Source: Clostridiales bacterium
GTDB lineage: Bacteria; Bacillota; Clostridia; Christensenellales; CAG-138
Assembly: GCA_012517905.1 (NCBI GenBank)
Contig: JAAYUE010000010.1
Span: 1-59,351 of the forward strand
Reading direction: 5' to 3'
DNA length: 59,351 bases
This document shows positions 1 through 59,351 of the stretch, piece after piece. Positions within the stretch are counted from its first letter, which is position 1; each line of letters begins with the position of its first letter. A program made the translations under genes and the position numbers. The notes under the pieces are model-generated. The model ran no database searches, was not told the DNA's origin, and worked only from the letters and a program-made list of their open reading frames with translations.

Positions 1-1
1 A

Positions 2-1510
2 CTGAAATTCCGCGTTAACGCGCGAGACAGCGAATACACGAGCGACTACGGCTACTCCGGCGCGATGATCGTGGACAAAGACGCGCCCACGGGCACCGTC
101 GTCACCATGCGCACGGCGGACGGAAAGACATATAAGGAAGGCGCCTGGACCAACCAGACCGTCACCGTCGTCGCCAGCAGCGCAAAGGACGTTTCAAGCG
201 TGAGCTACTACTACTCGATGGACGGCGGGGAAAGCGCGGTCGGGTCGGGTGTGGACGTGATGGCGGGCGTACACACTGTCGGCATCACCGCAAGAGACGA
301 ATTCGGCAACTCCACCGAGGTGGGCAGCTATCTTGCCCGCGTGGACAAGCAGCAGCCGGCGGCACCGGCGATCCGCGAGAGCGCTTCGGGCGCCAGCGTG
401 GTGCTGACGTTCACCATGCAGACGGACCCCGGCGGCAGCGGAAACGACAAGCTCGCCCTGCCGGACGGCACGACGGTAAACGCCGCGGGCAGTCCGACCT
501 ACGCCGTCACGAAAAACGGGACGTACAGCTTCACGATCTACGACGTCGCGGGGAACCGCAGAGCGTTTACCCATACGGTCGCCAGCGTGGACACGAGCAG
601 GCCCGTCATCAGCATGACCTCCGGTTCGTATCGAACGGGAACGACGACGCTGGAGCCGATTACGGCCACGCTGACGTTTACGGACGAGCAGAGCGACATC
701 GTCTCCCGCGGCTATCAGGTGAACGCGAGCAGCGCGGCCGGTAGCGCGTATCTGACCTACACCAACCCGCTGCGGCTCTCCGACCCGGGGACGTATTACA
801 TCCACGCTTACGCGAAGAACGCCTTCGGCCTGAGCGCATATGAAACCTTCGGCCCGTTTGTCATCGAGGCCGCGCCCGCGCCGGAAGAGACGCCCGCATT
901 GGAGGCGTCGCCCACGCCGAAACCGGAGATCGGCGACGTGGTGGTGACGAAGGAGGATGTGGAAGAGATTCCCGGCGACACCGCGCTGATCCGGCTGCCC
1001 GGGCAGGAGTGGAGCGAAACGCTCACACTCAACGACGTCGGCCCCGGCACCTATCTCATCGAGGCGATGGATTCGGACGGCAACGTGCGGACCGTGGAAG
1101 TCCGCGTAACGATGCGCGACATCTTCGAGCGCTCGGTCCGCTCCGCAGCGGACAACGTTTCTCCCGCGGCGATTGCGCTGATCGCGCTCGCCGCCGCGGC
1201 GCTGATCTTCCTGCTGCTGCTGTCGGGATTCAACGTGACGGTCACGGTTTACAACGCAAAGACCGGTACGGAGAAAAAGCTGCGCTCGCTCAGGCGCGTG
1301 ATGTTCCGCAAGAAGGAGCTTGTCATTAAGCTCGAGGACCGGCATATCGCGGGCGGCGAATACGGCAACCTCAAGCTCGCCAGGCATCTCACCAAGCGGA
1401 TGCGCGGCAATACGCTCGTCGTGACCATTCGCGGCGAGGAGGCGCTCAGAGAGCGGATACCGGAGGATATGGACCGCGCGTTCGAGCGCGAACTGATCTT
1501 CCGGAAGTAA
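2..1510 (+). CDS. Membrane-anchored surface protein with Ig-like repeats (5' truncated)
   Basis: The frame is open to the left edge, so the gene begins before the window; the first ATG inside (65) is probably not the start. The visible part has at least three repeated beta-rich extracellular modules, each introduced by a VDK/VDT-x-x-P motif (VDKDAP, VDKQQP, VDTSRP), as in bacterial Ig-like domains. A Pro/Glu-rich linker follows, then a further small domain. Counted from position 65, residues about 366-388 form one hydrophobic membrane segment, followed by a basic tail of about 90 residues that should lie in the cytoplasm. No LPXTG sorting signal is present. The role is inferred to be adhesion or a cell-surface scaffold; the substrate is unknown. 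A strong terminator follows directly. Confidence 0.75.
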   Translation: MKFRVNARDSEYTSDYGYSGAMIVDKDAPTGTVVTMRTADGKTYKEGAWTNQTVTVVASSAKDVSSVSYYYSMDGGESAVGSGVDVMAGVHTVGITARDEFGNSTEVGSYLARVDKQQPAAPAIRESASGASVVLTFTMQTDPGGSGNDKLALPDGTTVNAAGSPTYAVTKNGTYSFTIYDVAGNRRAFTHTVASVDTSRPVISMTSGSYRTGTTTLEPITATLTFTDEQSDIVSRGYQVNASSAAGSAYLTYTNPLRLSDPGTYYIHAYAKNAFGLSAYETFGPFVIEAAPAPEETPALEASPTPKPEIGDVVVTKEDVEEIPGDTALIRLPGQEWSETLTLNDVGPGTYLIEAMDSDGNVRTVEVRVTMRDIFERSVRSAADNVSPAAIALIALAAAALIFLLLLSGFNVTVTVYNAKTGTEKKLRSLRRVMFRKKELVIKLEDRHIAGGEYGNLKLARHLTKRMRGNTLVVTIRGEEALRERIPEDMDRAFERELIFRK

Positions 1511-1520
1511 CGGATCAATA

Positions 1521-1557
1521 AAAAAGGCGGGCGGTTGATTCAACCGCCCGCCTTTTT
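1521..1557. terminator. Bidirectional intrinsic terminator
   Basis: An almost perfect inverted repeat (AAAAAGGCGGGCGGTTGA and its complement) gives a GC-rich stem with an A run before it and a T run after it. It sits between two convergent genes and can serve both. Confidence 0.9.
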
Positions 1558-1576
1558 CGAATATGGACCGTCACCG

Positions 1577-2560
1577 TCAGGGTTGCTCCGCGTCGTCGAG
1601 ATGGATCGCAAAGCGACAGACGGGGTCGCCCCGCAGCACGGACTGCAGGAGCTCCACGCTAAGGGGCCTGCCGAAAATCGTTTCATACGGGTGCTTGGCA
1701 AAGCCGCCGCTGCAGTAGCACCAGGTGGCCGGCACGTCCTGCTCTTTATGCAGGATCGACTCCCGCGCAAACGGGCAGTGGCAGGCGTGATAGCGCTTTT
1801 TGACCGGATCGGTTTCGCTGAGGAAACTGTCCGGCGCGTAGGGGACCTTGGTGACATAGAGCTTGCCGTCCTCGTGCCGCGCGGAGAGCAGCTCCTGATT
1901 GGACGCGACATAGTCCACAAACGCCTGCGAGACGACCTGCTCAAACCAGACCTCGCCGCTGTCGCAGTGCCGCTGCAGCGTCTCGACCGCGCGCGCATGC
2001 TTTTCCTTTAGATATACGTCGAGCGAGGGCGCGGCCAGATAGCGTTCGCGCTCGGGGTTGAACGCGGCCGCGGGGATGCCGTGGTTGTTGCCCGCAAGCA
2101 CGGACCGCGCCAGCGGCTCCGGCAACGTGTCGGTCAGCAGCGCGACAAACCTCGCGGTAAACGCGGGCAGCTCCTCGGGGTCGGTGCCGACCGGCGGCAA
2201 GGGCGCGCCTTGCGCGATCTTGTCGGCCGCCTGGTCGCCGGCCAGCGCGCGGCAGCGCGAGAGGATGCTTTCGATGACGCCGATGCCGCCGGTGAGCAGG
2301 CAGAGGTAGATATACGATTCGTTGCGGCGCATCATGTAAAAATAGGACGCGAGGTTTTCGAGGCGCTGCGGCGCGTTCCGCTTTTTTTCGATGAGGGCGC
2401 GCACATAGGGGCGCAGGTCCTCCGCGCGCGCGTCTTCCGGCGCGCGTCCGCGCGCGGAGAGCCAGTTTTCGAGCGCGAGCACATCCGCAACGGCCTCCGC
2501 CGCCTCCGCTTCGGATCGTCCGAGCTGCGCAAACTGCTGTCTGAGTCTGGATACGTTCAA
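1577..2560 (-). CDS. Conserved protein of unknown function, DUF6144-like
   Basis: Encodes 327 residues when started at the TTG at 2560, which has an ideal GGAGGTG Shine-Dalgarno 5-7 bases upstream; the open frame extends further upstream but that part lies past the promoter-like TATAAT at 2622. The C-terminal third holds conserved-looking cysteines: a CHCPFARESI motif, then WCYCSGGFAKHPYE, then VCRFAIHL near the end. This arrangement resembles clostridial DUF6144 proteins and loosely the C-terminus of V4R-type ligand or metal-binding domains. The N-terminal half is helical. No signal peptide or membrane segment. Function unknown; a metal- or small-molecule-binding role is inference from the cysteines only. 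Confidence 0.65.
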   Translation of the reverse strand: MNVSRLRQQFAQLGRSEAEAAEAVADVLALENWLSARGRAPEDARAEDLRPYVRALIEKKRNAPQRLENLASYFYMMRRNESYIYLCLLTGGIGVIESILSRCRALAGDQAADKIAQGAPLPPVGTDPEELPAFTARFVALLTDTLPEPLARSVLAGNNHGIPAAAFNPERERYLAAPSLDVYLKEKHARAVETLQRHCDSGEVWFEQVVSQAFVDYVASNQELLSARHEDGKLYVTKVPYAPDSFLSETDPVKKRYHACHCPFARESILHKEQDVPATWCYCSGGFAKHPYETIFGRPLSVELLQSVLRGDPVCRFAIHLDDAEQP

Positions 2561-2957
2561 ATGATACACCTCCGAAAAGACAGGATGAAGAAGTGAAAAG
2601 AGAATGGAAGATGTCACCGCTATTATATACGAACACATGTTTCGAGCGCAACTGCCCGCGGCGGGAAATTGCCGCGCAAAACATCGAATCCGCTTGATGA
2701 AGAATTGAAAAACACCTGATAAAATGCGCTTGTAACGGTGAAAACAGCCGAAAATCGGCGCGTTTTTCGCCCGAAACGAAGCCTTTTGCGGCGCTTCATA
2801 AAAAAGCCGTAAAGTTGTCGGCAAAACGTCGGTTTTTCGTAATAGCCGCGTAACAATGTCTTCGTATGATGGCATGGTAAAAACGCGGGGCGAAGAATCC
2901 GCACAATATGATTTTGATATCGTTGGATGAGACCATGGAAAGCGAGGAAACACACTC
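2561..2957. other. Divergent intergenic region
   Basis: About 400 bases between two divergent genes. Apart from the minus-strand promoter at 2622-2651 and ribosome binding sites at both ends (GGAGGTG at the left; GAGGA just before 2958) I see no gene, RNA or strong repeat. Open frames here are not supported by start signals. Confidence 0.5.
2622..2651 (-). promoter_or_regulatory. Putative sigma-A promoter of the DUF6144-like gene
   Basis: On the minus strand, TTGCGC and a perfect TATAAT are 18 bases apart. This predicts a transcript start about 50 bases before the TTG start codon, which supports that start. Confidence 0.55.
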
Positions 2958-4001
2958 ATGAAACGAGTTTATATGATTACAGGCGTAGGCGGGCACCTTG
3001 GCAACACGGTTGCGCGCGAACTGCTTGCGGCGGGCGAGACCGTCCGCGGGTTTGCGCTGCCAAACGAGGACGTCACCATGCTCTATGGCGACGCGGTGTC
3101 CATCGTGCGCGGAGACGTGCGGGACAGAAGCTCCCTTGAGCCGCTGTTTTACGGGCTGAAGAGCGACGACGAGATTTACTTCATCCACTGCGCGGGCATC
3201 GTGTCCGTCGCGTCGAAGTATGACCAGCGCGTGGTGGACGTCAACGTCCGCGGCACGGAAAACGTCGTCAGCCTCTGCAAGGAGCACAACGTGAAAAAGC
3301 TGGTGTACATCAGCTCCGTCCACGCGCTGCCCGAACTGCCGCACGGCAACGTGATTCACGAGGTCGAGGGCGGGTTCCAGCCGGAGACCGTGATCGGGCT
3401 CTACGCCAAGACGAAGGCCGCCGCGACGCAGATCGTGCTGGACGCGGCAAAGAGCGGGCTGGACGCGACGGTGATCCATCCTTCCGGCATCATCGGGACG
3501 AACGACTACGGCCACGGCCACCTGACGCAGATGGTCATCAGCTACCTCAACGGCTCGCTGACGGCGTGCGTCGAGGGCGGGTATGACTTTGTGGACGTGC
3601 GGGACGTTGCCGACGGCGTGATCGCCGCGACGGAGAAGGGGAAGAAGGGCGAATGCTACATCCTCTCGAACCGCTATGTGCCCGTGAGCGAGCTGCTCAA
3701 CACGCTTTCGCGCGTGACGGGCGGGCGGACGATCAAGACCGTTCTGCCGCTGTGGTTTGCCAAGATGACCGCGCCGCTGGCGGAGCTTTACTACAAGATT
3801 CGCCACGAGTCGCCGCTCTTTACGCGCTATACGCTCTATACGCTCACGAGCAACGCGCGCTTCACCTACGAAAAGGCGCGCCACGACCTCGGCTATAAGC
3901 CGCGCGACCTCAGCTCGACGCTCAAGGATACGGTGTCCTTCCTCACGAAGGAGCGCAAGAACCTTTTCCGCAAGCACAAGGTCGTCCCCGCGATGGGGTA
4001 A
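2958..4001 (+). CDS. NAD-dependent epimerase/dehydratase family protein
   Basis: Encodes 347 residues of the extended short-chain dehydrogenase/reductase family. The N-terminus has the Rossmann dinucleotide motif TGVGGHLG (residues 8-15), an acidic DVRDRSSLEPL segment that follows strand beta-3, and a YAKTK motif (Tyr149, Lys153), the catalytic Tyr-x-x-x-Lys pair. The C-terminal stretch FTYEKARHDLGYKP is typical of NAD-dependent sugar epimerases and dihydroflavonol-reductase-like enzymes. It is probably cytosolic. The substrate cannot be read from the sequence; a sugar nucleotide or small ketone/alcohol is likely. It stands alone, with a GAGGA ribosome binding site before the ATG. Confidence 0.85.
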   Translation: MKRVYMITGVGGHLGNTVARELLAAGETVRGFALPNEDVTMLYGDAVSIVRGDVRDRSSLEPLFYGLKSDDEIYFIHCAGIVSVASKYDQRVVDVNVRGTENVVSLCKEHNVKKLVYISSVHALPELPHGNVIHEVEGGFQPETVIGLYAKTKAAATQIVLDAAKSGLDATVIHPSGIIGTNDYGHGHLTQMVISYLNGSLTACVEGGYDFVDVRDVADGVIAATEKGKKGECYILSNRYVPVSELLNTLSRVTGGRTIKTVLPLWFAKMTAPLAELYYKIRHESPLFTRYTLYTLTSNARFTYEKARHDLGYKPRDLSSTLKDTVSFLTKERKNLFRKHKVVPAMG

Positions 4002-4080
4002 ACGAGACTGTCGGCCGCTGTGCCGGGGCGAATGGCTTATCTGGCGGCGGCGGAACGGACAAAATAGCATAAAATGTCAG

Positions 4081-4115
4081 AAAAACAGCCTCTTCCGAGA
4101 GATCGGGGGAGGCTG
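4081..4115 (-). terminator. Intrinsic terminator of the P-loop ATPase gene
   Basis: CAGCCTCTTCCGA and TCGGGGGAGGCTG pair over 13 positions (two G-U) around a GAGA loop. On the minus strand the stem is followed by TTTTT. Confidence 0.8.
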
Positions 4116-4130
4116 GTTGAAAAACAAAAG

Positions 4131-5708
4131 TTAAAATCTACCCCAATTTGATTCTTTATACAGACCATAATGGAAAATGTATTCTACATTTTCACTGTAG
4201 GGGACTTCGGGGGATATATTGGTTGGGCATTTCTCTCTATATGAAAAGTGAAAATATTTGTTATTGTTTATGCTCTCGACAGCACATACAACGTTGGAAT
4301 CATAAAGAAGTTGCATAAAGCGTTTTGGATCGTCAACGAATTCTGGGATTTCCTTTGCGTTATCAAAAATGTAGTCAATATATTTTTTATAAATCTCCTG
4401 ATATTCTTGAAAACTAAACCCACTACGATTGAATAGTGCAAGAAAGTGTTTAAAATGTTTAAAATCGTCTTCAGAGTAATAAAAGGCGAGCTGATCTTTT
4501 AAAGAGCCTAAAAAATATTCGGAATATGCGTTTTGAAACAAATCACTGTTGTACACGGAGTAGTCAAAACATCGCATATGTCCTTTGCTTTGCATAACCA
4601 TTTTTTGTTTGATAATTGAAATAATTCGTTGAATATCACGCGGCCTGCTCAAAGATATTTTCAGAAAAGACATAAAGGCCGTATCATATTGGCGAGTTTT
4701 GCTGGTTGAGCTAATTTTCCAATCAAAATAGCTATCCCAACATGATGTTGACTTATCTGACTGACTAAATTGTAATAGTTTCTCAGATACTCTAAACAGA
4801 TGGGAATCAAGATAATCAACATAAGTTGTATTCCAATCAAGATAAACTGAATTATCAATTATTTTATTTGTTGAGTTTTGTAATTCTAGTGCATTGAATA
4901 TATCAGGACGTAAAAGCATAGCAACTTTCAGGTTGCCAGATGTGTCGCGAACACTTTGAAACAAACTGTTATTAAGCACCCAACATGCTGAGGCTAAACC
5001 TCTAATACATTCGATGTATTCAGAATAGGGAATGCATGCTGGCCTAATATCGATTCCGTCAATGAACAATACTATATTTCTCTTCAAACGAATTGAAGCT
5101 AAACAATCAGAAAATTGTTTGTTTAGGTAATAAATGTTCATTTGAAATCTTTCTTCAGTGAATTCTTGGCTAGATTGGGAACCTCCCTCAATAGAGGCAT
5201 ACTGACTAACTAACTTAGCAGCGACTTCAGCCTTGTCAAATATTTTCATTGCAGTAAGGATTTCGGGAGTAAAAGCATCATGGTAGTATGCTTTTATTGC
5301 TTTATTTATGTTTATTAGTGTATTTTGCTTCTTAATGAATCCAAGAATATCATCGTCAGCAATGCTTTGACTAAGTATAAGCAATATAATCAACTTCCAA
5401 ATCTCTGTATAATCACTTAGACAAATATGCTTTAATTCTTTTAATCTATAAAATTTCTCATAATCGGTGTTTGAAATGAACTTTATTGTAGCTTTATTGT
5501 TTTTATAATCACTATTACTTAAGTAAGTAGCATAGGCAGTTTTACCAGTTCCTTTTTCACCAATAAGAAAATATGTCTCTGGCCTTATTAAATCTTCCAG
5601 AAATTGATTCTTAACGAACACTTCATTAAACATATTCTTGTTTTTTCTTAATGAATAATTTTGAGCGTCGGAATATCCCAAATTCAACTCAGATATCTGC
5701 ACTAGCAT
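4131..5708 (-). CDS. P-loop ATPase, FunZ/Sll1717-like; AT-rich, likely horizontally acquired
   Basis: Encodes 525 residues. Walker A is GEKGTGKT (residues 50-57); a Walker B-like strand is VLFIDGID (about 213-220); RPDIF near residue 285 could be a sensor region. The overall pattern matches stand-alone STAND/AAA-like ATPases annotated as FunZ or 'Sll1717 family', whose job is not established; several relatives sit in defence islands. No membrane segment or recognisable effector domain. The start has a strong GAGGAG site six bases upstream. Base use is strikingly AT-rich (AAA, ATT, TTA, AAT codons) against GC-rich neighbours, so recent transfer is likely. It lies in a single-gene insert between a GC-rich terminator and the intact LUD gene. 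A role in anti-phage defence or signalling is speculation. Confidence 0.75.
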   Translation of the reverse strand: MLVQISELNLGYSDAQNYSLRKNKNMFNEVFVKNQFLEDLIRPETYFLIGEKGTGKTAYATYLSNSDYKNNKATIKFISNTDYEKFYRLKELKHICLSDYTEIWKLIILLILSQSIADDDILGFIKKQNTLININKAIKAYYHDAFTPEILTAMKIFDKAEVAAKLVSQYASIEGGSQSSQEFTEERFQMNIYYLNKQFSDCLASIRLKRNIVLFIDGIDIRPACIPYSEYIECIRGLASACWVLNNSLFQSVRDTSGNLKVAMLLRPDIFNALELQNSTNKIIDNSVYLDWNTTYVDYLDSHLFRVSEKLLQFSQSDKSTSCWDSYFDWKISSTSKTRQYDTAFMSFLKISLSRPRDIQRIISIIKQKMVMQSKGHMRCFDYSVYNSDLFQNAYSEYFLGSLKDQLAFYYSEDDFKHFKHFLALFNRSGFSFQEYQEIYKKYIDYIFDNAKEIPEFVDDPKRFMQLLYDSNVVCAVESINNNKYFHFSYREKCPTNISPEVPYSENVEYIFHYGLYKESNWGRF

Positions 5709-5831
5709 ATATTACTCCTCAGCTATTTAATTATTTATACTTCCACAAATTTAAGTAATACAGAATGAAAATTACAAAACTCAACAATTCAAATTTAAGA
5801 TTGAAGAAAGGATTTTTAATTGATAAAAAAA

Positions 5832-6431
5832 TCAATACCCCAAACTTTCCCCTATCAACACAACCTCCGTCACCTTGATGCTCCGCATCGGCCAGACGAT
5901 CGTCACGATCCCGCTGCAGATGCGGTCCTTGCTCGCGCAGTCGTAGCACTTCATCTCCTTGCCCACCGCGCAGGGCGTGTTGAACTTCAGCCGCCTCGCG
6001 TTGAGCGGCGCGGCGACGTTTCGCGCGCGGTACATCGCGCTCTCGAGATCGGGCGCGAGCTTATTCACCCCCGCGACGAACACGACCCGCTCGTGATCGA
6101 AGAGCGTCGCCGCGACGCGGTTGCCGCTGCCGTCGATATTGATGATTTCACCCGTCTCCGCGATGGCGTTTGCGGACGTGAGATACACCTCCGCCCCGGT
6201 TGCGAGCGCGCGCGTCTGCGGGTCGCTCTGCTTCCAGTGCCAGTACACGGTGTTTTGCTCTTGGAGCCGGTCAAAGATGTCGAGCTGTTCGATGGTCACG
6301 CTGCCGCCGATGCCGACGGTCTTGCCCGAAATACTGCCGACGAGATACTCCGCCGCCTCGCGCGCGGTCTCGAAATACCGCACCGCAAAGCCGCGCTGTT
6401 CCAGCGATTGCATCGCCCGCCGAACGTCCAT
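5832..6431 (-). CDS. LUD-domain protein (lactate utilization / LutC-like)
   Basis: Encodes 199 residues of the LUD (DUF162) family. Visible hallmarks are the glycine-rich GKTVGIGGSVTIEQL (about 36-50), the central TSANAIAETGEIINIDGSGNR (broken here for length: TSANAIAETG then EIINIDGSGNR), VVFVAGVNKL, and the C-terminal NTPCAVG, KCYDCASKDRICSG and EVVLIGESLGY. Proteins of this stand-alone size are common in anaerobes; LutC partners of lactate oxidation carry the same domain, but lutA and lutB are absent here, so a lactate role is not supported. The ATG has an AAGGAG site about ten bases upstream. The gene is intact despite the AT-rich insert directly downstream of its stop. Confidence 0.85.
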   Translation of the reverse strand: MDVRRAMQSLEQRGFAVRYFETAREAAEYLVGSISGKTVGIGGSVTIEQLDIFDRLQEQNTVYWHWKQSDPQTRALATGAEVYLTSANAIAETGEIINIDGSGNRVAATLFDHERVVFVAGVNKLAPDLESAMYRARNVAAPLNARRLKFNTPCAVGKEMKCYDCASKDRICSGIVTIVWPMRSIKVTEVVLIGESLGY

Positions 6432-6466
6432 GATTTTCGTTCTCCTTGTATGAAATGATCGATCTG

Positions 6467-6475
6467 ATTATAGCA
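6467..6475 (-). promoter_or_regulatory. Extended -10 promoter of the LUD gene
   Basis: On the minus strand the sequence reads TGCTATAAT, an extended -10 element about 40 bases before the start codon. No good -35 is visible. Confidence 0.5.
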
Positions 6476-6535
6476 CATTTCCCGCCGGTTGACGGCTCTG
6501 CGCGCGGAATTTTACGGCGCAAAAAGCGCGGCGGG

Positions 6536-6564
6536 TTGACGCGGGCCGCGCCATCCGTGATAAT
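6536..6564 (+). promoter_or_regulatory. Sigma-A promoter of ridA
   Basis: TTGACG and GATAAT are 17 bases apart, about 40 bases before the ridA start. Confidence 0.65.
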
Positions 6565-6603
6565 AAATAGAGAGAGCGCGAAACACGAGAGGAGTGACAG
6601 AAG

Positions 6604-6975
6604 ATGAAAACAATCCACACGGAACAAGCGCCCGCGGCGATCGGCCCCTATTCCCAGGCGATGATCAGCGGCGGCCTGGTGTTTACCTCCGGGCAGATTC
6701 CGGTCGATCCGGTCAGCGGCGAAATCGTCGCCGCGGATATCATTCTGCAGACCGAGCAGGTGATGAAAAACCTCGCCGCGGTGCTTGCGGCGGCGGGCAG
6801 CGGCTTTGACCGCGCGATCAAGGCGACCTGCTACCTCGCGAACATGGAGGACTTCGACTCGTTCAACGTCGTATACAGCAAGTACATGACGAGCCGGCCC
6901 GCGCGCTCCTGCGTCGCGGTGAAGCAGCTGCCCAAGCATGTGCTCTGCGAAGTGGAGGTCGTCGCGGAGGTATAG
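6604..6975 (+). CDS. ridA: RidA family 2-iminobutanoate/2-iminopropanoate deaminase
   Basis: Encodes 123 residues, the usual size of the YjgF/UK114 family. Recognisable features are APAAIGPYSQAM near the N-terminus, VFTSGQIPVDP, the central MKNLAAVLAAAGSG, and the C-terminal RPARSCVAVKQLP, which carries the substrate-binding Arg. The family forms trimers that hydrolyse reactive imine/enamine products of PLP enzymes. This is a cytosolic metabolite-repair enzyme. It is a single gene with its own promoter, a GAGGAG ribosome binding site and a strong terminator; it is divergent from the LUD gene. Confidence 0.93.
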   Translation: MKTIHTEQAPAAIGPYSQAMISGGLVFTSGQIPVDPVSGEIVAADIILQTEQVMKNLAAVLAAAGSGFDRAIKATCYLANMEDFDSFNVVYSKYMTSRPARSCVAVKQLPKHVLCEVEVVAEV

Positions 6976-7063
6976 GCAAAGCCGAACCTCGCTGCGCCCC
7001 GCCGGGGCTGCGCATGTGCGGCCCACCCGCAAATGGCGCGCGCTGGCAGCCGAATTTGGACCG

Positions 7064-7096
7064 AAAAAGAACAGGGCCGTACCGCCCTGTTCTTTT
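7064..7096 (+). terminator. Intrinsic terminator after ridA
   Basis: AAAAGAACAGGGC and GCCCTGTTCTTTT form a 13-base-pair stem around CGTACC. Confidence 0.88.
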
Positions 7097-7468
7097 GTTC
7101 GCCGGATTATCGGGGAGCGAATCATTCGCGCGCCGCCGCCGTTTGACCGATATTATGATGAAGAGGAACACTTCCCGGCGGTCGTATGCCGGTATCCGGT
7201 CGGCTGGCGGAATAGCGCGAAAAACGCCCGATATTCCAACGGAGGGCGCTTGCCCTCTAATCTTGTAATATAGTCCATTTCGCGCCGCGAAGCAAGGAAA
7301 TTCGCCGCAAACACCCCAATTACGGGCGATTTTGGGCATTTCTTTTGCTCGACACGACGCGCCGGCGTGCGGATAGGGGAAAAGATGCGGGAAAACCGAA
7401 AAAATATCTGTACTTTAGCAGAGTGAAGTGATAAAATGATACCATAACAATGCAAAGGACGGATCGGG
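7097..7468 (+). promoter_or_regulatory. Upstream region of the histidine operon
   Basis: About 370 bases with no supported gene. Near its end TAAAAT at 7432-7437 could be the -10 of the operon; the matching -35 (TGTACT, 7409) is poor. The overlapping ACTTTAGCAGAGTGAAGT (7412-7429) has weak dyad ends (ACTT/AAGT) and is the best candidate for a repressor site. There is no histidine-codon run, so leader-peptide attenuation is not suggested, and no T-box was recognised. Confidence 0.35.
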
Positions 7469-7768
7469 ATGGGTTTACCGAGAAACAAACAAACGGACGA
7501 GCTGTTTGCCTCGATGCTGCTGCTTGGCAGCGTGGAGGACTGCTACCGATATTTCGAAGACCTCTGCACGATTCAGGAGGTGCGGGACATGGGCCTGCGG
7601 CTCGAGATCGCCAAGGCGCTGGACGAAGGCGGCTCCTACCAGAGCGCCATCGAGAAGACCGGCGTGAGCACGGCGACCATCGGGCGCGTCAAGCGCTGCC
7701 TCAACTACGGCGCGGGCGGCTACCGCCTCATCCTCGACCGCATTCGAGACAAGGGGGAGCAGATATGA
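7469..7768 (+). CDS. yerC: YerC/YecD family TrpR-related regulator
   Basis: Encodes 99 residues matching the YerC/YecD family, which has the TrpR fold. The TrpR-like core is LLLLGSVEDCYRYFEDLCTI followed by VRDMGLRLEIAKAL, and the helix-turn-helix is SYQSAIEKTGVSTATIGRVK. TrpR-family proteins are dimeric DNA-binding repressors controlled by a small ligand. The gene is first in the histidine operon and its stop overlaps the hisZ start (ATGA), so a role as histidine-responsive repressor of this operon is the natural inference. The protein was long annotated without function. Confidence 0.88.
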   Translation: MGLPRNKQTDELFASMLLLGSVEDCYRYFEDLCTIQEVRDMGLRLEIAKALDEGGSYQSAIEKTGVSTATIGRVKRCLNYGAGGYRLILDRIRDKGEQI

Positions 7769-8862
7769 ATCCGGCGACGCTGAGCACGCAGGAACGCATC
7801 ATGTTCGAGCTGCGCGAGCTGTATCTGGACTACGGCTATCGCCCGTACAAGGTCGGCAAATTTGAGGAATACGACCTCTACATGCGCAACAAGAAGTTTC
7901 TCGCCAGCGAGCAGGTGCTTTCCTTCAGCGACACAAACGGCAGGCTCAAGGCGCTCAAGCCGGACGTGACGCTCTCCATCGTGAAAAACGCCAAGGACGA
8001 CGGGCGCGTGCAGAAGCTCTGCTATACGGAGACGGTCTACCGCGTGCCGAGAAACGCATACGGCTTTCGCGAGATCATGCAGACGGGGCTGGAGTGCATC
8101 GGCCGCGTGGACGACTATGCCGCGGGCGAGGTCCTCATGCTCGCGGCGCGGAGCCTCGGACGCATCAGCGAGCGCTATGTGCTGGACGTATCCAACGTCG
8201 GCGTGCTCTCGGGCGTGCTGGCGGAGGAACCGATCGGGGACGCGGACAGCGCGCGCATTCTCGCCGCCATCGGGGAGAAAAACCTGCACGGCCTCGGCGC
8301 GATCTGCGGGCAGCTTTCGGTTTCGCAGAAAACGCGGGAGCGGCTCGAGGCGCTCGTCTCCGCCTGCGGCCCGCTGGAACAGACGCTGGCGCGGGTGGCG
8401 CGGCTCGACCTGCCGCAGAGCAGCCGCGAGGCGCTAGGCGAACTGCGGCGCATGAGCGACATGCTCGCGGCGTACGGCGTGAAGAACGTCAACCTCGATT
8501 TTTCGGTGGTCAACGATATGGACTATTACAACGGGCTCGTCTTTCGCGGCTTTGTCGAGGGCATCCCCGCGGGCGTGCTCTCCGGCGGACGGTACGACAA
8601 CCTGCTCTCGCGCATGGGCAAGCGCGGCGAGGCGATCGGCTTTGCGGTCTACCTCGACCAGCTGGAGCGCTTTATGGAGCAAAAGGCGGACTTCGGGACG
8701 GACGCGCTCGTGCTCTACGACGACACGACCGATCCGCTCGAGATCGTCCGCGCGGCGGAGACGCTGCGCGCGCGCGGGCTGAGCGTGCGGGTGCAGCGGG
8801 AGGAAGAACCGCGTCCGCCCTGCCGCGAGGTGGTTCGGCCGGGCAAGGAGGCGAACGTATGA
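7765..8862 (+). CDS. hisZ: ATP phosphoribosyltransferase regulatory subunit HisZ
   Basis: Encodes 365 residues resembling the catalytic core of histidyl-tRNA synthetase without its anticodon domain. Visible class II motifs are ALKPDVTLSIVK (motif 2 region upstream), the Arg-rich YTETVYRVPR, and SGGRYDNLLSRMG near residue 270. HisZ activates short HisG enzymes and carries their histidine feedback site; a short hisG follows directly, which fits. The start at 7765 overlaps the yerC stop, and the stop overlaps the hisG start, so translation is probably coupled. The C-terminus (about 315-365) is shorter than in some homologues. Confidence 0.93.
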   Translation: MNPATLSTQERIMFELRELYLDYGYRPYKVGKFEEYDLYMRNKKFLASEQVLSFSDTNGRLKALKPDVTLSIVKNAKDDGRVQKLCYTETVYRVPRNAYGFREIMQTGLECIGRVDDYAAGEVLMLAARSLGRISERYVLDVSNVGVLSGVLAEEPIGDADSARILAAIGEKNLHGLGAICGQLSVSQKTRERLEALVSACGPLEQTLARVARLDLPQSSREALGELRRMSDMLAAYGVKNVNLDFSVVNDMDYYNGLVFRGFVEGIPAGVLSGGRYDNLLSRMGKRGEAIGFAVYLDQLERFMEQKADFGTDALVLYDDTTDPLEIVRAAETLRARGLSVRVQREEEPRPPCREVVRPGKEANV

Positions 8863-9491
8863 AGCGAATGATCAACGTCGCCCTGCCGAAAGGGCGGCTG
8901 GGGGACAAGGCCTACGCGCTGTTTGCGCAGGCGGGCTATGAGTGCCCCGAACTGCTGGAGGAAAACCGGAAGCTTACCTTTGAAAACGAGCGCGCGGGCG
9001 TGCGCTACTTCTGGGTGAAGCCTTCGGACGTGGCGATCTATGTCGAGCGCGGCGCGGCGGACGTCGGCGTCGCGGGCAGGGACATCCTGCTCGAGTATGC
9101 GCCGGACGTTTACGAGCTGATCGATCTGGGTATCGGCAAATGCCGCATGTGCGTCGCGGGGCCGAGCGCGTTTACGGACCCACATACGGGCGTGCTGCGC
9201 GTGGCGACGAAGTTTCCGAACATCGCGCGGAAATACTACGCCGCGCAGAGCCGCGAGATCGACGTCATCCGCCTCAACGGCTCCATCGAGCTCGCGCCTA
9301 TCCTGGGGCTTTCGGACGTGATCGTGGACATCGTGGAGACCGGCAAAACGCTCGCGGAAAACGGCTTGAGCGTGCTGGAGGAGATCGAACCCGTCAGCGC
9401 GCGGCTGATTGCGAACAAGGCGCACTATAAGTTTATGGGCGAACAGATCGACGCGCTGCGGCGCGGACTGAGCAAGGCGGTACAGGCATGA
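8859..9491 (+). CDS. hisG: ATP phosphoribosyltransferase catalytic subunit, short form
   Basis: Encodes 210 residues, the length of the short HisG that lacks the C-terminal ACT-like regulatory domain and needs HisZ. It opens with INVALPKGRLGDKAY and ends its catalytic part with the PRPP-binding DVIVDIVETGKTLAENGL (about 153-170). It catalyses the first committed step of histidine synthesis, joining ATP and PRPP. Start and stop overlap hisZ and hisD by four bases each. Confidence 0.95.
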   Translation: MKRMINVALPKGRLGDKAYALFAQAGYECPELLEENRKLTFENERAGVRYFWVKPSDVAIYVERGAADVGVAGRDILLEYAPDVYELIDLGIGKCRMCVAGPSAFTDPHTGVLRVATKFPNIARKYYAAQSREIDVIRLNGSIELAPILGLSDVIVDIVETGKTLAENGLSVLEEIEPVSARLIANKAHYKFMGEQIDALRRGLSKAVQA

Positions 9492-10768
9492 AACTGCTCA
9501 ACTATGAAGAAACGGACAAGAGCGCGCTCTTTCTGCGCCGGCTGGAGGACAGCGGCGTGGACGGCGCCGTGCGGGAGATCATCCGCGATGTGGCGCAAAA
9601 CGGAGACGCGGCGCTCTATGCTTATGCAAAAAAATTCGATCGCGCGACGCTGACCTCGCTTGAGGTCGCGCCGGAGGAGCTGGACGCGGCGCTTGATTCG
9701 ATTCCGGCAGACCTGCTCGACGCTATGCAAACCGCCGAGGAGAATATCCGCGCGTTTCACAAAATGCAGCTGCGCGAAGGCTTTCGCCTTGAGCGGGCGG
9801 ACGGCGTATACATGGGCCAGAAGATTACGCCCATCGAAAAAGTCGGGCTCTACATCCCCGGCGGCACGGCGAGCTATCCTTCCACGGTGTTCATGAACGC
9901 TATCCCCGCAAAGCTCGCGGGCTGCGGCCTTGTGGTCATGGTATCGCCGCCAAATGAGGAAGGCAGGATCGCCGCGCCGATCCTTGCCGCGGCGAAGCTC
10001 GCTGGCGTGGACCGCGTGTTTAAGGCGGGCGGCGCGCAGGCCGTCGCCGCGCTGGCATATGGGACGGAAACCATACCGAAAGTAGATAAGATCGTCGGGC
10101 CCGGCAACGCGTATGTCGCCGAGGCGAAGCGGCAGGTGTTCGGCCGCGTCGCAATCGACATGATCGCCGGACCGAGCGAAATCCTCGTCGTTGCGGACGA
10201 AACCGCCGATCCCGCGTTCGTTGCGGCGGATTTGCTGAGCCAGGCCGAGCACGACGCGATGGCCTCCGCCGTGCTGGTCACAAACAGCCGCGCACTTGCC
10301 CTCAGGGTGGACGAAGAGGTGGAACGGCGGCTAAGCGCACTTCCGCGCGAACGGATTGCACGCGCGTCGATCGAACAAAACGGCAAGATCATCGTGACGG
10401 ACGATCTCATGAGCGCCGTCGAACTGGCGAACGAGCTCGCGCCGGAACACCTCGAACTCTGCGTGCGCGAGCCGGAGCGCTACCTTGTCCATGTAAAAAA
10501 CGCGGGCTCGGTGTTCCTCGGGAATTATTGCCCCGAGGCGCTGGGGGATTATCTCGCGGGACCGAACCACACCCTGCCGACGAGCGGCACGGCGCGTTTT
10601 TCGAGCCCGCTGAGTGTGGACGATTTCGTGAAAAAGACGCAGTACACGTATTTTTCGCCGGACGCGCTGGCAAAGCTCGGCGCGAAGATCGCGGTGTTCG
10701 CCCGCGCGGAGGGGCTGGAGGCGCACGCGCGCGCGGCGCTGATCCGCGGCGGGGAGGCGGACGCATGA
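9488..10768 (+). CDS. hisD: Histidinol dehydrogenase
   Basis: Encodes 426 residues, the normal length. The family signature spans about residues 185-220 (GAQAVAALAYGTETIPKVDK, then IVGPGNAYVAEAKRQVFG). IAGPSEILVVADETADP, the zinc ligands in LLSQAEHD and the catalytic region AVELANELAPEHLEL are all present. It carries out the last two oxidations, histidinol to histidine, with NAD. It overlaps hisG and hisC by four bases each. Confidence 0.97.
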   Translation: MKLLNYEETDKSALFLRRLEDSGVDGAVREIIRDVAQNGDAALYAYAKKFDRATLTSLEVAPEELDAALDSIPADLLDAMQTAEENIRAFHKMQLREGFRLERADGVYMGQKITPIEKVGLYIPGGTASYPSTVFMNAIPAKLAGCGLVVMVSPPNEEGRIAAPILAAAKLAGVDRVFKAGGAQAVAALAYGTETIPKVDKIVGPGNAYVAEAKRQVFGRVAIDMIAGPSEILVVADETADPAFVAADLLSQAEHDAMASAVLVTNSRALALRVDEEVERRLSALPRERIARASIEQNGKIIVTDDLMSAVELANELAPEHLELCVREPERYLVHVKNAGSVFLGNYCPEALGDYLAGPNHTLPTSGTARFSSPLSVDDFVKKTQYTYFSPDALAKLGAKIAVFARAEGLEAHARAALIRGGEADA

Positions 10769-11832
10769 GCCGGTTTCTGAGCGCGAAATACGCGCATTTA
10801 ACGCCCTATACGCCCGGCGAACAGCCGCGCGACCAGCAATATGTCAAGCTCAACACGAACGAATCCCCGTTTCCGCCGTCTCCGGGCGTGCAGGAAGCGG
10901 CGGCGCGCGAGGCGGCGCGGCTGAACCTCTACAGCGATCCGGAGTGCACCGCGCTGAAAGCGGCGGCGGCGGAACTCTACGGCGTGCTGCCCGAAAACGT
11001 GCTGCCCGTCAACGGGTCGGACGAGATTCTTTACTTTGCGTTTCTGGCGTTTGGGGACGAGCAGAACCCGTTTGCGTTTGCGGACGTCAGCTACGGGTTT
11101 TACCCGATCTACGCGGCGTTTTGCGGCGTGCCGATGCGGGAGATTCCGCTGGATAAGGATCTTGCGATCGACCATCGGGATTATCTGGGCATTCGCGAGC
11201 ACATCCTGATCGCCAATCCCAACGCGCCGACGGGAACCTGCCTGCCGGTGGACGAAATCGAGGCGATCCTGCGCGCAAATCCCGACCGGCTGGTGATCAT
11301 AGACGAGGCGTATATCGACTTTGGCGGCGTTAGCTGCGTGCCGCTGATTCGCCGCTATGACAACCTGCTTGTGATTCAGACATTCTCCAAGAGCCGCTCG
11401 CTCGCGGGGGCGCGGCTTGGCTTCGGCGTCGGCTGCGAGGCGTTGATTCGTGATCTGAACACGGTGAAATATTCGATCAACCCGTATAATGTCAACCGCA
11501 TGACGCAGGCGGCGGGAGTTGCGGCGATTCGCGACAACGCGTATTATGAAAACAACGCGAGGCGCATCATCAGGGTGCGCGAGGAGACGGCGGCGAGACT
11601 GAAAGCGCTGGGCTTTACGGTGCTGCCGTCAAAGGCGAACTTTCTCTTTGCCGCGAGCGACAAAATCGGCGGGGAAGAGCTCTATCGCACGCTGAAATCG
11701 CGCGGGGTGCTGGTGCGGCACTTCGGCAAAGAGCGAATCAGAAATTTCTGCCGCATCACGATCGGAACGACGGAGCAGATGGACATTCTGCTGGATAACA
11801 TCAAGGCGATACTGGACGCGAAAGGATGCTGA
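10765..11832 (+). CDS. hisC: Histidinol-phosphate aminotransferase
   Basis: Encodes 355 residues of fold-type I PLP enzymes. Landmarks are VKLNTNESPFPPSP, LYSDPECTALK, LIANPNAPTGTCLP, DEAYIDFGG and the PLP lysine in TFSKSRSLAGARLGFG (about residue 215). It transaminates imidazole-acetol phosphate. The chosen ATG overlaps the hisD stop (ATGA); longer in-frame extensions run inside hisD and are not needed. Confidence 0.95.
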   Translation: MSRFLSAKYAHLTPYTPGEQPRDQQYVKLNTNESPFPPSPGVQEAAAREAARLNLYSDPECTALKAAAAELYGVLPENVLPVNGSDEILYFAFLAFGDEQNPFAFADVSYGFYPIYAAFCGVPMREIPLDKDLAIDHRDYLGIREHILIANPNAPTGTCLPVDEIEAILRANPDRLVIIDEAYIDFGGVSCVPLIRRYDNLLVIQTFSKSRSLAGARLGFGVGCEALIRDLNTVKYSINPYNVNRMTQAAGVAAIRDNAYYENNARRIIRVREETAARLKALGFTVLPSKANFLFAASDKIGGEELYRTLKSRGVLVRHFGKERIRNFCRITIGTTEQMDILLDNIKAILDAKGC

Positions 11833-12428
11833 ATCATACCATGCGAACGGCAACAATCAATCGAAAGACCGCCGAGACGGACATCGCGCTCTCGCTCAAT
11901 CTGGACGGCGCGGGTAAGAGCGAAATCGACAGCGGCGTCGGGTTTCTCGACCACATGCTCACGCTCTTTGCCAGACAGGCGCGCGTCGACCTGACGCTGC
12001 GCTGCGCAGGGGACACGCGCGTGGACGACCACCACAGCGTGGAGGACATCGGCATTGCGCTTGGCGAGGCACTAAAAATGGCGCTCGGCGAAAAGCGCGG
12101 CATCGTCCGCTACGGCAGCATGCTGCTGCCGATGGACGAGACGCTCGTGCTCTGCGCGCTGGATCTTTCGGGCAGGGGATATCTGCGCTATACGGCGAAC
12201 ATCCCGTCCCAGAAAGTTGGCGCGTTCGACACGGAGCTCATACAGGAGTTTTTCCTCGCCCTGACCCGCACGGCGGGCGTCACGCTGCACATCAAGCAGC
12301 TTGACGGCGAAAACTCGCACCACATCCTCGAGGCGATGTTCAAGGCGTTCGGCCGCGCGCTGCGCGACGCCGTCGCCATAGACGCGGCGTTTGCAAACGA
12401 AATCCCCTCCACAAAGGGCGTGCTGTGA
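11826..12428 (+). CDS. hisB: Imidazoleglycerol-phosphate dehydratase
   Basis: Encodes 200 residues. The manganese-binding histidine motifs are all present: GFLDHMLTLFARQ, DDHHSVEDIG, and SHHILEAMFKAFGRAL, with Glu in IQEFFLALTRTAGV. It is the monofunctional enzyme with no histidinol-phosphatase domain; that step is provided by hisJ. Two starts are possible: 11826, overlapping the hisC stop, or 11841, giving MRTATINRKTAET, which matches the usual N-terminus better. Confidence 0.95.
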   Translation: MLNHTMRTATINRKTAETDIALSLNLDGAGKSEIDSGVGFLDHMLTLFARQARVDLTLRCAGDTRVDDHHSVEDIGIALGEALKMALGEKRGIVRYGSMLLPMDETLVLCALDLSGRGYLRYTANIPSQKVGAFDTELIQEFFLALTRTAGVTLHIKQLDGENSHHILEAMFKAFGRALRDAVAIDAAFANEIPSTKGVL

Positions 12429-12429
12429 T

Positions 12430-13041
12430 ATGATTGCGATCGTCGACTACGGGGTTGGCAACCTTTTCTCGCTCAAGAGCTCGCTTTCGATGATCGGCGC
12501 CGAGGCGATGGTCACCGGCAGCGCGGAAGACCTGCGCGCGGCGAAAAAGATCATCCTGCCGGGCGTCGGCGCGTTTGAGGACGCGGCGAACAAGCTCCGC
12601 GCCACGGGGCTGGACGCGATCGTGACCGAACAGGCGCAGGCCGGAAAGCCGCTTTTAGGCATCTGTCTCGGCATGCAGATGCTCTTTGAGCGTAGCTTTG
12701 AGTATGGCGAGCACAGGGGCCTCGGGCTGCTCCGCGGCGACGTGGTGGATATGCGCGGGCGCATCCCGGAGAGCCTCAAGGTGCCGCACATCGGCTGGAA
12801 CGCGCTGCGCTTCAGGCAGCCGGACCACCCGCTGTTTCGCTACATCAAAGAGGGGGACTGCGTGTACTTCGTGCATAGCTTCTACGCCGCAAACTGTGAG
12901 GAGGCGACGCTCGCCACGGCGGAGTACGGCGCGGAGCTGACCGCGGCGGTCGGCAGCAAAAACGTGCTCGGCTGCCAGTTTCACCCCGAAAAGAGCGGCA
13001 GGGTCGGCCTGAATATCCTTCGCGCGTTCTGTGAGCTTTGA
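12430..13041 (+). CDS. hisH: Imidazole glycerol phosphate synthase, glutaminase subunit
   Basis: Encodes 203 residues of a class I glutamine amidotransferase. It begins IAIVDYGVGNLFSLKSSL; the oxyanion strand is PGVGAFEDA; the nucleophile Cys is in GICLGMQMLFE (about residue 80); the His-Glu pair is in GCQFHPEKSG (about 183-192). It delivers ammonia to HisF. The ATG lies one base after the hisB stop region (TGATATG). Confidence 0.96.
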   Translation: MIAIVDYGVGNLFSLKSSLSMIGAEAMVTGSAEDLRAAKKIILPGVGAFEDAANKLRATGLDAIVTEQAQAGKPLLGICLGMQMLFERSFEYGEHRGLGLLRGDVVDMRGRIPESLKVPHIGWNALRFRQPDHPLFRYIKEGDCVYFVHSFYAANCEEATLATAEYGAELTAAVGSKNVLGCQFHPEKSGRVGLNILRAFCEL

Positions 13042-13088
13042 ACCGCGCGGCATAGTGACAAAATGAAGTTAGGAACACGGGAACCATC

Positions 13089-13805
13089 ATGATCGTTTTA
13101 CCGGCAATCGATTTATTCGAGCAGAAAGCGGTCCGCCTCTACAAAGGCGAATACGCCAAGATGACCGTATACAGCGAGGACCCGCCGAGGCTGGCGGAGG
13201 CGTTTCGCGAAGCGGGGGCGGAGTGGCTGCACATGGTCGATCTCGAGGGCGCGAAGTGCGGCGGCACGCCGAATTTCGACGTCGCCGCAAGGATCGTCCG
13301 TACGAGCGGGCTGCGCGTCGAACTCGGCGGCGGCATTCGGGACGAGGAGACCCTATTGAAATATCTCGACGCGGGCGTGAACCGCGTCATCCTCGGCACG
13401 GCGGCGGCGAACAACATTCGCTTTGTCGCGGACATAGTTGAAAAATACGGCCCTGCCATCGCCGTCGGCGTCGATCTGCGCGACGGCATGGTCGCGGTCA
13501 AGGGCTGGACGGAGACGAGCGGCCTGAGCGGCATGGAGTTCTGCCGAAGCCTGCAGGAAATCGGCGTGAGCACGGTGGTCTGCACGGACATTGCGCGGGA
13601 CGGCGCCATGGCCGGCGCAAATCGCGCGCTCTACGGCGAGTTGCAATCGGCGTTTTCGATGGACTTCGTCGCTTCCGGCGGCGTGAGCTCGCTGGAGGAC
13701 ATCCGTGCGCTGAAGGCGCTGGGACTGTACGGCGCGATCGTCGGCAAGGCATACTACACCGGCGCGATCGATCTCGCGGCGGCGATCGGGGAGGCAGGCA
13801 AATGA
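13089..13805 (+). CDS. hisA: Phosphoribosylformimino-5-aminoimidazole carboxamide ribotide isomerase
   Basis: Encodes 238 residues of a TIM barrel. The catalytic Asp is in LPAIDLFEQKAVRLYKGEY (residue 7), the second in VCTDIARDGAMAG, with phosphate-binding ELGGGIRDEETL and FVASGGVSSLEDI. It opens the ribose ring in step four. There is a 47-base gap after hisH, the only sizeable gap within the operon, but no terminator or convincing promoter in it. Confidence 0.95.
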   Translation: MIVLPAIDLFEQKAVRLYKGEYAKMTVYSEDPPRLAEAFREAGAEWLHMVDLEGAKCGGTPNFDVAARIVRTSGLRVELGGGIRDEETLLKYLDAGVNRVILGTAAANNIRFVADIVEKYGPAIAVGVDLRDGMVAVKGWTETSGLSGMEFCRSLQEIGVSTVVCTDIARDGAMAGANRALYGELQSAFSMDFVASGGVSSLEDIRALKALGLYGAIVGKAYYTGAIDLAAAIGEAGK

Positions 13806-14560
13806 TCACCAAGCGCATCATCCCATGCCTGGACGTCAAGGACGGGCGCGTGGTCAAGGGGGTCAATTTCCTCGGCCTGAACGACGTTTCCGATCCCGTG
13901 AAGCTCGCGCAGTATTATTCGGAGAGCGGCGCGGACGAACTGGTGTTTTACGACATCACGGCCAGCGCGGAGGGGCGTTCGCTGTTTACGGACATCCTCA
14001 CGCGCGTGGCGGAGACCATCTTCATTCCGCTGACGGTCGGCGGCGGCATCAACACGCTGTCCGACTTCGACCGCGTGCTCAAGTGTGGCGCGGACAAGGT
14101 GAGCGTCAACAGCGGGGCGATTCGGCACCCCGCGCTGATCGGCGAGGCCGCCAAGCGATACGGCGACCAGTGCGTGGTGCTCTCGGTGGACGCAAAGCGC
14201 GTGGACGGCAAGTTTCGCGTGTTTGCCAAAGGCGGGCGCGAGGACACAGGGCTGGACGCACTGGAGTGGATCCGCCGCGGCGTGGAGAGCGGCGCGGGCG
14301 AGATCGTGCTCAACTCCATCGACACGGACGGCGTGAAGCAGGGGTTCGACCTCGAGATGCTTTCCGCCGTATGCGAGCTTGTGAGCGTGCCGGTCATCGC
14401 ATCCGGCGGCGCGGGCGGGATTCAGGATTTTGTGACGCTGTTTCGGGAGATTCCAAAGGTGGACGCGGGGCTTGCCGCCTCCATCTTCCATTTCGGCGAG
14501 GTGTCGATTCCCGACCTCAAGCAGGCGCTGTTTGAAGCGGGCATCACGGTAAGGAGATAA
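13802..14560 (+). CDS. hisF: Imidazole glycerol phosphate synthase, cyclase subunit
   Basis: Encodes 252 residues of a TIM barrel. [20 protein letters not shown] (catalytic Asp11), [51 protein letters not shown] and [10 protein letters not shown] are all intact. With HisH it makes imidazole glycerol phosphate and releases AICAR. It overlaps hisA by four bases. Confidence 0.97.
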
Positions 14561-14564
14561 GGAT

Positions 14565-15215
14565 ATGCTGGACATCAAGCAAATCAAATTCAACGCGGAC
14601 GGTCTCATCCCCGCGGTCGTGATCGACACGGAAACGCGGGACGTGCTCATGCTCGCGTATATGAACGAGGAGAGCCTGCGCATGTCGATGGAAGAAGGGA
14701 GAACGTGCTTCTGGTCCCGCTCGCGAAAAGAACTCTGGCGTAAGGGCGAGACGAGCGGAAACGTGCAGCGCATCGTCTCCATCACGGCGGACTGCGACGC
14801 GGACACGCTGCTCGTCGAGGTGCAAAAGAGCGGCCCCGCCTGCCACACGGGCGCGGAGAGCTGCTTTTTCCAGCCGGTGTTCGAAGGGGAGGAAGCGCCT
14901 GCGTTTCGCTATGAGGACCTCTTTGAGATGCTGCGCGGCAGGAAGGCGAACCCGAAGGAGGGGTCCTACACGACCTATCTCTTTGAAAAGGGGCTCGATA
15001 AGATCCTCAAAAAGGTCGGCGAGGAGACCACGGAGGTCATCATTTCCGCCAAGGACGGCGACAAGGCGAATACGGTTTATGAAATCGGCGATTTGATGTA
15101 TCATGTAATGGTACTCATGATCGAGGCGGGCATCGATCTGGACGACATCCGGCGCGAGATGGCTTCGCGCCACGTGATCGACCGCAAGGTCAAGCAGGAG
15201 AAGATGGTCGAATAA
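14565..15215 (+). CDS. hisIE: Bifunctional phosphoribosyl-AMP cyclohydrolase / phosphoribosyl-ATP pyrophosphatase
   Basis: Encodes 216 residues in two domains. HisI (about 1-115) has [30 protein letters not shown], and the zinc/magnesium ligands DCDADTLL and GPACHTG. HisE (about 120-216) has [20 protein letters not shown] then [12 protein letters not shown] and the helical nucleotide-pyrophosphatase fold. It catalyses steps two and three. GGAGA/AAGGATATG ribosome binding context, four bases after hisF. Confidence 0.96.
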
Positions 15216-15267
15216 AACTATGCCGCGAGTGCGGGCAAAGCACACACGACGGGAGCGTTACAGACGG

Positions 15268-16080
15268 ATGATCCGACAGAATCTGCATTCGCACAGCATA
15301 TTTGACGACGGACAAAGCACGCTTGAGGAGATGACCCGCGCGGCGATCGACGCGGGGCTGACCTCGCTGGGGTTCAGCGTGCATACACCCATGCCGTTTC
15401 CGGCCTGCTGGACGATCGAGGCCGGGCGCCTGCCGGATTATTTTGCCGAGGCGCGCCGACTGAAGCATGCGTATCGCGGGGAGGTTTCGCTGTATTGCGG
15501 GGCGGAGTGGGATCTGCTTTCGCAGGTTTCGCTGGATGGATTCGATTACGTCATCGGTTCGGCGCACCATATCCTCGTAGACGACGAGATCTGCTGTGTG
15601 GACAATACCCCGGAGACGACGCGGTCGTATCTAAGCGGGGCGTTCTGCGGGGACGCAGACGCGATGGCGGAGGCGTATTTTTTGCAGATCGCCGCGTTGG
15701 CGGGGGTGAAGGCGGTCGGCATCGTCGGGCATTTCGATTTGCTGACCAAGTTTGACGACGCACATCGCTTTTTTGACCCCGATTCGCCGCGATATCGCAC
15801 GGCGGCGCTGTCCGCGATGGACGCGCTGGTTTCGGCGGGCAAGATATTTGAAATCAACACCGGCGCGGTTGCGCGCGGGTATCGAAAGACGCCGTATCCG
15901 TCCCGCGCGCTGCTCACGGCGCTCTGCGACATGGGCGGACGGATTACGGTCAGCTCGGACGCGCACCGCACGGAGGACGTTACGTTCGCCTTTGCCGACG
16001 CGGAGGCGCTCGCGCGGGCGTGCGGGTTTACCGATTTGTGGCAGTTTGACGGGCGCGGGTTCATCCCGATGCCGGTCTAG
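15268..16080 (+). CDS. hisJ: Histidinol-phosphatase, PHP family
   Basis: Encodes 270 residues when started at 15268, just before the PHP metal motif NLHSHSIFDDGQ; an in-frame ATG at 15220 adds a basic, non-conserved N-terminus and is less likely. Further metal sites are VHTPMPFP, CGAEWD, IGSAHHILVDD, GHFDLLTKF, EINTGAV and SSDAHRTEDV. It removes phosphate from histidinol phosphate, completing the ten-step pathway within this operon. Confidence 0.92.
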   Translation: MIRQNLHSHSIFDDGQSTLEEMTRAAIDAGLTSLGFSVHTPMPFPACWTIEAGRLPDYFAEARRLKHAYRGEVSLYCGAEWDLLSQVSLDGFDYVIGSAHHILVDDEICCVDNTPETTRSYLSGAFCGDADAMAEAYFLQIAALAGVKAVGIVGHFDLLTKFDDAHRFFDPDSPRYRTAALSAMDALVSAGKIFEINTGAVARGYRKTPYPSRALLTALCDMGGRITVSSDAHRTEDVTFAFADAEALARACGFTDLWQFDGRGFIPMPV

Positions 16081-16126
16081 CGATGTGGACAACGTGCGTT
16101 TGTTTCGGACCGAACGGAGGCGGCGT

Positions 16127-16819
16127 ATGGAAACGATCGAATCGATTTTCGGTAAAAACAGATATCCCGGGCGGGGGGTGCTCATCGGCAGCCTTGGCGC
16201 GCGGGCGGTGACGGCCTATTTCATCACGGCGCGCAGCGAAAACAGCCGCAACCGCGTGTTTCGCGAGGAGGGCGATTCGCTCGCCATCCATCCGTTTGAC
16301 GAAAGCTTGGTGTCCGACCCCAGGCTGATCTTCTACACGCCGCTTCGCGTATGCGCGGACAGCATCGTCCTATCCAACGGCGACCAGACGGACACGATCT
16401 GCGAGAGCCTGCTGTCCGGACACTCGCTTCAATACGCCATGAGCACGCGCTGCTATGAACCGGACGCGCCGAACCATACGCCGCGTATCGCGGGCCTCGC
16501 GCTCCCCACGGGGCGCTATACGCTCGGCATTGTGAGAAAGGCCGGCGACGCGCCGGACTGCCGGCGGAAATACTGGAGTTACGATCCCAAAGAAGGAGCG
16601 GCGCACTTGATCTGCACCTATGACGGGGACGGCGATCCGCTGCCGTCGTTTTCGGGCGAACCGCTCGAACTGGAGATCGGGGGAACGCCGGAGGAGCTAA
16701 CCGAGCGCATCTGGAACGCGCTGGACGCGGAGAACCGCGTTTCGCTCTACGTGCGCTATACCGACCTGAACAACGGTCGGTTCGACAGCGCGATGAAAAA
16801 CAGGCGATTGGGCGATTGA
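16127..16819 (+). CDS. IMP cyclohydrolase, archaeal PurO-like
   Basis: Encodes 230 residues of the IMP cyclohydrolase family first known from archaea (PurO). Recognisable parts are YPGRGVLIG near residue 13, AYFITARSENSRNRVF, DPRLIFYTPLR, and SNGDQTDTI. The family converts formyl-AICAR to IMP. It starts 46 bases after hisJ with a GGAGG site, and shares the operon terminator. Because HisHF releases AICAR, the position suggests a route for returning that by-product to purines; a formyltransferase for the step before is not in the window. Confidence 0.82.
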   Translation: METIESIFGKNRYPGRGVLIGSLGARAVTAYFITARSENSRNRVFREEGDSLAIHPFDESLVSDPRLIFYTPLRVCADSIVLSNGDQTDTICESLLSGHSLQYAMSTRCYEPDAPNHTPRIAGLALPTGRYTLGIVRKAGDAPDCRRKYWSYDPKEGAAHLICTYDGDGDPLPSFSGEPLELEIGGTPEELTERIWNALDAENRVSLYVRYTDLNNGRFDSAMKNRRLGD

Positions 16820-16842
16820 TGCTCCCCCAAAATACAATCTGA

Positions 16843-16884
16843 AAAACAAACGGCCGCCGGCATTGACCGGCGGCCGTTTGTTTT
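16843..16884. terminator. Strong bidirectional terminator ending the histidine operon
   Basis: An 18-base-pair perfect stem (AAAACAAACGGCCGCCGG with its complement) around CATTGA. It lies between the plus-strand operon and the convergent HD-GYP gene. Confidence 0.93.
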
Positions 16885-16913
16885 GTATCGCCCTGGATTC
16901 GGAATCGACGGCG

Positions 16914-19244
16914 TCAGAAGACATACGCCTCGTAAATGTGATAGATTTCGTCGGCGCAGTGGAAAAACGCATCGCAGATGGCCGGATTGAAGTGCGAGCC
17001 GCACTCCCTTCGAATCTCGGCGAGGCTTTCCTCATGCGAAAATGCGGGCTTATAGCTGCGCCTAGAGCGCAGCGCGTCGTAGACGTCGCAAATGGCGACG
17101 ATCTGCGCCGAGAGCGGAATCTCGTTTCCCTTCAGTCCTTTGGGGTAGCCTTTGCCGTCCCAGCGCTCGTGATGGTAAGAGGTGATGTCGATCGCCATGT
17201 TGAGGATGCCGTTGTTCTGAAAATGCGGATACGCCTGTCGGAGCGTCTCCGCGCCGATGGTGGTGTGCTGCTTCATCTGCTCGAATTCCTCGCGCGTGAG
17301 CTTGCCGGGCTTGAGCAGAATGCTGTCCGGAATGCCGACCTTGCCGATGTCGTGCAGCATGCTGGCCTGCTGGAGATTGTAGATGAAGTCGTAGGTGAGC
17401 TGCTCGCTGTACACGCTGTTGAAGGAGAGGACCGTTGCGACCACGCGGCAGGAATCGCCGAGGCGCTTGAGGTGCCCGCCGGTGTCGTCGTCCCGCGTTT
17501 CGGCGAGGCGCACGAGCGAGTTGATCGTGCCCCAGAGCGCGTCCGCCAGCTCCTGCACCTTTTCCTGAACGAGATCTTCGAGATTTTCGTTATAGCGGCG
17601 AAGCTCGCGCTCCATCTGCTTGCGTTCGGTGATGTCGAGCATGCTCACGATCACGCAGGTCATCGTGCCGATATGAATGGGGGTCGCGTTCATCACGACG
17701 GAGCGCCGGCTTCGGTCCTTGCTTCGTATGGTGAGTTCCACGTTTTGCAGCGAGGTTTTTTCGGTAAACGCGCGAACGATGGCGTCCTCGTCGTCCTTTG
17801 TTGCAAACAGGCCCAGTTCGAACGGCGTTTTGCCGATGATCTCCTCCCGCGTGTATCCAAGCGTTTTACACAGGGCGTCGTTCACCTCGATGTGCGTGCC
17901 GTTTTCGATGTTGACGATCGCCTTGAGCAGCAGGCTGTCGTGAAACGCCTTTGAAAACTTTTCGACGGAGAACTCCAGCAGCGTGGTGTCCTGCGTGATG
18001 CCGAAAAACGCGGGCTGACCGTTCCATTCCCCCAGGCTTACGTGCGTTTCGGCGGGAAACTGTACGCCGTCTTTTCGCAGTACGGGGACGCGGCAAACAT
18101 GCTCCGTTCCGGCGATCATTTGCGCGAGCGCGGTCTTGGCTTCCTCCGCGCGCTCCGGCGGATGGAGAAACAGCACATTTTGCCCGATCAGTTCCTCTTT
18201 GGTATAGCCCGTTTTTCGAAGCACCGTTTCGTTGACGTGCAGAAAATTCGCGTTCAGATCAAAGATGCAGAGAAGGTCGTCGATCGTATTGAAAAACTTG
18301 TCGAAGTTTTTTCTGCTCTGCTCCGCCTCGCGCTGGAGCTGGTTTTTCTGGATGGACTTGGACAGCAGCTCGATGAACAGCTCCAGCAGCTTGATCTCGT
18401 CGTCTGTCCAGACGCGTTCGTGCCGGCAGGAATCGAATCCCACAAACCCGTAGAATTCGCCGCTGATGTACAGAGGGATGACAAGGAGGGACTGAACCTG
18501 CTGCGTCTCAAGGATGCCGCGCAGGTCCGCGTCCGGAATATCCCGTATGAGCGCGACAAACGGTTTCTGCTCCTTAAGGGGGGCGAGGATATAGGAATAC
18601 GGTTCCAGCGGCACGTTTTGCAGCAGCTGATTGCCGATTTCCGACGGAATGCCCTCGGCGCACCATTCGAACTTCTGGCTGGTGACCCATGCGCCGGACG
18701 ATTCGTCGCGATGGTTTTCCCAGTAGTAGACGCGGTCCGCCTGCACCTCCATGCCAAGCGTGCTCAGGCCTTTTTCGACCGCATCCGGGCTGTCGGAAAA
18801 CAGTTCGTGCGAAAAGCGCGCAATGGCGCTGAGGATGTGTTCTCTGGCGAGGGTTTGCTCGGAGAGCAGCTTCTGCTGCGTGATATCTTCCGCGGAGCAG
18901 GTTAAGAAGAGCACGTTGCCCGCGCTGTCGAGTTTCGGCGAACGAATGACGCGCAGCAGCCGCAGGGCCCCGCCCGCATTCTGCGCCCAAACCTCGCGGC
19001 TGGAAGACTGCCCGGACTTGAAGGCCTCGCGGTTATAACGCGTGCAGACGTCGGCGAGCGGCGCGGAAAGGATGCTGCCGATGTCGCGATGTTCGATTTC
19101 GGCGCGGGTTTTGCCTAAAAACGCCGCATGTGCGGCGTTCGCGTAACCATATGTGCGATCGTCGGCCATCGTCCAGATCTGGGTCGGGACGGTGTCCAGC
19201 AGCTCCTCGAGCGGGAGCGACAGGTTGTCGGATGGGTGTGCCAT
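16914..19244 (-). CDS. PAS-GAF-PAS-PAS-HD-GYP cyclic-di-GMP phosphodiesterase
   Basis: Encodes 776 residues from the ATG at 19244, which has an AAGGAGG site. Order of domains: PAS (about 14-125); GAF (about 150-300, with LLVIPLYISGEFYGFVGFD); PAS (about 310-420, FFNTIDDLLCIFDLN); PAS (about 430-540, GYTREEIIGKTPFEL); a short coiled linker; HD-GYP (about 555-776). The HD-GYP site is intact: H631-D632 in HDIGKVGIPD, and HHERWDGKGYP at 691-701. HD-GYP proteins hydrolyse c-di-GMP. There is no membrane segment, so sensing is cytosolic. The gene is divergent from a PilZ-bearing polysaccharide synthase, which is the probable target of its product pool. Confidence 0.92.
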   Translation of the reverse strand: MAHPSDNLSLPLEELLDTVPTQIWTMADDRTYGYANAAHAAFLGKTRAEIEHRDIGSILSAPLADVCTRYNREAFKSGQSSSREVWAQNAGGALRLLRVIRSPKLDSAGNVLFLTCSAEDITQQKLLSEQTLAREHILSAIARFSHELFSDSPDAVEKGLSTLGMEVQADRVYYWENHRDESSGAWVTSQKFEWCAEGIPSEIGNQLLQNVPLEPYSYILAPLKEQKPFVALIRDIPDADLRGILETQQVQSLLVIPLYISGEFYGFVGFDSCRHERVWTDDEIKLLELFIELLSKSIQKNQLQREAEQSRKNFDKFFNTIDDLLCIFDLNANFLHVNETVLRKTGYTKEELIGQNVLFLHPPERAEEAKTALAQMIAGTEHVCRVPVLRKDGVQFPAETHVSLGEWNGQPAFFGITQDTTLLEFSVEKFSKAFHDSLLLKAIVNIENGTHIEVNDALCKTLGYTREEIIGKTPFELGLFATKDDEDAIVRAFTEKTSLQNVELTIRSKDRSRRSVVMNATPIHIGTMTCVIVSMLDITERKQMERELRRYNENLEDLVQEKVQELADALWGTINSLVRLAETRDDDTGGHLKRLGDSCRVVATVLSFNSVYSEQLTYDFIYNLQQASMLHDIGKVGIPDSILLKPGKLTREEFEQMKQHTTIGAETLRQAYPHFQNNGILNMAIDITSYHHERWDGKGYPKGLKGNEIPLSAQIVAICDVYDALRSRRSYKPAFSHEESLAEIRRECGSHFNPAICDAFFHCADEIYHIYEAYVF

Positions 19245-19926
19245 ACGACCGGAAGCCTCCTTTTTAACAGAGAACACACGTATCAGCAGGATGTTGCGCC
19301 GCGTGTCTTTCCAAAATGGGATGTAACTTGAAATACTTGAAAAACATGGAACGACGCGCATCATTGATAAAATAATATTACATGATAATTTGTAAAATGT
19401 AAAGATGAATGTAATATTATATAGTAATAGGAAAAAATCAAAGCCTCGTTCGGTTTAAAACGATATTCCGATCATGTAAAATTACATGATTTTTCAACGG
19501 AGCTGTGCGTTTATCACAGAAAATTTGCGTGAATTATGGGATAAAGAGTTGATCAATAGCGTGTCCGGATGGACACTGCAAAAAGAGCCGCCGGCTGCGC
19601 GTGATGCGCGGGACCGCGGCAAAGGAAACGAGCCGATGTTACACGCTGTTATGGCGCAAAACGGGGCGAAGCGATGTTGTTTTTTCCGGAACGGCCGTGT
19701 GTAACGCGGCCGACGCAGGATCGATGTAACCGAAAAGATTCGCATCGGTGCAGGTCTACATCGATATGGGCCTGATATGAAAAGGCAAGTTGACACAGAA
19801 GCGAGGAAAAACTAAAATGAAAATAAGATTTGAAACGATTGACTCGATAAAAAGTTACACAGAAACAACGAAGACAGACTTCACAGCGCAACAAAACGAA
19901 ATGCTGACGGAAAGGGGGCAACGATA
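19245..19926. promoter_or_regulatory. Palindrome-rich control region between HD-GYP and GT2 genes
   Basis: A 680-base gap that is locally very AT-rich. It contains three inverted repeats: TAATATTACAT/ATGTAATATTA (19373-19383 and 19409-19419); ATCATGTAA-AA-TTACATGAT (19471-19490); ATCGATGTA/TACATCGAT (19720-19728 and 19757-19765). The hexamer TGTAAC or its complement occurs five times (19322, 19638, 19700, 19725, 19854). The GT2 gene's ribosome binding site, AAAGGGGG, ends eight bases before 19927. No gene is supported here. Confidence 0.5.
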
Positions 19927-22236
19927 ATGGGCAAGTTATTTCAGAATCGTAGATTTCAAAATGCGATGTTCTTTTTTGCAACGCTCACATCGGTAATCTA
20001 TCTGTTGTGGCGTGCAATCTTCACGCTGCCGCTGAAAAACGGCATCGTCGCGCTGATCTTCGGCATCATGCTGCTCATCAGCGAGATCACCGCGGCGCTC
20101 GGCACTTACGAGCTCTATTGGCGCAAGGCGCGTTCCAGCAAGGTGGATCTCGACCTGCCCCGGATTCCCGCGGAGTGGTATCCGGACGTCGATGTGATTG
20201 TAGCCACGCACAACGAACCCGTGGAGCTGCTCTTTAAGACCGTGAACGCCCTGACCTACATGGACTATCCGGACAAGAGCAAGGTGCATATCTACGTTGC
20301 GGACGACGGCAACCGTCCCGAGATGGCGAAACTTGCGGAACAGTTCGGCGTCGGGTATTTTCCGCTCGCCAACAATAAGGAAGCGAAGAGCGGAAACCTC
20401 AACAACGCCCTGCGCCAGACGCATTCGCCGCTGGTTGCCACGTTTGACGCGGACATGATCGCGCGGCGCGAGTTTCTGATGGAGACGGTGCCGTATTTCT
20501 TCCTGCCCCGCATGCAGCATAAGGACGGCGCATGGGAGATTCGAAAGCCGGAAGAGATCGACCCGAACTACAAGATCGGCTTTATTCAGACGCCGCAGAG
20601 CTTCTATAACCCCGACCTGTTCCAGTTCAACCTCTACGCCGAGCACAACATCCCAAACGAGCAGGACTTCTTCTCGCGCGAGATCAACGTGATGCGCAAC
20701 AGCACCAACGCCGTGGCGTATACCGGCAGCAATACGGTCATCTCCCGACAGGCGCTCGAAGAGATCGGCGGATTTCCGACGGACACGATCACCGAGGACT
20801 TTGAAACGGGCATCAAGATCCAGTCCAAGGGCTATACGACGTATTCCACGCTTCGCCCGCTGGCGAGCGGACTTGCGCCGACAAGCATCAAGAGCATGGT
20901 TACCCAGCGCGTGCGTTGGGCGCGCGGCGTGATTCAGTCCATCCGCAACACCAAGCTGCTCAGAAATAAGGGGTTGTCCCCAAGCGCGCGGATCAGCTAC
21001 TATCTCTCGTATTCCTATTGGTGGTCGTTCGGACGGCGGCTTGTGTTTACCTTCGCGCCGATCATGTTTGCGCTCTTCAGCCTGCAGATCGTCAACACCA
21101 CCTTCTGGGAGATCATGGCGATTTGGGGCCCGCAGTACATCTTCTACAGCCTCGCGGTCCGCTGCCTCTCGAGCGACACGCGAAACCAGCGCTGGAATCA
21201 GATCATCGATACGATCCTTGCGCCGTTTCTCGTGATTCCGGTGCTTCTGGAGACCATCGGCGTCAAGCAGCTGAAGTTCAAGGTGACGGACAAGAGCACC
21301 AGCAAACCGCAGCACTCCAATTTCGTGTACATCGTGCCGCAGCTGGTCATGCTCGCCATGTCCATCGCGGGATTGATCCGCTATCTCGGCGGCAAGTACG
21401 GAACGGCGCTGTTTTACAGCAGCTTCATCGCCTTCTGGCTCATCCTGAATATCACAAACCTGCTCTATGCGGTGTATTTCATGATGGGGCGGAAAGCTTT
21501 CCGCGCGAGCGAGCGCTTTGAGGCGGATATCCCCGTTCGGCTGACCTATCGCGGCAAACCGTTTTCCGCGACGACGAAAAACATCTCCGAAGGCGGATTT
21601 CTCTTCGCGCTCGAACATCCGGCTTATCTGCCGGACGACGAGGCGCTGGACTTCACGCTCAGGAGCGACAGATACCGCGCGGACGTGAAGGGGCGGATCG
21701 TCTACATCAACAGTACGGGCAACCAATGGCTCTATCATGTGCGGCTTGAACCCGAGATGAGCGCCGAAGACCGCAGGCAATACCTGCAGCTCGTCTACGA
21801 CCGCCAGCACTCGCTGCCGAAGTCGATGAACATCTGGGTGACCGCGTTTGACGACATCGTCAACAACGCGAGCATGCGCCTGGAAAAGCAGCGCTCCGAA
21901 ATGCGCGCGCTGCCGCGTATCCAGCTCGAGCGGTTCGTCCGCTTTGAAGAGGGCGTAAGCGGCACGCTGATAGACTTCAACTTCAAGTACATGCTCATCC
22001 GCGGGCTGAGCGAACGCGCCGATACGCTTACGCTCGTGCCGCGCGCCGGCATCCGCGTCCAGCTGGAGAACACGAAGCGGTCCATGAACACGCCGGGCGT
22101 CACGCTCTATACGGTGACAAACTGGGAAGAGCTTGCCGCCAGCAAGGCGTTTCAGACGCTGCTGGAGGACTGGATCTTCGAGCATAAACAGGGAACCCTG
22201 CGTCCCCGCCGCGAAAAGAGGCAGGCGGCCGCATAA
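19927..22236 (+). CDS. Cellulose-synthase-like glycosyltransferase (GT2) with PilZ domain
   Basis: Encodes 769 residues. Two N-terminal membrane helices precede a GT2 catalytic domain with every processive-synthase residue: DDG (126-128), D174-A-D176, TED (289-291) and Q327-x-x-R330-W331. More membrane helices follow (about 355-510). The PilZ domain starts at about 524 and keeps both c-di-GMP motifs, RASER (526-530) and NISEGG (552-557). A further 140 residues continue to the end. This is the BcsA architecture, so it should make and export a beta-glycan when c-di-GMP is bound. No bcsB or bcsZ follows; the polymer is not known. Confidence 0.9.
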   Translation: MGKLFQNRRFQNAMFFFATLTSVIYLLWRAIFTLPLKNGIVALIFGIMLLISEITAALGTYELYWRKARSSKVDLDLPRIPAEWYPDVDVIVATHNEPVELLFKTVNALTYMDYPDKSKVHIYVADDGNRPEMAKLAEQFGVGYFPLANNKEAKSGNLNNALRQTHSPLVATFDADMIARREFLMETVPYFFLPRMQHKDGAWEIRKPEEIDPNYKIGFIQTPQSFYNPDLFQFNLYAEHNIPNEQDFFSREINVMRNSTNAVAYTGSNTVISRQALEEIGGFPTDTITEDFETGIKIQSKGYTTYSTLRPLASGLAPTSIKSMVTQRVRWARGVIQSIRNTKLLRNKGLSPSARISYYLSYSYWWSFGRRLVFTFAPIMFALFSLQIVNTTFWEIMAIWGPQYIFYSLAVRCLSSDTRNQRWNQIIDTILAPFLVIPVLLETIGVKQLKFKVTDKSTSKPQHSNFVYIVPQLVMLAMSIAGLIRYLGGKYGTALFYSSFIAFWLILNITNLLYAVYFMMGRKAFRASERFEADIPVRLTYRGKPFSATTKNISEGGFLFALEHPAYLPDDEALDFTLRSDRYRADVKGRIVYINSTGNQWLYHVRLEPEMSAEDRRQYLQLVYDRQHSLPKSMNIWVTAFDDIVNNASMRLEKQRSEMRALPRIQLERFVRFEEGVSGTLIDFNFKYMLIRGLSERADTLTLVPRAGIRVQLENTKRSMNTPGVTLYTVTNWEELAASKAFQTLLEDWIFEHKQGTLRPRREKRQAAA

Positions 22237-22332
22237 TCGATCTCGTAAATCCACGCGCCCGTTCCGGCCGCCCGCATATGCACGGCGGCCGGCGGGCGCA
22301 AGCAAAACTGGGAAAGGAATGGAAACGATCGC

Positions 22333-24195
22333 ATGACGATGATATGGACCGTAATACGGCTGATCGCGTTTCTGCTCTCCGCGGCGGGGTATGTCGCCTA
22401 TGCGCGCGCATACCTGAAAATCCCCGTCCGCGCGAGCTATATCTTCGTGTTTTCCTCCCTCGCGCTGCTCATGTATCTCGCCGGGCTTGCGGGCGTTTTG
22501 GCCTATGCGGCATATGCGCTCTTCGGCGGCGGACTGATCTTGCTTCTCGTTCTGATCTGGAACAAAAAAATCTCGCTTGCGTATAACATCTCCTCGCTCA
22601 GCGCGCTCAACATCGCGTTTGTCGTCGTATTCGGCGCCATCGCCGCCTCGCTGGTCAATACGCTGTTTGTGCACTACGACAATTTCTCCCATTGGGCGGT
22701 CGTCGTGAAATACATGCTGGTGACCGACCGCATTCCGGACGCGGTCAGCGCGATCATCGACTTCAAGAGCTATCCGCTCGGCAGCTCGTCGTTTCTCTAC
22801 TATATCGGCCGCATCGTTGGCAACGGCGAGGGCGTCATGCTCATCGGCCAGGCGATATTGCTCTTTGCCAGCTTTTATGCGGTGTTCGGCGTCATCCGGG
22901 ACAACAAGCGGTTCCTGCTCGCGGCGCTGCTCGGCCTCGGCTGCGCGTCCATGGCGTATTTCAACATCAGCATCCGCATCAACAACCTGCTCGTGGACTT
23001 CTTGCTTCCCGCGCTGGCGCTCGCCGCCGTCGGGGCGATGCAGTCCGAACGCAAAAGCTGCTGGATTGCGTGTCTGTCTAGCCTGCCGGTGCTGGGACTA
23101 TTGGCCATCGTGAAAAACACCGGCATTTTCTTTGCGCTGCTGGGATTTGTGGTGCTGGTCTACCGCGCCGTGCAGTTTCAGCGGGCGGACGCGAAGCTGC
23201 GTCCCTTCTACTGGGTGGCGATCGGAACCATCGTTCTCTCGCTCGTGCCGCTGATCCTCTGGAATGTGCATACGTCCCTCGCGTTTCCGGCGGGGTCCTC
23301 CAAGTTCAGCTACGATTTTCAGACGCTTTCGTCGTTTTCAATCGATAAGACGCCCGAGCAGATCGGGTCCATCGTTCGGCTGTTTTTCCAGACGGTCACG
23401 TCGCCCGGCCAGCTGACCACGTTCGGCTTTCTGCTCTATAACGGCATCGCGCTTGCGGCGTATCTCGTCGCGCGGTTTGTGTTTCACAAGCGCTGGAAGC
23501 TGCTTGGCACGCTGCTGCTGCTCGATCTCGGCGTCGTTCTCTATTACGGCGGCATATTGGCCATGTATATCCTGTCCATGCCGCTGGACGAGGCGCTGCG
23601 CCTCGCGGGCTTTGAGCGGTATGCATCGAGCATGATCCTGTTTTTCATCGGCGCGCTCGCCATGCGGCTGACGATGGACGCGGAAGATTCGTTTTATTAC
23701 CAGCAGGGGGAACAGCGGGACTACCACGCGTTTCGCAGCCTGACCTCGAAAAACATCTATCAGGTGGCGACGGTGCTGCTCTCGGTCGTCGCGTCGCTGA
23801 TTCTGATTTCCGAGCTCAACGGCATGAATACCATCAAGCGCGCGTATGCCGACTCTCTGCCGGCAAAGGTGGAGGCCATGGTAGGGGACAACTGGCATGC
23901 GCCGGACAACGACACGCGATATCTCTTTTACGCCACGGATCAGGACGATCAGGTTTCGAGCTATTATCTGCCGTATGTCGCGCGGTATTTCCTCTTTGCC
24001 TCGCAGGCGGACGCGGTGAGCACGTTTACCGACGACGCGTTTATGGGACAGATTCAAACCTACGATCGATTTGTCATTCTGGAAAGCACGCCCGCCATCC
24101 GCGCCTATATGCAGGCGCACGCGGGCCTTCCCGGCGATCCGGGCGTTTACGACGTGCGCGAGACGTTTCCGGAGGCCGTGATCCCGGGAGAATAG
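22333..24195 (+). CDS. Large polytopic membrane protein, probable partner of the GT2
   Basis: Encodes 620 residues with about 11-12 hydrophobic segments between residues 1 and 500, then a soluble C-terminal region of about 115 residues. Between early helices there is a loop with HYDNFSHWAVVVKYML and DFKSYPLGSSSFLYYIG, which recalls the acidic first loop of GT-C type lipid-linked glycosyltransferases, but I cannot assign a family. It starts about 100 bases after the GT2 gene with no terminator between, so the two are probably co-transcribed. A role in polymer modification, assembly or export is inference. Confidence 0.7.
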   Translation: MTMIWTVIRLIAFLLSAAGYVAYARAYLKIPVRASYIFVFSSLALLMYLAGLAGVLAYAAYALFGGGLILLLVLIWNKKISLAYNISSLSALNIAFVVVFGAIAASLVNTLFVHYDNFSHWAVVVKYMLVTDRIPDAVSAIIDFKSYPLGSSSFLYYIGRIVGNGEGVMLIGQAILLFASFYAVFGVIRDNKRFLLAALLGLGCASMAYFNISIRINNLLVDFLLPALALAAVGAMQSERKSCWIACLSSLPVLGLLAIVKNTGIFFALLGFVVLVYRAVQFQRADAKLRPFYWVAIGTIVLSLVPLILWNVHTSLAFPAGSSKFSYDFQTLSSFSIDKTPEQIGSIVRLFFQTVTSPGQLTTFGFLLYNGIALAAYLVARFVFHKRWKLLGTLLLLDLGVVLYYGGILAMYILSMPLDEALRLAGFERYASSMILFFIGALAMRLTMDAEDSFYYQQGEQRDYHAFRSLTSKNIYQVATVLLSVVASLILISELNGMNTIKRAYADSLPAKVEAMVGDNWHAPDNDTRYLFYATDQDDQVSSYYLPYVARYFLFASQADAVSTFTDDAFMGQIQTYDRFVILESTPAIRAYMQAHAGLPGDPGVYDVRETFPEAVIPGE

Positions 24196-24266
24196 GGAGT
24201 TGGCGCAGGCCGCGGGAGGCCCGTCGTAAAATCTTGCATATATTATATATTTTTTCCGTGAAACGC

Positions 24267-24295
24267 TTGCAATTTATGCTCAAACATGATAAATT
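24267..24295 (+). promoter_or_regulatory. Sigma-A promoter of the aromatic operon
   Basis: TTGCAA (24267-24272) and TAAATT (24290-24295) are 17 bases apart, about 40 bases before the leader peptide. Confidence 0.65.
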
Positions 24296-24335
24296 GTCAC
24301 CAATCGCAACAACGAAAGCGAAAAGGAAACGTTTT

Positions 24336-24431
24336 ATGACCAGCATCGCCCGCACAGCCGAATACCGCTACTTTTACTTTACCGGCTTTTATTTCGGTAA
24401 GGTTTCGTTCGGTTTGGCTGGACAACGGTGA
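24336..24431 (+). CDS. Tyr/Phe-rich leader peptide of the aromatic operon
   Basis: A 31-codon frame with its own AAGGAAAC ribosome binding site. Residues 10-25 contain four Tyr and five Phe, including the run YRYFYFTGFYF. Stalling of a ribosome in this run when charged Tyr- or Phe-tRNA is scarce would control folding of the downstream RNA, as for pheL or trpL in enteric bacteria. It has no other apparent function. It lies between the promoter at 24267 and aroF. Confidence 0.85.
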   Translation: MTSIARTAEYRYFYFTGFYFGKVSFGLAGQR

Positions 24432-24494
24432 TCGCAGAATAAAACGCGCGTTACGATCGCTAAGCACCGCAGCCGAACCGGCTGCGGTTTTTTT
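24355..24494 (+). promoter_or_regulatory. Ribosome-mediated transcription attenuator (segments 1-4)
   Basis: Four pairing segments can be read directly. Segment 1 is CAGCCGAATACCG (24355-24367), inside the leader peptide just before and at the first Tyr codons. Segment 2 is CGGTTTGGCTG (24410-24420). Segment 3 is CAGCCGAACCG (24470-24480). Segment 4 is CGGCTGCGGT (24479-24488). Segment 2 pairs with 1 (one bulge) or with 3 (all positions, one G-U); segment 3 with 4 forms the terminator. A ribosome stalled on the Tyr/Phe codons would block segment 1, favour 2:3 and allow readthrough. Confidence 0.85.
24466..24494 (+). terminator. Attenuator terminator
   Basis: ACCGCAGCCG and CGGCTGCGGT form a ten-base-pair stem around AAC, followed by a run of seven T. 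Confidence 0.92.
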
Positions 24495-24514
24495 ACAGCC
24501 GGAGGGAGAAAGCA

Positions 24515-25534
24515 ATGATCGTCATACTCAAGCCAAACCCGAATCCAGACCAACTGGAGAGCCTGAAAAACTGGCTGCTCGGCAAGGGCATCCAAATCCA
24601 CACCAGCCTCGGAACGAGCCATATGATCCTCGGCCTCGTCGGGGACACGTCCACGCTGGACATCGACCTGATCAGCGCGCTGGATATCGTCGAGGACGTC
24701 AAGCGCGTGCAGGAGCCTTACAAAAACGCCAACCGCAAGTTCCATCCCGAGGACACCGTTATCCGGGTGGGCGATACGCAGATCGGCGGCGGCACGCTGA
24801 CGATCATGGCGGGGCCCTGCTCGGTGGAGTCCGAAGAGCAGATCGTCGCCGTGGCAAAGGCCGTCAAGGCCAGCGGCGCGACCATGCTGCGCGGCGGCGC
24901 GTTCAAGCCGCGCACGTCCCCGTATTCGTTCCAGGGCATGGGCGCGGAGGGACTGCGCCTGCTCAAGCTCGCGCGGGAAGAGACGGGGCTGCCAATCGTG
25001 AGCGAAATCATGGACACGTCCCAGATTTCGCTGTTCGACGACGTGGATGTCATCCAGGTCGGCGCGCGAAACATGCAAAACTTTAACCTCCTGAAATTAC
25101 TCGGCGCGCAGGAAAAGCCGGTCATGATCAAGCGCGGCCTTTCCTCCACCTATGAAGAATGGCTCATGAGCGCGGAATACGTCATGGCCAACGGCAACGA
25201 GCAGGTCGTCCTGTGCGAGCGCGGCATCCGCACCTTTGAAACCTACACGCGAAACACGCTGGACCTCTCCGCCGTTCCGGTGCTGCGGCACCTGACGCAT
25301 CTGCCGGTGATCATCGATCCCAGCCATGCGACGGGTAAATATGCGCTGGTCGCGCCGCTGGCGATGGGCGCGGTGGCCACGGGCTGCGACGGGCTGCTCA
25401 TCGAGGTGCACAACGACCCCGCGCATGCGCTCAGCGACGGGCCGCAGTCCCTGAACCCCGAAGCCTTCGACCGGCTGAACAAAAGACTGCTCGCGCTGCA
25501 CGCCTTCCTGTCCGAAGGGGAGGGAGCGAAATGA
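24515..25534 (+). CDS. aroF: 3-deoxy-7-phosphoheptulonate (DAHP) synthase, type I-beta
   Basis: Encodes 339 residues: an N-terminal ferredoxin-like regulatory domain (about 1-75), as in Thermotoga-type enzymes, followed by a TIM barrel. Landmarks are IMAGPCSVESEEQIV, LRGGAFKPRTSPYSFQG, VIQVGARNMQNF, PVMIKRGLSST and the metal-binding VIIDPSHATGKY and EVHNDP. It makes DAHP from PEP and erythrose 4-phosphate, the entry to the shikimate pathway. The N-terminal domain usually carries feedback inhibition by Tyr or Phe. It is the first enzyme gene after the attenuator and overlaps tyrA by four bases. Confidence 0.95.
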   Translation: MIVILKPNPNPDQLESLKNWLLGKGIQIHTSLGTSHMILGLVGDTSTLDIDLISALDIVEDVKRVQEPYKNANRKFHPEDTVIRVGDTQIGGGTLTIMAGPCSVESEEQIVAVAKAVKASGATMLRGGAFKPRTSPYSFQGMGAEGLRLLKLAREETGLPIVSEIMDTSQISLFDDVDVIQVGARNMQNFNLLKLLGAQEKPVMIKRGLSSTYEEWLMSAEYVMANGNEQVVLCERGIRTFETYTRNTLDLSAVPVLRHLTHLPVIIDPSHATGKYALVAPLAMGAVATGCDGLLIEVHNDPAHALSDGPQSLNPEAFDRLNKRLLALHAFLSEGEGAK

Positions 25535-26367
25535 ACGTCGGCATCGTCGGCCTTGGCCTCATCGGCGGGTCGATGGCAAAGAGCATCAAAATTCGCACGG
25601 CGCATACGGTCTGGGGCCTCGACCTCGACGCGGAGACGATGATGCTCGCGCGGCTCAGCGGCGCCATCGACGGCACGCTGACCAGTGAAACGCTGGCGCA
25701 GTGCGATCTCGTGCTCGTCGCCATCCGTCCCGCGGCCGCGGTGAACTGGGTGCAGGACAACGCGGAGCACATCGCAAAAACGGCCATTCTCGTGGACCTC
25801 TGCGGCGTCAAGCGCAGCGTCTGCGCGGCGATCGGACCGATTGCGAAAGAGCGCGGCTTTGCCTACATCGGCGGGCACCCGATGGCGGGGCGCGAGCGCG
25901 GCGGGTTTGTGCACTCCAGTGTGGAGCTCTATACCGGCGCGTCGATGATCCTCACGCCGGACGAGCACACCGACATGCGCATGCTTGAGACGCTCAAGTC
26001 CTTCTTTACGGACATTGGTTTCGCGGGACTGACGTTTTCCACGCCGGACGAGCACGACCGCATCGTCGCCTACACCTCGCAGCTGGCGCATCTCGTTTCG
26101 AGTGCATATGTCAAGTCCCCCGAGGCGCAGCGCAGGCGTGGCTTTTCGGCGGGCAGCTTTCGGGACATGACGCGCGTGGCGCATCTCGACGAGGCGATGT
26201 GGACGGAGCTGTTTCTCGACGACGCGGACTACCTTGCCGAGCAGCTCGATATTCTGATCGACCATCTGAACGAATACCGCGACGCGCTCGGCGCGCGGGA
26301 TGCCGCGCGCCTGCAGGCGCTGCTGAAAGACGGGCGCGAAAAGAAAGCGACGGCGGGAGGGAACTAG
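25531..26367 (+). CDS. tyrA: Prephenate dehydrogenase
   Basis: Encodes 278 residues. The NAD site is VGIVGLGLIGGSMAKSI at the N-terminus. Catalytic-region motifs are YIGGHPMAGRERGGF, ILTPDEHTD and DEHDRIVAYTSQLAHLVSSA. There is no fused chorismate mutase and no C-terminal ACT domain; mutase activity would come from PheA. It commits prephenate to tyrosine. Confidence 0.93.
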   Translation: MNVGIVGLGLIGGSMAKSIKIRTAHTVWGLDLDAETMMLARLSGAIDGTLTSETLAQCDLVLVAIRPAAAVNWVQDNAEHIAKTAILVDLCGVKRSVCAAIGPIAKERGFAYIGGHPMAGRERGGFVHSSVELYTGASMILTPDEHTDMRMLETLKSFFTDIGFAGLTFSTPDEHDRIVAYTSQLAHLVSSAYVKSPEAQRRRGFSAGSFRDMTRVAHLDEAMWTELFLDDADYLAEQLDILIDHLNEYRDALGARDAARLQALLKDGREKKATAGGN

Positions 26368-26372
26368 CGGAT

Positions 26373-27443
26373 ATGGAACATCGCGTCATCCCCGTGCGCG
26401 TGCGGGAAGGGTACGACGTCGTCATCGGCAATGGCCTGCTCCAGGAGAGCGGGCGGCTGATCCGCGCGGCGCTGGGCGAATGCCGCCTTGCGCTCGTCAC
26501 GGACGATAACGTTGCAGGCCTGTACCTCGAAGCGCTGATGGACAATCTCGCGCAGGCGGGATACGACGCGTGTTCGTTTGTTTTTCCGGCGGGCGAAGCG
26601 CACAAGCGCATGGATACGCTCTCGCAGATGCTGGAGTTTTTTGCGGCCGAACGGCTGACGCGAAAGGACTGCGTCCTCGCGCTCGGCGGCGGCGTGACCG
26701 GAGACATGGCGGGGTTTGCCGCGGGGTGCTACCTGCGCGGCGTGCGCTATGTGCAGTTGCCGACGACGCTGCTCGCCGCTGTGGACTCGTCGGTCGGCGG
26801 CAAGACGGCGGTCGACCTCGCGGCGGGCAAAAACCTGGCGGGGTTGTTTCATCAGCCGTCGCTCGTGCTTTGCGATACGGACTGCTTTGCTACGCTCGCG
26901 CCGAAAGAGTTTGCAAACGGCGCGGCGGAGGCGATCAAGACCGGCATTCTGGACGACGAATCGCTGTTTGCGCTGTTTGAATCGGGGGACGTGCGGGAGC
27001 GTGTCGGCGAGATCGTCGCGCGGTGCGTGGCCTTCAAGGCGCGCGTGGTCGAGCAGGACGAGACGGAATCCTGCCTGCGCAAGACGCTCAATCTCGGGCA
27101 TACCGCCGCCCACGCAATCGAGCGCTGCAGCGGCTTTTCAACGCCGCACGGGCACGCCGTCGCGGTCGGGCTGGCCATCATCGCCCGCGCCGCCGAGCGG
27201 CTGGGCTGGGCGCAGGAGCCGATCGCGGCGCGCATTGAACAAGTGTTGACCAAAAACGGCTTGCCTGTGACCACGGAGTTTTCGCCGGAGGCGCTGGCCG
27301 AGGCCGCGCTTTCGGACAAGAAGCGTGCGGGCGGAAGCATCACGCTCGTCGTTCCGCACCGCATCGGCGACTGCTCGCTGATCGATTTGCCCGTCGAGCG
27401 CCTTGCCGAGGTGTTTCGCGCGGGGATGGGGGCGGGCGCATGA
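26373..27443 (+). CDS. aroB: 3-dehydroquinate synthase
   Basis: Encodes 356 residues from the ATG at 26373. NAD- and zinc-binding landmarks are LALGGGVTGDMAGFAA, QLPTTLLAAVDSSVGGKTAVD, NLAGLFHQP, EAIKTGIL, LNLGHTAAHAIE and TPHGHAVAVG. Converts DAHP to 3-dehydroquinate. It begins six bases after tyrA and overlaps aroA by four. Confidence 0.96.
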   Translation: MEHRVIPVRVREGYDVVIGNGLLQESGRLIRAALGECRLALVTDDNVAGLYLEALMDNLAQAGYDACSFVFPAGEAHKRMDTLSQMLEFFAAERLTRKDCVLALGGGVTGDMAGFAAGCYLRGVRYVQLPTTLLAAVDSSVGGKTAVDLAAGKNLAGLFHQPSLVLCDTDCFATLAPKEFANGAAEAIKTGILDDESLFALFESGDVRERVGEIVARCVAFKARVVEQDETESCLRKTLNLGHTAAHAIERCSGFSTPHGHAVAVGLAIIARAAERLGWAQEPIAARIEQVLTKNGLPVTTEFSPEALAEAALSDKKRAGGSITLVVPHRIGDCSLIDLPVERLAEVFRAGMGAGA

Positions 27444-28693
27444 ACGTTTCGATGATGCCCGCGCCGCTGAACGGTACGATCTCCGCCATCGCCTCCAAGT
27501 CCGATGCGCACCGCCTGCTCATCCTCGCGGCGCTGAGCCGTGGCGAGACGCGTCTCGTCATGGAGCGCCGCTCGGAGGACATCGACGCGACCATCGGCTG
27601 CCTTCGCGCGCTCGGCGCGCAACTTTCGCCGGAATCCGGCGGCGTTCTCGTGCGCGGCATCGAGCAAGCGGCAAAGAACCCGTTGCTCGACTGCAAGGAG
27701 AGCGGTTCGACGTTTCGGTTTCTGCTGCCTGTGGCAGCGGCGCTGTGCGACCGCGCGCGCTTCACCGGCGGCGGACGGCTGCCGGAGCGGCCCGTCGGCG
27801 AGCTGATGCGCGCCATGGAGGAGCACGGCGTTTCGTTTTCCGCCGACCGTCTGCCGTTTACAACGAGCGGCCGGCTCAACGGCGGAGACTACGCGCTGCC
27901 GGGCAACGTCAGCTCGCAGTACCTCACGGGGCTGCTGCTCGCGCTGCCGTTGCTGAAAGAATTGAGCCGGATTACGCTGACCACGCGGCTGGAGTCCGCC
28001 GCATATGTGGACATTACGCTGCACGCGCTGACGCGCTTTGGCGCGGAGGTGCGCGAGGCGAAGGGCGTCTATTCGATTTCCGGCGGGCAGGCGATCGTCT
28101 CGCCCGGCGAACTGCGCGTGGACGGGGACTGGTCGAACGCCGCCTTTTTCCTCGCGGCTGGCGCGCTCGGCGCGCCGGTGCGCGTCACCGGCCTCGACCT
28201 CGGTTCTCCGCAGGGGGATAAGGCGATTCTGGACGCGCTGCTCGCGTTCGGCGCGCCGGTGGAGGCGTCGTCCGGTTCGGTCGCGGTTTCGCCCGCGCCG
28301 CTCAAAGGCTGCGAAATCGACGTCGGCGATACGCCGGACCTGCTGCCCGTGCTCGCGGTGCTCGGCGCCGCGGCGGAGGGCGAGACGCTGCTGGTCAACG
28401 CCGCGCGCCTGCGGCTCAAGGAGAGCGACCGGCTTGCCTCCGTTTCCGCCATGCTGCGCGCGCTTGGCGGCTCGGTCACCGAACTGCCGGATGCGCTGAT
28501 CGTCCGCGGAGCGAAGCTGACGGGCGGCGCGGTGGAGAGCGCGCGAGACCATCGCATCGCCATGGCGGCGGCGATCGCGTCCGTTTGCTGTAAAGGCGAG
28601 GTAACGATCCTCGGCGCGGACGCGGTGAATAAGTCGTATCCTACATTTTTTGAAGATTTTAACCGGTTGGGAGGGAACGCGCATGTCGTCTGA
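27440..28693 (+). CDS. aroA: 3-phosphoshikimate 1-carboxyvinyltransferase (EPSP synthase)
   Basis: Encodes 417 residues, slightly shorter than average. Motifs seen: SKSDAHRLLILAAL, ESGSTFRFLLPVAAAL (the GSTxRF-like phosphate site), LPGNVSSQYLTGLLLALPLL, VDGDWSNAAFFLAAGAL, LRLKESDRL and RDHRIAMAAAIASV. The lysine, arginine and aspartate positions of the active site appear intact. It overlaps both aroB and aroC. Confidence 0.95.
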   Translation: MNVSMMPAPLNGTISAIASKSDAHRLLILAALSRGETRLVMERRSEDIDATIGCLRALGAQLSPESGGVLVRGIEQAAKNPLLDCKESGSTFRFLLPVAAALCDRARFTGGGRLPERPVGELMRAMEEHGVSFSADRLPFTTSGRLNGGDYALPGNVSSQYLTGLLLALPLLKELSRITLTTRLESAAYVDITLHALTRFGAEVREAKGVYSISGGQAIVSPGELRVDGDWSNAAFFLAAGALGAPVRVTGLDLGSPQGDKAILDALLAFGAPVEASSGSVAVSPAPLKGCEIDVGDTPDLLPVLAVLGAAAEGETLLVNAARLRLKESDRLASVSAMLRALGGSVTELPDALIVRGAKLTGGAVESARDHRIAMAAAIASVCCKGEVTILGADAVNKSYPTFFEDFNRLGGNAHVV

Positions 28694-29777
28694 ATTGGGA
28701 ACCGTCCTGCGCATCGGCGTGTTCGGCGAATCGCACGGGCGCGCAATCGGCGTGACGATGCAGGGCCTGCCCGCGGGCGAGGCGGTCGATATGGCGGCGC
28801 TGGAGGCGTTTCTGGAGCGCCGCCGGCCCGGCAGAAACGCACTCTCGACCGCGCGGGTCGAGCCGGACAGACCGGTGTTCCTCTCCGGCATGCTGGAAGG
28901 CAAAACCACCGGCAGCCCGCTCTGCGCGATCATTGAAAACGCGGACGCGCGCTCGCGCGACTATACGGAATTTGCCGACAAGCCCCGTCCCGGGCACGCG
29001 GACTACACCGCCTATCTCAAATGGGGCGGTGCGGCGGACATGCGCGGCGGCGGACACTTTTCGGGGCGGCTGACCGCGCCGCTCTGCATCGCAGGCGGCA
29101 TTGCAAAGCAGATTCTCGCGCGGCGGGGCGTCGCAATCGGGGCGCATCTTGCCGCCGTTGCAGGCGTCGCGGACGAGCCGTTTCCGCTGCTGCCGACCGG
29201 CGCGCTGTTTGACGAAATCGCGCAAAAGGACTTTCCGGTGCTGGACGAGGCGAAGGGCAAGCGCATGCAGACGGCGATTTTGACCGCGTCCCGCGAGGGG
29301 GACTCCGTCGGCGGCGTAATCGAATGCGCGGCCATCGGACTGCCCGCGGGGCTCGGCGGCCCGATGTTTGACGGCGTGGAAAACCGCCTCGCGCACGCGT
29401 TGTTCGGCATTCCCGCCGTCAAGGGCGTGGAGTTCGGCGCGGGGTTTACCGCGGCGGCCATGCGAGGCAGCGAGCACAACGATCCCTTCCGCATCGGCGC
29501 GGACGGATCGGTCACGACCGAAACAAACCACGCCGGCGGCATTCTCGGCGGCATCACCACGGGACAGCCGCTTGTGCTGCGCATCGCCCTGAAACCAACG
29601 CCGTCCATCGCCAAAGCGCAGCGCACCGTGAGCCTGTCGAAGCATGAAAACGCGGAACTCGTCGTCAAAGGACGCCATGACCCCTGCGTCGCGCATCGCG
29701 CGGTGCCGGTGGCGGAGGCTGTGACGGCGCTGGTTCTGCTGGATTTGATACTGGAGGAGAAACGAGAATGGATTTAG
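28683..29777 (+). CDS. aroC: Chorismate synthase
   Basis: Encodes 364 residues from the ATG at 28683, which overlaps the aroA end. FMN- and substrate-site motifs are FGESHGRAIGVTMQGLPAG, RPGHADYTAYLKWG, GGGHFSGRLTA, GSEHNDPF, TNHAGGILGGITTG and KGRHDPCVAHRAVPV. It makes chorismate and needs reduced FMN. The end overlaps the pheA start by ten bases. Confidence 0.96.
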   Translation: MSSELGTVLRIGVFGESHGRAIGVTMQGLPAGEAVDMAALEAFLERRRPGRNALSTARVEPDRPVFLSGMLEGKTTGSPLCAIIENADARSRDYTEFADKPRPGHADYTAYLKWGGAADMRGGGHFSGRLTAPLCIAGGIAKQILARRGVAIGAHLAAVAGVADEPFPLLPTGALFDEIAQKDFPVLDEAKGKRMQTAILTASREGDSVGGVIECAAIGLPAGLGGPMFDGVENRLAHALFGIPAVKGVEFGAGFTAAAMRGSEHNDPFRIGADGSVTTETNHAGGILGGITTGQPLVLRIALKPTPSIAKAQRTVSLSKHENAELVVKGRHDPCVAHRAVPVAEAVTALVLLDLILEEKREWI

Positions 29778-30907
29778 AACAACTTCGCACCCAGATCGAC
29801 GCCGTGGACGGCCAGATGCTCAAGCTCTTTCTCGAGCGCATGCACCTTGGTGAGCAGATCGCCGCGGTTAAGCGCGAAAGCGAACTGCCCGTGCTCAGCA
29901 AATCGCGCGAGCGGGAAGTCCTTGCGCGCGTGCAGGCGGAGGCGGGAGAGATGGAGCCTTACGCCTATCAGCTTTTTACGACGCTGATCGAGCTGAACAA
30001 GGCGCGCCAGACGGAGCTCTACGCGCAGCCTTCTCGGGTGCGCGGGCTCATCGAGGGCGCGCTCGCCGCGCCGGAGGAGACGTTTCCCCGCACGGGGACG
30101 GTCGCCTGCCAGGGCGTCGAGGGTGCGAACTCCCAGGCCGCCTGCGACAAGCTGCTGCCGCGCGGCAATATCGTCTACGTCAAGAGCTTTGAGGCGGTGT
30201 TCGACGCGGTGGAGTCCGGCTTGTGCAAGTTTGGCGTGCTGCCCATTGAAAACAGCGCGAACGGCTCCGTGCGCACGGTCTATGACCTGCTGCAGAGAAA
30301 GCGCTTCTCCATCGTGCGCGGCACCACGCTGCACATCCACCACGAACTGATGGCAAAGCCGGGCACGAAGCTTGGCGACATCACAGAGATCTATTCCCAT
30401 GAGCAGGGCATCGGCCAATGCAGCCGGTACTTGAGCAGCCTCAACGGCAAGGTGAAGGTCATCCCCTGCGCGAATACGGCAGTCGCCTCCAAGATGGTCG
30501 CCGAGGGAATCAATCCCCACGCGGCGGCGATCAGCTCGCACGCCTGCGCCGAACTCTACGGGCTGAGCGTGCTCAAGGACGACATACAGGACAGCGAAAA
30601 TAACTACACGCGCTTCATCTGCATCGCGAAAAACCCGGTCATCTATGCGGGATCGAACAAGATCAGCCTGATTCTGGACTGCAAAAACGAACCGGGCGCG
30701 CTGAACAGCATCCTGGCAAAGATATCCGCGTACGGTGTGAACACCAGCAAGATCGAGAGCTGTCCGGTTACGGGGCGGAATTTCGAATTCATCTTCTTTT
30801 TCGATCTCGACGCGTCCGTGCGCGAACGCGGCGTGCTGCCCATGCTCGAAGAGCTCGAGCGCATCAGCGAGAGCTTTACCTTCCTCGGCAACTACTCGGT
30901 GGTGTGA
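29768..30907 (+). CDS. pheA: Bifunctional chorismate mutase / prephenate dehydratase (P-protein)
   Basis: Encodes 379 residues in three domains. Chorismate mutase AroQ type (about 1-85): LRTQIDAVDGQMLKLFLERM with Arg/Lys of the active site. Prephenate dehydratase (about 110-285): VACQGVEGANSQAAC, LPIENSANGSV and the catalytic Thr-Arg-Phe in NNYTRFICIA. ACT domain (about 295-375): NEPGALNSILAKISAYGVN and KIESCPV, the phenylalanine-binding region. It takes chorismate to phenylpyruvate and supplies prephenate to TyrA. Confidence 0.95.
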   Translation: MDLEQLRTQIDAVDGQMLKLFLERMHLGEQIAAVKRESELPVLSKSREREVLARVQAEAGEMEPYAYQLFTTLIELNKARQTELYAQPSRVRGLIEGALAAPEETFPRTGTVACQGVEGANSQAACDKLLPRGNIVYVKSFEAVFDAVESGLCKFGVLPIENSANGSVRTVYDLLQRKRFSIVRGTTLHIHHELMAKPGTKLGDITEIYSHEQGIGQCSRYLSSLNGKVKVIPCANTAVASKMVAEGINPHAAAISSHACAELYGLSVLKDDIQDSENNYTRFICIAKNPVIYAGSNKISLILDCKNEPGALNSILAKISAYGVNTSKIESCPVTGRNFEFIFFFDLDASVRERGVLPMLEELERISESFTFLGNYSVV

Positions 30908-30910
30908 TCC

Positions 30911-32152
30911 GTGGATAAGCGCATCTACGGGCTGATCGGCCGCTCGCTGCTGCACAGCTATTCGGTGCCGATCCATCGCGCGCTGGGAAACGAAGCCTAT
31001 GCGCTCTATCCGCTCGAGCCGGAGGCGCTGGGCGAATTTCTCCTGCGCAAAGACGTCGCGGGACTGAACGTAACGATTCCCTACAAGCGGGACGTGATGG
31101 CTTATTGCGCCGAGCTGGATGAAACCGCGCGCGAAATCGGCAGCGTAAACACGCTGGTGCGCCGCGAAGACGGCACGCTCAAAGGCTATAATACCGACGC
31201 GTACGGATTTCGCTATATGGCGATGCGCGCGGGCATTTCGTTTGCGGATCAAAAGGTCGTGATCCTTGGCAGCGGCGGTTCGTCGCTCATGGTGCGCTAC
31301 GTCGCGCAGCGCGGCGGCGCGCGGCAGATCGTCGTCGTCTCGCGCAGCGGCGCGGACCACTACGGCAACCTCGATCGCCACGCCGACGCGCAGGTGCTCG
31401 TCAACACGACTCCCGTCGGCACATACCCGCAAACAGGGGAGATGCCTGTCGATCCCGCGCTGTTTCCGGCCTGCGAAGGCGTGCTGGACCTCGTATACAA
31501 CCCGCGCAGGACCGCGCTGTTGTTTCGCGCGCGAGAGCTTGGCATTTCGTGCTCGGACGGGTTGAGCATGCTGGTTGCGCAGGCAAAGGCCGCGGAAGAG
31601 CTGTTTTTTGGCAAGGCGATAGCGGACGGCGAGAACGAGCGCATCCTGCGCCTGCTGAGCCAAACCATGCAGAACATCGTGCTCATCGGCATGCCGGGCA
31701 GCGGCAAGAGCACGGTCGGCGAGGCGCTGGCGCGTCTGACCGGCCGGAAGATGGTCGATCTGGACGAGCAGATTGCGCGCGCGGCCGGATGTTCGATTCC
31801 GGAGATCTTCACGCACAGCGGCGAGGCGGCGTTTCGAAAGCTGGAGCGCGAACAGACGCAGGTCTGGGGCAGGGAAAGCGGGCTGATTCTGGTCACGGGC
31901 GGCGGCGTCGTCAAGGACGAACGGAACTACCCCGCGCTGAAGCAGAACGGACGCCTCTATGAAATTCGGCGCGACATCGCGCTGCTTGCGCGGGAAGGCA
32001 GGCCGCTTTCGGCAAATGCCGACCTGAGCGACATGCTGCGCGAGCGCGGCCCGCTTTACGAGCGGTTTCGCGACGCGCGCATCGCCAACGACGCGCTGCC
32101 GGAGCAGGCTGCCGAGCAGATCTGGCAGGACTTTTGCGACAACGCGGACTGA
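30911..32152 (+). CDS. aroE-aroK: Shikimate dehydrogenase-shikimate kinase fusion
   Basis: Encodes 413 residues from a GTG start four bases after pheA. AroE part (about 1-245): SYSVPIHRALG substrate site, catalytic Lys in NVTIPYKRDVM, Asp in GYNTDAYGFRY, and NADP loop LGSGGSSLMV. AroK part (about 253-413): begins at an internal Met, has Walker A GMPGSGKST (about 259-267), the shikimate-binding DLDEQIARAAG and FRKLEREQ, and TGGGVV. The AroE half is a little shorter than free enzymes. The fusion supplies two consecutive, non-adjacent-domain steps (dehydroshikimate to shikimate 3-phosphate) in one polypeptide. Confidence 0.92.
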   Translation: MDKRIYGLIGRSLLHSYSVPIHRALGNEAYALYPLEPEALGEFLLRKDVAGLNVTIPYKRDVMAYCAELDETAREIGSVNTLVRREDGTLKGYNTDAYGFRYMAMRAGISFADQKVVILGSGGSSLMVRYVAQRGGARQIVVVSRSGADHYGNLDRHADAQVLVNTTPVGTYPQTGEMPVDPALFPACEGVLDLVYNPRRTALLFRARELGISCSDGLSMLVAQAKAAEELFFGKAIADGENERILRLLSQTMQNIVLIGMPGSGKSTVGEALARLTGRKMVDLDEQIARAAGCSIPEIFTHSGEAAFRKLEREQTQVWGRESGLILVTGGGVVKDERNYPALKQNGRLYEIRRDIALLAREGRPLSANADLSDMLRERGPLYERFRDARIANDALPEQAAEQIWQDFCDNAD

Positions 32153-32182
32153 ACCATTTCGATACAAAGCGGAGGAAAACGC

Positions 32183-32611
32183 ATGAAAATCCTCGTGATC
32201 AACGGACCGAACCTGAACCTGCTGGGCCTGCGCGAACCGGACATCTACGGAAAGAGCACGTATTCCGATCTCGTCGGGATGATCCGCGCGGAGGCGGACC
32301 GGCTCGGCGTGGAGGTCGAGTGTATGCAGAGCAACCACGAAGGCGCGCTGGTGGACGCGATTCAGGGCGCCTACGGCACGGCGGACGGCATCGTGATCAA
32401 TCCCGGCGCGTATACGCACACCAGCATCGCGCTGCTGGATGCGGTCAAAACGGTCGGCATTCCGACCGTGGAGGTGCATATCTCCGACGTGGACATTCGA
32501 GAAGCGTTTCGGCGCGTGTCCTATATCCGCCCCGCGTGCGTCGCGAGTATCAAGGGCCACGGGCTGGAAGGGTATCTTGAGGCGCTCCGATTGCTGGTAA
32601 AACAAGATTGA
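32183..32611 (+). CDS. aroQ: 3-dehydroquinate dehydratase, type II
   Basis: Encodes 142 residues, the standard length. NGPNLNLLGLREPDIYG with the catalytic Tyr in YGKSTY, NPGAYTHTSIALLDA, VEVHISDVDIREAFRR and GHGLEGYLEAL are all present. It dehydrates 3-dehydroquinate and usually forms dodecamers. It is the last gene of the operon, with a GGAGG site. Confidence 0.96.
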   Translation: MKILVINGPNLNLLGLREPDIYGKSTYSDLVGMIRAEADRLGVEVECMQSNHEGALVDAIQGAYGTADGIVINPGAYTHTSIALLDAVKTVGIPTVEVHISDVDIREAFRRVSYIRPACVASIKGHGLEGYLEALRLLVKQD

Positions 32612-32621
32612 CTGACCGCAA

Positions 32622-32664
32622 AAAAACGCTTTCGAACTCAGGTTCGGAAGCGTTTTTCGTTTTG
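32622..32664. terminator. Bidirectional terminator ending the aromatic operon
   Basis: AAAAACGCTTTCGAAC and GTTCGGAAGCGTTTTT pair over 16 positions around TCAG. It separates aroQ from a convergent transporter gene. Confidence 0.92.
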
Positions 32665-32676
32665 CGATACGTTCGA

Positions 32677-33993
32677 CTATTTTGGCTGTTCGTAGCGAAT
32701 AGGGTCTTTGGCCGTAACGCGCCTGACGAATAGCAGCAGGACGAGCCCGATGATCAGAAAGAGCAGGATGGAGCCGATCGCCCAATACAGCCCGTAGTGC
32801 TCGGCGTGCAACGTGTCCGCGCCGTGGTTGAGATACCAGTTGTTCATGCGAAACGACAGCGTGCCGAATACGAGCGGGCCGACGAAGGTCGAGGTGCGCC
32901 CGGCGACCGAGAGAAAGCCGTAGAATTCCGCAGTCTTTGCCGCGGGGGCGAGCTGACTGACCATTGAGCGGCTGACTGCCTGCGCACCGGAGAGCGAAAA
33001 ACCGGCAAAGAACCCGACCACGAAGAACAGCGTGAGGCTGTCCGCGAAAAACAGCGCGACGATGCACGCAATCAGCATGAGCAGCGAGATCAGAATAGAG
33101 TCCTTGCTGCTGAGCCGGTCGGAGATCTTGCCAAAGAGCAGCGCGCCGGCCGCGCCGGAGATCTGGATGACGATGACAAAGAGGATCAGCTGGATCTGCG
33201 TCATGCCAAAGAGGGTAGCGCCGATGATGGCGGCGAAGTCCATCAGCATCATGATGCCGTCGTTATAGATCAGAAACGCGACCGTATATTTGATGAACTC
33301 CCGATAGCTCTTGATGGAGCGGAACGTATACGCGAGGCGCTCGAACGCGATCCGGATGTTGCCTTCCTGCGGTTTTTCGCCGGAATTCTCGTCCGCTTCC
33401 TTCACCCAGAGCAGCGTCGGCACGGAGGAGAGCAGGTAGAACGCGGCGGTGATGAGAAACGCGACCGGAATCGGGAACCCTTTTACAAGCTGAATGGGGA
33501 TGAGCACGAGAACGAGCGCGGCGATACCGCCGAGCATGCCGATCGCCCAGCCTTTGCCGGAGACGGAACCGATGTTTTCCGGCTTCGATACGGAGGTCAA
33601 CAGCGCGTCGTAAAACACCTGCGCGCCGCGGTAGCCGATCTCCGCGAGGATGAAGTAAAGCATGCCGGTCAGAACATCCCCTTTGCGCACGAAAAAGAGC
33701 ATCGCGGTAAAGACGACGGACAATGCGGTGAATCCCATGAGGAAGGCTTTCTTCGACTTGGAGTAATCCGCAATGGTGCCGAGGATGGGGGAGATCACGG
33801 CGACGAGCACCGCCGCAATGCCGACCGAGAGGCCCCAGAGGCGCGTTCCGTCCGCGCCGCCGACGACCGTGTTTTTGAAATACGCCGAATAGACGGCGAG
33901 GAGTATGACGGAGGCATAGGCGGAATTTCCGAAGTCATAAAAATACCAGGACCAGCGGGGACGCCGGGAAGGATCGCGCGGCTTTTGCTTCAT
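32677..33993 (-). CDS. MFS transporter, UMF1/Atg22-like
   Basis: Encodes 438 residues from the ATG at 33993, with AGGAGA eight bases upstream. It has 12 hydrophobic segments. The opening SWYFYDFGNSAYASVILLAVY is typical of the UMF1 family, related to the yeast vacuolar effluxer Atg22 (shown here in two overlapping parts: SWYFYDFGNSAY and YASVILLAVY). Bacterial members are proton-coupled permeases of unknown substrate. A cytoplasmic loop of about 40 residues lies mid-protein. Confidence 0.82.
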   Translation of the reverse strand: MKQKPRDPSRRPRWSWYFYDFGNSAYASVILLAVYSAYFKNTVVGGADGTRLWGLSVGIAAVLVAVISPILGTIADYSKSKKAFLMGFTALSVVFTAMLFFVRKGDVLTGMLYFILAEIGYRGAQVFYDALLTSVSKPENIGSVSGKGWAIGMLGGIAALVLVLIPIQLVKGFPIPVAFLITAAFYLLSSVPTLLWVKEADENSGEKPQEGNIRIAFERLAYTFRSIKSYREFIKYTVAFLIYNDGIMMLMDFAAIIGATLFGMTQIQLILFVIVIQISGAAGALLFGKISDRLSSKDSILISLLMLIACIVALFFADSLTLFFVVGFFAGFSLSGAQAVSRSMVSQLAPAAKTAEFYGFLSVAGRTSTFVGPLVFGTLSFRMNNWYLNHGADTLHAEHYGLYWAIGSILLFLIIGLVLLLFVRRVTAKDPIRYEQPK

Positions 33994-34141
33994 AAACGGG
34001 TTCTCCTGATCAAAACGATTTGGCAAGGGGTGGAAGGCGGAAAACGACCATGATCACTGCCCTTGTCAAGCGTATTGTACTCCTGCGCGCGCGGCTGGGC
34101 AATGCGGTTTTTTACGATGGAGCCGTCGCGCCGAGAGAAAC

Positions 34142-34165
34142 AAAATCCTCCCGGGTCGGGAGGAT
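34142..34165 (-). terminator. Short terminator of the EF-hand-like gene
   Basis: ATCCTCCCG-GGT-CGGGAGGAT hairpin; on the minus strand a short TTTG run follows. Confidence 0.6.
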
Positions 34166-34215
34166 GCTAAATCGAAGCGACGCTGCCCGTCATGTGATGC
34201 GTGCGGCTCGCCGTT

Positions 34216-34593
34216 TTATTTATCAAACGCGCTCACGACGGCGTCTTTTGCGTTGATTGCGGCTTCCTTGGCCTTCTCGGCGTATTCGGGCGCCTTTTCC
34301 TTGATGGTCTCGGCGGCGTTTGCAACGGCTTCCTTCACGTCGTCCGCGGCGTCCTTTGCTTTCTGCGAAAACTGCGGCGCCTTTTCCTGAAAAGCGGCGG
34401 TCGCGTCGTGATAGACCTCTCCGGCGGCCTTCTTGACTTCTTCGAAATAGTCTTTTGCGTCCACCTTGCCGTCCCCGTTGACGTCCTGCACGCCGTCGGG
34501 GTTGTTTTCCTTGACTTTATCCGCAACGCGGACCGCTGCAACGGTAGCTCCGGCGGTAACGCCGATGCCCAGTAGTTTTCTCAGAAAACCCAC
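34216..34593 (-). CDS. Small EF-hand/dockerin-like protein with amphipathic helical repeats
   Basis: Encodes 125 residues from a GTG with an ideal GGAGG site. A hydrophobic N-terminus (FLRKLLGIGVTAGATVAAV) could be a membrane anchor. Then comes one calcium-loop consensus, DVNGDGKVDAKD (about residues 38-49), with the acidic positions 1, 3, 5 and 12 occupied as in EF hands and dockerins. The rest is Ala/Lys/Glu-rich helix with repeated KAKEAAINAKDAV-like units, similar to YtxH or LEA-type stress proteins. No cohesin partner is visible. Function unknown; membrane-associated, calcium-responsive or stress-related roles are possible. Confidence 0.75.
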   Translation of the reverse strand: MGFLRKLLGIGVTAGATVAAVRVADKVKENNPDGVQDVNGDGKVDAKDYFEEVKKAAGEVYHDATAAFQEKAPQFSQKAKDAADDVKEAVANAAETIKEKAPEYAEKAKEAAINAKDAVVSAFDK

Positions 34594-34619
34594 AGTGGTA
34601 ACCTCCTCATTTTTTTATC

Positions 34620-34648
34620 ATTATAATCGATAACAGGCTCTGTTTCAA
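34620..34648 (-). promoter_or_regulatory. Sigma-A promoter of the EF-hand-like gene
   Basis: TTGAAA and TATAAT are 17 bases apart on the minus strand, about 25 bases before the start codon. Confidence 0.75.
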
Positions 34649-34680
34649 TACAGGCGGGGCGCTTTGCAGGATGGGGATGC

Positions 34681-34715
34681 AAAAAACAGACCGCGCAGAT
34701 GGATGCGCGGTCTGT
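34681..34715 (-). terminator. Terminator of the OadB/OadG operon
   Basis: ACAGACCGCGCA and TGCGCGGTCTGT form a 12-base-pair stem; on the minus strand it is followed by TTTTT. Confidence 0.9.
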
Positions 34716-34736
34716 CGTGAATTGGACAAACGGTCT

Positions 34737-35876
34737 TTATTTGCCGAACAGCGAAAGCAGGATGCCCGCTGCGACGGCGGAACCGATGACGCCGGCCACG
34801 TTCGGGCCGATGGCGTGCATGAGCAGGAAGTTTTTCGGATTCGCCCTCTGGCCTTCCAGATGCGACACGCGCGCCGCCATGGGCACGGCGGAAACGCCGG
34901 CGGAGCCGATCAGCGGATTTACCTTGCCGCCGGTGAGCACATACATGAGCTTGCCAAGCAGCAGGCCGCCGACCGTGCTGAACATGAACGCGATCAGTCC
35001 GAGGCCGATGATCATCAGCGTCTCGGGGCGGAGGAACGTATCCGCCGCCGCGGTCGCGCCGACGGTGACGCCGAGGAAGATGGTCACGATGTTGATCAGC
35101 GCGTTCTGAGCGGTATCGGAGAGACGCTCCACAACGCCGCACTCGCGGAAGAGATTGCCCAGCATGAGCATGCCGATCAGCGGGGCGACGGACGGGAGCA
35201 GCAGGATGCAGAGGATGGAGACGATGATCGGGAAGCAAACCTTCTCGAGCTTCGAAACGGGGCGCAGCTGCACCATGACGGTTTCGCGCTCTTTCTTCGT
35301 GGTGAGCAGCCGCATGATCGGCGGCTGGATGATCGGAATCAGCGCCATGTAGGAATACGCCGCAATGGCGATGGCAGGAAGCAGATCCGGCGCAAGGCGC
35401 GTGGTGAGGTAGATGGCCGTCGGGCCGTCCGCGCCGCCGATGATGCCGATGGAGGCCGCTTCGCCGGGTGCAAACCCGAGCGCGTTGGCGATGATGAACG
35501 CCGCGGCGATGCCGAACTGCGCGCCGGCGCCCATAAAGAGGCTGCTCGGGCTCGCGATCAACGGCCCGAAGTCGGTCATCGCGCCGATGCCGAGGAAGAT
35601 CAGCGACGGGTAGATGCCGAGCTTGACGCCCTGATAGAGATAATAGAGCAATCCACCGTTTGCGGTGTCGGTGGCGTGATCCATCAGACCCGTGAAGGGC
35701 AGGTTGGCCAGCAGCATGCCGAACGCGATCGGCAGCAGCAGCAGCGGTTCGAATTTTTTCACGATCGCCAGATAGATCAAGATCAGCGCGATGGCGATCA
35801 TGACCATATACTGCCAGGTCAGGGCAGTAAATCCGGACGTATTCCAGAGTTTTTCCAGTGCTTCAATCAGTAACAT
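34737..35876 (-). CDS. Sodium-translocating decarboxylase beta subunit (OadB/GcdB/MmdB family)
   Basis: Encodes 379 residues, very hydrophobic, about 9-11 membrane segments. Signature regions are PLLLLPIAFGMLLAN, FLGIGAMTDFGPLIA, IGIIGGADGPTAIYLTTRLA (the sodium/carboxylate site), SYMALIPIIQPPIMRLLTTK and LLMHAIGPNVAGVIGSA. The family decarboxylates carboxybiotin and pumps sodium out of the cell. The biotin carrier and carboxyltransferase are not nearby, so the substrate (oxaloacetate, glutaconyl-CoA or methylmalonyl-CoA) cannot be told. Confidence 0.92.
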   Translation of the reverse strand: MLLIEALEKLWNTSGFTALTWQYMVMIAIALILIYLAIVKKFEPLLLLPIAFGMLLANLPFTGLMDHATDTANGGLLYYLYQGVKLGIYPSLIFLGIGAMTDFGPLIASPSSLFMGAGAQFGIAAAFIIANALGFAPGEAASIGIIGGADGPTAIYLTTRLAPDLLPAIAIAAYSYMALIPIIQPPIMRLLTTKKERETVMVQLRPVSKLEKVCFPIIVSILCILLLPSVAPLIGMLMLGNLFRECGVVERLSDTAQNALINIVTIFLGVTVGATAAADTFLRPETLMIIGLGLIAFMFSTVGGLLLGKLMYVLTGGKVNPLIGSAGVSAVPMAARVSHLEGQRANPKNFLLMHAIGPNVAGVIGSAVAAGILLSLFGK

Positions 35877-35909
35877 CGTATTCTCCTTCTGTATTCTGGG
35901 GTTGCCCGT

Positions 35910-36059
35910 TTACTGCGTGATCTTTTTACGCTTTGCCGCGTGCTCAGAGACCTCGACGATCAAAGAGAACAGGGTAACGAACAGATACAGCGCGAACAGA
36001 GCAAAGAATACGACGGCCATAATGAACACGGCGATGAGCAGACTTTCGCCAAAGGACAT
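35910..36059 (-). CDS. Small OadG-like (gamma subunit) membrane protein
   Basis: Encodes 49 residues from the ATG at 36059, which has GGGAGG eight bases upstream. It has one membrane helix (GESLLIAVFIMAVVFFALFA) and a short basic tail. This is the shape of decarboxylase gamma chains, which hold the complex together. It precedes the beta subunit gene with a gap of 33 bases, in the same operon. Confidence 0.75.
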   Translation of the reverse strand: MSFGESLLIAVFIMAVVFFALFALYLFVTLFSLIVEVSEHAAKRKKITQ

Positions 36060-36220
36060 AGGAATTGCCTCCCTTACAAATGCAGAGCCGATGCTGTACC
36101 GCATCGGCGCATGCAGATTTTCTGATGATTTTTCAACACGCGCCGCCATTTTTCGACCGGGCGGCGCACTGCCGTCCGGCAGGCTGAAAACGCAGCGCGC
36201 GAAATCCAAATTCACGTGAA

Positions 36221-36249
36221 ATCATAAAGCATTTCGGCCGATTTGTCAA
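36221..36249 (-). promoter_or_regulatory. Sigma-A promoter of the decarboxylase operon
   Basis: A perfect TTGACA and TATGAT 17 bases apart on the minus strand. The leader of about 155 bases contains a small hairpin (CCGATGC/GCATCGG). Confidence 0.8.
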
Positions 36250-36362
36250 TCTATTCCATATAATAAGATTGATATGGCAGCGCAACCAAACAGGCATCTT
36301 CCCCCGAAAAACGCAGGGAAAACGGGCTCAAAACCGCCGCCGGAAAAGCGCCGGTGTTCTCT

Positions 36363-37595
36363 TCAGCGTTCGCATCGTTCCGAGAGGAGATAGAGCGGGA
36401 CGGCGAGCAGCTGCGCGCCTGCAGAGACGGCGATCATCGCGGGGATGCTCCAGTCGTACAGCGCGCCGAGCAGCCAGCTGCCGAGGAACCAGAAGATGCC
36501 GAAGACAAACTCAAAGATACCGTATCCCGTTGCGCGGCTGTCCTTTGGCACGATGCTTGCGACCGCCGCCTTGAGGATGGATTCCTGCGCGCCCATGCCG
36601 ATGCCCCACATGGCGATGCCGATGAGCAGCGCAAGATTGCTGTGCATCCCGAAGATGAGCAGCGCAAACGGCGCGGAGAGCGCGGTCGAAATCACAAGCG
36701 CGCGAACGCCTTTTTTGTCGTAAAGCAGCCCGAAGACCATCGCGGAGACGGCGTCCACCAGCATCGCGCCCGCGTAGAGCAGCGGCAGCGTGCCGCTGTT
36801 GACCAGCGTGGCGGTTTCCGACAGTCCGGCGGCGATGCCGGAAAACGAGCGGGAAACGTGCATGATGATCAGCGAATAGTCGATGAACCCGAACGCAAAC
36901 AGGCTGATGCCGCCGAGATACAGCAGAAATTTCCGCTTGAGGCGAAACGGGACGTATTGCGTCGGTTCCGGCTCAAACCGCTCGGGGTTGGGGAACTTTC
37001 GCTTGGTGACGAAGAGCATCACGATGGTCGCGATCGCGGGCAGGAGCAGCAGCGCAAAGCAGAACGAATATCGCTCCAGCATCGTGCCGCCGGTCTTGAA
37101 CAGCAGCGCGAGATAGAGCATTACGGGGCCGATGAACGCGCCGATCTGATCGAGCATCTCCTGTATGGCGAAGCTTTTGCCGACGCCCTCCTGCTTGGCG
37201 GCGAACGAGAGCAGCGTGCTCTTGGCGGGTTTTTTAATCGCTTTTCCGATGCGCTCGATCACGATGAGAACGCCGGCGAAAATCCAGCCGTGCTCTCCCG
37301 CGAGCGCAAGCGCGGGTACCGCCAGCACATCCACGACGTATCCGATGATGGTGATGAGCCAATAGCGTTTGGTCTTGTCCGCAAAGCGGCCGAAGAGAAG
37401 GCGGAGCGAATAGCCGAACAGCTCGCCGAGGCCGGAGACGAAGCCGATGGTCGCCGCGGACGCGCCGAGCAGCGAGAGGTACGCGCCGCGGATGCTCGCC
37501 GCGCCCTCGTGCGTCATATCCGAAAGCAGACTCACGATGCTGAAGAGCAGGATGAACGCCATGGCGGGCGTGAGGGTACGGACGGGTTTTTTCAT
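36363..37595 (-). CDS. Major facilitator superfamily transporter
   Basis: Encodes 410 residues from the ATG at 37595; a GTG at 37619 adds eight residues but lacks a ribosome binding site. It has 12 hydrophobic segments, the loop motif GRFADKTKRYWL between helices 2 and 3, and a basic central loop (TKRKFPNPERFEPEP). The first lines resemble drug/proton antiporters. Substrate unknown. It is a single gene. Confidence 0.82.
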   Translation of the reverse strand: MKKPVRTLTPAMAFILLFSIVSLLSDMTHEGAASIRGAYLSLLGASAATIGFVSGLGELFGYSLRLLFGRFADKTKRYWLITIIGYVVDVLAVPALALAGEHGWIFAGVLIVIERIGKAIKKPAKSTLLSFAAKQEGVGKSFAIQEMLDQIGAFIGPVMLYLALLFKTGGTMLERYSFCFALLLLPAIATIVMLFVTKRKFPNPERFEPEPTQYVPFRLKRKFLLYLGGISLFAFGFIDYSLIIMHVSRSFSGIAAGLSETATLVNSGTLPLLYAGAMLVDAVSAMVFGLLYDKKGVRALVISTALSAPFALLIFGMHSNLALLIGIAMWGIGMGAQESILKAAVASIVPKDSRATGYGIFEFVFGIFWFLGSWLLGALYDWSIPAMIAVSAGAQLLAVPLYLLSERCER

Positions 37596-38027
37596 GTCTG
37601 TCGGTCGCCTTTCGGTCACGGTGTGGACGGTTTGGTTTTATTCTACGTTCGCGGTGCGCGATGTGTCAATGCGGCGCGACAACACGGCGGGAAAAACTGG
37701 CTCAGGCTATGAAAAAAACGCGCCGGCGGCGGGGCATCTGTTGTGAAAAAGTGGGACGTGCGATAGAAGATGACGGCAAGGCAGGTCCGTCCGCTCGCGA
37801 TGGTATCAGCGGTGCGACGATCAGGACAACATGACGAAAACAGCGAAAAATCGCGGTTGATCGAACCATTTGTAACTTTGTTGCAAAAGAGACGGCGCAT
37901 CCCGCTTTCGTGTGACGCGATCGCTTGACAAACAACTGAATTGTGCTAGGGTGATAGTGAGTTCTTTCATATTGCCCGCGTAAAAAACGCAGGAGCAAAA
38001 TATCAGGAAAGCAGAGGGTAAGAATAG
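37596..38027. other. Divergent intergenic region before enolase
   Basis: About 430 bases between two divergent genes. Other than the enolase promoter and its GAGGG ribosome binding site I find no gene or clear RNA structure. Confidence 0.4.
37925..37952 (+). promoter_or_regulatory. Promoter of eno
   Basis: Perfect TTGACA with TAGGGT 16 bases later; about 75 bases before the start codon. Confidence 0.6.
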
Positions 38028-39350
<1,323 letters not shown>

Positions 39351-39369
39351 GAGGAAGATAAACGAGAAA

Positions 39370-39403
39370 AGTCCCCGAACCGGAAGGCTCGGGGGCTTTT
39401 TTA
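39370..39403 (+). terminator. Terminator of eno
   Basis: AGTCCCCGA and TCGGGGGCT pair (one G-U), followed by a run of T. Confidence 0.85.
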
Positions 39404-39414
39404 TAGGTGCGGCT

Positions 39415-40065
39415 TCATTCATCCGTCAACCCAAGAATGGGCAGCACGTCCAGCGGAGTCTCGGGATAGTAGTCCGCCGGGATGGTGCGGTCCGCCGTTC
39501 CCCAGACCGCCAGCGCGCCGGAGGCGCCCGCCGCGCGCGCGCACTGCATGTCGTACGGCGCGTCGCCGAGGAACAGGATTTCGCCCGGGGAGATGCCGAA
39601 GCGCTCCGCCGCAAAGAGCAGCGGGTCCGCGGCGGGCTTGGGGTGCGCCACGTCGTCCGCGCAGACGGCGAGGTCGAAATACGGCGTCAGGCCATATTTG
39701 TGGAAATGCTCGAGGTACAGCTCCCGCCCCTGCAAGGTGGCGACGCCGAGCGACAGCCCAGCCGAACGAATGGCGGCAAGCAGGCGTTCAATGCCGTCAA
39801 ACGGTTTGTTCAGCGCCGCCAGCGGCGCATAATAATCGCTCCAGACCTCTAGCGTGCGCCGCCAGTCCGGCAGGTCGAACATCTCGCCAAGCGCATGGCC
39901 GGGCCGGCCGAGCATCTTGCGCAGATCGGCCTCGGGATAGCGTCCGCCGCCCGTGTCCGCCAGCGCGCGGTCGAGCGAAAGGATCAGGTTCGGCGCGGAG
40001 TCGATGAGGCACGCGTCGATATCGAACATGACGGCCTTGAATGGCTTTTGAATCGTTTCTTTCAT
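39415..40065 (-). CDS. HAD-superfamily hydrolase, phosphoglycolate-phosphatase-like
   Basis: Encodes 216 residues. Motif I is MFDIDACLIDS (Asp15, Asp17), motif II is VATLQGR, motif III lysine is in AHPKPAADP, motif IV is FLGDAPYD. A helical cap lies between motifs I and II. Unusually, the Thr of the classical DxDxT motif I is Cys19. Probably a small-molecule phosphatase; the substrate is unknown. Single gene, convergent with eno. Confidence 0.85.
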   Translation of the reverse strand: MKETIQKPFKAVMFDIDACLIDSAPNLILSLDRALADTGGGRYPEADLRKMLGRPGHALGEMFDLPDWRRTLEVWSDYYAPLAALNKPFDGIERLLAAIRSAGLSLGVATLQGRELYLEHFHKYGLTPYFDLAVCADDVAHPKPAADPLLFAAERFGISPGEILFLGDAPYDMQCARAAGASGALAVWGTADRTIPADYYPETPLDVLPILGLTDE

Positions 40066-40112
40066 ACTGTGTGCAGTCTAGCAGTTTTTGCTTGGCCGGT
40101 CAACCGGCGGCG

Positions 40113-42461
40113 TTACTCGCGCCAGAATTGCTTGAGTTCATTTTCCAGTTCCGACGACGAGCCGACGCGCCGGACGGTCCAGTGCGCGGGCAGCAGCGCG
40201 CGGTAATCTGCGAGCGAATAGCGCGTGTCCAGCAGCAGCAGCGCGCCGCGGTCGGTCTCGGTGCGGATGATGCGCCCCGCCGCCTGCAGCACCTTGCTCG
40301 CGCCGGGAAACTGGTAGGCATAGCGAAAGCCGCTCTGATAGGTTTCCTCATACGCCTCGCGCAGCACGTCCCGCTCGAGACAGACCTGCGGCAGCCCGAC
40401 GCCGACCACGACCGCGCCGCAGAGCCGCTCGGCCGGCAGGTCGATTCCCTCGGCAAACACGCCGCCCATGACGGCAAGGCCGACGGCGACGCTTTCGCTG
40501 TCCGGCGAAAACCGCGCGAGAAACGCCGCGCGCGCGGCGTCGTCCATCTTGGGCGACTGCTCAAACAGCTCGATTTGCGGCAGCGCCTCGACCAGCAGCG
40601 CGGAGAGCTTTTGAAGGTATGTGTGGCTTGGCACAAACACGAGATAGTTGCCCCGCGTTCGCGCGGAAACAAATGCGCAGATCGCCTCCGCGACCAGCGC
40701 AAGCGTCGCCTCACGCGCGCGATAGCGCAAATCGACCGGCAGGTGAAACACGGCGAGATGTTCCGGCGGAAAGGGGGACGGCAGCGCGAGAAACGGCGCT
40801 TTTTCCCCGACGCCCGAGAGGTCGCGGTAAAACGCAGCCGGCGAGAGCGTTGCGGAAAACAGGATCTCGCTGCGGCATTTTTGATAGACCTCGCCGAGTT
40901 TGCCGGACGCGTCCGTGCAAAAGAGCGTGACGGTCCGCGTTGTCTTGCCGCCTTCGTAGAGCGTGCGATAGCGCGCGTCGTAGAGGTCGAGGATGAACCG
41001 AAACGCCGAAAGATCGAAGGTCAGCTGCCGCGCGAGCGCACGGTCGGCGGGGACGATTTCGGCGGAGAGCTGGTCGAGCGCGCTTTCGATCGGTCTTATG
41101 AGCGATTCGGGCGGCTCGTCGAGCGCAAGCGGGACGGAGAGCTCGGCAAAGCGAGCGGCGACGGCGGCTTCCAGCCGCTTGAGCGCGCGATAGAGCGACC
41201 CTTTCCGCTGCGGCTTTGGCACGGAACGGCGGGTTTCAACGATGTTTGCAAGCGAGATCGAGGCGGAATACATGCTGCGCGCGCGGTCGGGCAGGTTGTG
41301 CGCTTCGTCCACAAGCAGCACGAACCCGTTTCGACCGGTCACGAAGAACCGCTGCAGCCGCACGCGCGGATCGAAGGCGTAGTTGTAGTCGCAGACGATC
41401 AAATCGCACGTGGTGGAGACGTCCAGCGACAGCTCGAAGGGACAGAGAAAATGCCGCGCCGCATACGCGCGGATGACGTCCGGCGTGAACAGCGTGTCGG
41501 TCCTGTTCATCTGGGACAGCGCTTCGCCGAGGCGGTCGTAATATCCGCTTGCGCGCGGACAGTCCTCCTCGCGGCAGATGGGCTTATCATAGACGCACAT
41601 CTTTTCCTTGGCGGAGATCACGACCGTGCGCAGATGCGGCGCGCGGATGAGCCGGGCGGCGTTGATTGCCGCCTCCTGCTGCGTGGTGCGCGCGGTGAGG
41701 TAGAAAATTTTGGAGGCATGCCCGTCCGCCAGCGCCTTGAGCGCGGGAAACAGCACCGCCATGGTCTTGCCCGTGCCGGTCGGCGCCTGCGCGAGAAGCG
41801 CGGATTTTTCGCGGATGGCGTAATATACCTGCGCGGCGAGTTCGTGCTGTCCTTCGCGAAACGACGGATAGGGAAACGGCATGGCGCTCACATCCGTGCG
41901 CAGCGCGCGCTCGTGCGCGTATTCCGTTTCGAGCAGGTCGAGATAGCGGCCCGTGATCAGCCGGTAGAATTCCTCGAGCGCATCTTTTGGAAACGGCTGT
42001 GTAAACGTCGTGATCTCGCCCGTGTCCAGGTGAAAATAGGTCAGGCTCACGTCGATTTGCGCTAAGCCGGCAAGCGCGCAATACAGATATGCGTAACATT
42101 TCGCCTGCGCCCAGTGCTGCGGATCGCCGCCGCGCAGGCGCTCGCTCTCCAGATAGGTCGTCTTGATCTCCTCGACGCGCTCGTCCCCATAGAGCCGGTC
42201 GATGCGCCCGTAGACGGTCAGATCGATGTGCTCGGAGGAAACCGCGCCGGAGACGGAGACTTCGTTTCTTGCACCGTCCGCCGCGATGCTTTGCAGCGCC
42301 TGATGCCCGCGGATGCCGTCCAGCAGGCGCGCAGAAGAAGCCGTCGGCGAGATGCTGCCCGAGAGCATGACGGTTTCCACCAGGGTGCGAACGGCGACGC
42401 GGCGTTTTTCCAAGGCGATTGCGATCTCCCCAATAAGAGTACATTTGTTTGCTTTTGCCAT
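40113..42461 (-). CDS. XPD/DinG-like ATP-dependent DNA helicase with RecB-like nuclease N-terminus
   Basis: Encodes up to 782 residues. The N-terminus has PD-(D/E)XK landmarks: GRID (Asp88), EEIK (Glu98, Lys100) and Q119-AKC-Y123. Helicase part: Walker A PTGTGKT (about 224), cysteines of an iron-sulphur cluster (CVYDKPICREEDCP near 289-302 and a later LCPFE near 338), DEAH box VDEAH (about 383), and C-terminal AAGRIIRTETDRGALLLLD. This matches superfamily 2 Rad3-related repair helicases. The annotated ATG overlaps a perfect TATAAT and has no ribosome binding site; a TTG at 42413, giving EKRRVAVRTLVE, fits the family N-terminus better. Confidence 0.87.
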   Translation of the reverse strand: MAKANKCTLIGEIAIALEKRRVAVRTLVETVMLSGSISPTASSARLLDGIRGHQALQSIAADGARNEVSVSGAVSSEHIDLTVYGRIDRLYGDERVEEIKTTYLESERLRGGDPQHWAQAKCYAYLYCALAGLAQIDVSLTYFHLDTGEITTFTQPFPKDALEEFYRLITGRYLDLLETEYAHERALRTDVSAMPFPYPSFREGQHELAAQVYYAIREKSALLAQAPTGTGKTMAVLFPALKALADGHASKIFYLTARTTQQEAAINAARLIRAPHLRTVVISAKEKMCVYDKPICREEDCPRASGYYDRLGEALSQMNRTDTLFTPDVIRAYAARHFLCPFELSLDVSTTCDLIVCDYNYAFDPRVRLQRFFVTGRNGFVLLVDEAHNLPDRARSMYSASISLANIVETRRSVPKPQRKGSLYRALKRLEAAVAARFAELSVPLALDEPPESLIRPIESALDQLSAEIVPADRALARQLTFDLSAFRFILDLYDARYRTLYEGGKTTRTVTLFCTDASGKLGEVYQKCRSEILFSATLSPAAFYRDLSGVGEKAPFLALPSPFPPEHLAVFHLPVDLRYRAREATLALVAEAICAFVSARTRGNYLVFVPSHTYLQKLSALLVEALPQIELFEQSPKMDDAARAAFLARFSPDSESVAVGLAVMGGVFAEGIDLPAERLCGAVVVGVGLPQVCLERDVLREAYEETYQSGFRYAYQFPGASKVLQAAGRIIRTETDRGALLLLDTRYSLADYRALLPAHWTVRRVGSSSELENELKQFWRE

Positions 42462-42507
42462 TATATCACAGCGGCGGGGAAGAAGATATGCGCCGACAAA
42501 AAGAGCT

Positions 42508-42535
42508 TGCGAAGCGGTATGGTTTTGCTATAATA
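42508..42535 (+). promoter_or_regulatory. Sigma-A promoter of the TetR gene
   Basis: TTGCGA and TATAAT are 16 bases apart, about 70 bases before the TetR start. Confidence 0.6.
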
Positions 42536-42607
42536 AACTCATAAAACCAAAAGAGTTTCTAAAGTATCATTTCGCTCATTCATAAAATAGATATCGAAGA
42601 GGCAGCC

Positions 42608-43180
42608 ATGACAAACGAAGACGAACTCTATCGCGAAACATTTTTGCTCTATCAGGAACACGGGGCAAAATTTACCATGGACGAGCTGGCGGTACGGCTC
42701 GGCGTGAGCAAAAAAACGCTCTACGAGCTGGTACCCTCCAAGGAGGGACTGGTGCTGCGCGCGCTGGAGCGATATTTCGACGCGGTGGAACGCCAGCAGG
42801 CCGCCATCCGCGCGGACGCGTCTCTCGACGCGCTGGAGCGGGTGGAGCGCTTGCTCTGCGCGGTGCCCGAGATGCCGTTTCGGGACTACCGCATCCGCGA
42901 ACTGCGGCGCGCGTTTCCGGAGGCGTATCTGCGCCTCACGCGCTGGCTCGAAACCGGCTGGGAGAAAACATTCGCCGTAATGGACGCGGCGCAGGCGGAA
43001 GGATCTCTCGAAGACTTCGACCGCGAGCTCTTCAGCAGACTCTACGCCTATGCGATGGAGGGGCTGATGCTCGAACGGGAGCAGCTTACGACGGCGGACT
43101 TTGCCGCGCTGCAGCGGCGCGCGGTGCGGATGCTGCTCGGCGGCATATGCACCCGGCGCGGACGGCAGCGGCTCAATTGA
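42608..43180 (+). CDS. TetR/AcrR family transcriptional regulator
   Basis: Encodes 190 residues. The N-terminal helix-turn-helix is FTMDELAVRLGVSKKTLYELV followed by PSKEGLVLRALERYF (about 20-56); in-line wording is split because of length. The rest is a helical ligand and dimer domain unlike any I recognise. It lies 36 bases before the beta-propeller gene in the same direction, so it may control itself and that gene. Confidence 0.88.
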   Translation: MTNEDELYRETFLLYQEHGAKFTMDELAVRLGVSKKTLYELVPSKEGLVLRALERYFDAVERQQAAIRADASLDALERVERLLCAVPEMPFRDYRIRELRRAFPEAYLRLTRWLETGWEKTFAVMDAAQAEGSLEDFDRELFSRLYAYAMEGLMLEREQLTTADFAALQRRAVRMLLGGICTRRGRQRLN

Positions 43181-43216
43181 TCATTTCAAAATCGCATTTT
43201 TAGGGGGACGACACGA

Positions 43217-45817
43217 GTGAGAAACAAGCGCGAACACGTTGAATCAAAGAAAAAAAGGCGCGGCCTCGGCTGGAAAATTCTGCTGGGGCTTGTGCTGGTC
43301 GGCGCGATCTGCGCCGTCGTGCTGCTGGTACCGTTTGGCAGGCACGACGTTTCGCCCGCGCCGGATACGACGGTCGATGCAAGCGGGGAATATCAATACG
43401 GCGTTCCGCTCGACCCGCAGAGCCCTTGGGCGAAATTCCGCGCCGACGCGCTCAACAACGGCAGAAGCCCTGTGGTGCCTGCCGTGGACGAGACGCTCGC
43501 GCCGTGGCGCTACCGCACGGGCAAGGGCGTGTTTTCTTCGCCCGTGGTCGATGCGGCGGGCAATTGCTACATCGGCTCTGCGGATACGGTGTTCTATTCC
43601 TTTGCGCCGGACGGAACGGTGAAATGGAGCGTCAAGACCGGGGAGATCATCGACTCCTCCGCGCTGCTGGACGACCGGGGGCGCGTCTACTTCGGCTCGG
43701 GCGACGCGAACGTATACTGCCTCGACCGGGAGACGGGCGAAATCCTCTGGAAATCGCCTGCGCAGAGCACGGACGAGGTGGAGGAACAGTATGGCATCAA
43801 GACCTACAACGTCAACTGGTTTGAGGGCAACATCGCCATGCTGGCGGACGGCACGCTGCTTGCACCCAACGACAACTATCTCGTCTACGCGCTGGACCGC
43901 GACACGGGCGGGCGAAAAACGGCGTATCTCGCCAACGAGATGGTCTGGTCCCTGCCGTCCGTCAATCTTGAGACCGGGCATATCTTCTTTGCCTCGGACT
44001 ATCAGATCTTGAAAAACGTGTTTGCCTACGACGTCGACGGAACGCGCCTCTGGCAGACCGGCAGCTTTGGCACCGTAGCGGCGACGACGCTGCTGACCAA
44101 TACCTCGGCAAAGGGCGCGGTCGTGGTCGGCGGGTTCGACGGGTTTGTGCGCGCCTTTGCGCAGGACAGCGGCAAGCTGCTCTGGAAATTCGGCACGAAG
44201 GACCACATCTACGCAAGCCCCGCGCAGCTGAGCGACGGCACGATCGTACAGGGCAGTACCGACGGCACGCTCTACGCCATAAACCCCGAAACGGGAGAAT
44301 CGATCTGGGAATTCGACACGCTGGAACCCATCCGTTCCTCGCCCGCCGTGGACGGAGACGACAACGTCTACTTTGGCAACGGCGAGGGCAAGCTCTACTG
44401 CGTCAATCCGGACGGCACGCTGCGCTGGAGTTATCGCTGCATCGACGAGGACAGAAACGACCTCAACGGTTCGCCCGCGCTGGGGAATGACGGCGTATAC
44501 ATCGCCGGCGAGAGCGGCGAGGTGTTCTTCGTTCCCTACGATTACCCGCTTACCACGGCCGGCAAAGAGGACCCGCGCTGCGATTCGGCGGGAGAAGACA
44601 TGCCGCCGGACGGCGCGCACCTGCTCTTTACCACCGCATTCGGCGCGCTGCTGCCCGCGCCGCCGGAACAGATCGACGCAAATGAACCCATCACGCTCAC
44701 GCTGCTCGTGCGCGATGGCGGCGACAACGTGCTCTCCGCGCTGGACCGCGGCAGCGTGCGCGTGACCATCGCCGGAAACGAAGGATATCGCGTGGACGTC
44801 GGCGCGACGAACCGCTTTCTCAACATCGTGCCGCCGCTTACCGGCTGGCAGCCGGATACGGACGGAACTATCACGGTCAAGGTAGAGGCGACCTATCGGA
44901 CGCAGCTCTCGCGCTTTGGGCTGAAGTTCTTCGGCGGATCGAAGGCGGGGGAAGCGGCCGCGGCGTATACGTTCCGCGTTCAGCAGGGCGCCGCGACAGA
45001 AAATCCGTTCATGTCCGCCGCGCAGGACGGCGAGCAGAGCGTTCTGGAGCTCAGCAGGCTCTCGGCGCCGACGCCGTCTATTCTGCCTTCGTACAACCAG
45101 ATCGGCTTCGATTCGCTGCATTACATCGCGGGCGCGGTGGATCGAACGGCGGGCGGCGATCTGCTGCTCTGGGTGATCGAAGGACGGTTGAACGAAAACG
45201 GCACGTCGTCCATCGACCCCGACGCGGTGACGCGTTATCCCTTGCTGCTGCATGAGCAGGACGGGCTGGTTACGCTCTATAACGACGACGGCTTCAAGAT
45301 CAAGTTCATCGGCTCCTGGGACATGCCGTTTGCGTCCTATCGCATCAGCGCGCCGCTGGCTGCGGACGGGACGTTTGCGCGGGACGCAGACCTGACCGCC
45401 GTCGCCAACTGCGACGAGATCGAGTTTTACGGCATCGGTCTCAAGCTCATGGGCATGAGCGAGTTCAGATCCGGGCAGATGTTCGTGCGCGGCGGCGTCC
45501 GCCTGAGCATGCACGACGACGCGGCGATGCCGGACGGCACAGGTCAGGTCTATGTGGAGCAAAGGGTGTCCGATCACCTGATCGACGCGCGCTTTACGGG
45601 GAGTTCGCTGCGCGCGGACGAGCATGTGTTCAGCCTGCTCGTGACCGACGCGGGCGGACATCCTCTGCCGCTGTATTACACGAAGAACACCGCGGTCTAT
45701 GCCAACGCGGACGGGACGATCGATTCCGTCGTGTTGACGCTCGACAAAGGGGAAACGATTCCCGACGGTGCGCGCGTTTACGTGATGGTGGACACCTACC
45801 CTGTGTTCGTCGGGTAA
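43217..45817 (+). CDS. Membrane-anchored PQQ-type beta-propeller protein
   Basis: Encodes 866 residues from a GTG with AGGGGG nine bases upstream. A basic N-terminus and one membrane helix (about 20-38) anchor it outside the cell. Residues about 55-440 are repeats with the PQQ/BamB pattern: GNCYIGSADTVFYSF, GRVYFGSGDANVYCLDRETG, GTLYAINPETGESIWEF and DNVYFGNGEGKLYCVNPDG. After a linker, residues about 480-866 are beta-rich and unassigned. True quinoprotein dehydrogenase ligands are not evident, so a scaffold or binding role is more likely than catalysis. Confidence 0.82.
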   Translation: MRNKREHVESKKKRRGLGWKILLGLVLVGAICAVVLLVPFGRHDVSPAPDTTVDASGEYQYGVPLDPQSPWAKFRADALNNGRSPVVPAVDETLAPWRYRTGKGVFSSPVVDAAGNCYIGSADTVFYSFAPDGTVKWSVKTGEIIDSSALLDDRGRVYFGSGDANVYCLDRETGEILWKSPAQSTDEVEEQYGIKTYNVNWFEGNIAMLADGTLLAPNDNYLVYALDRDTGGRKTAYLANEMVWSLPSVNLETGHIFFASDYQILKNVFAYDVDGTRLWQTGSFGTVAATTLLTNTSAKGAVVVGGFDGFVRAFAQDSGKLLWKFGTKDHIYASPAQLSDGTIVQGSTDGTLYAINPETGESIWEFDTLEPIRSSPAVDGDDNVYFGNGEGKLYCVNPDGTLRWSYRCIDEDRNDLNGSPALGNDGVYIAGESGEVFFVPYDYPLTTAGKEDPRCDSAGEDMPPDGAHLLFTTAFGALLPAPPEQIDANEPITLTLLVRDGGDNVLSALDRGSVRVTIAGNEGYRVDVGATNRFLNIVPPLTGWQPDTDGTITVKVEATYRTQLSRFGLKFFGGSKAGEAAAAYTFRVQQGAATENPFMSAAQDGEQSVLELSRLSAPTPSILPSYNQIGFDSLHYIAGAVDRTAGGDLLLWVIEGRLNENGTSSIDPDAVTRYPLLLHEQDGLVTLYNDDGFKIKFIGSWDMPFASYRISAPLAADGTFARDADLTAVANCDEIEFYGIGLKLMGMSEFRSGQMFVRGGVRLSMHDDAAMPDGTGQVYVEQRVSDHLIDARFTGSSLRADEHVFSLLVTDAGGHPLPLYYTKNTAVYANADGTIDSVVLTLDKGETIPDGARVYVMVDTYPVFVG

Positions 45818-45858
45818 CGAATCAAGCCAAACGCGGACAGCGAAAGAATCGAACAGCG

Positions 45859-45888
45859 AAGGAGCCCGCCGGAAAGCGGGCCCCTTTT
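45859..45888. terminator. Terminator between convergent genes
   Basis: AAGGAGCCCGC and GCGGGCCCCTT pair with one mismatch around CGGAAA, with TTTT after. Confidence 0.75.
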
Positions 45889-45901
45889 GCGGAAAGCCGG
45901 G

Positions 45902-48136
45902 TCAGCCGCTTTGCAGCTGCGGCAAAAAAGGCGAGGCCGGGCCGATGTGGTAGACGCGCAGCTCGTGCAGCGCGCGCGTGCAGGCGGTGTAGAGAAGGAG
46001 CCGCTCGTCCTGCTCCGCATAGTTGCCGCCTCCGGCGTTGGTGAGTATGACCGCGTCGAACTCCAGCCCTTTTGCCAGATAGGCCGGCAGCACGACCGCG
46101 CCGCGGGGAAACTCATCCTCGCCGCCGAGCACGGCGTGCAGCGAAACGTCCGTTCCGAGGGCATGGTATGCCTGCTCGGCCTCCGCGCGCGTGCGCGTGA
46201 TGATGCCGATGGAGGCGTATCCCTGCGCGGTGAAATCCTGAATGTCCTTGCGGATTGCCGCGAAAGCGGCCTTCGCGTTCGGCACTGCTGCGACAGCTGG
46301 CTTAGAGCCATGCCGCCCGACGGACTCGACGGCGCCCGCGCGGCCCAGAATGGAACCGCAAAACGCGGTGATCTCCGCCGTAGAGCGGTAGCTCTTCGTA
46401 AACCGCAGCGTCAGCGTGTCCTCCGGCGGAAAGAGCTGGGAGAGAGACTCGTAGCTGCCGAGGCTTGCGTAGGGTGAAATCGACTGGTCGAGATCGCCGA
46501 GCATGGTGACGCTTGCCTGCGCGAAAAACAGGCGGATGATCTCGTATTGCAAGGGCGTATAGTCCTGCGCCTCGTCGACGATGACAAAGCGGATCTGCGC
46601 CGTCTTCTGCGTTCCGCCCAGCCGGCCCTGCAGATAGAGAAGAGCGATCTGGTCCTCGTAGTGCAGCTGTCCGGTGCGGATCGTCTCCAGCGTATAGCGA
46701 GAAATATCCTCCGTCTGTTCGGCGGGTTCCGCGGGCAGCAGCTCGGGCAGTTCGGCCAGAAACGATTCGTAAACGCTCGTGACATCGATGCCGGTCATGC
46801 GCGCGGCTTCCGCGCGCGCTTCGCGCGTCTCCTGCTTCGCCGCGGCCCGGCTTCTGCGCCGCAGCTCGGCGCGGTCGATGTAGCCCTCCTCGGCGGAAAG
46901 CGTCGCTGCGATCTCGTCGGCGCGCCGCGCTTCGTGCGCGTTCAGCAGATACTGCATCCGCTCGCGAAGTTTTTCGAGCCGTGGGAAATAGGGCAGATCG
47001 GCGTAATCGTATGAAAACAGCCGCTCGAGCTCCGCCGAAGACGCGATGCGCGCGCCCTGACAGCTCAGGTCGGGAAACCGCACCGCTTCCGACTCCACAC
47101 GGCCGGCATAGGCCGTCAGCGCGTCCCGAAACGCGGCGGAGGATTTCAGCCGCATGCTCGCGATGCGGCTGGGATAAGCGGGGTTGTCCCTGCTTGCGAG
47201 AAGATACTCCATCCGTTCGTAGTACCGCTCCCGCCTGCCCGGCGCTTTCAACGCGCCGGAGAGAAACGCGTCAAACGTCGTCTGTAGCATATTCGACTCG
47301 CCGAGTTCGGGCAGAACGTTTGAGATATAGTCGCTGAACACCGAGTTCGGCGAAAAGACGATGATGTTTTTCGCGCTGATCGTATCCCGCCGCCGGTAGA
47401 GCAGATATGCGATGCGGTGCAGCGCGACGGAGGTCTTTCCGCTGCCCGCCGCGCCCTGCACGATGAGGTGACGATAGGATTCGTTTCGGATGGCGCGGTT
47501 TTGTTCGCGCTGAATCGTGGTGACGATGGTGCGCATCCTGCCGTCCGCGTGCTGCGCAAGCATTTGCTGAAGAATTTCGTCGTCGATTTTCAGCCCGCTG
47601 TCGAAGCAATATTCGAGCGTTCCGTTTTCAATCTTGTATTGCCGCTTGAGCAGCAGCTCGCCCGATACGGCGCCGCCCGGGGTTTCGAAGCGCGCCGGAC
47701 CGACCTCGTCGTCGTAAAACATGCCGGAGACAGGCGCCCGCCAGTCGTACACGAGGAGTTCATTGTCGTCGCAGATCAGGCTGAAGGTGCCGATATAGTA
47801 CGCTTTTGCGGCCGGCGCGGCGGCGGCGCGAAAATCGATGCGGCCGAAGTAGGGGGAGAGCAGCATCTTTGCATACTTCGCCTTTTGCGCCTCGATGATG
47901 CCGTGGCTGCGCTTTTGCTTCTTCATCACGCTGATGTATTCGAGAAAGTCCACGAGCTGGTCCAGCCCGTTGTCGGCGGAGAAGGACCCAACGTTTTCCC
48001 AGAGTTCGCGCTGGGTTTCCAGCGCGTCGCTCTCCAGCGCGTCGTCGCGCTCTCCGGCGTCCTGATATTGCCGCCGCGCCTCGGCGAGCACGGCGTTGAG
48101 CCATTCGGTCTCCTGTTGCAGCGTTTGCTGATCCAT
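45902..48136 (-). CDS. helD: HelD-like superfamily 1 helicase (RNA polymerase recycling)
   Basis: Encodes 744 residues from the ATG at 48136, with AAGGAGA upstream. The N-terminal coiled arm (about 1-70) and the following region (YYIGTFSL, LLVYDWRAPVSGMFYD) are typical of HelD. Walker A is GAAGSGKTSVALHRIAYLLY (about 225-244), with a Walker B VIVDEAQDYTPLQY and later motif TKSYRSTAEI. In Bacillus the protein binds RNA polymerase and releases it from stalled complexes. The UvrD-type repair alternative is less likely given the arm. Confidence 0.88.
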   Translation of the reverse strand: MDQQTLQQETEWLNAVLAEARRQYQDAGERDDALESDALETQRELWENVGSFSADNGLDQLVDFLEYISVMKKQKRSHGIIEAQKAKYAKMLLSPYFGRIDFRAAAAPAAKAYYIGTFSLICDDNELLVYDWRAPVSGMFYDDEVGPARFETPGGAVSGELLLKRQYKIENGTLEYCFDSGLKIDDEILQQMLAQHADGRMRTIVTTIQREQNRAIRNESYRHLIVQGAAGSGKTSVALHRIAYLLYRRRDTISAKNIIVFSPNSVFSDYISNVLPELGESNMLQTTFDAFLSGALKAPGRRERYYERMEYLLASRDNPAYPSRIASMRLKSSAAFRDALTAYAGRVESEAVRFPDLSCQGARIASSAELERLFSYDYADLPYFPRLEKLRERMQYLLNAHEARRADEIAATLSAEEGYIDRAELRRRSRAAAKQETREARAEAARMTGIDVTSVYESFLAELPELLPAEPAEQTEDISRYTLETIRTGQLHYEDQIALLYLQGRLGGTQKTAQIRFVIVDEAQDYTPLQYEIIRLFFAQASVTMLGDLDQSISPYASLGSYESLSQLFPPEDTLTLRFTKSYRSTAEITAFCGSILGRAGAVESVGRHGSKPAVAAVPNAKAAFAAIRKDIQDFTAQGYASIGIITRTRAEAEQAYHALGTDVSLHAVLGGEDEFPRGAVVLPAYLAKGLEFDAVILTNAGGGNYAEQDERLLLYTACTRALHELRVYHIGPASPFLPQLQSG

Positions 48137-48207
48137 GTCGGTTCTCCTTGGTTTTTTCTGTCCGGCCTGTTGACAGATTGAAAAATGCAAGATATAATGA
48201 TATTAGA

Positions 48208-48232
48208 GGGATTATATGTGACATATATTCCC
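48208..48232. promoter_or_regulatory. 25-base palindrome over the helD promoter
   Basis: GGGATTATATGT-G-ACATATATTCCC is an inverted repeat with one mismatch. The minus-strand TATAAT (48212-48217) lies within it, so a dimeric repressor bound here would block helD transcription. Confidence 0.5.
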
Positions 48233-48282
48233 TACACATATAAAGCTATTTTACGCTGATTTGATCGCTTTTGTCAATGAAA

Positions 48283-48319
48283 ATCAACAGCGCCCGCGAG
48301 GATTCTCGCGGGCGTTGTT
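48283..48319 (-). terminator. Terminator of the DMT exporter gene
   Basis: AACAGCGCCCGCGAG and CTCGCGGGCGTTGTT form a 15-base-pair stem around GATT; TTTT follows on the minus strand. Confidence 0.88.
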
Positions 48320-48358
48320 TGGTTGCGGATGTCGAAGAAAAAACGGCAAGCGAGCGGT

Positions 48359-49285
48359 TCAGATTGGGTTGCGGGCCGACGGATTGCGGCCTGCAGAAGC
48401 AAGACTGCTCGCGACCATGCCCGCCACGATCAGCCCGACGCCGATCCAGCCGGGCAGATCCGGCGGCGCGTCGTGCAGCAGCAGTACCCCGCCGAGCAGC
48501 GTGAAGAGCACCTCGAAGGACTGCGTGGATTCCACGACCGCGAGCTGCCGCTGGCTGGACTTGACGAGGTCCGTCGCGCGGAAAAACAGCAGCGTCGCGA
48601 TCACGCCGGAAAGCAGCGCAACGCCGAGCGACTGGACTGCCTGCGAGCCGGAGGGCGCGCCGTGCGCGGCGAGGCCGTAGCCCGCGAGCAGAAGCCAGAA
48701 CGGCAGGCTGCAGAGCGTCATGCCGTAGACGCGTTCGATGGTCGTCAGCTCCGGAGGGCACAGCGCCATCATCTTGCGGTTGCCGAGCGGGTACGACACG
48801 GCGGCGACGAGGATCGGCAGCAGCGTCTCCGCGACGGAACTCAGCCGGAACGAAAGGATGTTCTTCAGCTGCAGCAGGAATACCCCGACGAGTATGACGG
48901 CTGCCGCGCCGAGGTTTTTCACGGCGATGCGCTTGTGAAACAGCGGAGAAAGCAGCAGCCCCATGACGATGGTGACCTGCCAGCTTGCGGCGATCAGCCA
49001 ACTCTCACCATGGTCGCCCGCATAGCAGATCGGCGCGTAAAACAGGCCAAAGCCGACGGTGCTCCAGACCAGCCACTGCAGCGGCTGGCGGCGGATGGCG
49101 GTGTGCACGCGCGAAAAACCGGACGAACGCCAGACGAGCAGCGCGAATATGGGAAACGTGAAGAGATAGCGAAGGCTTGCGCTCCACACCCAGCTACCGC
49201 CGGTGAGGTGCATGCTGCGGTTGAGCAGGAAGGTAAACGCAAAGAAAAACGAGGCGAACAATCCGAGCAGGATGCCTTTTTTCAT
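48359..49285 (-). CDS. DMT-superfamily multidrug efflux transporter, EmrE-like
   Basis: Encodes 308 residues with ten hydrophobic segments in two EamA-like halves. It opens MKKGILLGLFASFFFAFTF and contains NRSMHLTGGSWVWSASLRY, YPLGNRKMMAL and SSQRQLAVVESTQSFEVLF, as in the family named 'multidrug resistance efflux transporter'. The substrate is untested and could be a metabolite. Single gene. Confidence 0.83.
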   Translation of the reverse strand: MKKGILLGLFASFFFAFTFLLNRSMHLTGGSWVWSASLRYLFTFPIFALLVWRSSGFSRVHTAIRRQPLQWLVWSTVGFGLFYAPICYAGDHGESWLIAASWQVTIVMGLLLSPLFHKRIAVKNLGAAAVILVGVFLLQLKNILSFRLSSVAETLLPILVAAVSYPLGNRKMMALCPPELTTIERVYGMTLCSLPFWLLLAGYGLAAHGAPSGSQAVQSLGVALLSGVIATLLFFRATDLVKSSQRQLAVVESTQSFEVLFTLLGGVLLLHDAPPDLPGWIGVGLIVAGMVASSLASAGRNPSARNPI

Positions 49286-49472
49286 GGTGCTCCGTTCACC
49301 GCCCGGCAGACGGGCGGATTTGCGAAAACAGAATGCTGCGCGTAAAAATCGCGCGCCGAGCCGTGATACGCAGGGCGCACCGCGGCATATGCACTGTGTT
49401 ATAGCATAGATCCATCGTCAAGGCAAGAAAAAAAGAACCGAGGACCACCGTAAGGACGGAGGAGTGCTTCGG

Positions 49473-50096
49473 TCAGCGGCTGTATTTCAGCAGAAGATTT
49501 GCGGAATCGATGCAGAATTGCATGTCTTTTTCGCCGAGCTGCGCCCGATAGTAGTTGTGCTGCTGGTTGACCGCGCTTACTTTTTGCAGCATGCCGGCGG
49601 CGGATGCGGATGCGACGTCCGCAACCGAGCGAAACCCCGCCTCGAAAAACGCTTTTGCCGCAACGGCGCCGACGCCGTTGATCCGGACCAGATCGCACAG
49701 GCACGCAAGCTCTTCCGAATTCGCGCAGTCCCGCTCGAAATAGTCCCGCGAATTGCGAATGCCGCTGTCGGCCAGCTCCGCAATCAGCCGCGCGTCGATC
49801 TGCGGAAAACTGGAAAGCGGAACGGGTTTTTGCTCCAGGCTGCCCATTTCGCGCTTCAGAAGGATCAGGTATTCTTCGGAAATGCCGGTCGCTCCGGCAA
49901 GCGCGGCGAGCTTCTTTGGCGCGGAAAGCTGACCGCGAAGCTGCGCGAGCGTTTCGATTTTTTGCGCGGAAAGCGCGACGAAATTCTCGTCGATGCGATC
50001 GAGCAGCATGCGTCTGCCCGGCAGCAGCGTCGAACGCTTGAGCAGCGTTCGATATTCGTCCAGCGAAATGATCGATAGATCGGGGCCATACGGCAC
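49473..50096 (-). CDS. DUF4332-like helix-hairpin-helix protein
   Basis: Encodes 207 residues from a GTG at 50096 with an ideal GGAGG eight bases upstream; the open frame extends upstream without signals. Residues about 135-200 (RINGVGAVAAKAFFEAGFRS, then VADVASASAAGM) match the repeated helix-hairpin-helix pattern of DUF4332, usually 120-150 residues long. A similar, weaker unit may lie near residue 60-90. Such motifs often bind DNA without sequence preference. Function unknown. Confidence 0.7.
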   Translation of the reverse strand: MPYGPDLSIISLDEYRTLLKRSTLLPGRRMLLDRIDENFVALSAQKIETLAQLRGQLSAPKKLAALAGATGISEEYLILLKREMGSLEQKPVPLSSFPQIDARLIAELADSGIRNSRDYFERDCANSEELACLCDLVRINGVGAVAAKAFFEAGFRSVADVASASAAGMLQKVSAVNQQHNYYRAQLGEKDMQFCIDSANLLLKYSR

Positions 50097-50191
50097 TAGA
50101 AACACCTCCGTTGCGGGTAGTATATGATAATTATGTTGAATTGTCACTTCGGCTTAGACGCATGCGCGGGATTATATGATCAGAATAGCAT

Positions 50192-50219
50192 AAAAAACCT
50201 GACAGCAAGTTGTCAGGTT
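50192..50219 (-). terminator. Terminator
   Basis: AACCTGACA-GCAAGT-TGTCAGGTT hairpin followed on the minus strand by TTTT. It stands between two minus-strand genes. Confidence 0.8.
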
Positions 50220-50252
50220 ATCCCGCCGTCTGAAAAACATGGGAAACGGACG

Positions 50253-50281
50253 CAAAAATGGAGAGGGGGAAACCCCTCTCC
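50253..50281 (-). terminator. Terminator of the DUF4256 gene
   Basis: GGAGAGGGG-GAAA-CCCCTCTCC hairpin; ATTTTTG follows on the minus strand. Confidence 0.85.
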
Positions 50282-50306
50282 CGGGTTTTGTCCGTCAAGT
50301 CAGTTG

Positions 50307-50867
50307 CTAAAGCTGCAACGCCGCGCGAAAGCCGCGCGCGGAATAGTAGGAATCCGCTCCGTTGTGATAGGTGAACACGTGATCGTAACGTCGGTCGCAG
50401 AACAGCGCGCCGCCGCGAGAGCGGATCTCCGGCGGGGTGAGCACCCAGCTCGAGGTTTTCAGGTCGAATTCGCCGGCCGTCTGCAGCGCGCGGTATTGCT
50501 CCTCATTCAGCAGGGAGACGCCCATATCCGCCGCCATATCCAGCACGGAACTCTCCGGTTTGTTCGCCTTTCGGGCGTCCAGCGCCGCGCGGTCGTAGCA
50601 GAGCGCTCTGCGCCCCTCCGGCGTTTCGGCGGAAAAGTCGAAAAAGACGATTTCGCCGGCCTCGGCGTTCTGACCAAAAACGTCGGGTTCGCCGCCGGTG
50701 CGCTCCATCAGATATACCGACCAGAGCTTGGTCGGGTTGCTGCGAAGCTTCGCCTCAACGACGGGCCAGCGCAGAGAGGGATGCCGGGTCATATGTGCTT
50801 CAAAACGCGTGCGCAATGTATTCAGCAGTTCTTCGGCTTGAGCCGTGGTGAAGGTGATTTGTTCCAT
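50307..50867 (-). CDS. DUF4256 family protein
   Basis: Encodes 186 residues from the ATG at 50867 (GGGAG eight bases upstream). It matches DUF4256: LLNTLRTRFEAHMTRHP, LRWPVVEAKLRSNP, LWSVYLMERTGGEPDVF, FFDFSAETPEGRRALCYDR, LDMAADMGVSLLNEEQYRAL, SSWVLTPPEIRSRGGALFCD and the C-terminal VFTYHNGADSYYSARGFR. The family is about this size and has no known function. No membrane segment. Single gene with its own terminator. Confidence 0.85.
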   Translation of the reverse strand: MEQITFTTAQAEELLNTLRTRFEAHMTRHPSLRWPVVEAKLRSNPTKLWSVYLMERTGGEPDVFGQNAEAGEIVFFDFSAETPEGRRALCYDRAALDARKANKPESSVLDMAADMGVSLLNEEQYRALQTAGEFDLKTSSWVLTPPEIRSRGGALFCDRRYDHVFTYHNGADSYYSARGFRAALQL

Positions 50868-51103
50868 ATAGCTCACTCCCTTTTTATTTATTTTAGCAGA
50901 ATCACAGGGAGTGACCGTGATAATCTTACAAACAAAGACCGGCTAAAATATTCGATTCCGACGGGCGAAATTTAAAACGGCATGGAGATACGCCGCGCGC
51001 TGCATTATCACGTTAACTGTACTGGATGGAGTTTTTCACGAGACAAGGCTGTGCGGCAGGGCAAATTCTGGTAGGCAGGGGGAAACGCGATCATGAAGAG
51101 GCT
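50868..51103. other. Gene-free stretch upstream of the repeats
   Basis: Contains a possible extended -10 (TGCTAAAAT, minus strand, 50890-50898) for the DUF4256 gene. The rest holds no supported gene; together with 51104-51403 it makes a gap of about 535 bases. Confidence 0.4.
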
Positions 51104-51105
51104 GT

Positions 51106-51168
51106 ACTGCAAACCAAAATAAGAAGGGGCGTACGCCCCTTCTTATTTTGGTGCGGCTGGGGGGATTT
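51106..51168 (-). repeat. 63-base copy of the tRNA-Leu 3' end plus terminator
   Basis: Matches 51361-51423 over its full length except the centre of the hairpin. On the minus strand it holds the last 20 or so bases of the tRNA (T-loop end, acceptor CAGCCGC, A, CCA) and then a palindrome CCAAAATAAGAAGGGGCG with its exact complement around TA. The 5' part of the tRNA is missing, so this is a remnant, not a gene. Confidence 0.9.
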
Positions 51169-51187
51169 TCCGCTTAGGCTACGGCTT

Positions 51188-51329
51188 GCTTGCGCTTTGC
51201 GTGGCGCAAGCGCTCGCCTGCGCTGCCCCGCCGCTACAAACAGTCCGCAGGACTGTTTGCTATACGCGGCTACGTGAGAAATTTGGAATCATAGAAAATG
51301 CTTTGCATTTTCAAACAGGGAAATTTCTC
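51188..51329. repeat. Array of nested hairpins between the two repeat copies
   Basis: Four inverted repeats in 142 bases: GCTTGCGC/GCGCAAGC (51188-51195, 51204-51211); CAAACAGTCC/GGACTGTTTG (51237-51246, 51250-51259); an outer GAGAAATTT/AAATTTCTC (51276-51284, 51321-51329) enclosing GAAAATGC/GCATTTTC (51294-51301, 51305-51312). No open frame is supported. It could be a folded RNA, a small non-autonomous mobile element, or a remnant of one. Confidence 0.75.
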
Positions 51330-51360
51330 CGAGACGCTTCGCGTAAACATCTCCCTCCGA

Positions 51361-51423
51361 ACTGCAAACCAAAATAAGAAGGGGGTAAACCCCCTTCTTA
51401 TTTTGGTGCGGCTGGGGGGATTT
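51361..51423 (-). repeat. Second copy of the 63-base repeat, part of the intact tRNA-Leu
   Basis: This copy includes the 3' end of the functional tRNA gene and its terminator. The distance to the first copy is 255 bases. Confidence 0.9.
51368..51406 (-). terminator. tRNA-Leu terminator overlapping the CCA end
   Basis: A 17-base-pair stem (CCAAAATAAGAAGGGGG with its complement, loop TAAA) begins with the CCA of the tRNA itself, so the mature 3' end is part of the hairpin. Confidence 0.75.
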
Positions 51424-51486
51424 GAACCCCCAAGCTTTCGCCGACGGATTTTAAGTCCGTTGTGTATGCCGTTCCACCACAGCCGC
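51404..51486 (-). tRNA. tRNA-Leu (anticodon UAA)
   Basis: 83 bases including an encoded CCA. Acceptor GCGGCTG pairs with CAGCCGC; discriminator A. Anticodon arm is ACGGA-CTTAAAA-TCCGT with anticodon TAA at 51451-51453. The T arm is GGGGG-TTCAAAT-CCCCC. The long variable arm expected for leucine is present but short. Confidence 0.95.
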
Positions 51487-51560
51487 AGTGCATTTATTTT
51501 ACCATGCAGGTGGAGAAAGTCAATTCGCGGATTATACGATACAGGCATCGGCGCCGCGGG

Positions 51561-52976
51561 CTAATAGACATACCACTGATTGATAAACGCCAGCAGATAC
51601 AGCACGAACAGCACGCCGCAGACGATGGTCGCAATCCGGTCGACGGATTTCTTCTCGGTGATCGCGCCGAGCGCGAGCGCGAGCGGGTACGCCGCCGTGA
51701 GATACCGCGGCGCGGAGAGCAGCCACGTCGCCCCCATACAGACGGCGTAATACGCGATGAAATATGCGACGTTCGACGCGCGCAGCTTATTCTGGGCGAC
51801 GATGACGATGCTGAGCGAGGCAAGGAGAAACACGATGTTCGGGATCCAAAGCCCCCAGAACATCTGCAGATTATTTTCGAAAAGCGAGCTCGATGCGCTG
51901 TTGACGATGGTCGCCATGGTGCCGAAAAACAGGCCGAGGCTTTGATGCCAGTGCTCGCTTTGATAGGTCAGAAACATCGTCGCGCTGCCCGTGACGCGAT
52001 AGTTGACGTAGAGATAGAGCAGCAGTCCGGCCGGAATGAACAAAAGCGACAGCGCGTTGCCCGTCATGCGCCATTTCCAGCGCGCGTCGCGCCGGTGCGC
52101 GCCCTGTTGGCGGATGATCGTGCCGACGAGCTCGAAGCACGCGGGTACAAACAACAGGATGCCCGGCATGCGCGTGAACGCCGCAAGGAATCCGACGACG
52201 CCCGCGACGGGATAGACATTCTTTCGAACCGCATAGACGCACGCGACCGAGAGCAGCAAAAACAGGCTGTCCGACAGCGGGGCGGAGAAGAGGAACGACG
52301 CCGGCAGGATGCAAAGATACTTCAGCGCGCGCAGCGCGCCGCGCCGGTCGGTGTCCAGCAACGCGAGCTCATACAGCAGGTATGCCGCAAATACCCAGCA
52401 GAGGTTGGAGACGATCAGCCCGCTGACGAGATAGTTCTGAAAGATCAAGTTGAATGCGCGCACGACATAGGGATACAGCGGCAGAAAGACGATCAGAAGC
52501 CTGTCGTCGCCCACGCTGACATATCCGTTTTCGGCGATGTTCAGGTAATGCTGGCTGTCCGTGCCGAGTTGATTCCAGATGCCCAGGCTGTCGAAAAGCC
52601 CGCCCGCATATCCCTGCCGGAGCAGTGAGAGCAGATAGGCGAGAAAAAAAAGCAGCACCCGAAACAGCGCGAGATAAAACACGAGCTGAACGATCGGGTG
52701 CATCCGCTGCCTGCGCGCGCTGCGCCGGCCTTCTTCCGCGCGGACGGGGAGCCAGGGCTTTCGGCTCCACGCGGCCATCCACTGCGGAATAAAGCGAATG
52801 CCGAGCAATGCAAACAGAAACGCGCTGAGCGTCGCCGCGGCGACGGCGAGCGCATTGTGCGGCGCGCTCGTGAGCATCCATTTGGCAAACGCCGAAAACA
52901 GTACGATTAAGGGTACCGATGTAAACAGTACCCTTTTCCAGAACCATGCGTCTTGTTTGGATGTCGTGTTCTGCAT
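51561..52976 (-). CDS. PIG-V-like membrane mannosyltransferase
   Basis: Encodes 471 residues with about 11 membrane segments. The first outside loop carries DSQHYLNIAENGY, the acidic site of GT-C enzymes, followed by IVFLPLYPYVVRAFNLIF, as in the PIG-V / GPI mannosyltransferase 2 family (bacterial members use polyprenyl-phosphate mannose). It probably adds mannose to a lipid- or protein-linked acceptor outside the membrane. It is last in the nfeD-floA operon, ten bases after the previous gene. Confidence 0.82.
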   Translation of the reverse strand: MQNTTSKQDAWFWKRVLFTSVPLIVLFSAFAKWMLTSAPHNALAVAAATLSAFLFALLGIRFIPQWMAAWSRKPWLPVRAEEGRRSARRQRMHPIVQLVFYLALFRVLLFFLAYLLSLLRQGYAGGLFDSLGIWNQLGTDSQHYLNIAENGYVSVGDDRLLIVFLPLYPYVVRAFNLIFQNYLVSGLIVSNLCWVFAAYLLYELALLDTDRRGALRALKYLCILPASFLFSAPLSDSLFLLLSVACVYAVRKNVYPVAGVVGFLAAFTRMPGILLFVPACFELVGTIIRQQGAHRRDARWKWRMTGNALSLLFIPAGLLLYLYVNYRVTGSATMFLTYQSEHWHQSLGLFFGTMATIVNSASSSLFENNLQMFWGLWIPNIVFLLASLSIVIVAQNKLRASNVAYFIAYYAVCMGATWLLSAPRYLTAAYPLALALGAITEKKSVDRIATIVCGVLFVLYLLAFINQWYVY

Positions 52977-52985
52977 GCAGTGTCT

Positions 52986-53540
52986 TTAGTCCCGAAGCGC
53001 GAGACAGGGCCCGAGGATTTCGCCCATCACAAGACCGCTGCGAACCTGCGAAGCATCCCAGAGAAACGCGCTCTCGACGGACGGCGCGGCAACCGCCTGC
53101 GCGGCGGCCGCTTTGTCCGGCGGGCAGTCCGGCAGGATGCCGGTTGCGCTCGTCTCCTGATGCGTGTGTCCGCTTTCGCTGCTCGCCGTGACGATATGCG
53201 AGGCGGAGGTGCGCAGCTGCGTGAGCGAGGTCTTGGCCTCGCTGAGGGTCGCGGCAACGTCATGCGGCTGCTCGCCCTGCAGCACGGCGCCGGAGCGGCC
53301 CTCCTCCGAGCCGACGCCCTCGACGGAGGGCTGAAAGCTCGGATGCGAGGGGCTCACGCGCGGTGCGATCGGAGCGGTCCGCATGGGCTGCGGGGCGCGC
53401 TGCGCAGCCGCCTGCTGCGGCTGGTGCTGCCTCGCCGCCCGCTGGCGCTCCGCCTCGGCCTTTGCCTGCTGTTGTCTCTTCTTTGCGAGAATCGGGACGA
53501 TGATCCAGATGATCGCCAGAATGATGAATATGGTAGGCAT
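52986..53540 (-). CDS. Hypothetical single-span membrane protein in the floA operon
   Basis: Encodes 184 residues. One N-terminal membrane helix (IFIILAIIWIIVPILA), then a basic Gln/Ala/Pro-rich linker (about 20-70) that is probably disordered, then a Ser/Ala-rich stretch and a short conserved-looking tail, VRSGLVMGEILGPCLALR. The start is three bases from the floA stop. No family recognised. The position suggests a partner of FloA or of the mannosyltransferase. Confidence 0.7.
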   Translation of the reverse strand: MPTIFIILAIIWIIVPILAKKRQQQAKAEAERQRAARQHQPQQAAAQRAPQPMRTAPIAPRVSPSHPSFQPSVEGVGSEEGRSGAVLQGEQPHDVAATLSEAKTSLTQLRTSASHIVTASSESGHTHQETSATGILPDCPPDKAAAAQAVAAPSVESAFLWDASQVRSGLVMGEILGPCLALRD

Positions 53541-53543
53541 GGC

Positions 53544-54524
53544 TTACTTCTTGGTATCGGTGGGCGCGGGTTTCGTGCCCTTGCCGATGGCTGTGCGCAT
53601 CTCCGTGTCGGAGCTGATGTTCTGCATGCGGTAGTAGTCCATGACGCCAAGATGCCCGTCGCGGAACGCCTGCGCCATGGCCTTGGGGACCTCGGCCTCG
53701 GCCTCGACGACGCGCGCGCGCATGCCAGCGACGGCGGCGATGTTTTCCTGCTCCTGCGCGACGGCCATTGCGCGGCGCTCTTCGGCCTTGGCCTGCGCGA
53801 TGCGCTTGTCGGCTTCCGCCTGATCGATCTGCAGCTGCGCGCCGACGTTGCGGCCGACGTCCACATCCGCGATGTCGATGGAAAGGATTTCAAACGCTGT
53901 GCCCGCGTCGAGACCCTTATCCAGAACCGTGCGAGAGATCTTGTCCGGGTTTTCGAGCACGTCCTTGTGGCTCTTGCTCGAGCCGACGGTGGTGACGATG
54001 CCCTCGCCGATACGCGCGATGATGGTCTCCTCGCCTGCGCCGCCGACGAGGCGGTCGATGTTGGCGCGGACGGTGACGCGCGCCTTGGCGCGCAGCTCGA
54101 TGCCGTCCATGGCGACTGCGGCGATGACCGGGGTCTCGATGACCTTCGGGTTGACGCTCATCTGGACGGCGTTGAGCACGTCGCGTCCGGCGAGGTCGAT
54201 GGCGCAGCTCTGCTCGAAGCCGAGCGGGATGCCCGCGCGCTGCGCGGCGATGAGCGCGTTGACGACGCGGTCCACGTTGCCGCCGGCGAGGTAATGCGCC
54301 TCAAGCTTGTTGATGGAGATGTCGAGGCCGGCTTTGGTGGCCTTGATCATCGGGTTGACGATGCGGCTCGGGATGACTTTTCGAACGCGCATGCCGACGA
54401 GCTGGAAGATGCCGATGCGCACGCCGGAGGCGCGGGCGGAGATCCACAGCCCGAGGGGAACGAAGCTGAAAAACAGGATGAGGAAGATGATTGCCAATAC
54501 GACGATTACGACAGGTCCGAGCAT
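53544..54524 (-). CDS. floA: Flotillin-like protein FloA
   Basis: Encodes 326 residues of the FloA (UPF0365) family. An N-terminal hydrophobic hairpin (about 2-28) is followed by the SPFH-like region ([57 protein letters not shown]) and the Ala/Glu-rich coiled coil [19 protein letters not shown]. Flotillins organise membrane microdomains and affect fluidity and secretion. The usual nfeD partner is upstream. Confidence 0.95.
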
Positions 54525-54629
54525 GGTATACCTCCTAATATTCGGTGTAATAGGTGCTGTTGGGTGCTATCGCGGCGGAGCGGTCTCCGACGCGGCATGA
54601 CGCCGAAAACACGGCGGCAGAAGCGAGGA

Positions 54630-55163
54630 TCAGTCCTCGGCGGCGGACGGTTCGTCCGCGCCCGCGCGAACGAGGATGTGGATGCCCTCCGCCTTGACGA
54701 CGGTGACGGGTTCGCCCTTGTTGATGAACGCGCCCGCGGTCATCACGTCCAGACGCCTGCCGTCGATTTCGGCGATGCCGGCGGGGCGAAGCGCGGAGAC
54801 TGCGACGCCGGTCTTGCCGAGCAAATCGGTTTTGGCGGAGGCGACCTCGGGAACGGATGTGCCTTCCACCTGTTCTTTCAGTACGAGAAAGGACTTGCTC
54901 AGCCGCCCGCGCTGCAAGGATCGTATGATCCAGATCAGCCCGAGTATGATGAGCAGCAGCGCAATGGCGATGATGTACAGAGCAACGCGCGGATGCCCCC
55001 AGCCAAGCTGCATGACGACGACGGCGATCAGCGCGAGAAGTCCCGTCGCTCCCGCGATGCCGACGCCGGGCGTGAAGAGCTCGATGACAAACATCACAAG
55101 CGCGACGACCAGACAGACGACGGTTGCAACCGCTGTCGGCCCGAGCAGTTCATAGAAACTCAT
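54630..55163 (-). CDS. NfeD family protein
   Basis: Encodes 177 residues: membrane helices at about 8-28, 34-54 and 60-85, then a soluble OB-fold (about 105-170) with LLGKTGVAVSALRPAGIAEI then DGRRLDVMTAGAFI. This is the short NfeD form without a protease domain that pairs with FloA. First gene of a four-gene operon. Confidence 0.9.
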   Translation of the reverse strand: MSFYELLGPTAVATVVCLVVALVMFVIELFTPGVGIAGATGLLALIAVVVMQLGWGHPRVALYIIAIALLLIILGLIWIIRSLQRGRLSKSFLVLKEQVEGTSVPEVASAKTDLLGKTGVAVSALRPAGIAEIDGRRLDVMTAGAFINKGEPVTVVKAEGIHILVRAGADEPSAAED

Positions 55164-55197
55164 GCGATTTTACCCCCTAGGTCGGAAGATCACATCC

Positions 55198-55206
55198 ATT
55201 ATAACA
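55198..55206 (-). promoter_or_regulatory. Extended -10 promoter of the nfeD-floA operon
   Basis: Minus strand TGTTATAAT, about 35 bases before the nfeD start, with no good -35. Confidence 0.55.
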
Positions 55207-55322
55207 TATGAAACGACCGGAATCGTAACATTATTGTTGCATGGATATAAAACCGTTTGACACAATTCATCTTTGGGCAGGAACGGTCCGATTTCAAGAA
55301 GAAAATCGGCGATTGCCGCAAC

Positions 55323-55355
55323 AAAAACGAACAGACCGCCGCGGCGCGGCGGTCT
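55323..55355 (-). terminator. Terminator of the secreted hypothetical gene
   Basis: AGACCGCCGC and GCGGCGGTCT pair over ten positions; TTTTT follows within a few bases on the minus strand. Confidence 0.8.
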
Positions 55356-55365
55356 TACCCAACAT

Positions 55366-56058
55366 TTAGTTCAAATACAGCGAACAGATCAGAAGCGCCT
55401 CTCCGCTCTGGGTGGCGCGATACGCCAGAAATCGATAGCCGTCCTGCGAATCCTCGAAATCGTCCCCGTTTTTTTCGAGCGACAGTGCCTGATTTGCCCA
55501 GTAGCGCGCCATGGTGAGGGTGATGTTGCTCTCCGCGTCGCAGGCGGGCAGCAGATCGCTGAGCATATCCAGGACCGCTTCTTGCAGCTTATCGGCTTCT
55601 GTTTTCGAGTTCTCTTCGAGATATTGTTCGATCGCGCTCTTGTTGCTCTTCTTGCTGGCGGGCGTAGCCTGCGGTGGAGCGGCAAAGGAGAGTTCAAACG
55701 AGGAAACGCACCCGTTGTCCACCGTGTAGAGCAGCTGCGCCGAAATATCATGCGACGCGCCGTAAGTCAGCGTCAGCGACCGCTTGTCCCTTCTGGAGGC
55801 TTTGGCGCTGAAGAGCCTGCTTGTTGCCAGATGCGTCTGCCAAACGGATTCGGGAACGCCCTTGCCGGACTGCATGGCGCGGGCCGTCGGCGACGGGACA
55901 GGCGTGGAGGATGGCATGGCAGCCAGCTCGACGGTGGGGGTTGCCTCCAGCGAAACAGCGGGTTCCGAACGGGACAACAGATAGATCGTCAGCGCGGCGG
56001 CGACGATCAGCACGAGAAATACGATATTGGTCAGTTGACGGCGAAGAAAGTGCTTCAT
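55366..56058 (-). CDS. Hypothetical membrane-anchored extracytoplasmic protein
   Basis: Encodes 230 residues from the ATG at 56058; a longer start 12 codons upstream is possible but adds nothing recognisable. One N-terminal membrane helix (NIVFLVLIVAAALTIYLL) precedes a Pro/Ser/Thr-rich linker (about 30-55) and a soluble domain of about 160 residues, with LTLTYGASHDISAQLLY and SNITLTMARYWANQAL. The cysteines are few. No family recognised. It is a single gene. Confidence 0.7.
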   Translation of the reverse strand: MKHFLRRQLTNIVFLVLIVAAALTIYLLSRSEPAVSLEATPTVELAAMPSSTPVPSPTARAMQSGKGVPESVWQTHLATSRLFSAKASRRDKRSLTLTYGASHDISAQLLYTVDNGCVSSFELSFAAPPQATPASKKSNKSAIEQYLEENSKTEADKLQEAVLDMLSDLLPACDAESNITLTMARYWANQALSLEKNGDDFEDSQDGYRFLAYRATQSGEALLICSLYLN

Positions 56059-56215
56059 TCTGAAACGAGTCCCGCATACAAAAGTGCCGATCACGCGGCG
56101 AGCCGCACGATCGACACCAGTATACCAGATATTTCAGTTTTTACGCATAAAACAGATTAAAAAACAATAAAATTTAACGCATCTGCGCATTTTAACGCTG
56201 CCTGTTCGCGCCCGT

Positions 56216-57313
56216 TCAGCCTTCGTACAGGCGGCGGACAACGCGCTCCGCGGCGCCCGGATCGCATCCGCTGCGCTGGGCGGCGAGCATGCCTTCGCGC
56301 GCCGCAGCGTCCGACGCAAGGGACAGCGCGAGCGCGGCCGCTTCGTCAAGACTCCCGGCGCAGACGCTCATGCCGCGCGGGGCAAAGAACCGCGCGTTCT
56401 GCGCCTCAAACGCATCCCTCGGCGGCAGGTGTACCAGCGGCACGCCGGCGACGACGGCGGCGGAAGAGATTGCGCCGGACGGAACGGAAAGCAGCACGTC
56501 GCACGCGTTTCGATAGAGCGCGGCGGGGTGTTCACTGGAGACGGCGGAAACGCGGATATCTCCCGAAAACTGCGCCGCAAACGCGCTTCTCGGCGCGGCG
56601 CCGTCCGGCACCGCCGCGCAGACGCGCACGTTCGCGCCGTTGAGACGCGCCAAAAGCGCGGACACGACGGCGGCGGGATCGGAAGCGGACTGGATGAAAT
56701 AACAGGGAATGCCCTGCGGCAGGTCCAGCAGCGCGCGCGCGTCTTCCCGCGCCTCCGCCCGAAACCACGAGGCGGGCAGGGGAATGCCGACGGGAGCGAT
56801 CCGGCTTTTCGATATGCCGCGTCGCTCATACGCGGTGGTCTGGTCTTCATGCGCGGTAAAATACAGGTCCAGCGCCGTTTCCTCGAGAAAAGGGACGACC
56901 GCGTCATCCGCGGAGACAAAGCAGCAACGCGCGGAAAACGGGAGCGTTTTTCTGAGGTGCGCCACAGCCTCGGCGGGGTATCGGTGCAGGCAGAGCACGG
57001 CGTCGAACTCCCCTTCGGCAACGAGCGTACGCAGGTTTTCAGCGTAGCGGGCGTTGGTTTCGTAGACGGCCTGCCGGCGCTTGCCCTCGCGCAAAAACGA
57101 ACCGCCCGCCGTGAGAAACGCAAACGCGCGCGGCGTATGCAGCGCCTCGCGCTCCAGCGCGGTGGTCAGCGAAAGCGGCGCATGCTGGCCCAGCAGCGCA
57201 AGCGCGCCGACGGCGAGGCTTGTGCCGCCCCGCGCGGCGAGCGCCGTCCTGAGCGCCTGCGAAACGGCGAGCTGTTCTTCGGTTGCGGGTCCTGTCAGGA
57301 TCAACGTCCGCAT
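56216..57313 (-). CDS. GT28/MGDG-synthase-like glycosyltransferase
   Basis: Encodes 365 residues in two Rossmann-like halves, as in GT-B enzymes. The N-terminal half includes FDAVLCLHRYPAEAV and CCFVSADDAV; the C-terminal half includes FIQSASDPAAVVSALLARL, ACDVLLSVPSGAISSAAVVA and GVPLVHLPPRDAFEAQNARF, which match the donor-binding region of MurG/diacylglycerol glucosyltransferases. The usual N-terminal glycine-rich loop is weak. Lipid glycosylation is the most likely job. The gene is 46 bases downstream of nrdJ in the same direction, possibly co-transcribed. Confidence 0.72.
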   Translation of the reverse strand: MRTLILTGPATEEQLAVSQALRTALAARGGTSLAVGALALLGQHAPLSLTTALEREALHTPRAFAFLTAGGSFLREGKRRQAVYETNARYAENLRTLVAEGEFDAVLCLHRYPAEAVAHLRKTLPFSARCCFVSADDAVVPFLEETALDLYFTAHEDQTTAYERRGISKSRIAPVGIPLPASWFRAEAREDARALLDLPQGIPCYFIQSASDPAAVVSALLARLNGANVRVCAAVPDGAAPRSAFAAQFSGDIRVSAVSSEHPAALYRNACDVLLSVPSGAISSAAVVAGVPLVHLPPRDAFEAQNARFFAPRGMSVCAGSLDEAAALALSLASDAAAREGMLAAQRSGCDPGAAERVVRRLYEG

Positions 57314-57359
57314 GCAGGGTTCCCTCCCATCCCCATGTGAGAAAATCCTTGCGGCCGGC

Positions 57360-59351
57360 TCAGCCGCACTTGCTGTAACCGCAGGAACGGCAGATGACGC
57401 AGCCGCCCTCGTGCTCTACCTTGCCGCCGCACTCGGGGCAGACGTGCACTTCGCTTGCGACGGCGGGCGCATCGGGCGGATCGAGCGGAACGAACGGAAC
57501 ATCCGTGCTGACGGCGACGGGCGCGGGCTCGGCGGATTTTGTCTTTGCCTGCGCGTCCGGCGTGGCGTATTCGGCGCCGTTGTCGATGTATTTGCTGACC
57601 TTCATGAGCACGCGGGCGATGCCGTCCGGGCAGGAGGTGCAGCTCATGTTTTTCTGGCGGATCGTCGAGGGGCAGCGGATGCCCTTGAGCTGGTCGTACA
57701 CCTCGCCGATCGAGATGCCGCTGCGCAGCGCGATGGAGGCGAGCCGCGCCGTGGCCTCGCTCTGGCTCGGGCAGCCGCCCGCCTTGCCGGTGCTCGTAAA
57801 CACCTCGCAGATGCCGGTTTCATCGTAGTTGACGGTCACGTACAGCGTGCCGCAGCCGATGTTCATCTTCTCGGTAAAGCCGCGTGTGACCAGCGGACGC
57901 GGGCGGGGTTCGATCTTTCCGTAGTTTTCGGGCAGGGGCGCATCCAGAGCGGGCTGGTCGGACGCCGGTTTATCGTCGTTGACTTTGCCGATGTTGAGCA
58001 CCTGTCCGGCGCGGCTGCCGTCCCGATAGATCGTGACCCCCTTGAGTCCTTCCTGATAGGCGAGCAGATACACCTCGCGCACGTCCTCGCGGGAGGCGGC
58101 GTGAGAGAAGTTGACGGTCTTGGACACCGCGTTGTCCGTGTGCCGCTGAAACGCCGCCTGCATGCGCACATGTGCCTCGGGCGAGATGTCGTGCGCGCAG
58201 ACGAACACGCGGCGGATGTCTTCGGGAATCTCCGCGATGTGCCGGATGGTGCCCTCCGCGGCGATGCGGTGGAACATCTCCTCGCTGTCCAGCCCGAGTG
58301 CGCGGAGTTTTTCCATCAAAAGCGGGTTGACCTCGACGAGCTGTGTGCCGTCCATGACGTTTCGGACATACACATAGGCAAACACCGGCTCTACGCCGGA
58401 GGAACAGCCCGCGATGATGGAGAGCGTGCCTGTCGGCGCGATGGTGGTCACCGTTGCGTTGCGGATGGGCTCGCCGTCCGCGAGCGTGCTCACGGAAAAG
58501 AGCGGGAACGCGCCGCGCTCCTTGGCAAGCCGCCTGCTTGCGGCGTGCCCTTCGGTTTCGATGAAGGTCATGACCTGCTCGGCAAAATCGACGCCCTCGG
58601 CGGAGTCGTAAGGGATGCCGAGCGCGAGCAGCGCGTCCGCAAAGCCCATGACGCCAAGGCCGATCTTTCTGGTATTTCGGGTCATCTCGCCGATGCGCTC
58701 GAGCGGATAGTTGTTGACGTCGATGACGTTGTCCAGAAAATGCACGGCTTCCCCGATCGTGGTTTTCAGAAGCTCGAAATCAAAGCTCGTCTTTCCGTCC
58801 TCGGCTTTGAGCATGGTCACGAGGTCGATCGAGCCGAGGTTACAGCTCTCGAACGGCAGCAGAGGCTGCTCGCCGCAGGGATTCGTGCTTTCGATTTCGC
58901 CGACCGACGGCACGACGTTGTCGCGGTTGAGCCGGTCGAGAAACACGATGCCCGGCTCGCCGGTTTGCCAGGCCGCGTCCACGATTTCGTCGAACACCTC
59001 GCGTGCGGAAAGCTGTCCGACCGCCTTTTTGCTTTTGGGGTCGATCAGCTCATAGGGGGCGCCCGCGTCGACGGCGCGCATGAATTGCTCCGTCAGTCCG
59101 ACGGAGATGTTGAAGTTGTTGATGTCTCCCGTGTCGCTCTTGCAGCGGATGAACTCGAGAATGTCCGGATGGTCGACGCGCAGGATTCCCATGTTCGCGC
59201 CGCGGCGGGTGCCGCCCTGCTTGACGGCCTCGGTTGCGACGTTGAACACGCGCATGAAGCTCACCGGACCGCTGGCCACGCCGCCGGTCGAGCGTACGGT
59301 CGCGCCCTTCTGACGCAGGCGCGAAAACGAAAAGCCGGTGCCGCCGCCGGA
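57360..59351 (-). CDS. nrdJ: B12-dependent (class II) ribonucleotide reductase, C-terminal part
   Basis: The gene runs off the right edge; 663 residues are visible. Catalytic parts: GGGTGFSFSRLR, NPCGEQPLLPFESCNLGS (active-site Cys and Glu), ENIG-type helix NTRKIGLGVMGFADALLALG, and IAPTGTLSIIAGCSSGVEP. A TSCPD domain follows (GCGTLYVTVNYDETGICEVF; MSCTSCPDGIARVL), which marks the adenosylcobalamin enzyme. It ends in a zinc-ribbon tail, CPECGGKV and CVICRSCGYSKCG, whose last cysteines likely transfer electrons. It makes deoxynucleotides without oxygen. Confidence 0.93.
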   Translation of the reverse strand, partial: SGGGTGFSFSRLRQKGATVRSTGGVASGPVSFMRVFNVATEAVKQGGTRRGANMGILRVDHPDILEFIRCKSDTGDINNFNISVGLTEQFMRAVDAGAPYELIDPKSKKAVGQLSAREVFDEIVDAAWQTGEPGIVFLDRLNRDNVVPSVGEIESTNPCGEQPLLPFESCNLGSIDLVTMLKAEDGKTSFDFELLKTTIGEAVHFLDNVIDVNNYPLERIGEMTRNTRKIGLGVMGFADALLALGIPYDSAEGVDFAEQVMTFIETEGHAASRRLAKERGAFPLFSVSTLADGEPIRNATVTTIAPTGTLSIIAGCSSGVEPVFAYVYVRNVMDGTQLVEVNPLLMEKLRALGLDSEEMFHRIAAEGTIRHIAEIPEDIRRVFVCAHDISPEAHVRMQAAFQRHTDNAVSKTVNFSHAASREDVREVYLLAYQEGLKGVTIYRDGSRAGQVLNIGKVNDDKPASDQPALDAPLPENYGKIEPRPRPLVTRGFTEKMNIGCGTLYVTVNYDETGICEVFTSTGKAGGCPSQSEATARLASIALRSGISIGEVYDQLKGIRCPSTIRQKNMSCTSCPDGIARVLMKVSKYIDNGAEYATPDAQAKTKSAEPAPVAVSTDVPFVPLDPPDAPAVASEVHVCPECGGKVEHEGGCVICRSCGYSKCG

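Follow-up and report, generated by a model that had tools for sequence, protein, structure and literature searches.

Which signal controls an operon that holds the whole shikimate pathway together with the branches to tyrosine and phenylalanine? The question arises at one locus of the window, by which we mean the whole stretch of DNA analysed (59,351 nucleotides of contig JAAYUE010000010.1 from a Clostridiales bacterium). There, the series aroF-tyrA-aroB-aroA-aroC-pheA-aroEK-aroQ codes for every one of the seven shikimate enzymes and for TyrA and PheA as well:

24515 to 25534, + strand: aroF, DAHP synthase (type Ib), by NCBIfam
25531 to 26367, + strand: tyrA, prephenate dehydrogenase, by NCBIfam, below the curated cut-off of its best model
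26373 to 27443, + strand: aroB, 3-dehydroquinate synthase, by NCBIfam, start chosen by eye
27440 to 28693, + strand: aroA, EPSP synthase, by NCBIfam
28683 to 29777, + strand: aroC, chorismate synthase, by NCBIfam, start chosen by eye
29768 to 30907, + strand: pheA, chorismate mutase-prephenate dehydratase, by NCBIfam, below the best model's curated cut-off
30911 to 32152, + strand: aroE-aroK fusion, shikimate dehydrogenase plus shikimate kinase, by NCBIfam, below the best model's curated cut-off
32183 to 32611, + strand: aroQ, type II dehydroquinase, by NCBIfam
32626 to 32657, + strand: likely operon-end terminator hairpin, seen by eye

This naming bears out the first-pass annotation, made from the letters alone, which had placed all shikimate genes plus tyrA and pheA behind one attenuator. 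The gaps between the genes run from -11 to +30 nt (two starts having been chosen by eye), and for this reason we count aroF to aroQ as one operon; terminator-like sites on both strands of 24100-32800, the leader's own included, number 8 against 8.4 in shuffles. The genome of the window has a single DAHP synthase match at E 0.001, which is aroF, and no match to the type II enzyme, so that a leader in front of aroF would control the only pathway entry found. We infer from this arrangement that the entire operon would be governed by a single leader.

The leader is located between an ORF ending at 24195, which has no NCBIfam match, and the start of aroF at 24515, and its parts are the following:

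24267 to 24295, + strand: promoter-like pair TTGCAA (24267-24272), 17 nt, TAAATT (24290-24295), from the sequence
24321 to 24329, + strand: Shine-Dalgarno-like site AAAAGGAAA of the leader, from a sequence scan
24336 to 24431, + strand: leader peptide ORF, ATG to TGA, 31 aa with nine Tyr/Phe, from an ORF scan
24355 to 24366, + strand: segment 1 (CAGCCGAATACC), a close copy of segment 3, from folding and alignment
24363 to 24395, + strand: control codons 10-20, the aromatic ones being Y Y F Y F F Y F, from the stall folding model
24377 to 24402, + strand: inner hairpin of 1:2, arms CTTTACC (24377-24383) and GGTAAGG (24396-24402), from the 42-locus alignment
24410 to 24420, + strand: segment 2 (CGGTTTGGCTG), within the final leader codons, from pairing and alignment
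24466 to 24494, + strand: intrinsic terminator (3:4), 10 pairs, 3-nt loop and T run, from sequence and alignment
24470 to 24480, + strand: segment 3 (CAGCCGAACCG), across the 5' arm and loop of the terminator, from pairing and alignment
24479 to 24488, + strand: segment 4, part of terminator 3:4

On re-reading the sequence, the position, coordinates and counts first given for this leader all held, including a 31-codon frame with nine Tyr/Phe in residues 10-25. The 31-residue peptide, MTSIARTAEYRYFYFTGFYFGKVSFGLAGQR, has them as Y10, Y12, F13, Y14, F15, F18, Y19, F20 and F25, so its control codons call for the very amino acids, Tyr and Phe, that the downstream pathway makes. With a start codon and a Shine-Dalgarno-like site, the ORF is predicted to be translatable. 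The promoter claim stood in part: the pair with its 17-nt gap is at the proposed site, but by our own count it matches just 8 of 12 consensus bases, and our promoter scan, having a threshold of 9, did not list it. Comparable pairs with a 17-nt gap were seen by eye in five of six relatives (L002, L003, L006, L007 and L008), and the sixth, L004, had none similar in the upstream stretch inspected. A promoter upstream of the leader at 24267-24295 is plausible on this sequence likeness. An inverted repeat, CAATTTAT...ATAAATTG, was also noticed by eye across it (24271-24297), and could be an operator or chance.

The RNA offers pairings that exclude one another. Segment 2 pairs with segment 3 at all 11 positions, one of them G-U, exactly as first described; segment 1 (24355-24366) can pair with segment 2 (24410-24420); and the terminator at 24466-24494, with 8 of its 10 stem pairs G-C and a T run, is as canonical as had been claimed. 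Such logic demands that segments 1 and 3 be near-copies, and they are. The fold of 24300-24500 reaches -71 kcal/mol against a shuffle mean of -52.5 (z -4.39) and beats all 200 shuffles, and pairing and folding together confirm four segments with exclusive 1:2, 2:3 and 3:4 pairings. We also folded the window's leader with a ribosome placed on it and the transcript ending where segment 4 begins: a ribosome at codons 10-21 gave 10 pairs of 2:3, and one at codons 24-29 gave none. Once the terminator is complete, 3:4 is favoured at equilibrium at every ribosome position (p 0.95-0.98, in a run offset by one base), so the switch must be kinetic, decided during transcription; we therefore rejected an equilibrium fold of the entire leader as a test, as it cannot reveal switching.

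These elements would work as follows. A ribosome held up at any one of the codons from 10 to 20 would cover segment 1 and leave segment 2 free; 2:3 would then form while segment 4 had yet to be transcribed, and the polymerase would read through. A ribosome reaching the stop codon would cover segment 2, and 3:4 would terminate transcription; an untranslated leader would fold as 1:2 plus 3:4 and terminate too. We consider it very probable that this is a classical ribosome-mediated transcription attenuator, likely activating the aroF-aroQ operon in a shortage of charged tRNA-Tyr or tRNA-Phe, a reading with which anatomy, gene content and conservation all fit.

Conservation was looked for upstream of DAHP synthase genes in near relatives, with a scan for a short ORF with a ribosome site and at least 7 Tyr/Phe in 16 residues. 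This short-ORF scan found a Tyr/Phe-rich leader at 65 of 86 near loci, a set that counts the window and an apparent duplicate (L005, apparently the same genome as L007, dropped after this count) and in which L049 and L080 were hand-picked. By chance the scan finds 15 in 1720 shuffled stretches and 2 in 501 control stretches in front of other long ORFs. The Tyr/Phe leader at aroF is no chance feature. Among the 57 near loci having 5 kb of downstream sequence, 40 keep the order aroF-tyrA-aroB-aroA-aroC-pheA, as do 38 of the 45 that bear a leader. Six Tyr/Phe leaders before DAHP synthase (L035, L049, L053, L058, L075 and L077) are on MAG contigs labelled, as binned, Fretibacterium, Oligosphaeraceae, Flexilinea, Lentisphaeria and Planctomycetia. 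The idea of transfer of the leader between phyla was dropped, as its support would be MAG contig labels whose binning is unverified.

Forty-two leader loci were aligned for covariation, with slid pairings and 500 shuffles as controls. For 3:4, 97.6% of cells are paired (slid versions at most 43.2%) and both sides have changed in 6 of 9 pairs (slid versions 2-5); for 2:3 the values are 90.2% (at most 51.7%) and 6 of 11 pairs (2-4); and for 1:2, 85.9% of cells are paired (at most 51.9%). None of the 500 shuffles matched any of these three paired-cell levels. The 2:3 and 3:4 pairings, mutually exclusive, are thus conserved with compensatory changes beyond both controls, and the peptide frames and covarying segments that the first-pass annotation had proposed to seek upstream of aroF orthologues are both present there. 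The loop of the terminator is kept as segment 2's partner, a constraint that a terminator alone would hardly impose. The 1:2 pairing is the weak part of the evidence: its double changes (6 of 15 pairs, 12 cells) are no excess over slid versions (4-7 pairs, 6-17 cells), and its further pair types are equalled by 302 of 500 shuffles. Its inner hairpin, with 97.6% of cells paired, is firmer than the outer helix, which has 75.6% and appears in the naked fold of 18 of the 42 loci.

When stalls were modelled at all 42 loci, some aromatic stall yielded at least 70% of 2:3 in 35 of them, 7 never attained that level, and a ribosome at the stop codon yielded 3:4 in 41. At L029, L036 and L037, three of the 42, the leader stop codon comes directly before segment 2, and a ribosome halted there would still mask some of that segment; L059, L065, L066, L071, L072 and L086, outside the alignment, resemble this design.

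How far does the leader reach beyond the near relatives? In an even draw of 147 genomes from the window's class, called clostridial here after the names of near relatives, 107 had a DAHP synthase match, and we read 141 gene copies in 102 of them, leaving out the window's own genome, three with partial matches (G088, G129 and G153) and one not listed (G148), as well as partial or unlisted second copies. A Tyr/Phe leader was found in 58 of these 102 genomes, about 3 or 4 of the 58 being probably chance (L170, L205, L216 and perhaps L148), and 44 gave no signal. A terminator follows 52 of the 58 leaders, compared with 31 of 74 copies without a leader. The segments differ in sequence between subfamilies and retain their pairing: near the window segments 2 and 3 read GGTTTGGCTG and CAGCCAAACC, and in subfamilies of the class draw TAATGAGT and ACTCATTA, or GTAAAGCCCG and CGGGCTTTGC. 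Segment 2 pairs better with the terminator arm of its own locus than with the arms of other loci (means 19.1 and 14.3, n=52 class loci), topping 95% of swaps in 20 of the 52. Swapping segment 3 among near relatives was rejected as a control (own mean -16.1 versus swapped -13.9 kcal/mol, with the own pairing surpassing 95% of swaps at no more than 13 of 62 loci), because relatives share the segment's sequence, and the even class draw served better. Against shuffled versions of segment 3, the 2:3 duplex has z below -1.5 in 34 of 52 class loci and 41 of 75 near ones.

T-boxes are the expected regulator of DAHP synthase genes in such clostridia, and Phe_leader is the name of an Rfam family. Searched with Rfam 15 (4227 models), the window's leader had no match at gathering and, up to E 10, just three weak unrelated ones; the T-box model (RF00230) had no match there, and 0 of 20 class leader loci tested matched Rfam at gathering. 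T-boxes, which bind tRNA directly, do serve the same gene elsewhere: they were found in 10 of 40 upstream stretches without a leader, the search covering 40 of the 57 copies from 37 genomes without a leader signal. At E 0.001 the T-box model matches the genome of the window 13 times. Three of these matches exceed the Rfam cut-off; the sites before trpE and pheST both fall short of it, and other sites are before hisS, metG, a citramalate synthase gene and valS (the last by eye). In this genome, T-boxes would likely read Trp and Phe charging, and the leader the common pathway.

The attenuator also stands before other genes. We built a covariance model from the window's subfamily (L035 and L007 excluded from its alignment; E-values rough), which gives one match of meaningful score in the window's genome and, at E 0.001, matches in 18 of 391 class genomes: 14 before aroF (window included), 1 before leuA, 1 before an AMP-dependent ligase gene and 2, L115 and L118, rejected as attenuators for their chance look. 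At E 0.003, 94 of 349 genomes in one family of the class match. The next gene is aroF in 69 of 93 loci read in that family (26 of 28, with leader starts picked by hand, plus 43 of 65); in the batch of 65, 17 more were assigned by hand, with a family search on representatives only, and five (L320, L345, L353, L358 and L360) have no gene assigned.

Codons and genes go together in these copies. Leaders of aroF have at least two Tyr and two Phe in 60 of 65 cases, and 0 of 65 have no Tyr, a count that omits L296 and L303 (no leader called) and L261 and L270 (leader unclear); for near and class leaders the corresponding values are 62 of 64 and 53 of 58. Leaders of pheA found with the same model have Phe only, with no Tyr in 3 of 3 (two among the 93 loci, the third at a second model match, L288). 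In genomes G499 and G404 alike, the leader before aroF-tyrA is rich in Tyr and also has some Phe, and the one before pheA has Phe only. One case (L107:1480-1655) is a Leu-rich attenuator before leuA, with 7 Leu in the leader MKSQFSAQLNLLNLALLLQG; in that genome no Tyr/Phe leader was observed before aroF. At L334 a leader with 7 F and no Y precedes a phenylacetate-CoA ligase-like gene, and at L348, L351, L354 and L357 YYYFYFGF leaders precede a sodium:solute symporter gene (SSF; family search on L348), which from its leader is a candidate Tyr/Phe importer. The Tyr/Cys leader of the one AMP-dependent ligase match fits no obvious meaning. The stall logic was the same in the 10 non-aroF and 2 aroF examples folded, a consistency check only, since segment 2 was chosen by best pairing.

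A further group of such copies belongs to a lyase of the tyrosine phenol-lyase/tryptophanase family, which follows the attenuator at 12 loci of one genus (L314, L315, L316, L318, L323, L324, L327, L329, L330, L339, L343 and L355); in 12 of 12, the leader has 5-6 Tyr in a row and 0-1 Phe in its 14-residue core. The lyase scores 359 bits against a cut-off of 720.7, as a fragment cut by the stretch read, and its nearest solved structures are tyrosine phenol-lyases at 323 bits versus tryptophanase at 280; on these matches it is a TPL-like member of the family, not a proven tyrosine phenol-lyase. We show from these comparisons that copies before other genes mostly carry other, apparently fitting codons. 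All lyase cases coming from one genus, the swaps are not independent events; no other evidence speaks as strongly for the codons, Tyr among them, being what is read.

The attenuator could be the same and yet answer in vivo to Phe alone, or Tyr alone, the other codons being passengers. A precedent lends this weight, as the Phe-Tyr-Phe leader of C. glutamicum aroR is reported, in the accessible part of PMC11802643 (citing Neshat 2014), to answer to Phe, Tyr being without effect. Within aroF-headed operons, moreover, Tyr share is not clearly linked to tyrA (0.45 with it, n=43, versus 0.35 without, n=5; P=0.26), and we rejected the notion that the one tracks the other, the difference not being significant. 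Codon usage may also be counted here: in 42 leaders TTT prevails among the Phe codons (126 versus 44 TTC, the stem codon excluded), whereas the DAHP synthase genes of the same loci prefer TTC (221 versus 103 TTT), though the window's own operon favours TTT (57 versus 26); Tyr codons in the 42 leaders show no clear bias. Against this, Tyr is kept in all 65 aroF leaders and dropped in 4 of 4 leaders of pheA and the phenylacetate-CoA ligase, and at least two of each residue are found in nearly all near and class leaders. That one leader senses both amino acids, as first proposed, draws support from the natural variants (Phe only for pheA, almost only Tyr for the TPL-like lyase), but the report on C. 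glutamicum points the other way. We regard a single effective amino acid as unlikely, and infer that both Tyr and Phe would act on the leader.

An arrest peptide or ligand-sensing RNA, on which free Tyr or Phe or a protein would act in place of tRNA charging, is very unlikely. The residues GK and FGLA are conserved in near relatives, as they might be in an arrest peptide; they coincide, however, with the inner hairpin and segment 2, the order of the aromatic residues varies, tails in other subfamilies are unrelated while segment 2 is kept, and the leader has no Rfam riboswitch or T-box. A constitutive weak terminator beside a chance ORF, with no regulation, is scarcely credible, being contradicted by conservation and covariation.

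Ribosome-mediated attenuation is thus the reading we retain, and its type is already known: the window's leader joins an existing kind. The enteric pheA and trp leaders and the multivalent thr and ilv leaders have the same order of parts and the same logic, and leaders sensing more than one amino acid are known from thr and ilv. Those systems share the anatomy of the window's leader but are proteobacterial, and no Rfam family matches it. The nearest precedent, compared by description alone, is aroR of C. glutamicum, where an aromatic leader peptide likewise precedes a DAHP synthase operon under ribosome-mediated attenuation, with three aromatic residues named versus nine here, and in Actinobacteria (PMC11802643 and PMC4046766, accessible parts). 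The uORFC-13-1 motif, set side by side by description only, is a candidate uORF before aroF with a U run coding at least one Phe and an adjoining terminator, described from 24 representatives in Acholeplasma and environmental sequences only (accessible part of PMC8632094). Leader-peptide attenuators with terminator and antiterminator are described for Bacillales, Eubacteriales and Erysipelotrichales (PMC2965389 and PMC9413887, accessible parts); they share this architecture and differ in having His codons and his genes. The contrast first drawn between enteric leaders and Firmicutes that usually use T-boxes or TRAP for aromatic genes was therefore too sharp, such His leaders and the Acholeplasma aroF uORF having already been predicted. 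Our literature search, a weak negative with subscription papers thinly covered, returned no report of a clostridial Tyr/Phe leader family. Three things seem new: how widely the leader is spread, an operon that covers the full pathway behind a leader with both kinds of codon, and copies that have been re-coded.

We hypothesise, giving the idea slightly less than an even chance, that one inherited clostridial attenuator has passed by copying from one gene to the next and been re-coded each time for the amino acid served, so that the leader tells the direction of the enzyme. If so, Tyr plus Phe would stand for the shikimate operon and the sodium symporter, Phe for pheA and the phenylacetate-CoA ligase, Leu for leuA and Tyr for the tyrosine-phenol-lyase-like enzyme. 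A switch thrown by Tyr starvation before a tyrosine lyase is sensible only if the enzyme runs towards Tyr formation or the switch is reversed. Thirteen genomes have a Tyr-lyase leader, counting that of L345, whose contig breaks off ahead of the gene. A DAHP synthase match at E 1e-10 is absent from 11 of the 13, including all 5 with a completeness of 90% or more; the genome that holds the phenylacetate-CoA ligase copy has one. Under this hypothesis, the lyase would make Tyr from phenol when Tyr is scarce, most of the genomes concerned having no DAHP synthase match, and in a scarcity of Phe the ligase would open a route to it from phenylacetate.

Of the two signals looked for at DAHP synthase in this clostridial class, leader-peptide attenuation is the more frequent. 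Natural codon swaps make its specificity testable, and leader codons could aid the annotation of transporters and reversible enzymes in anaerobes.
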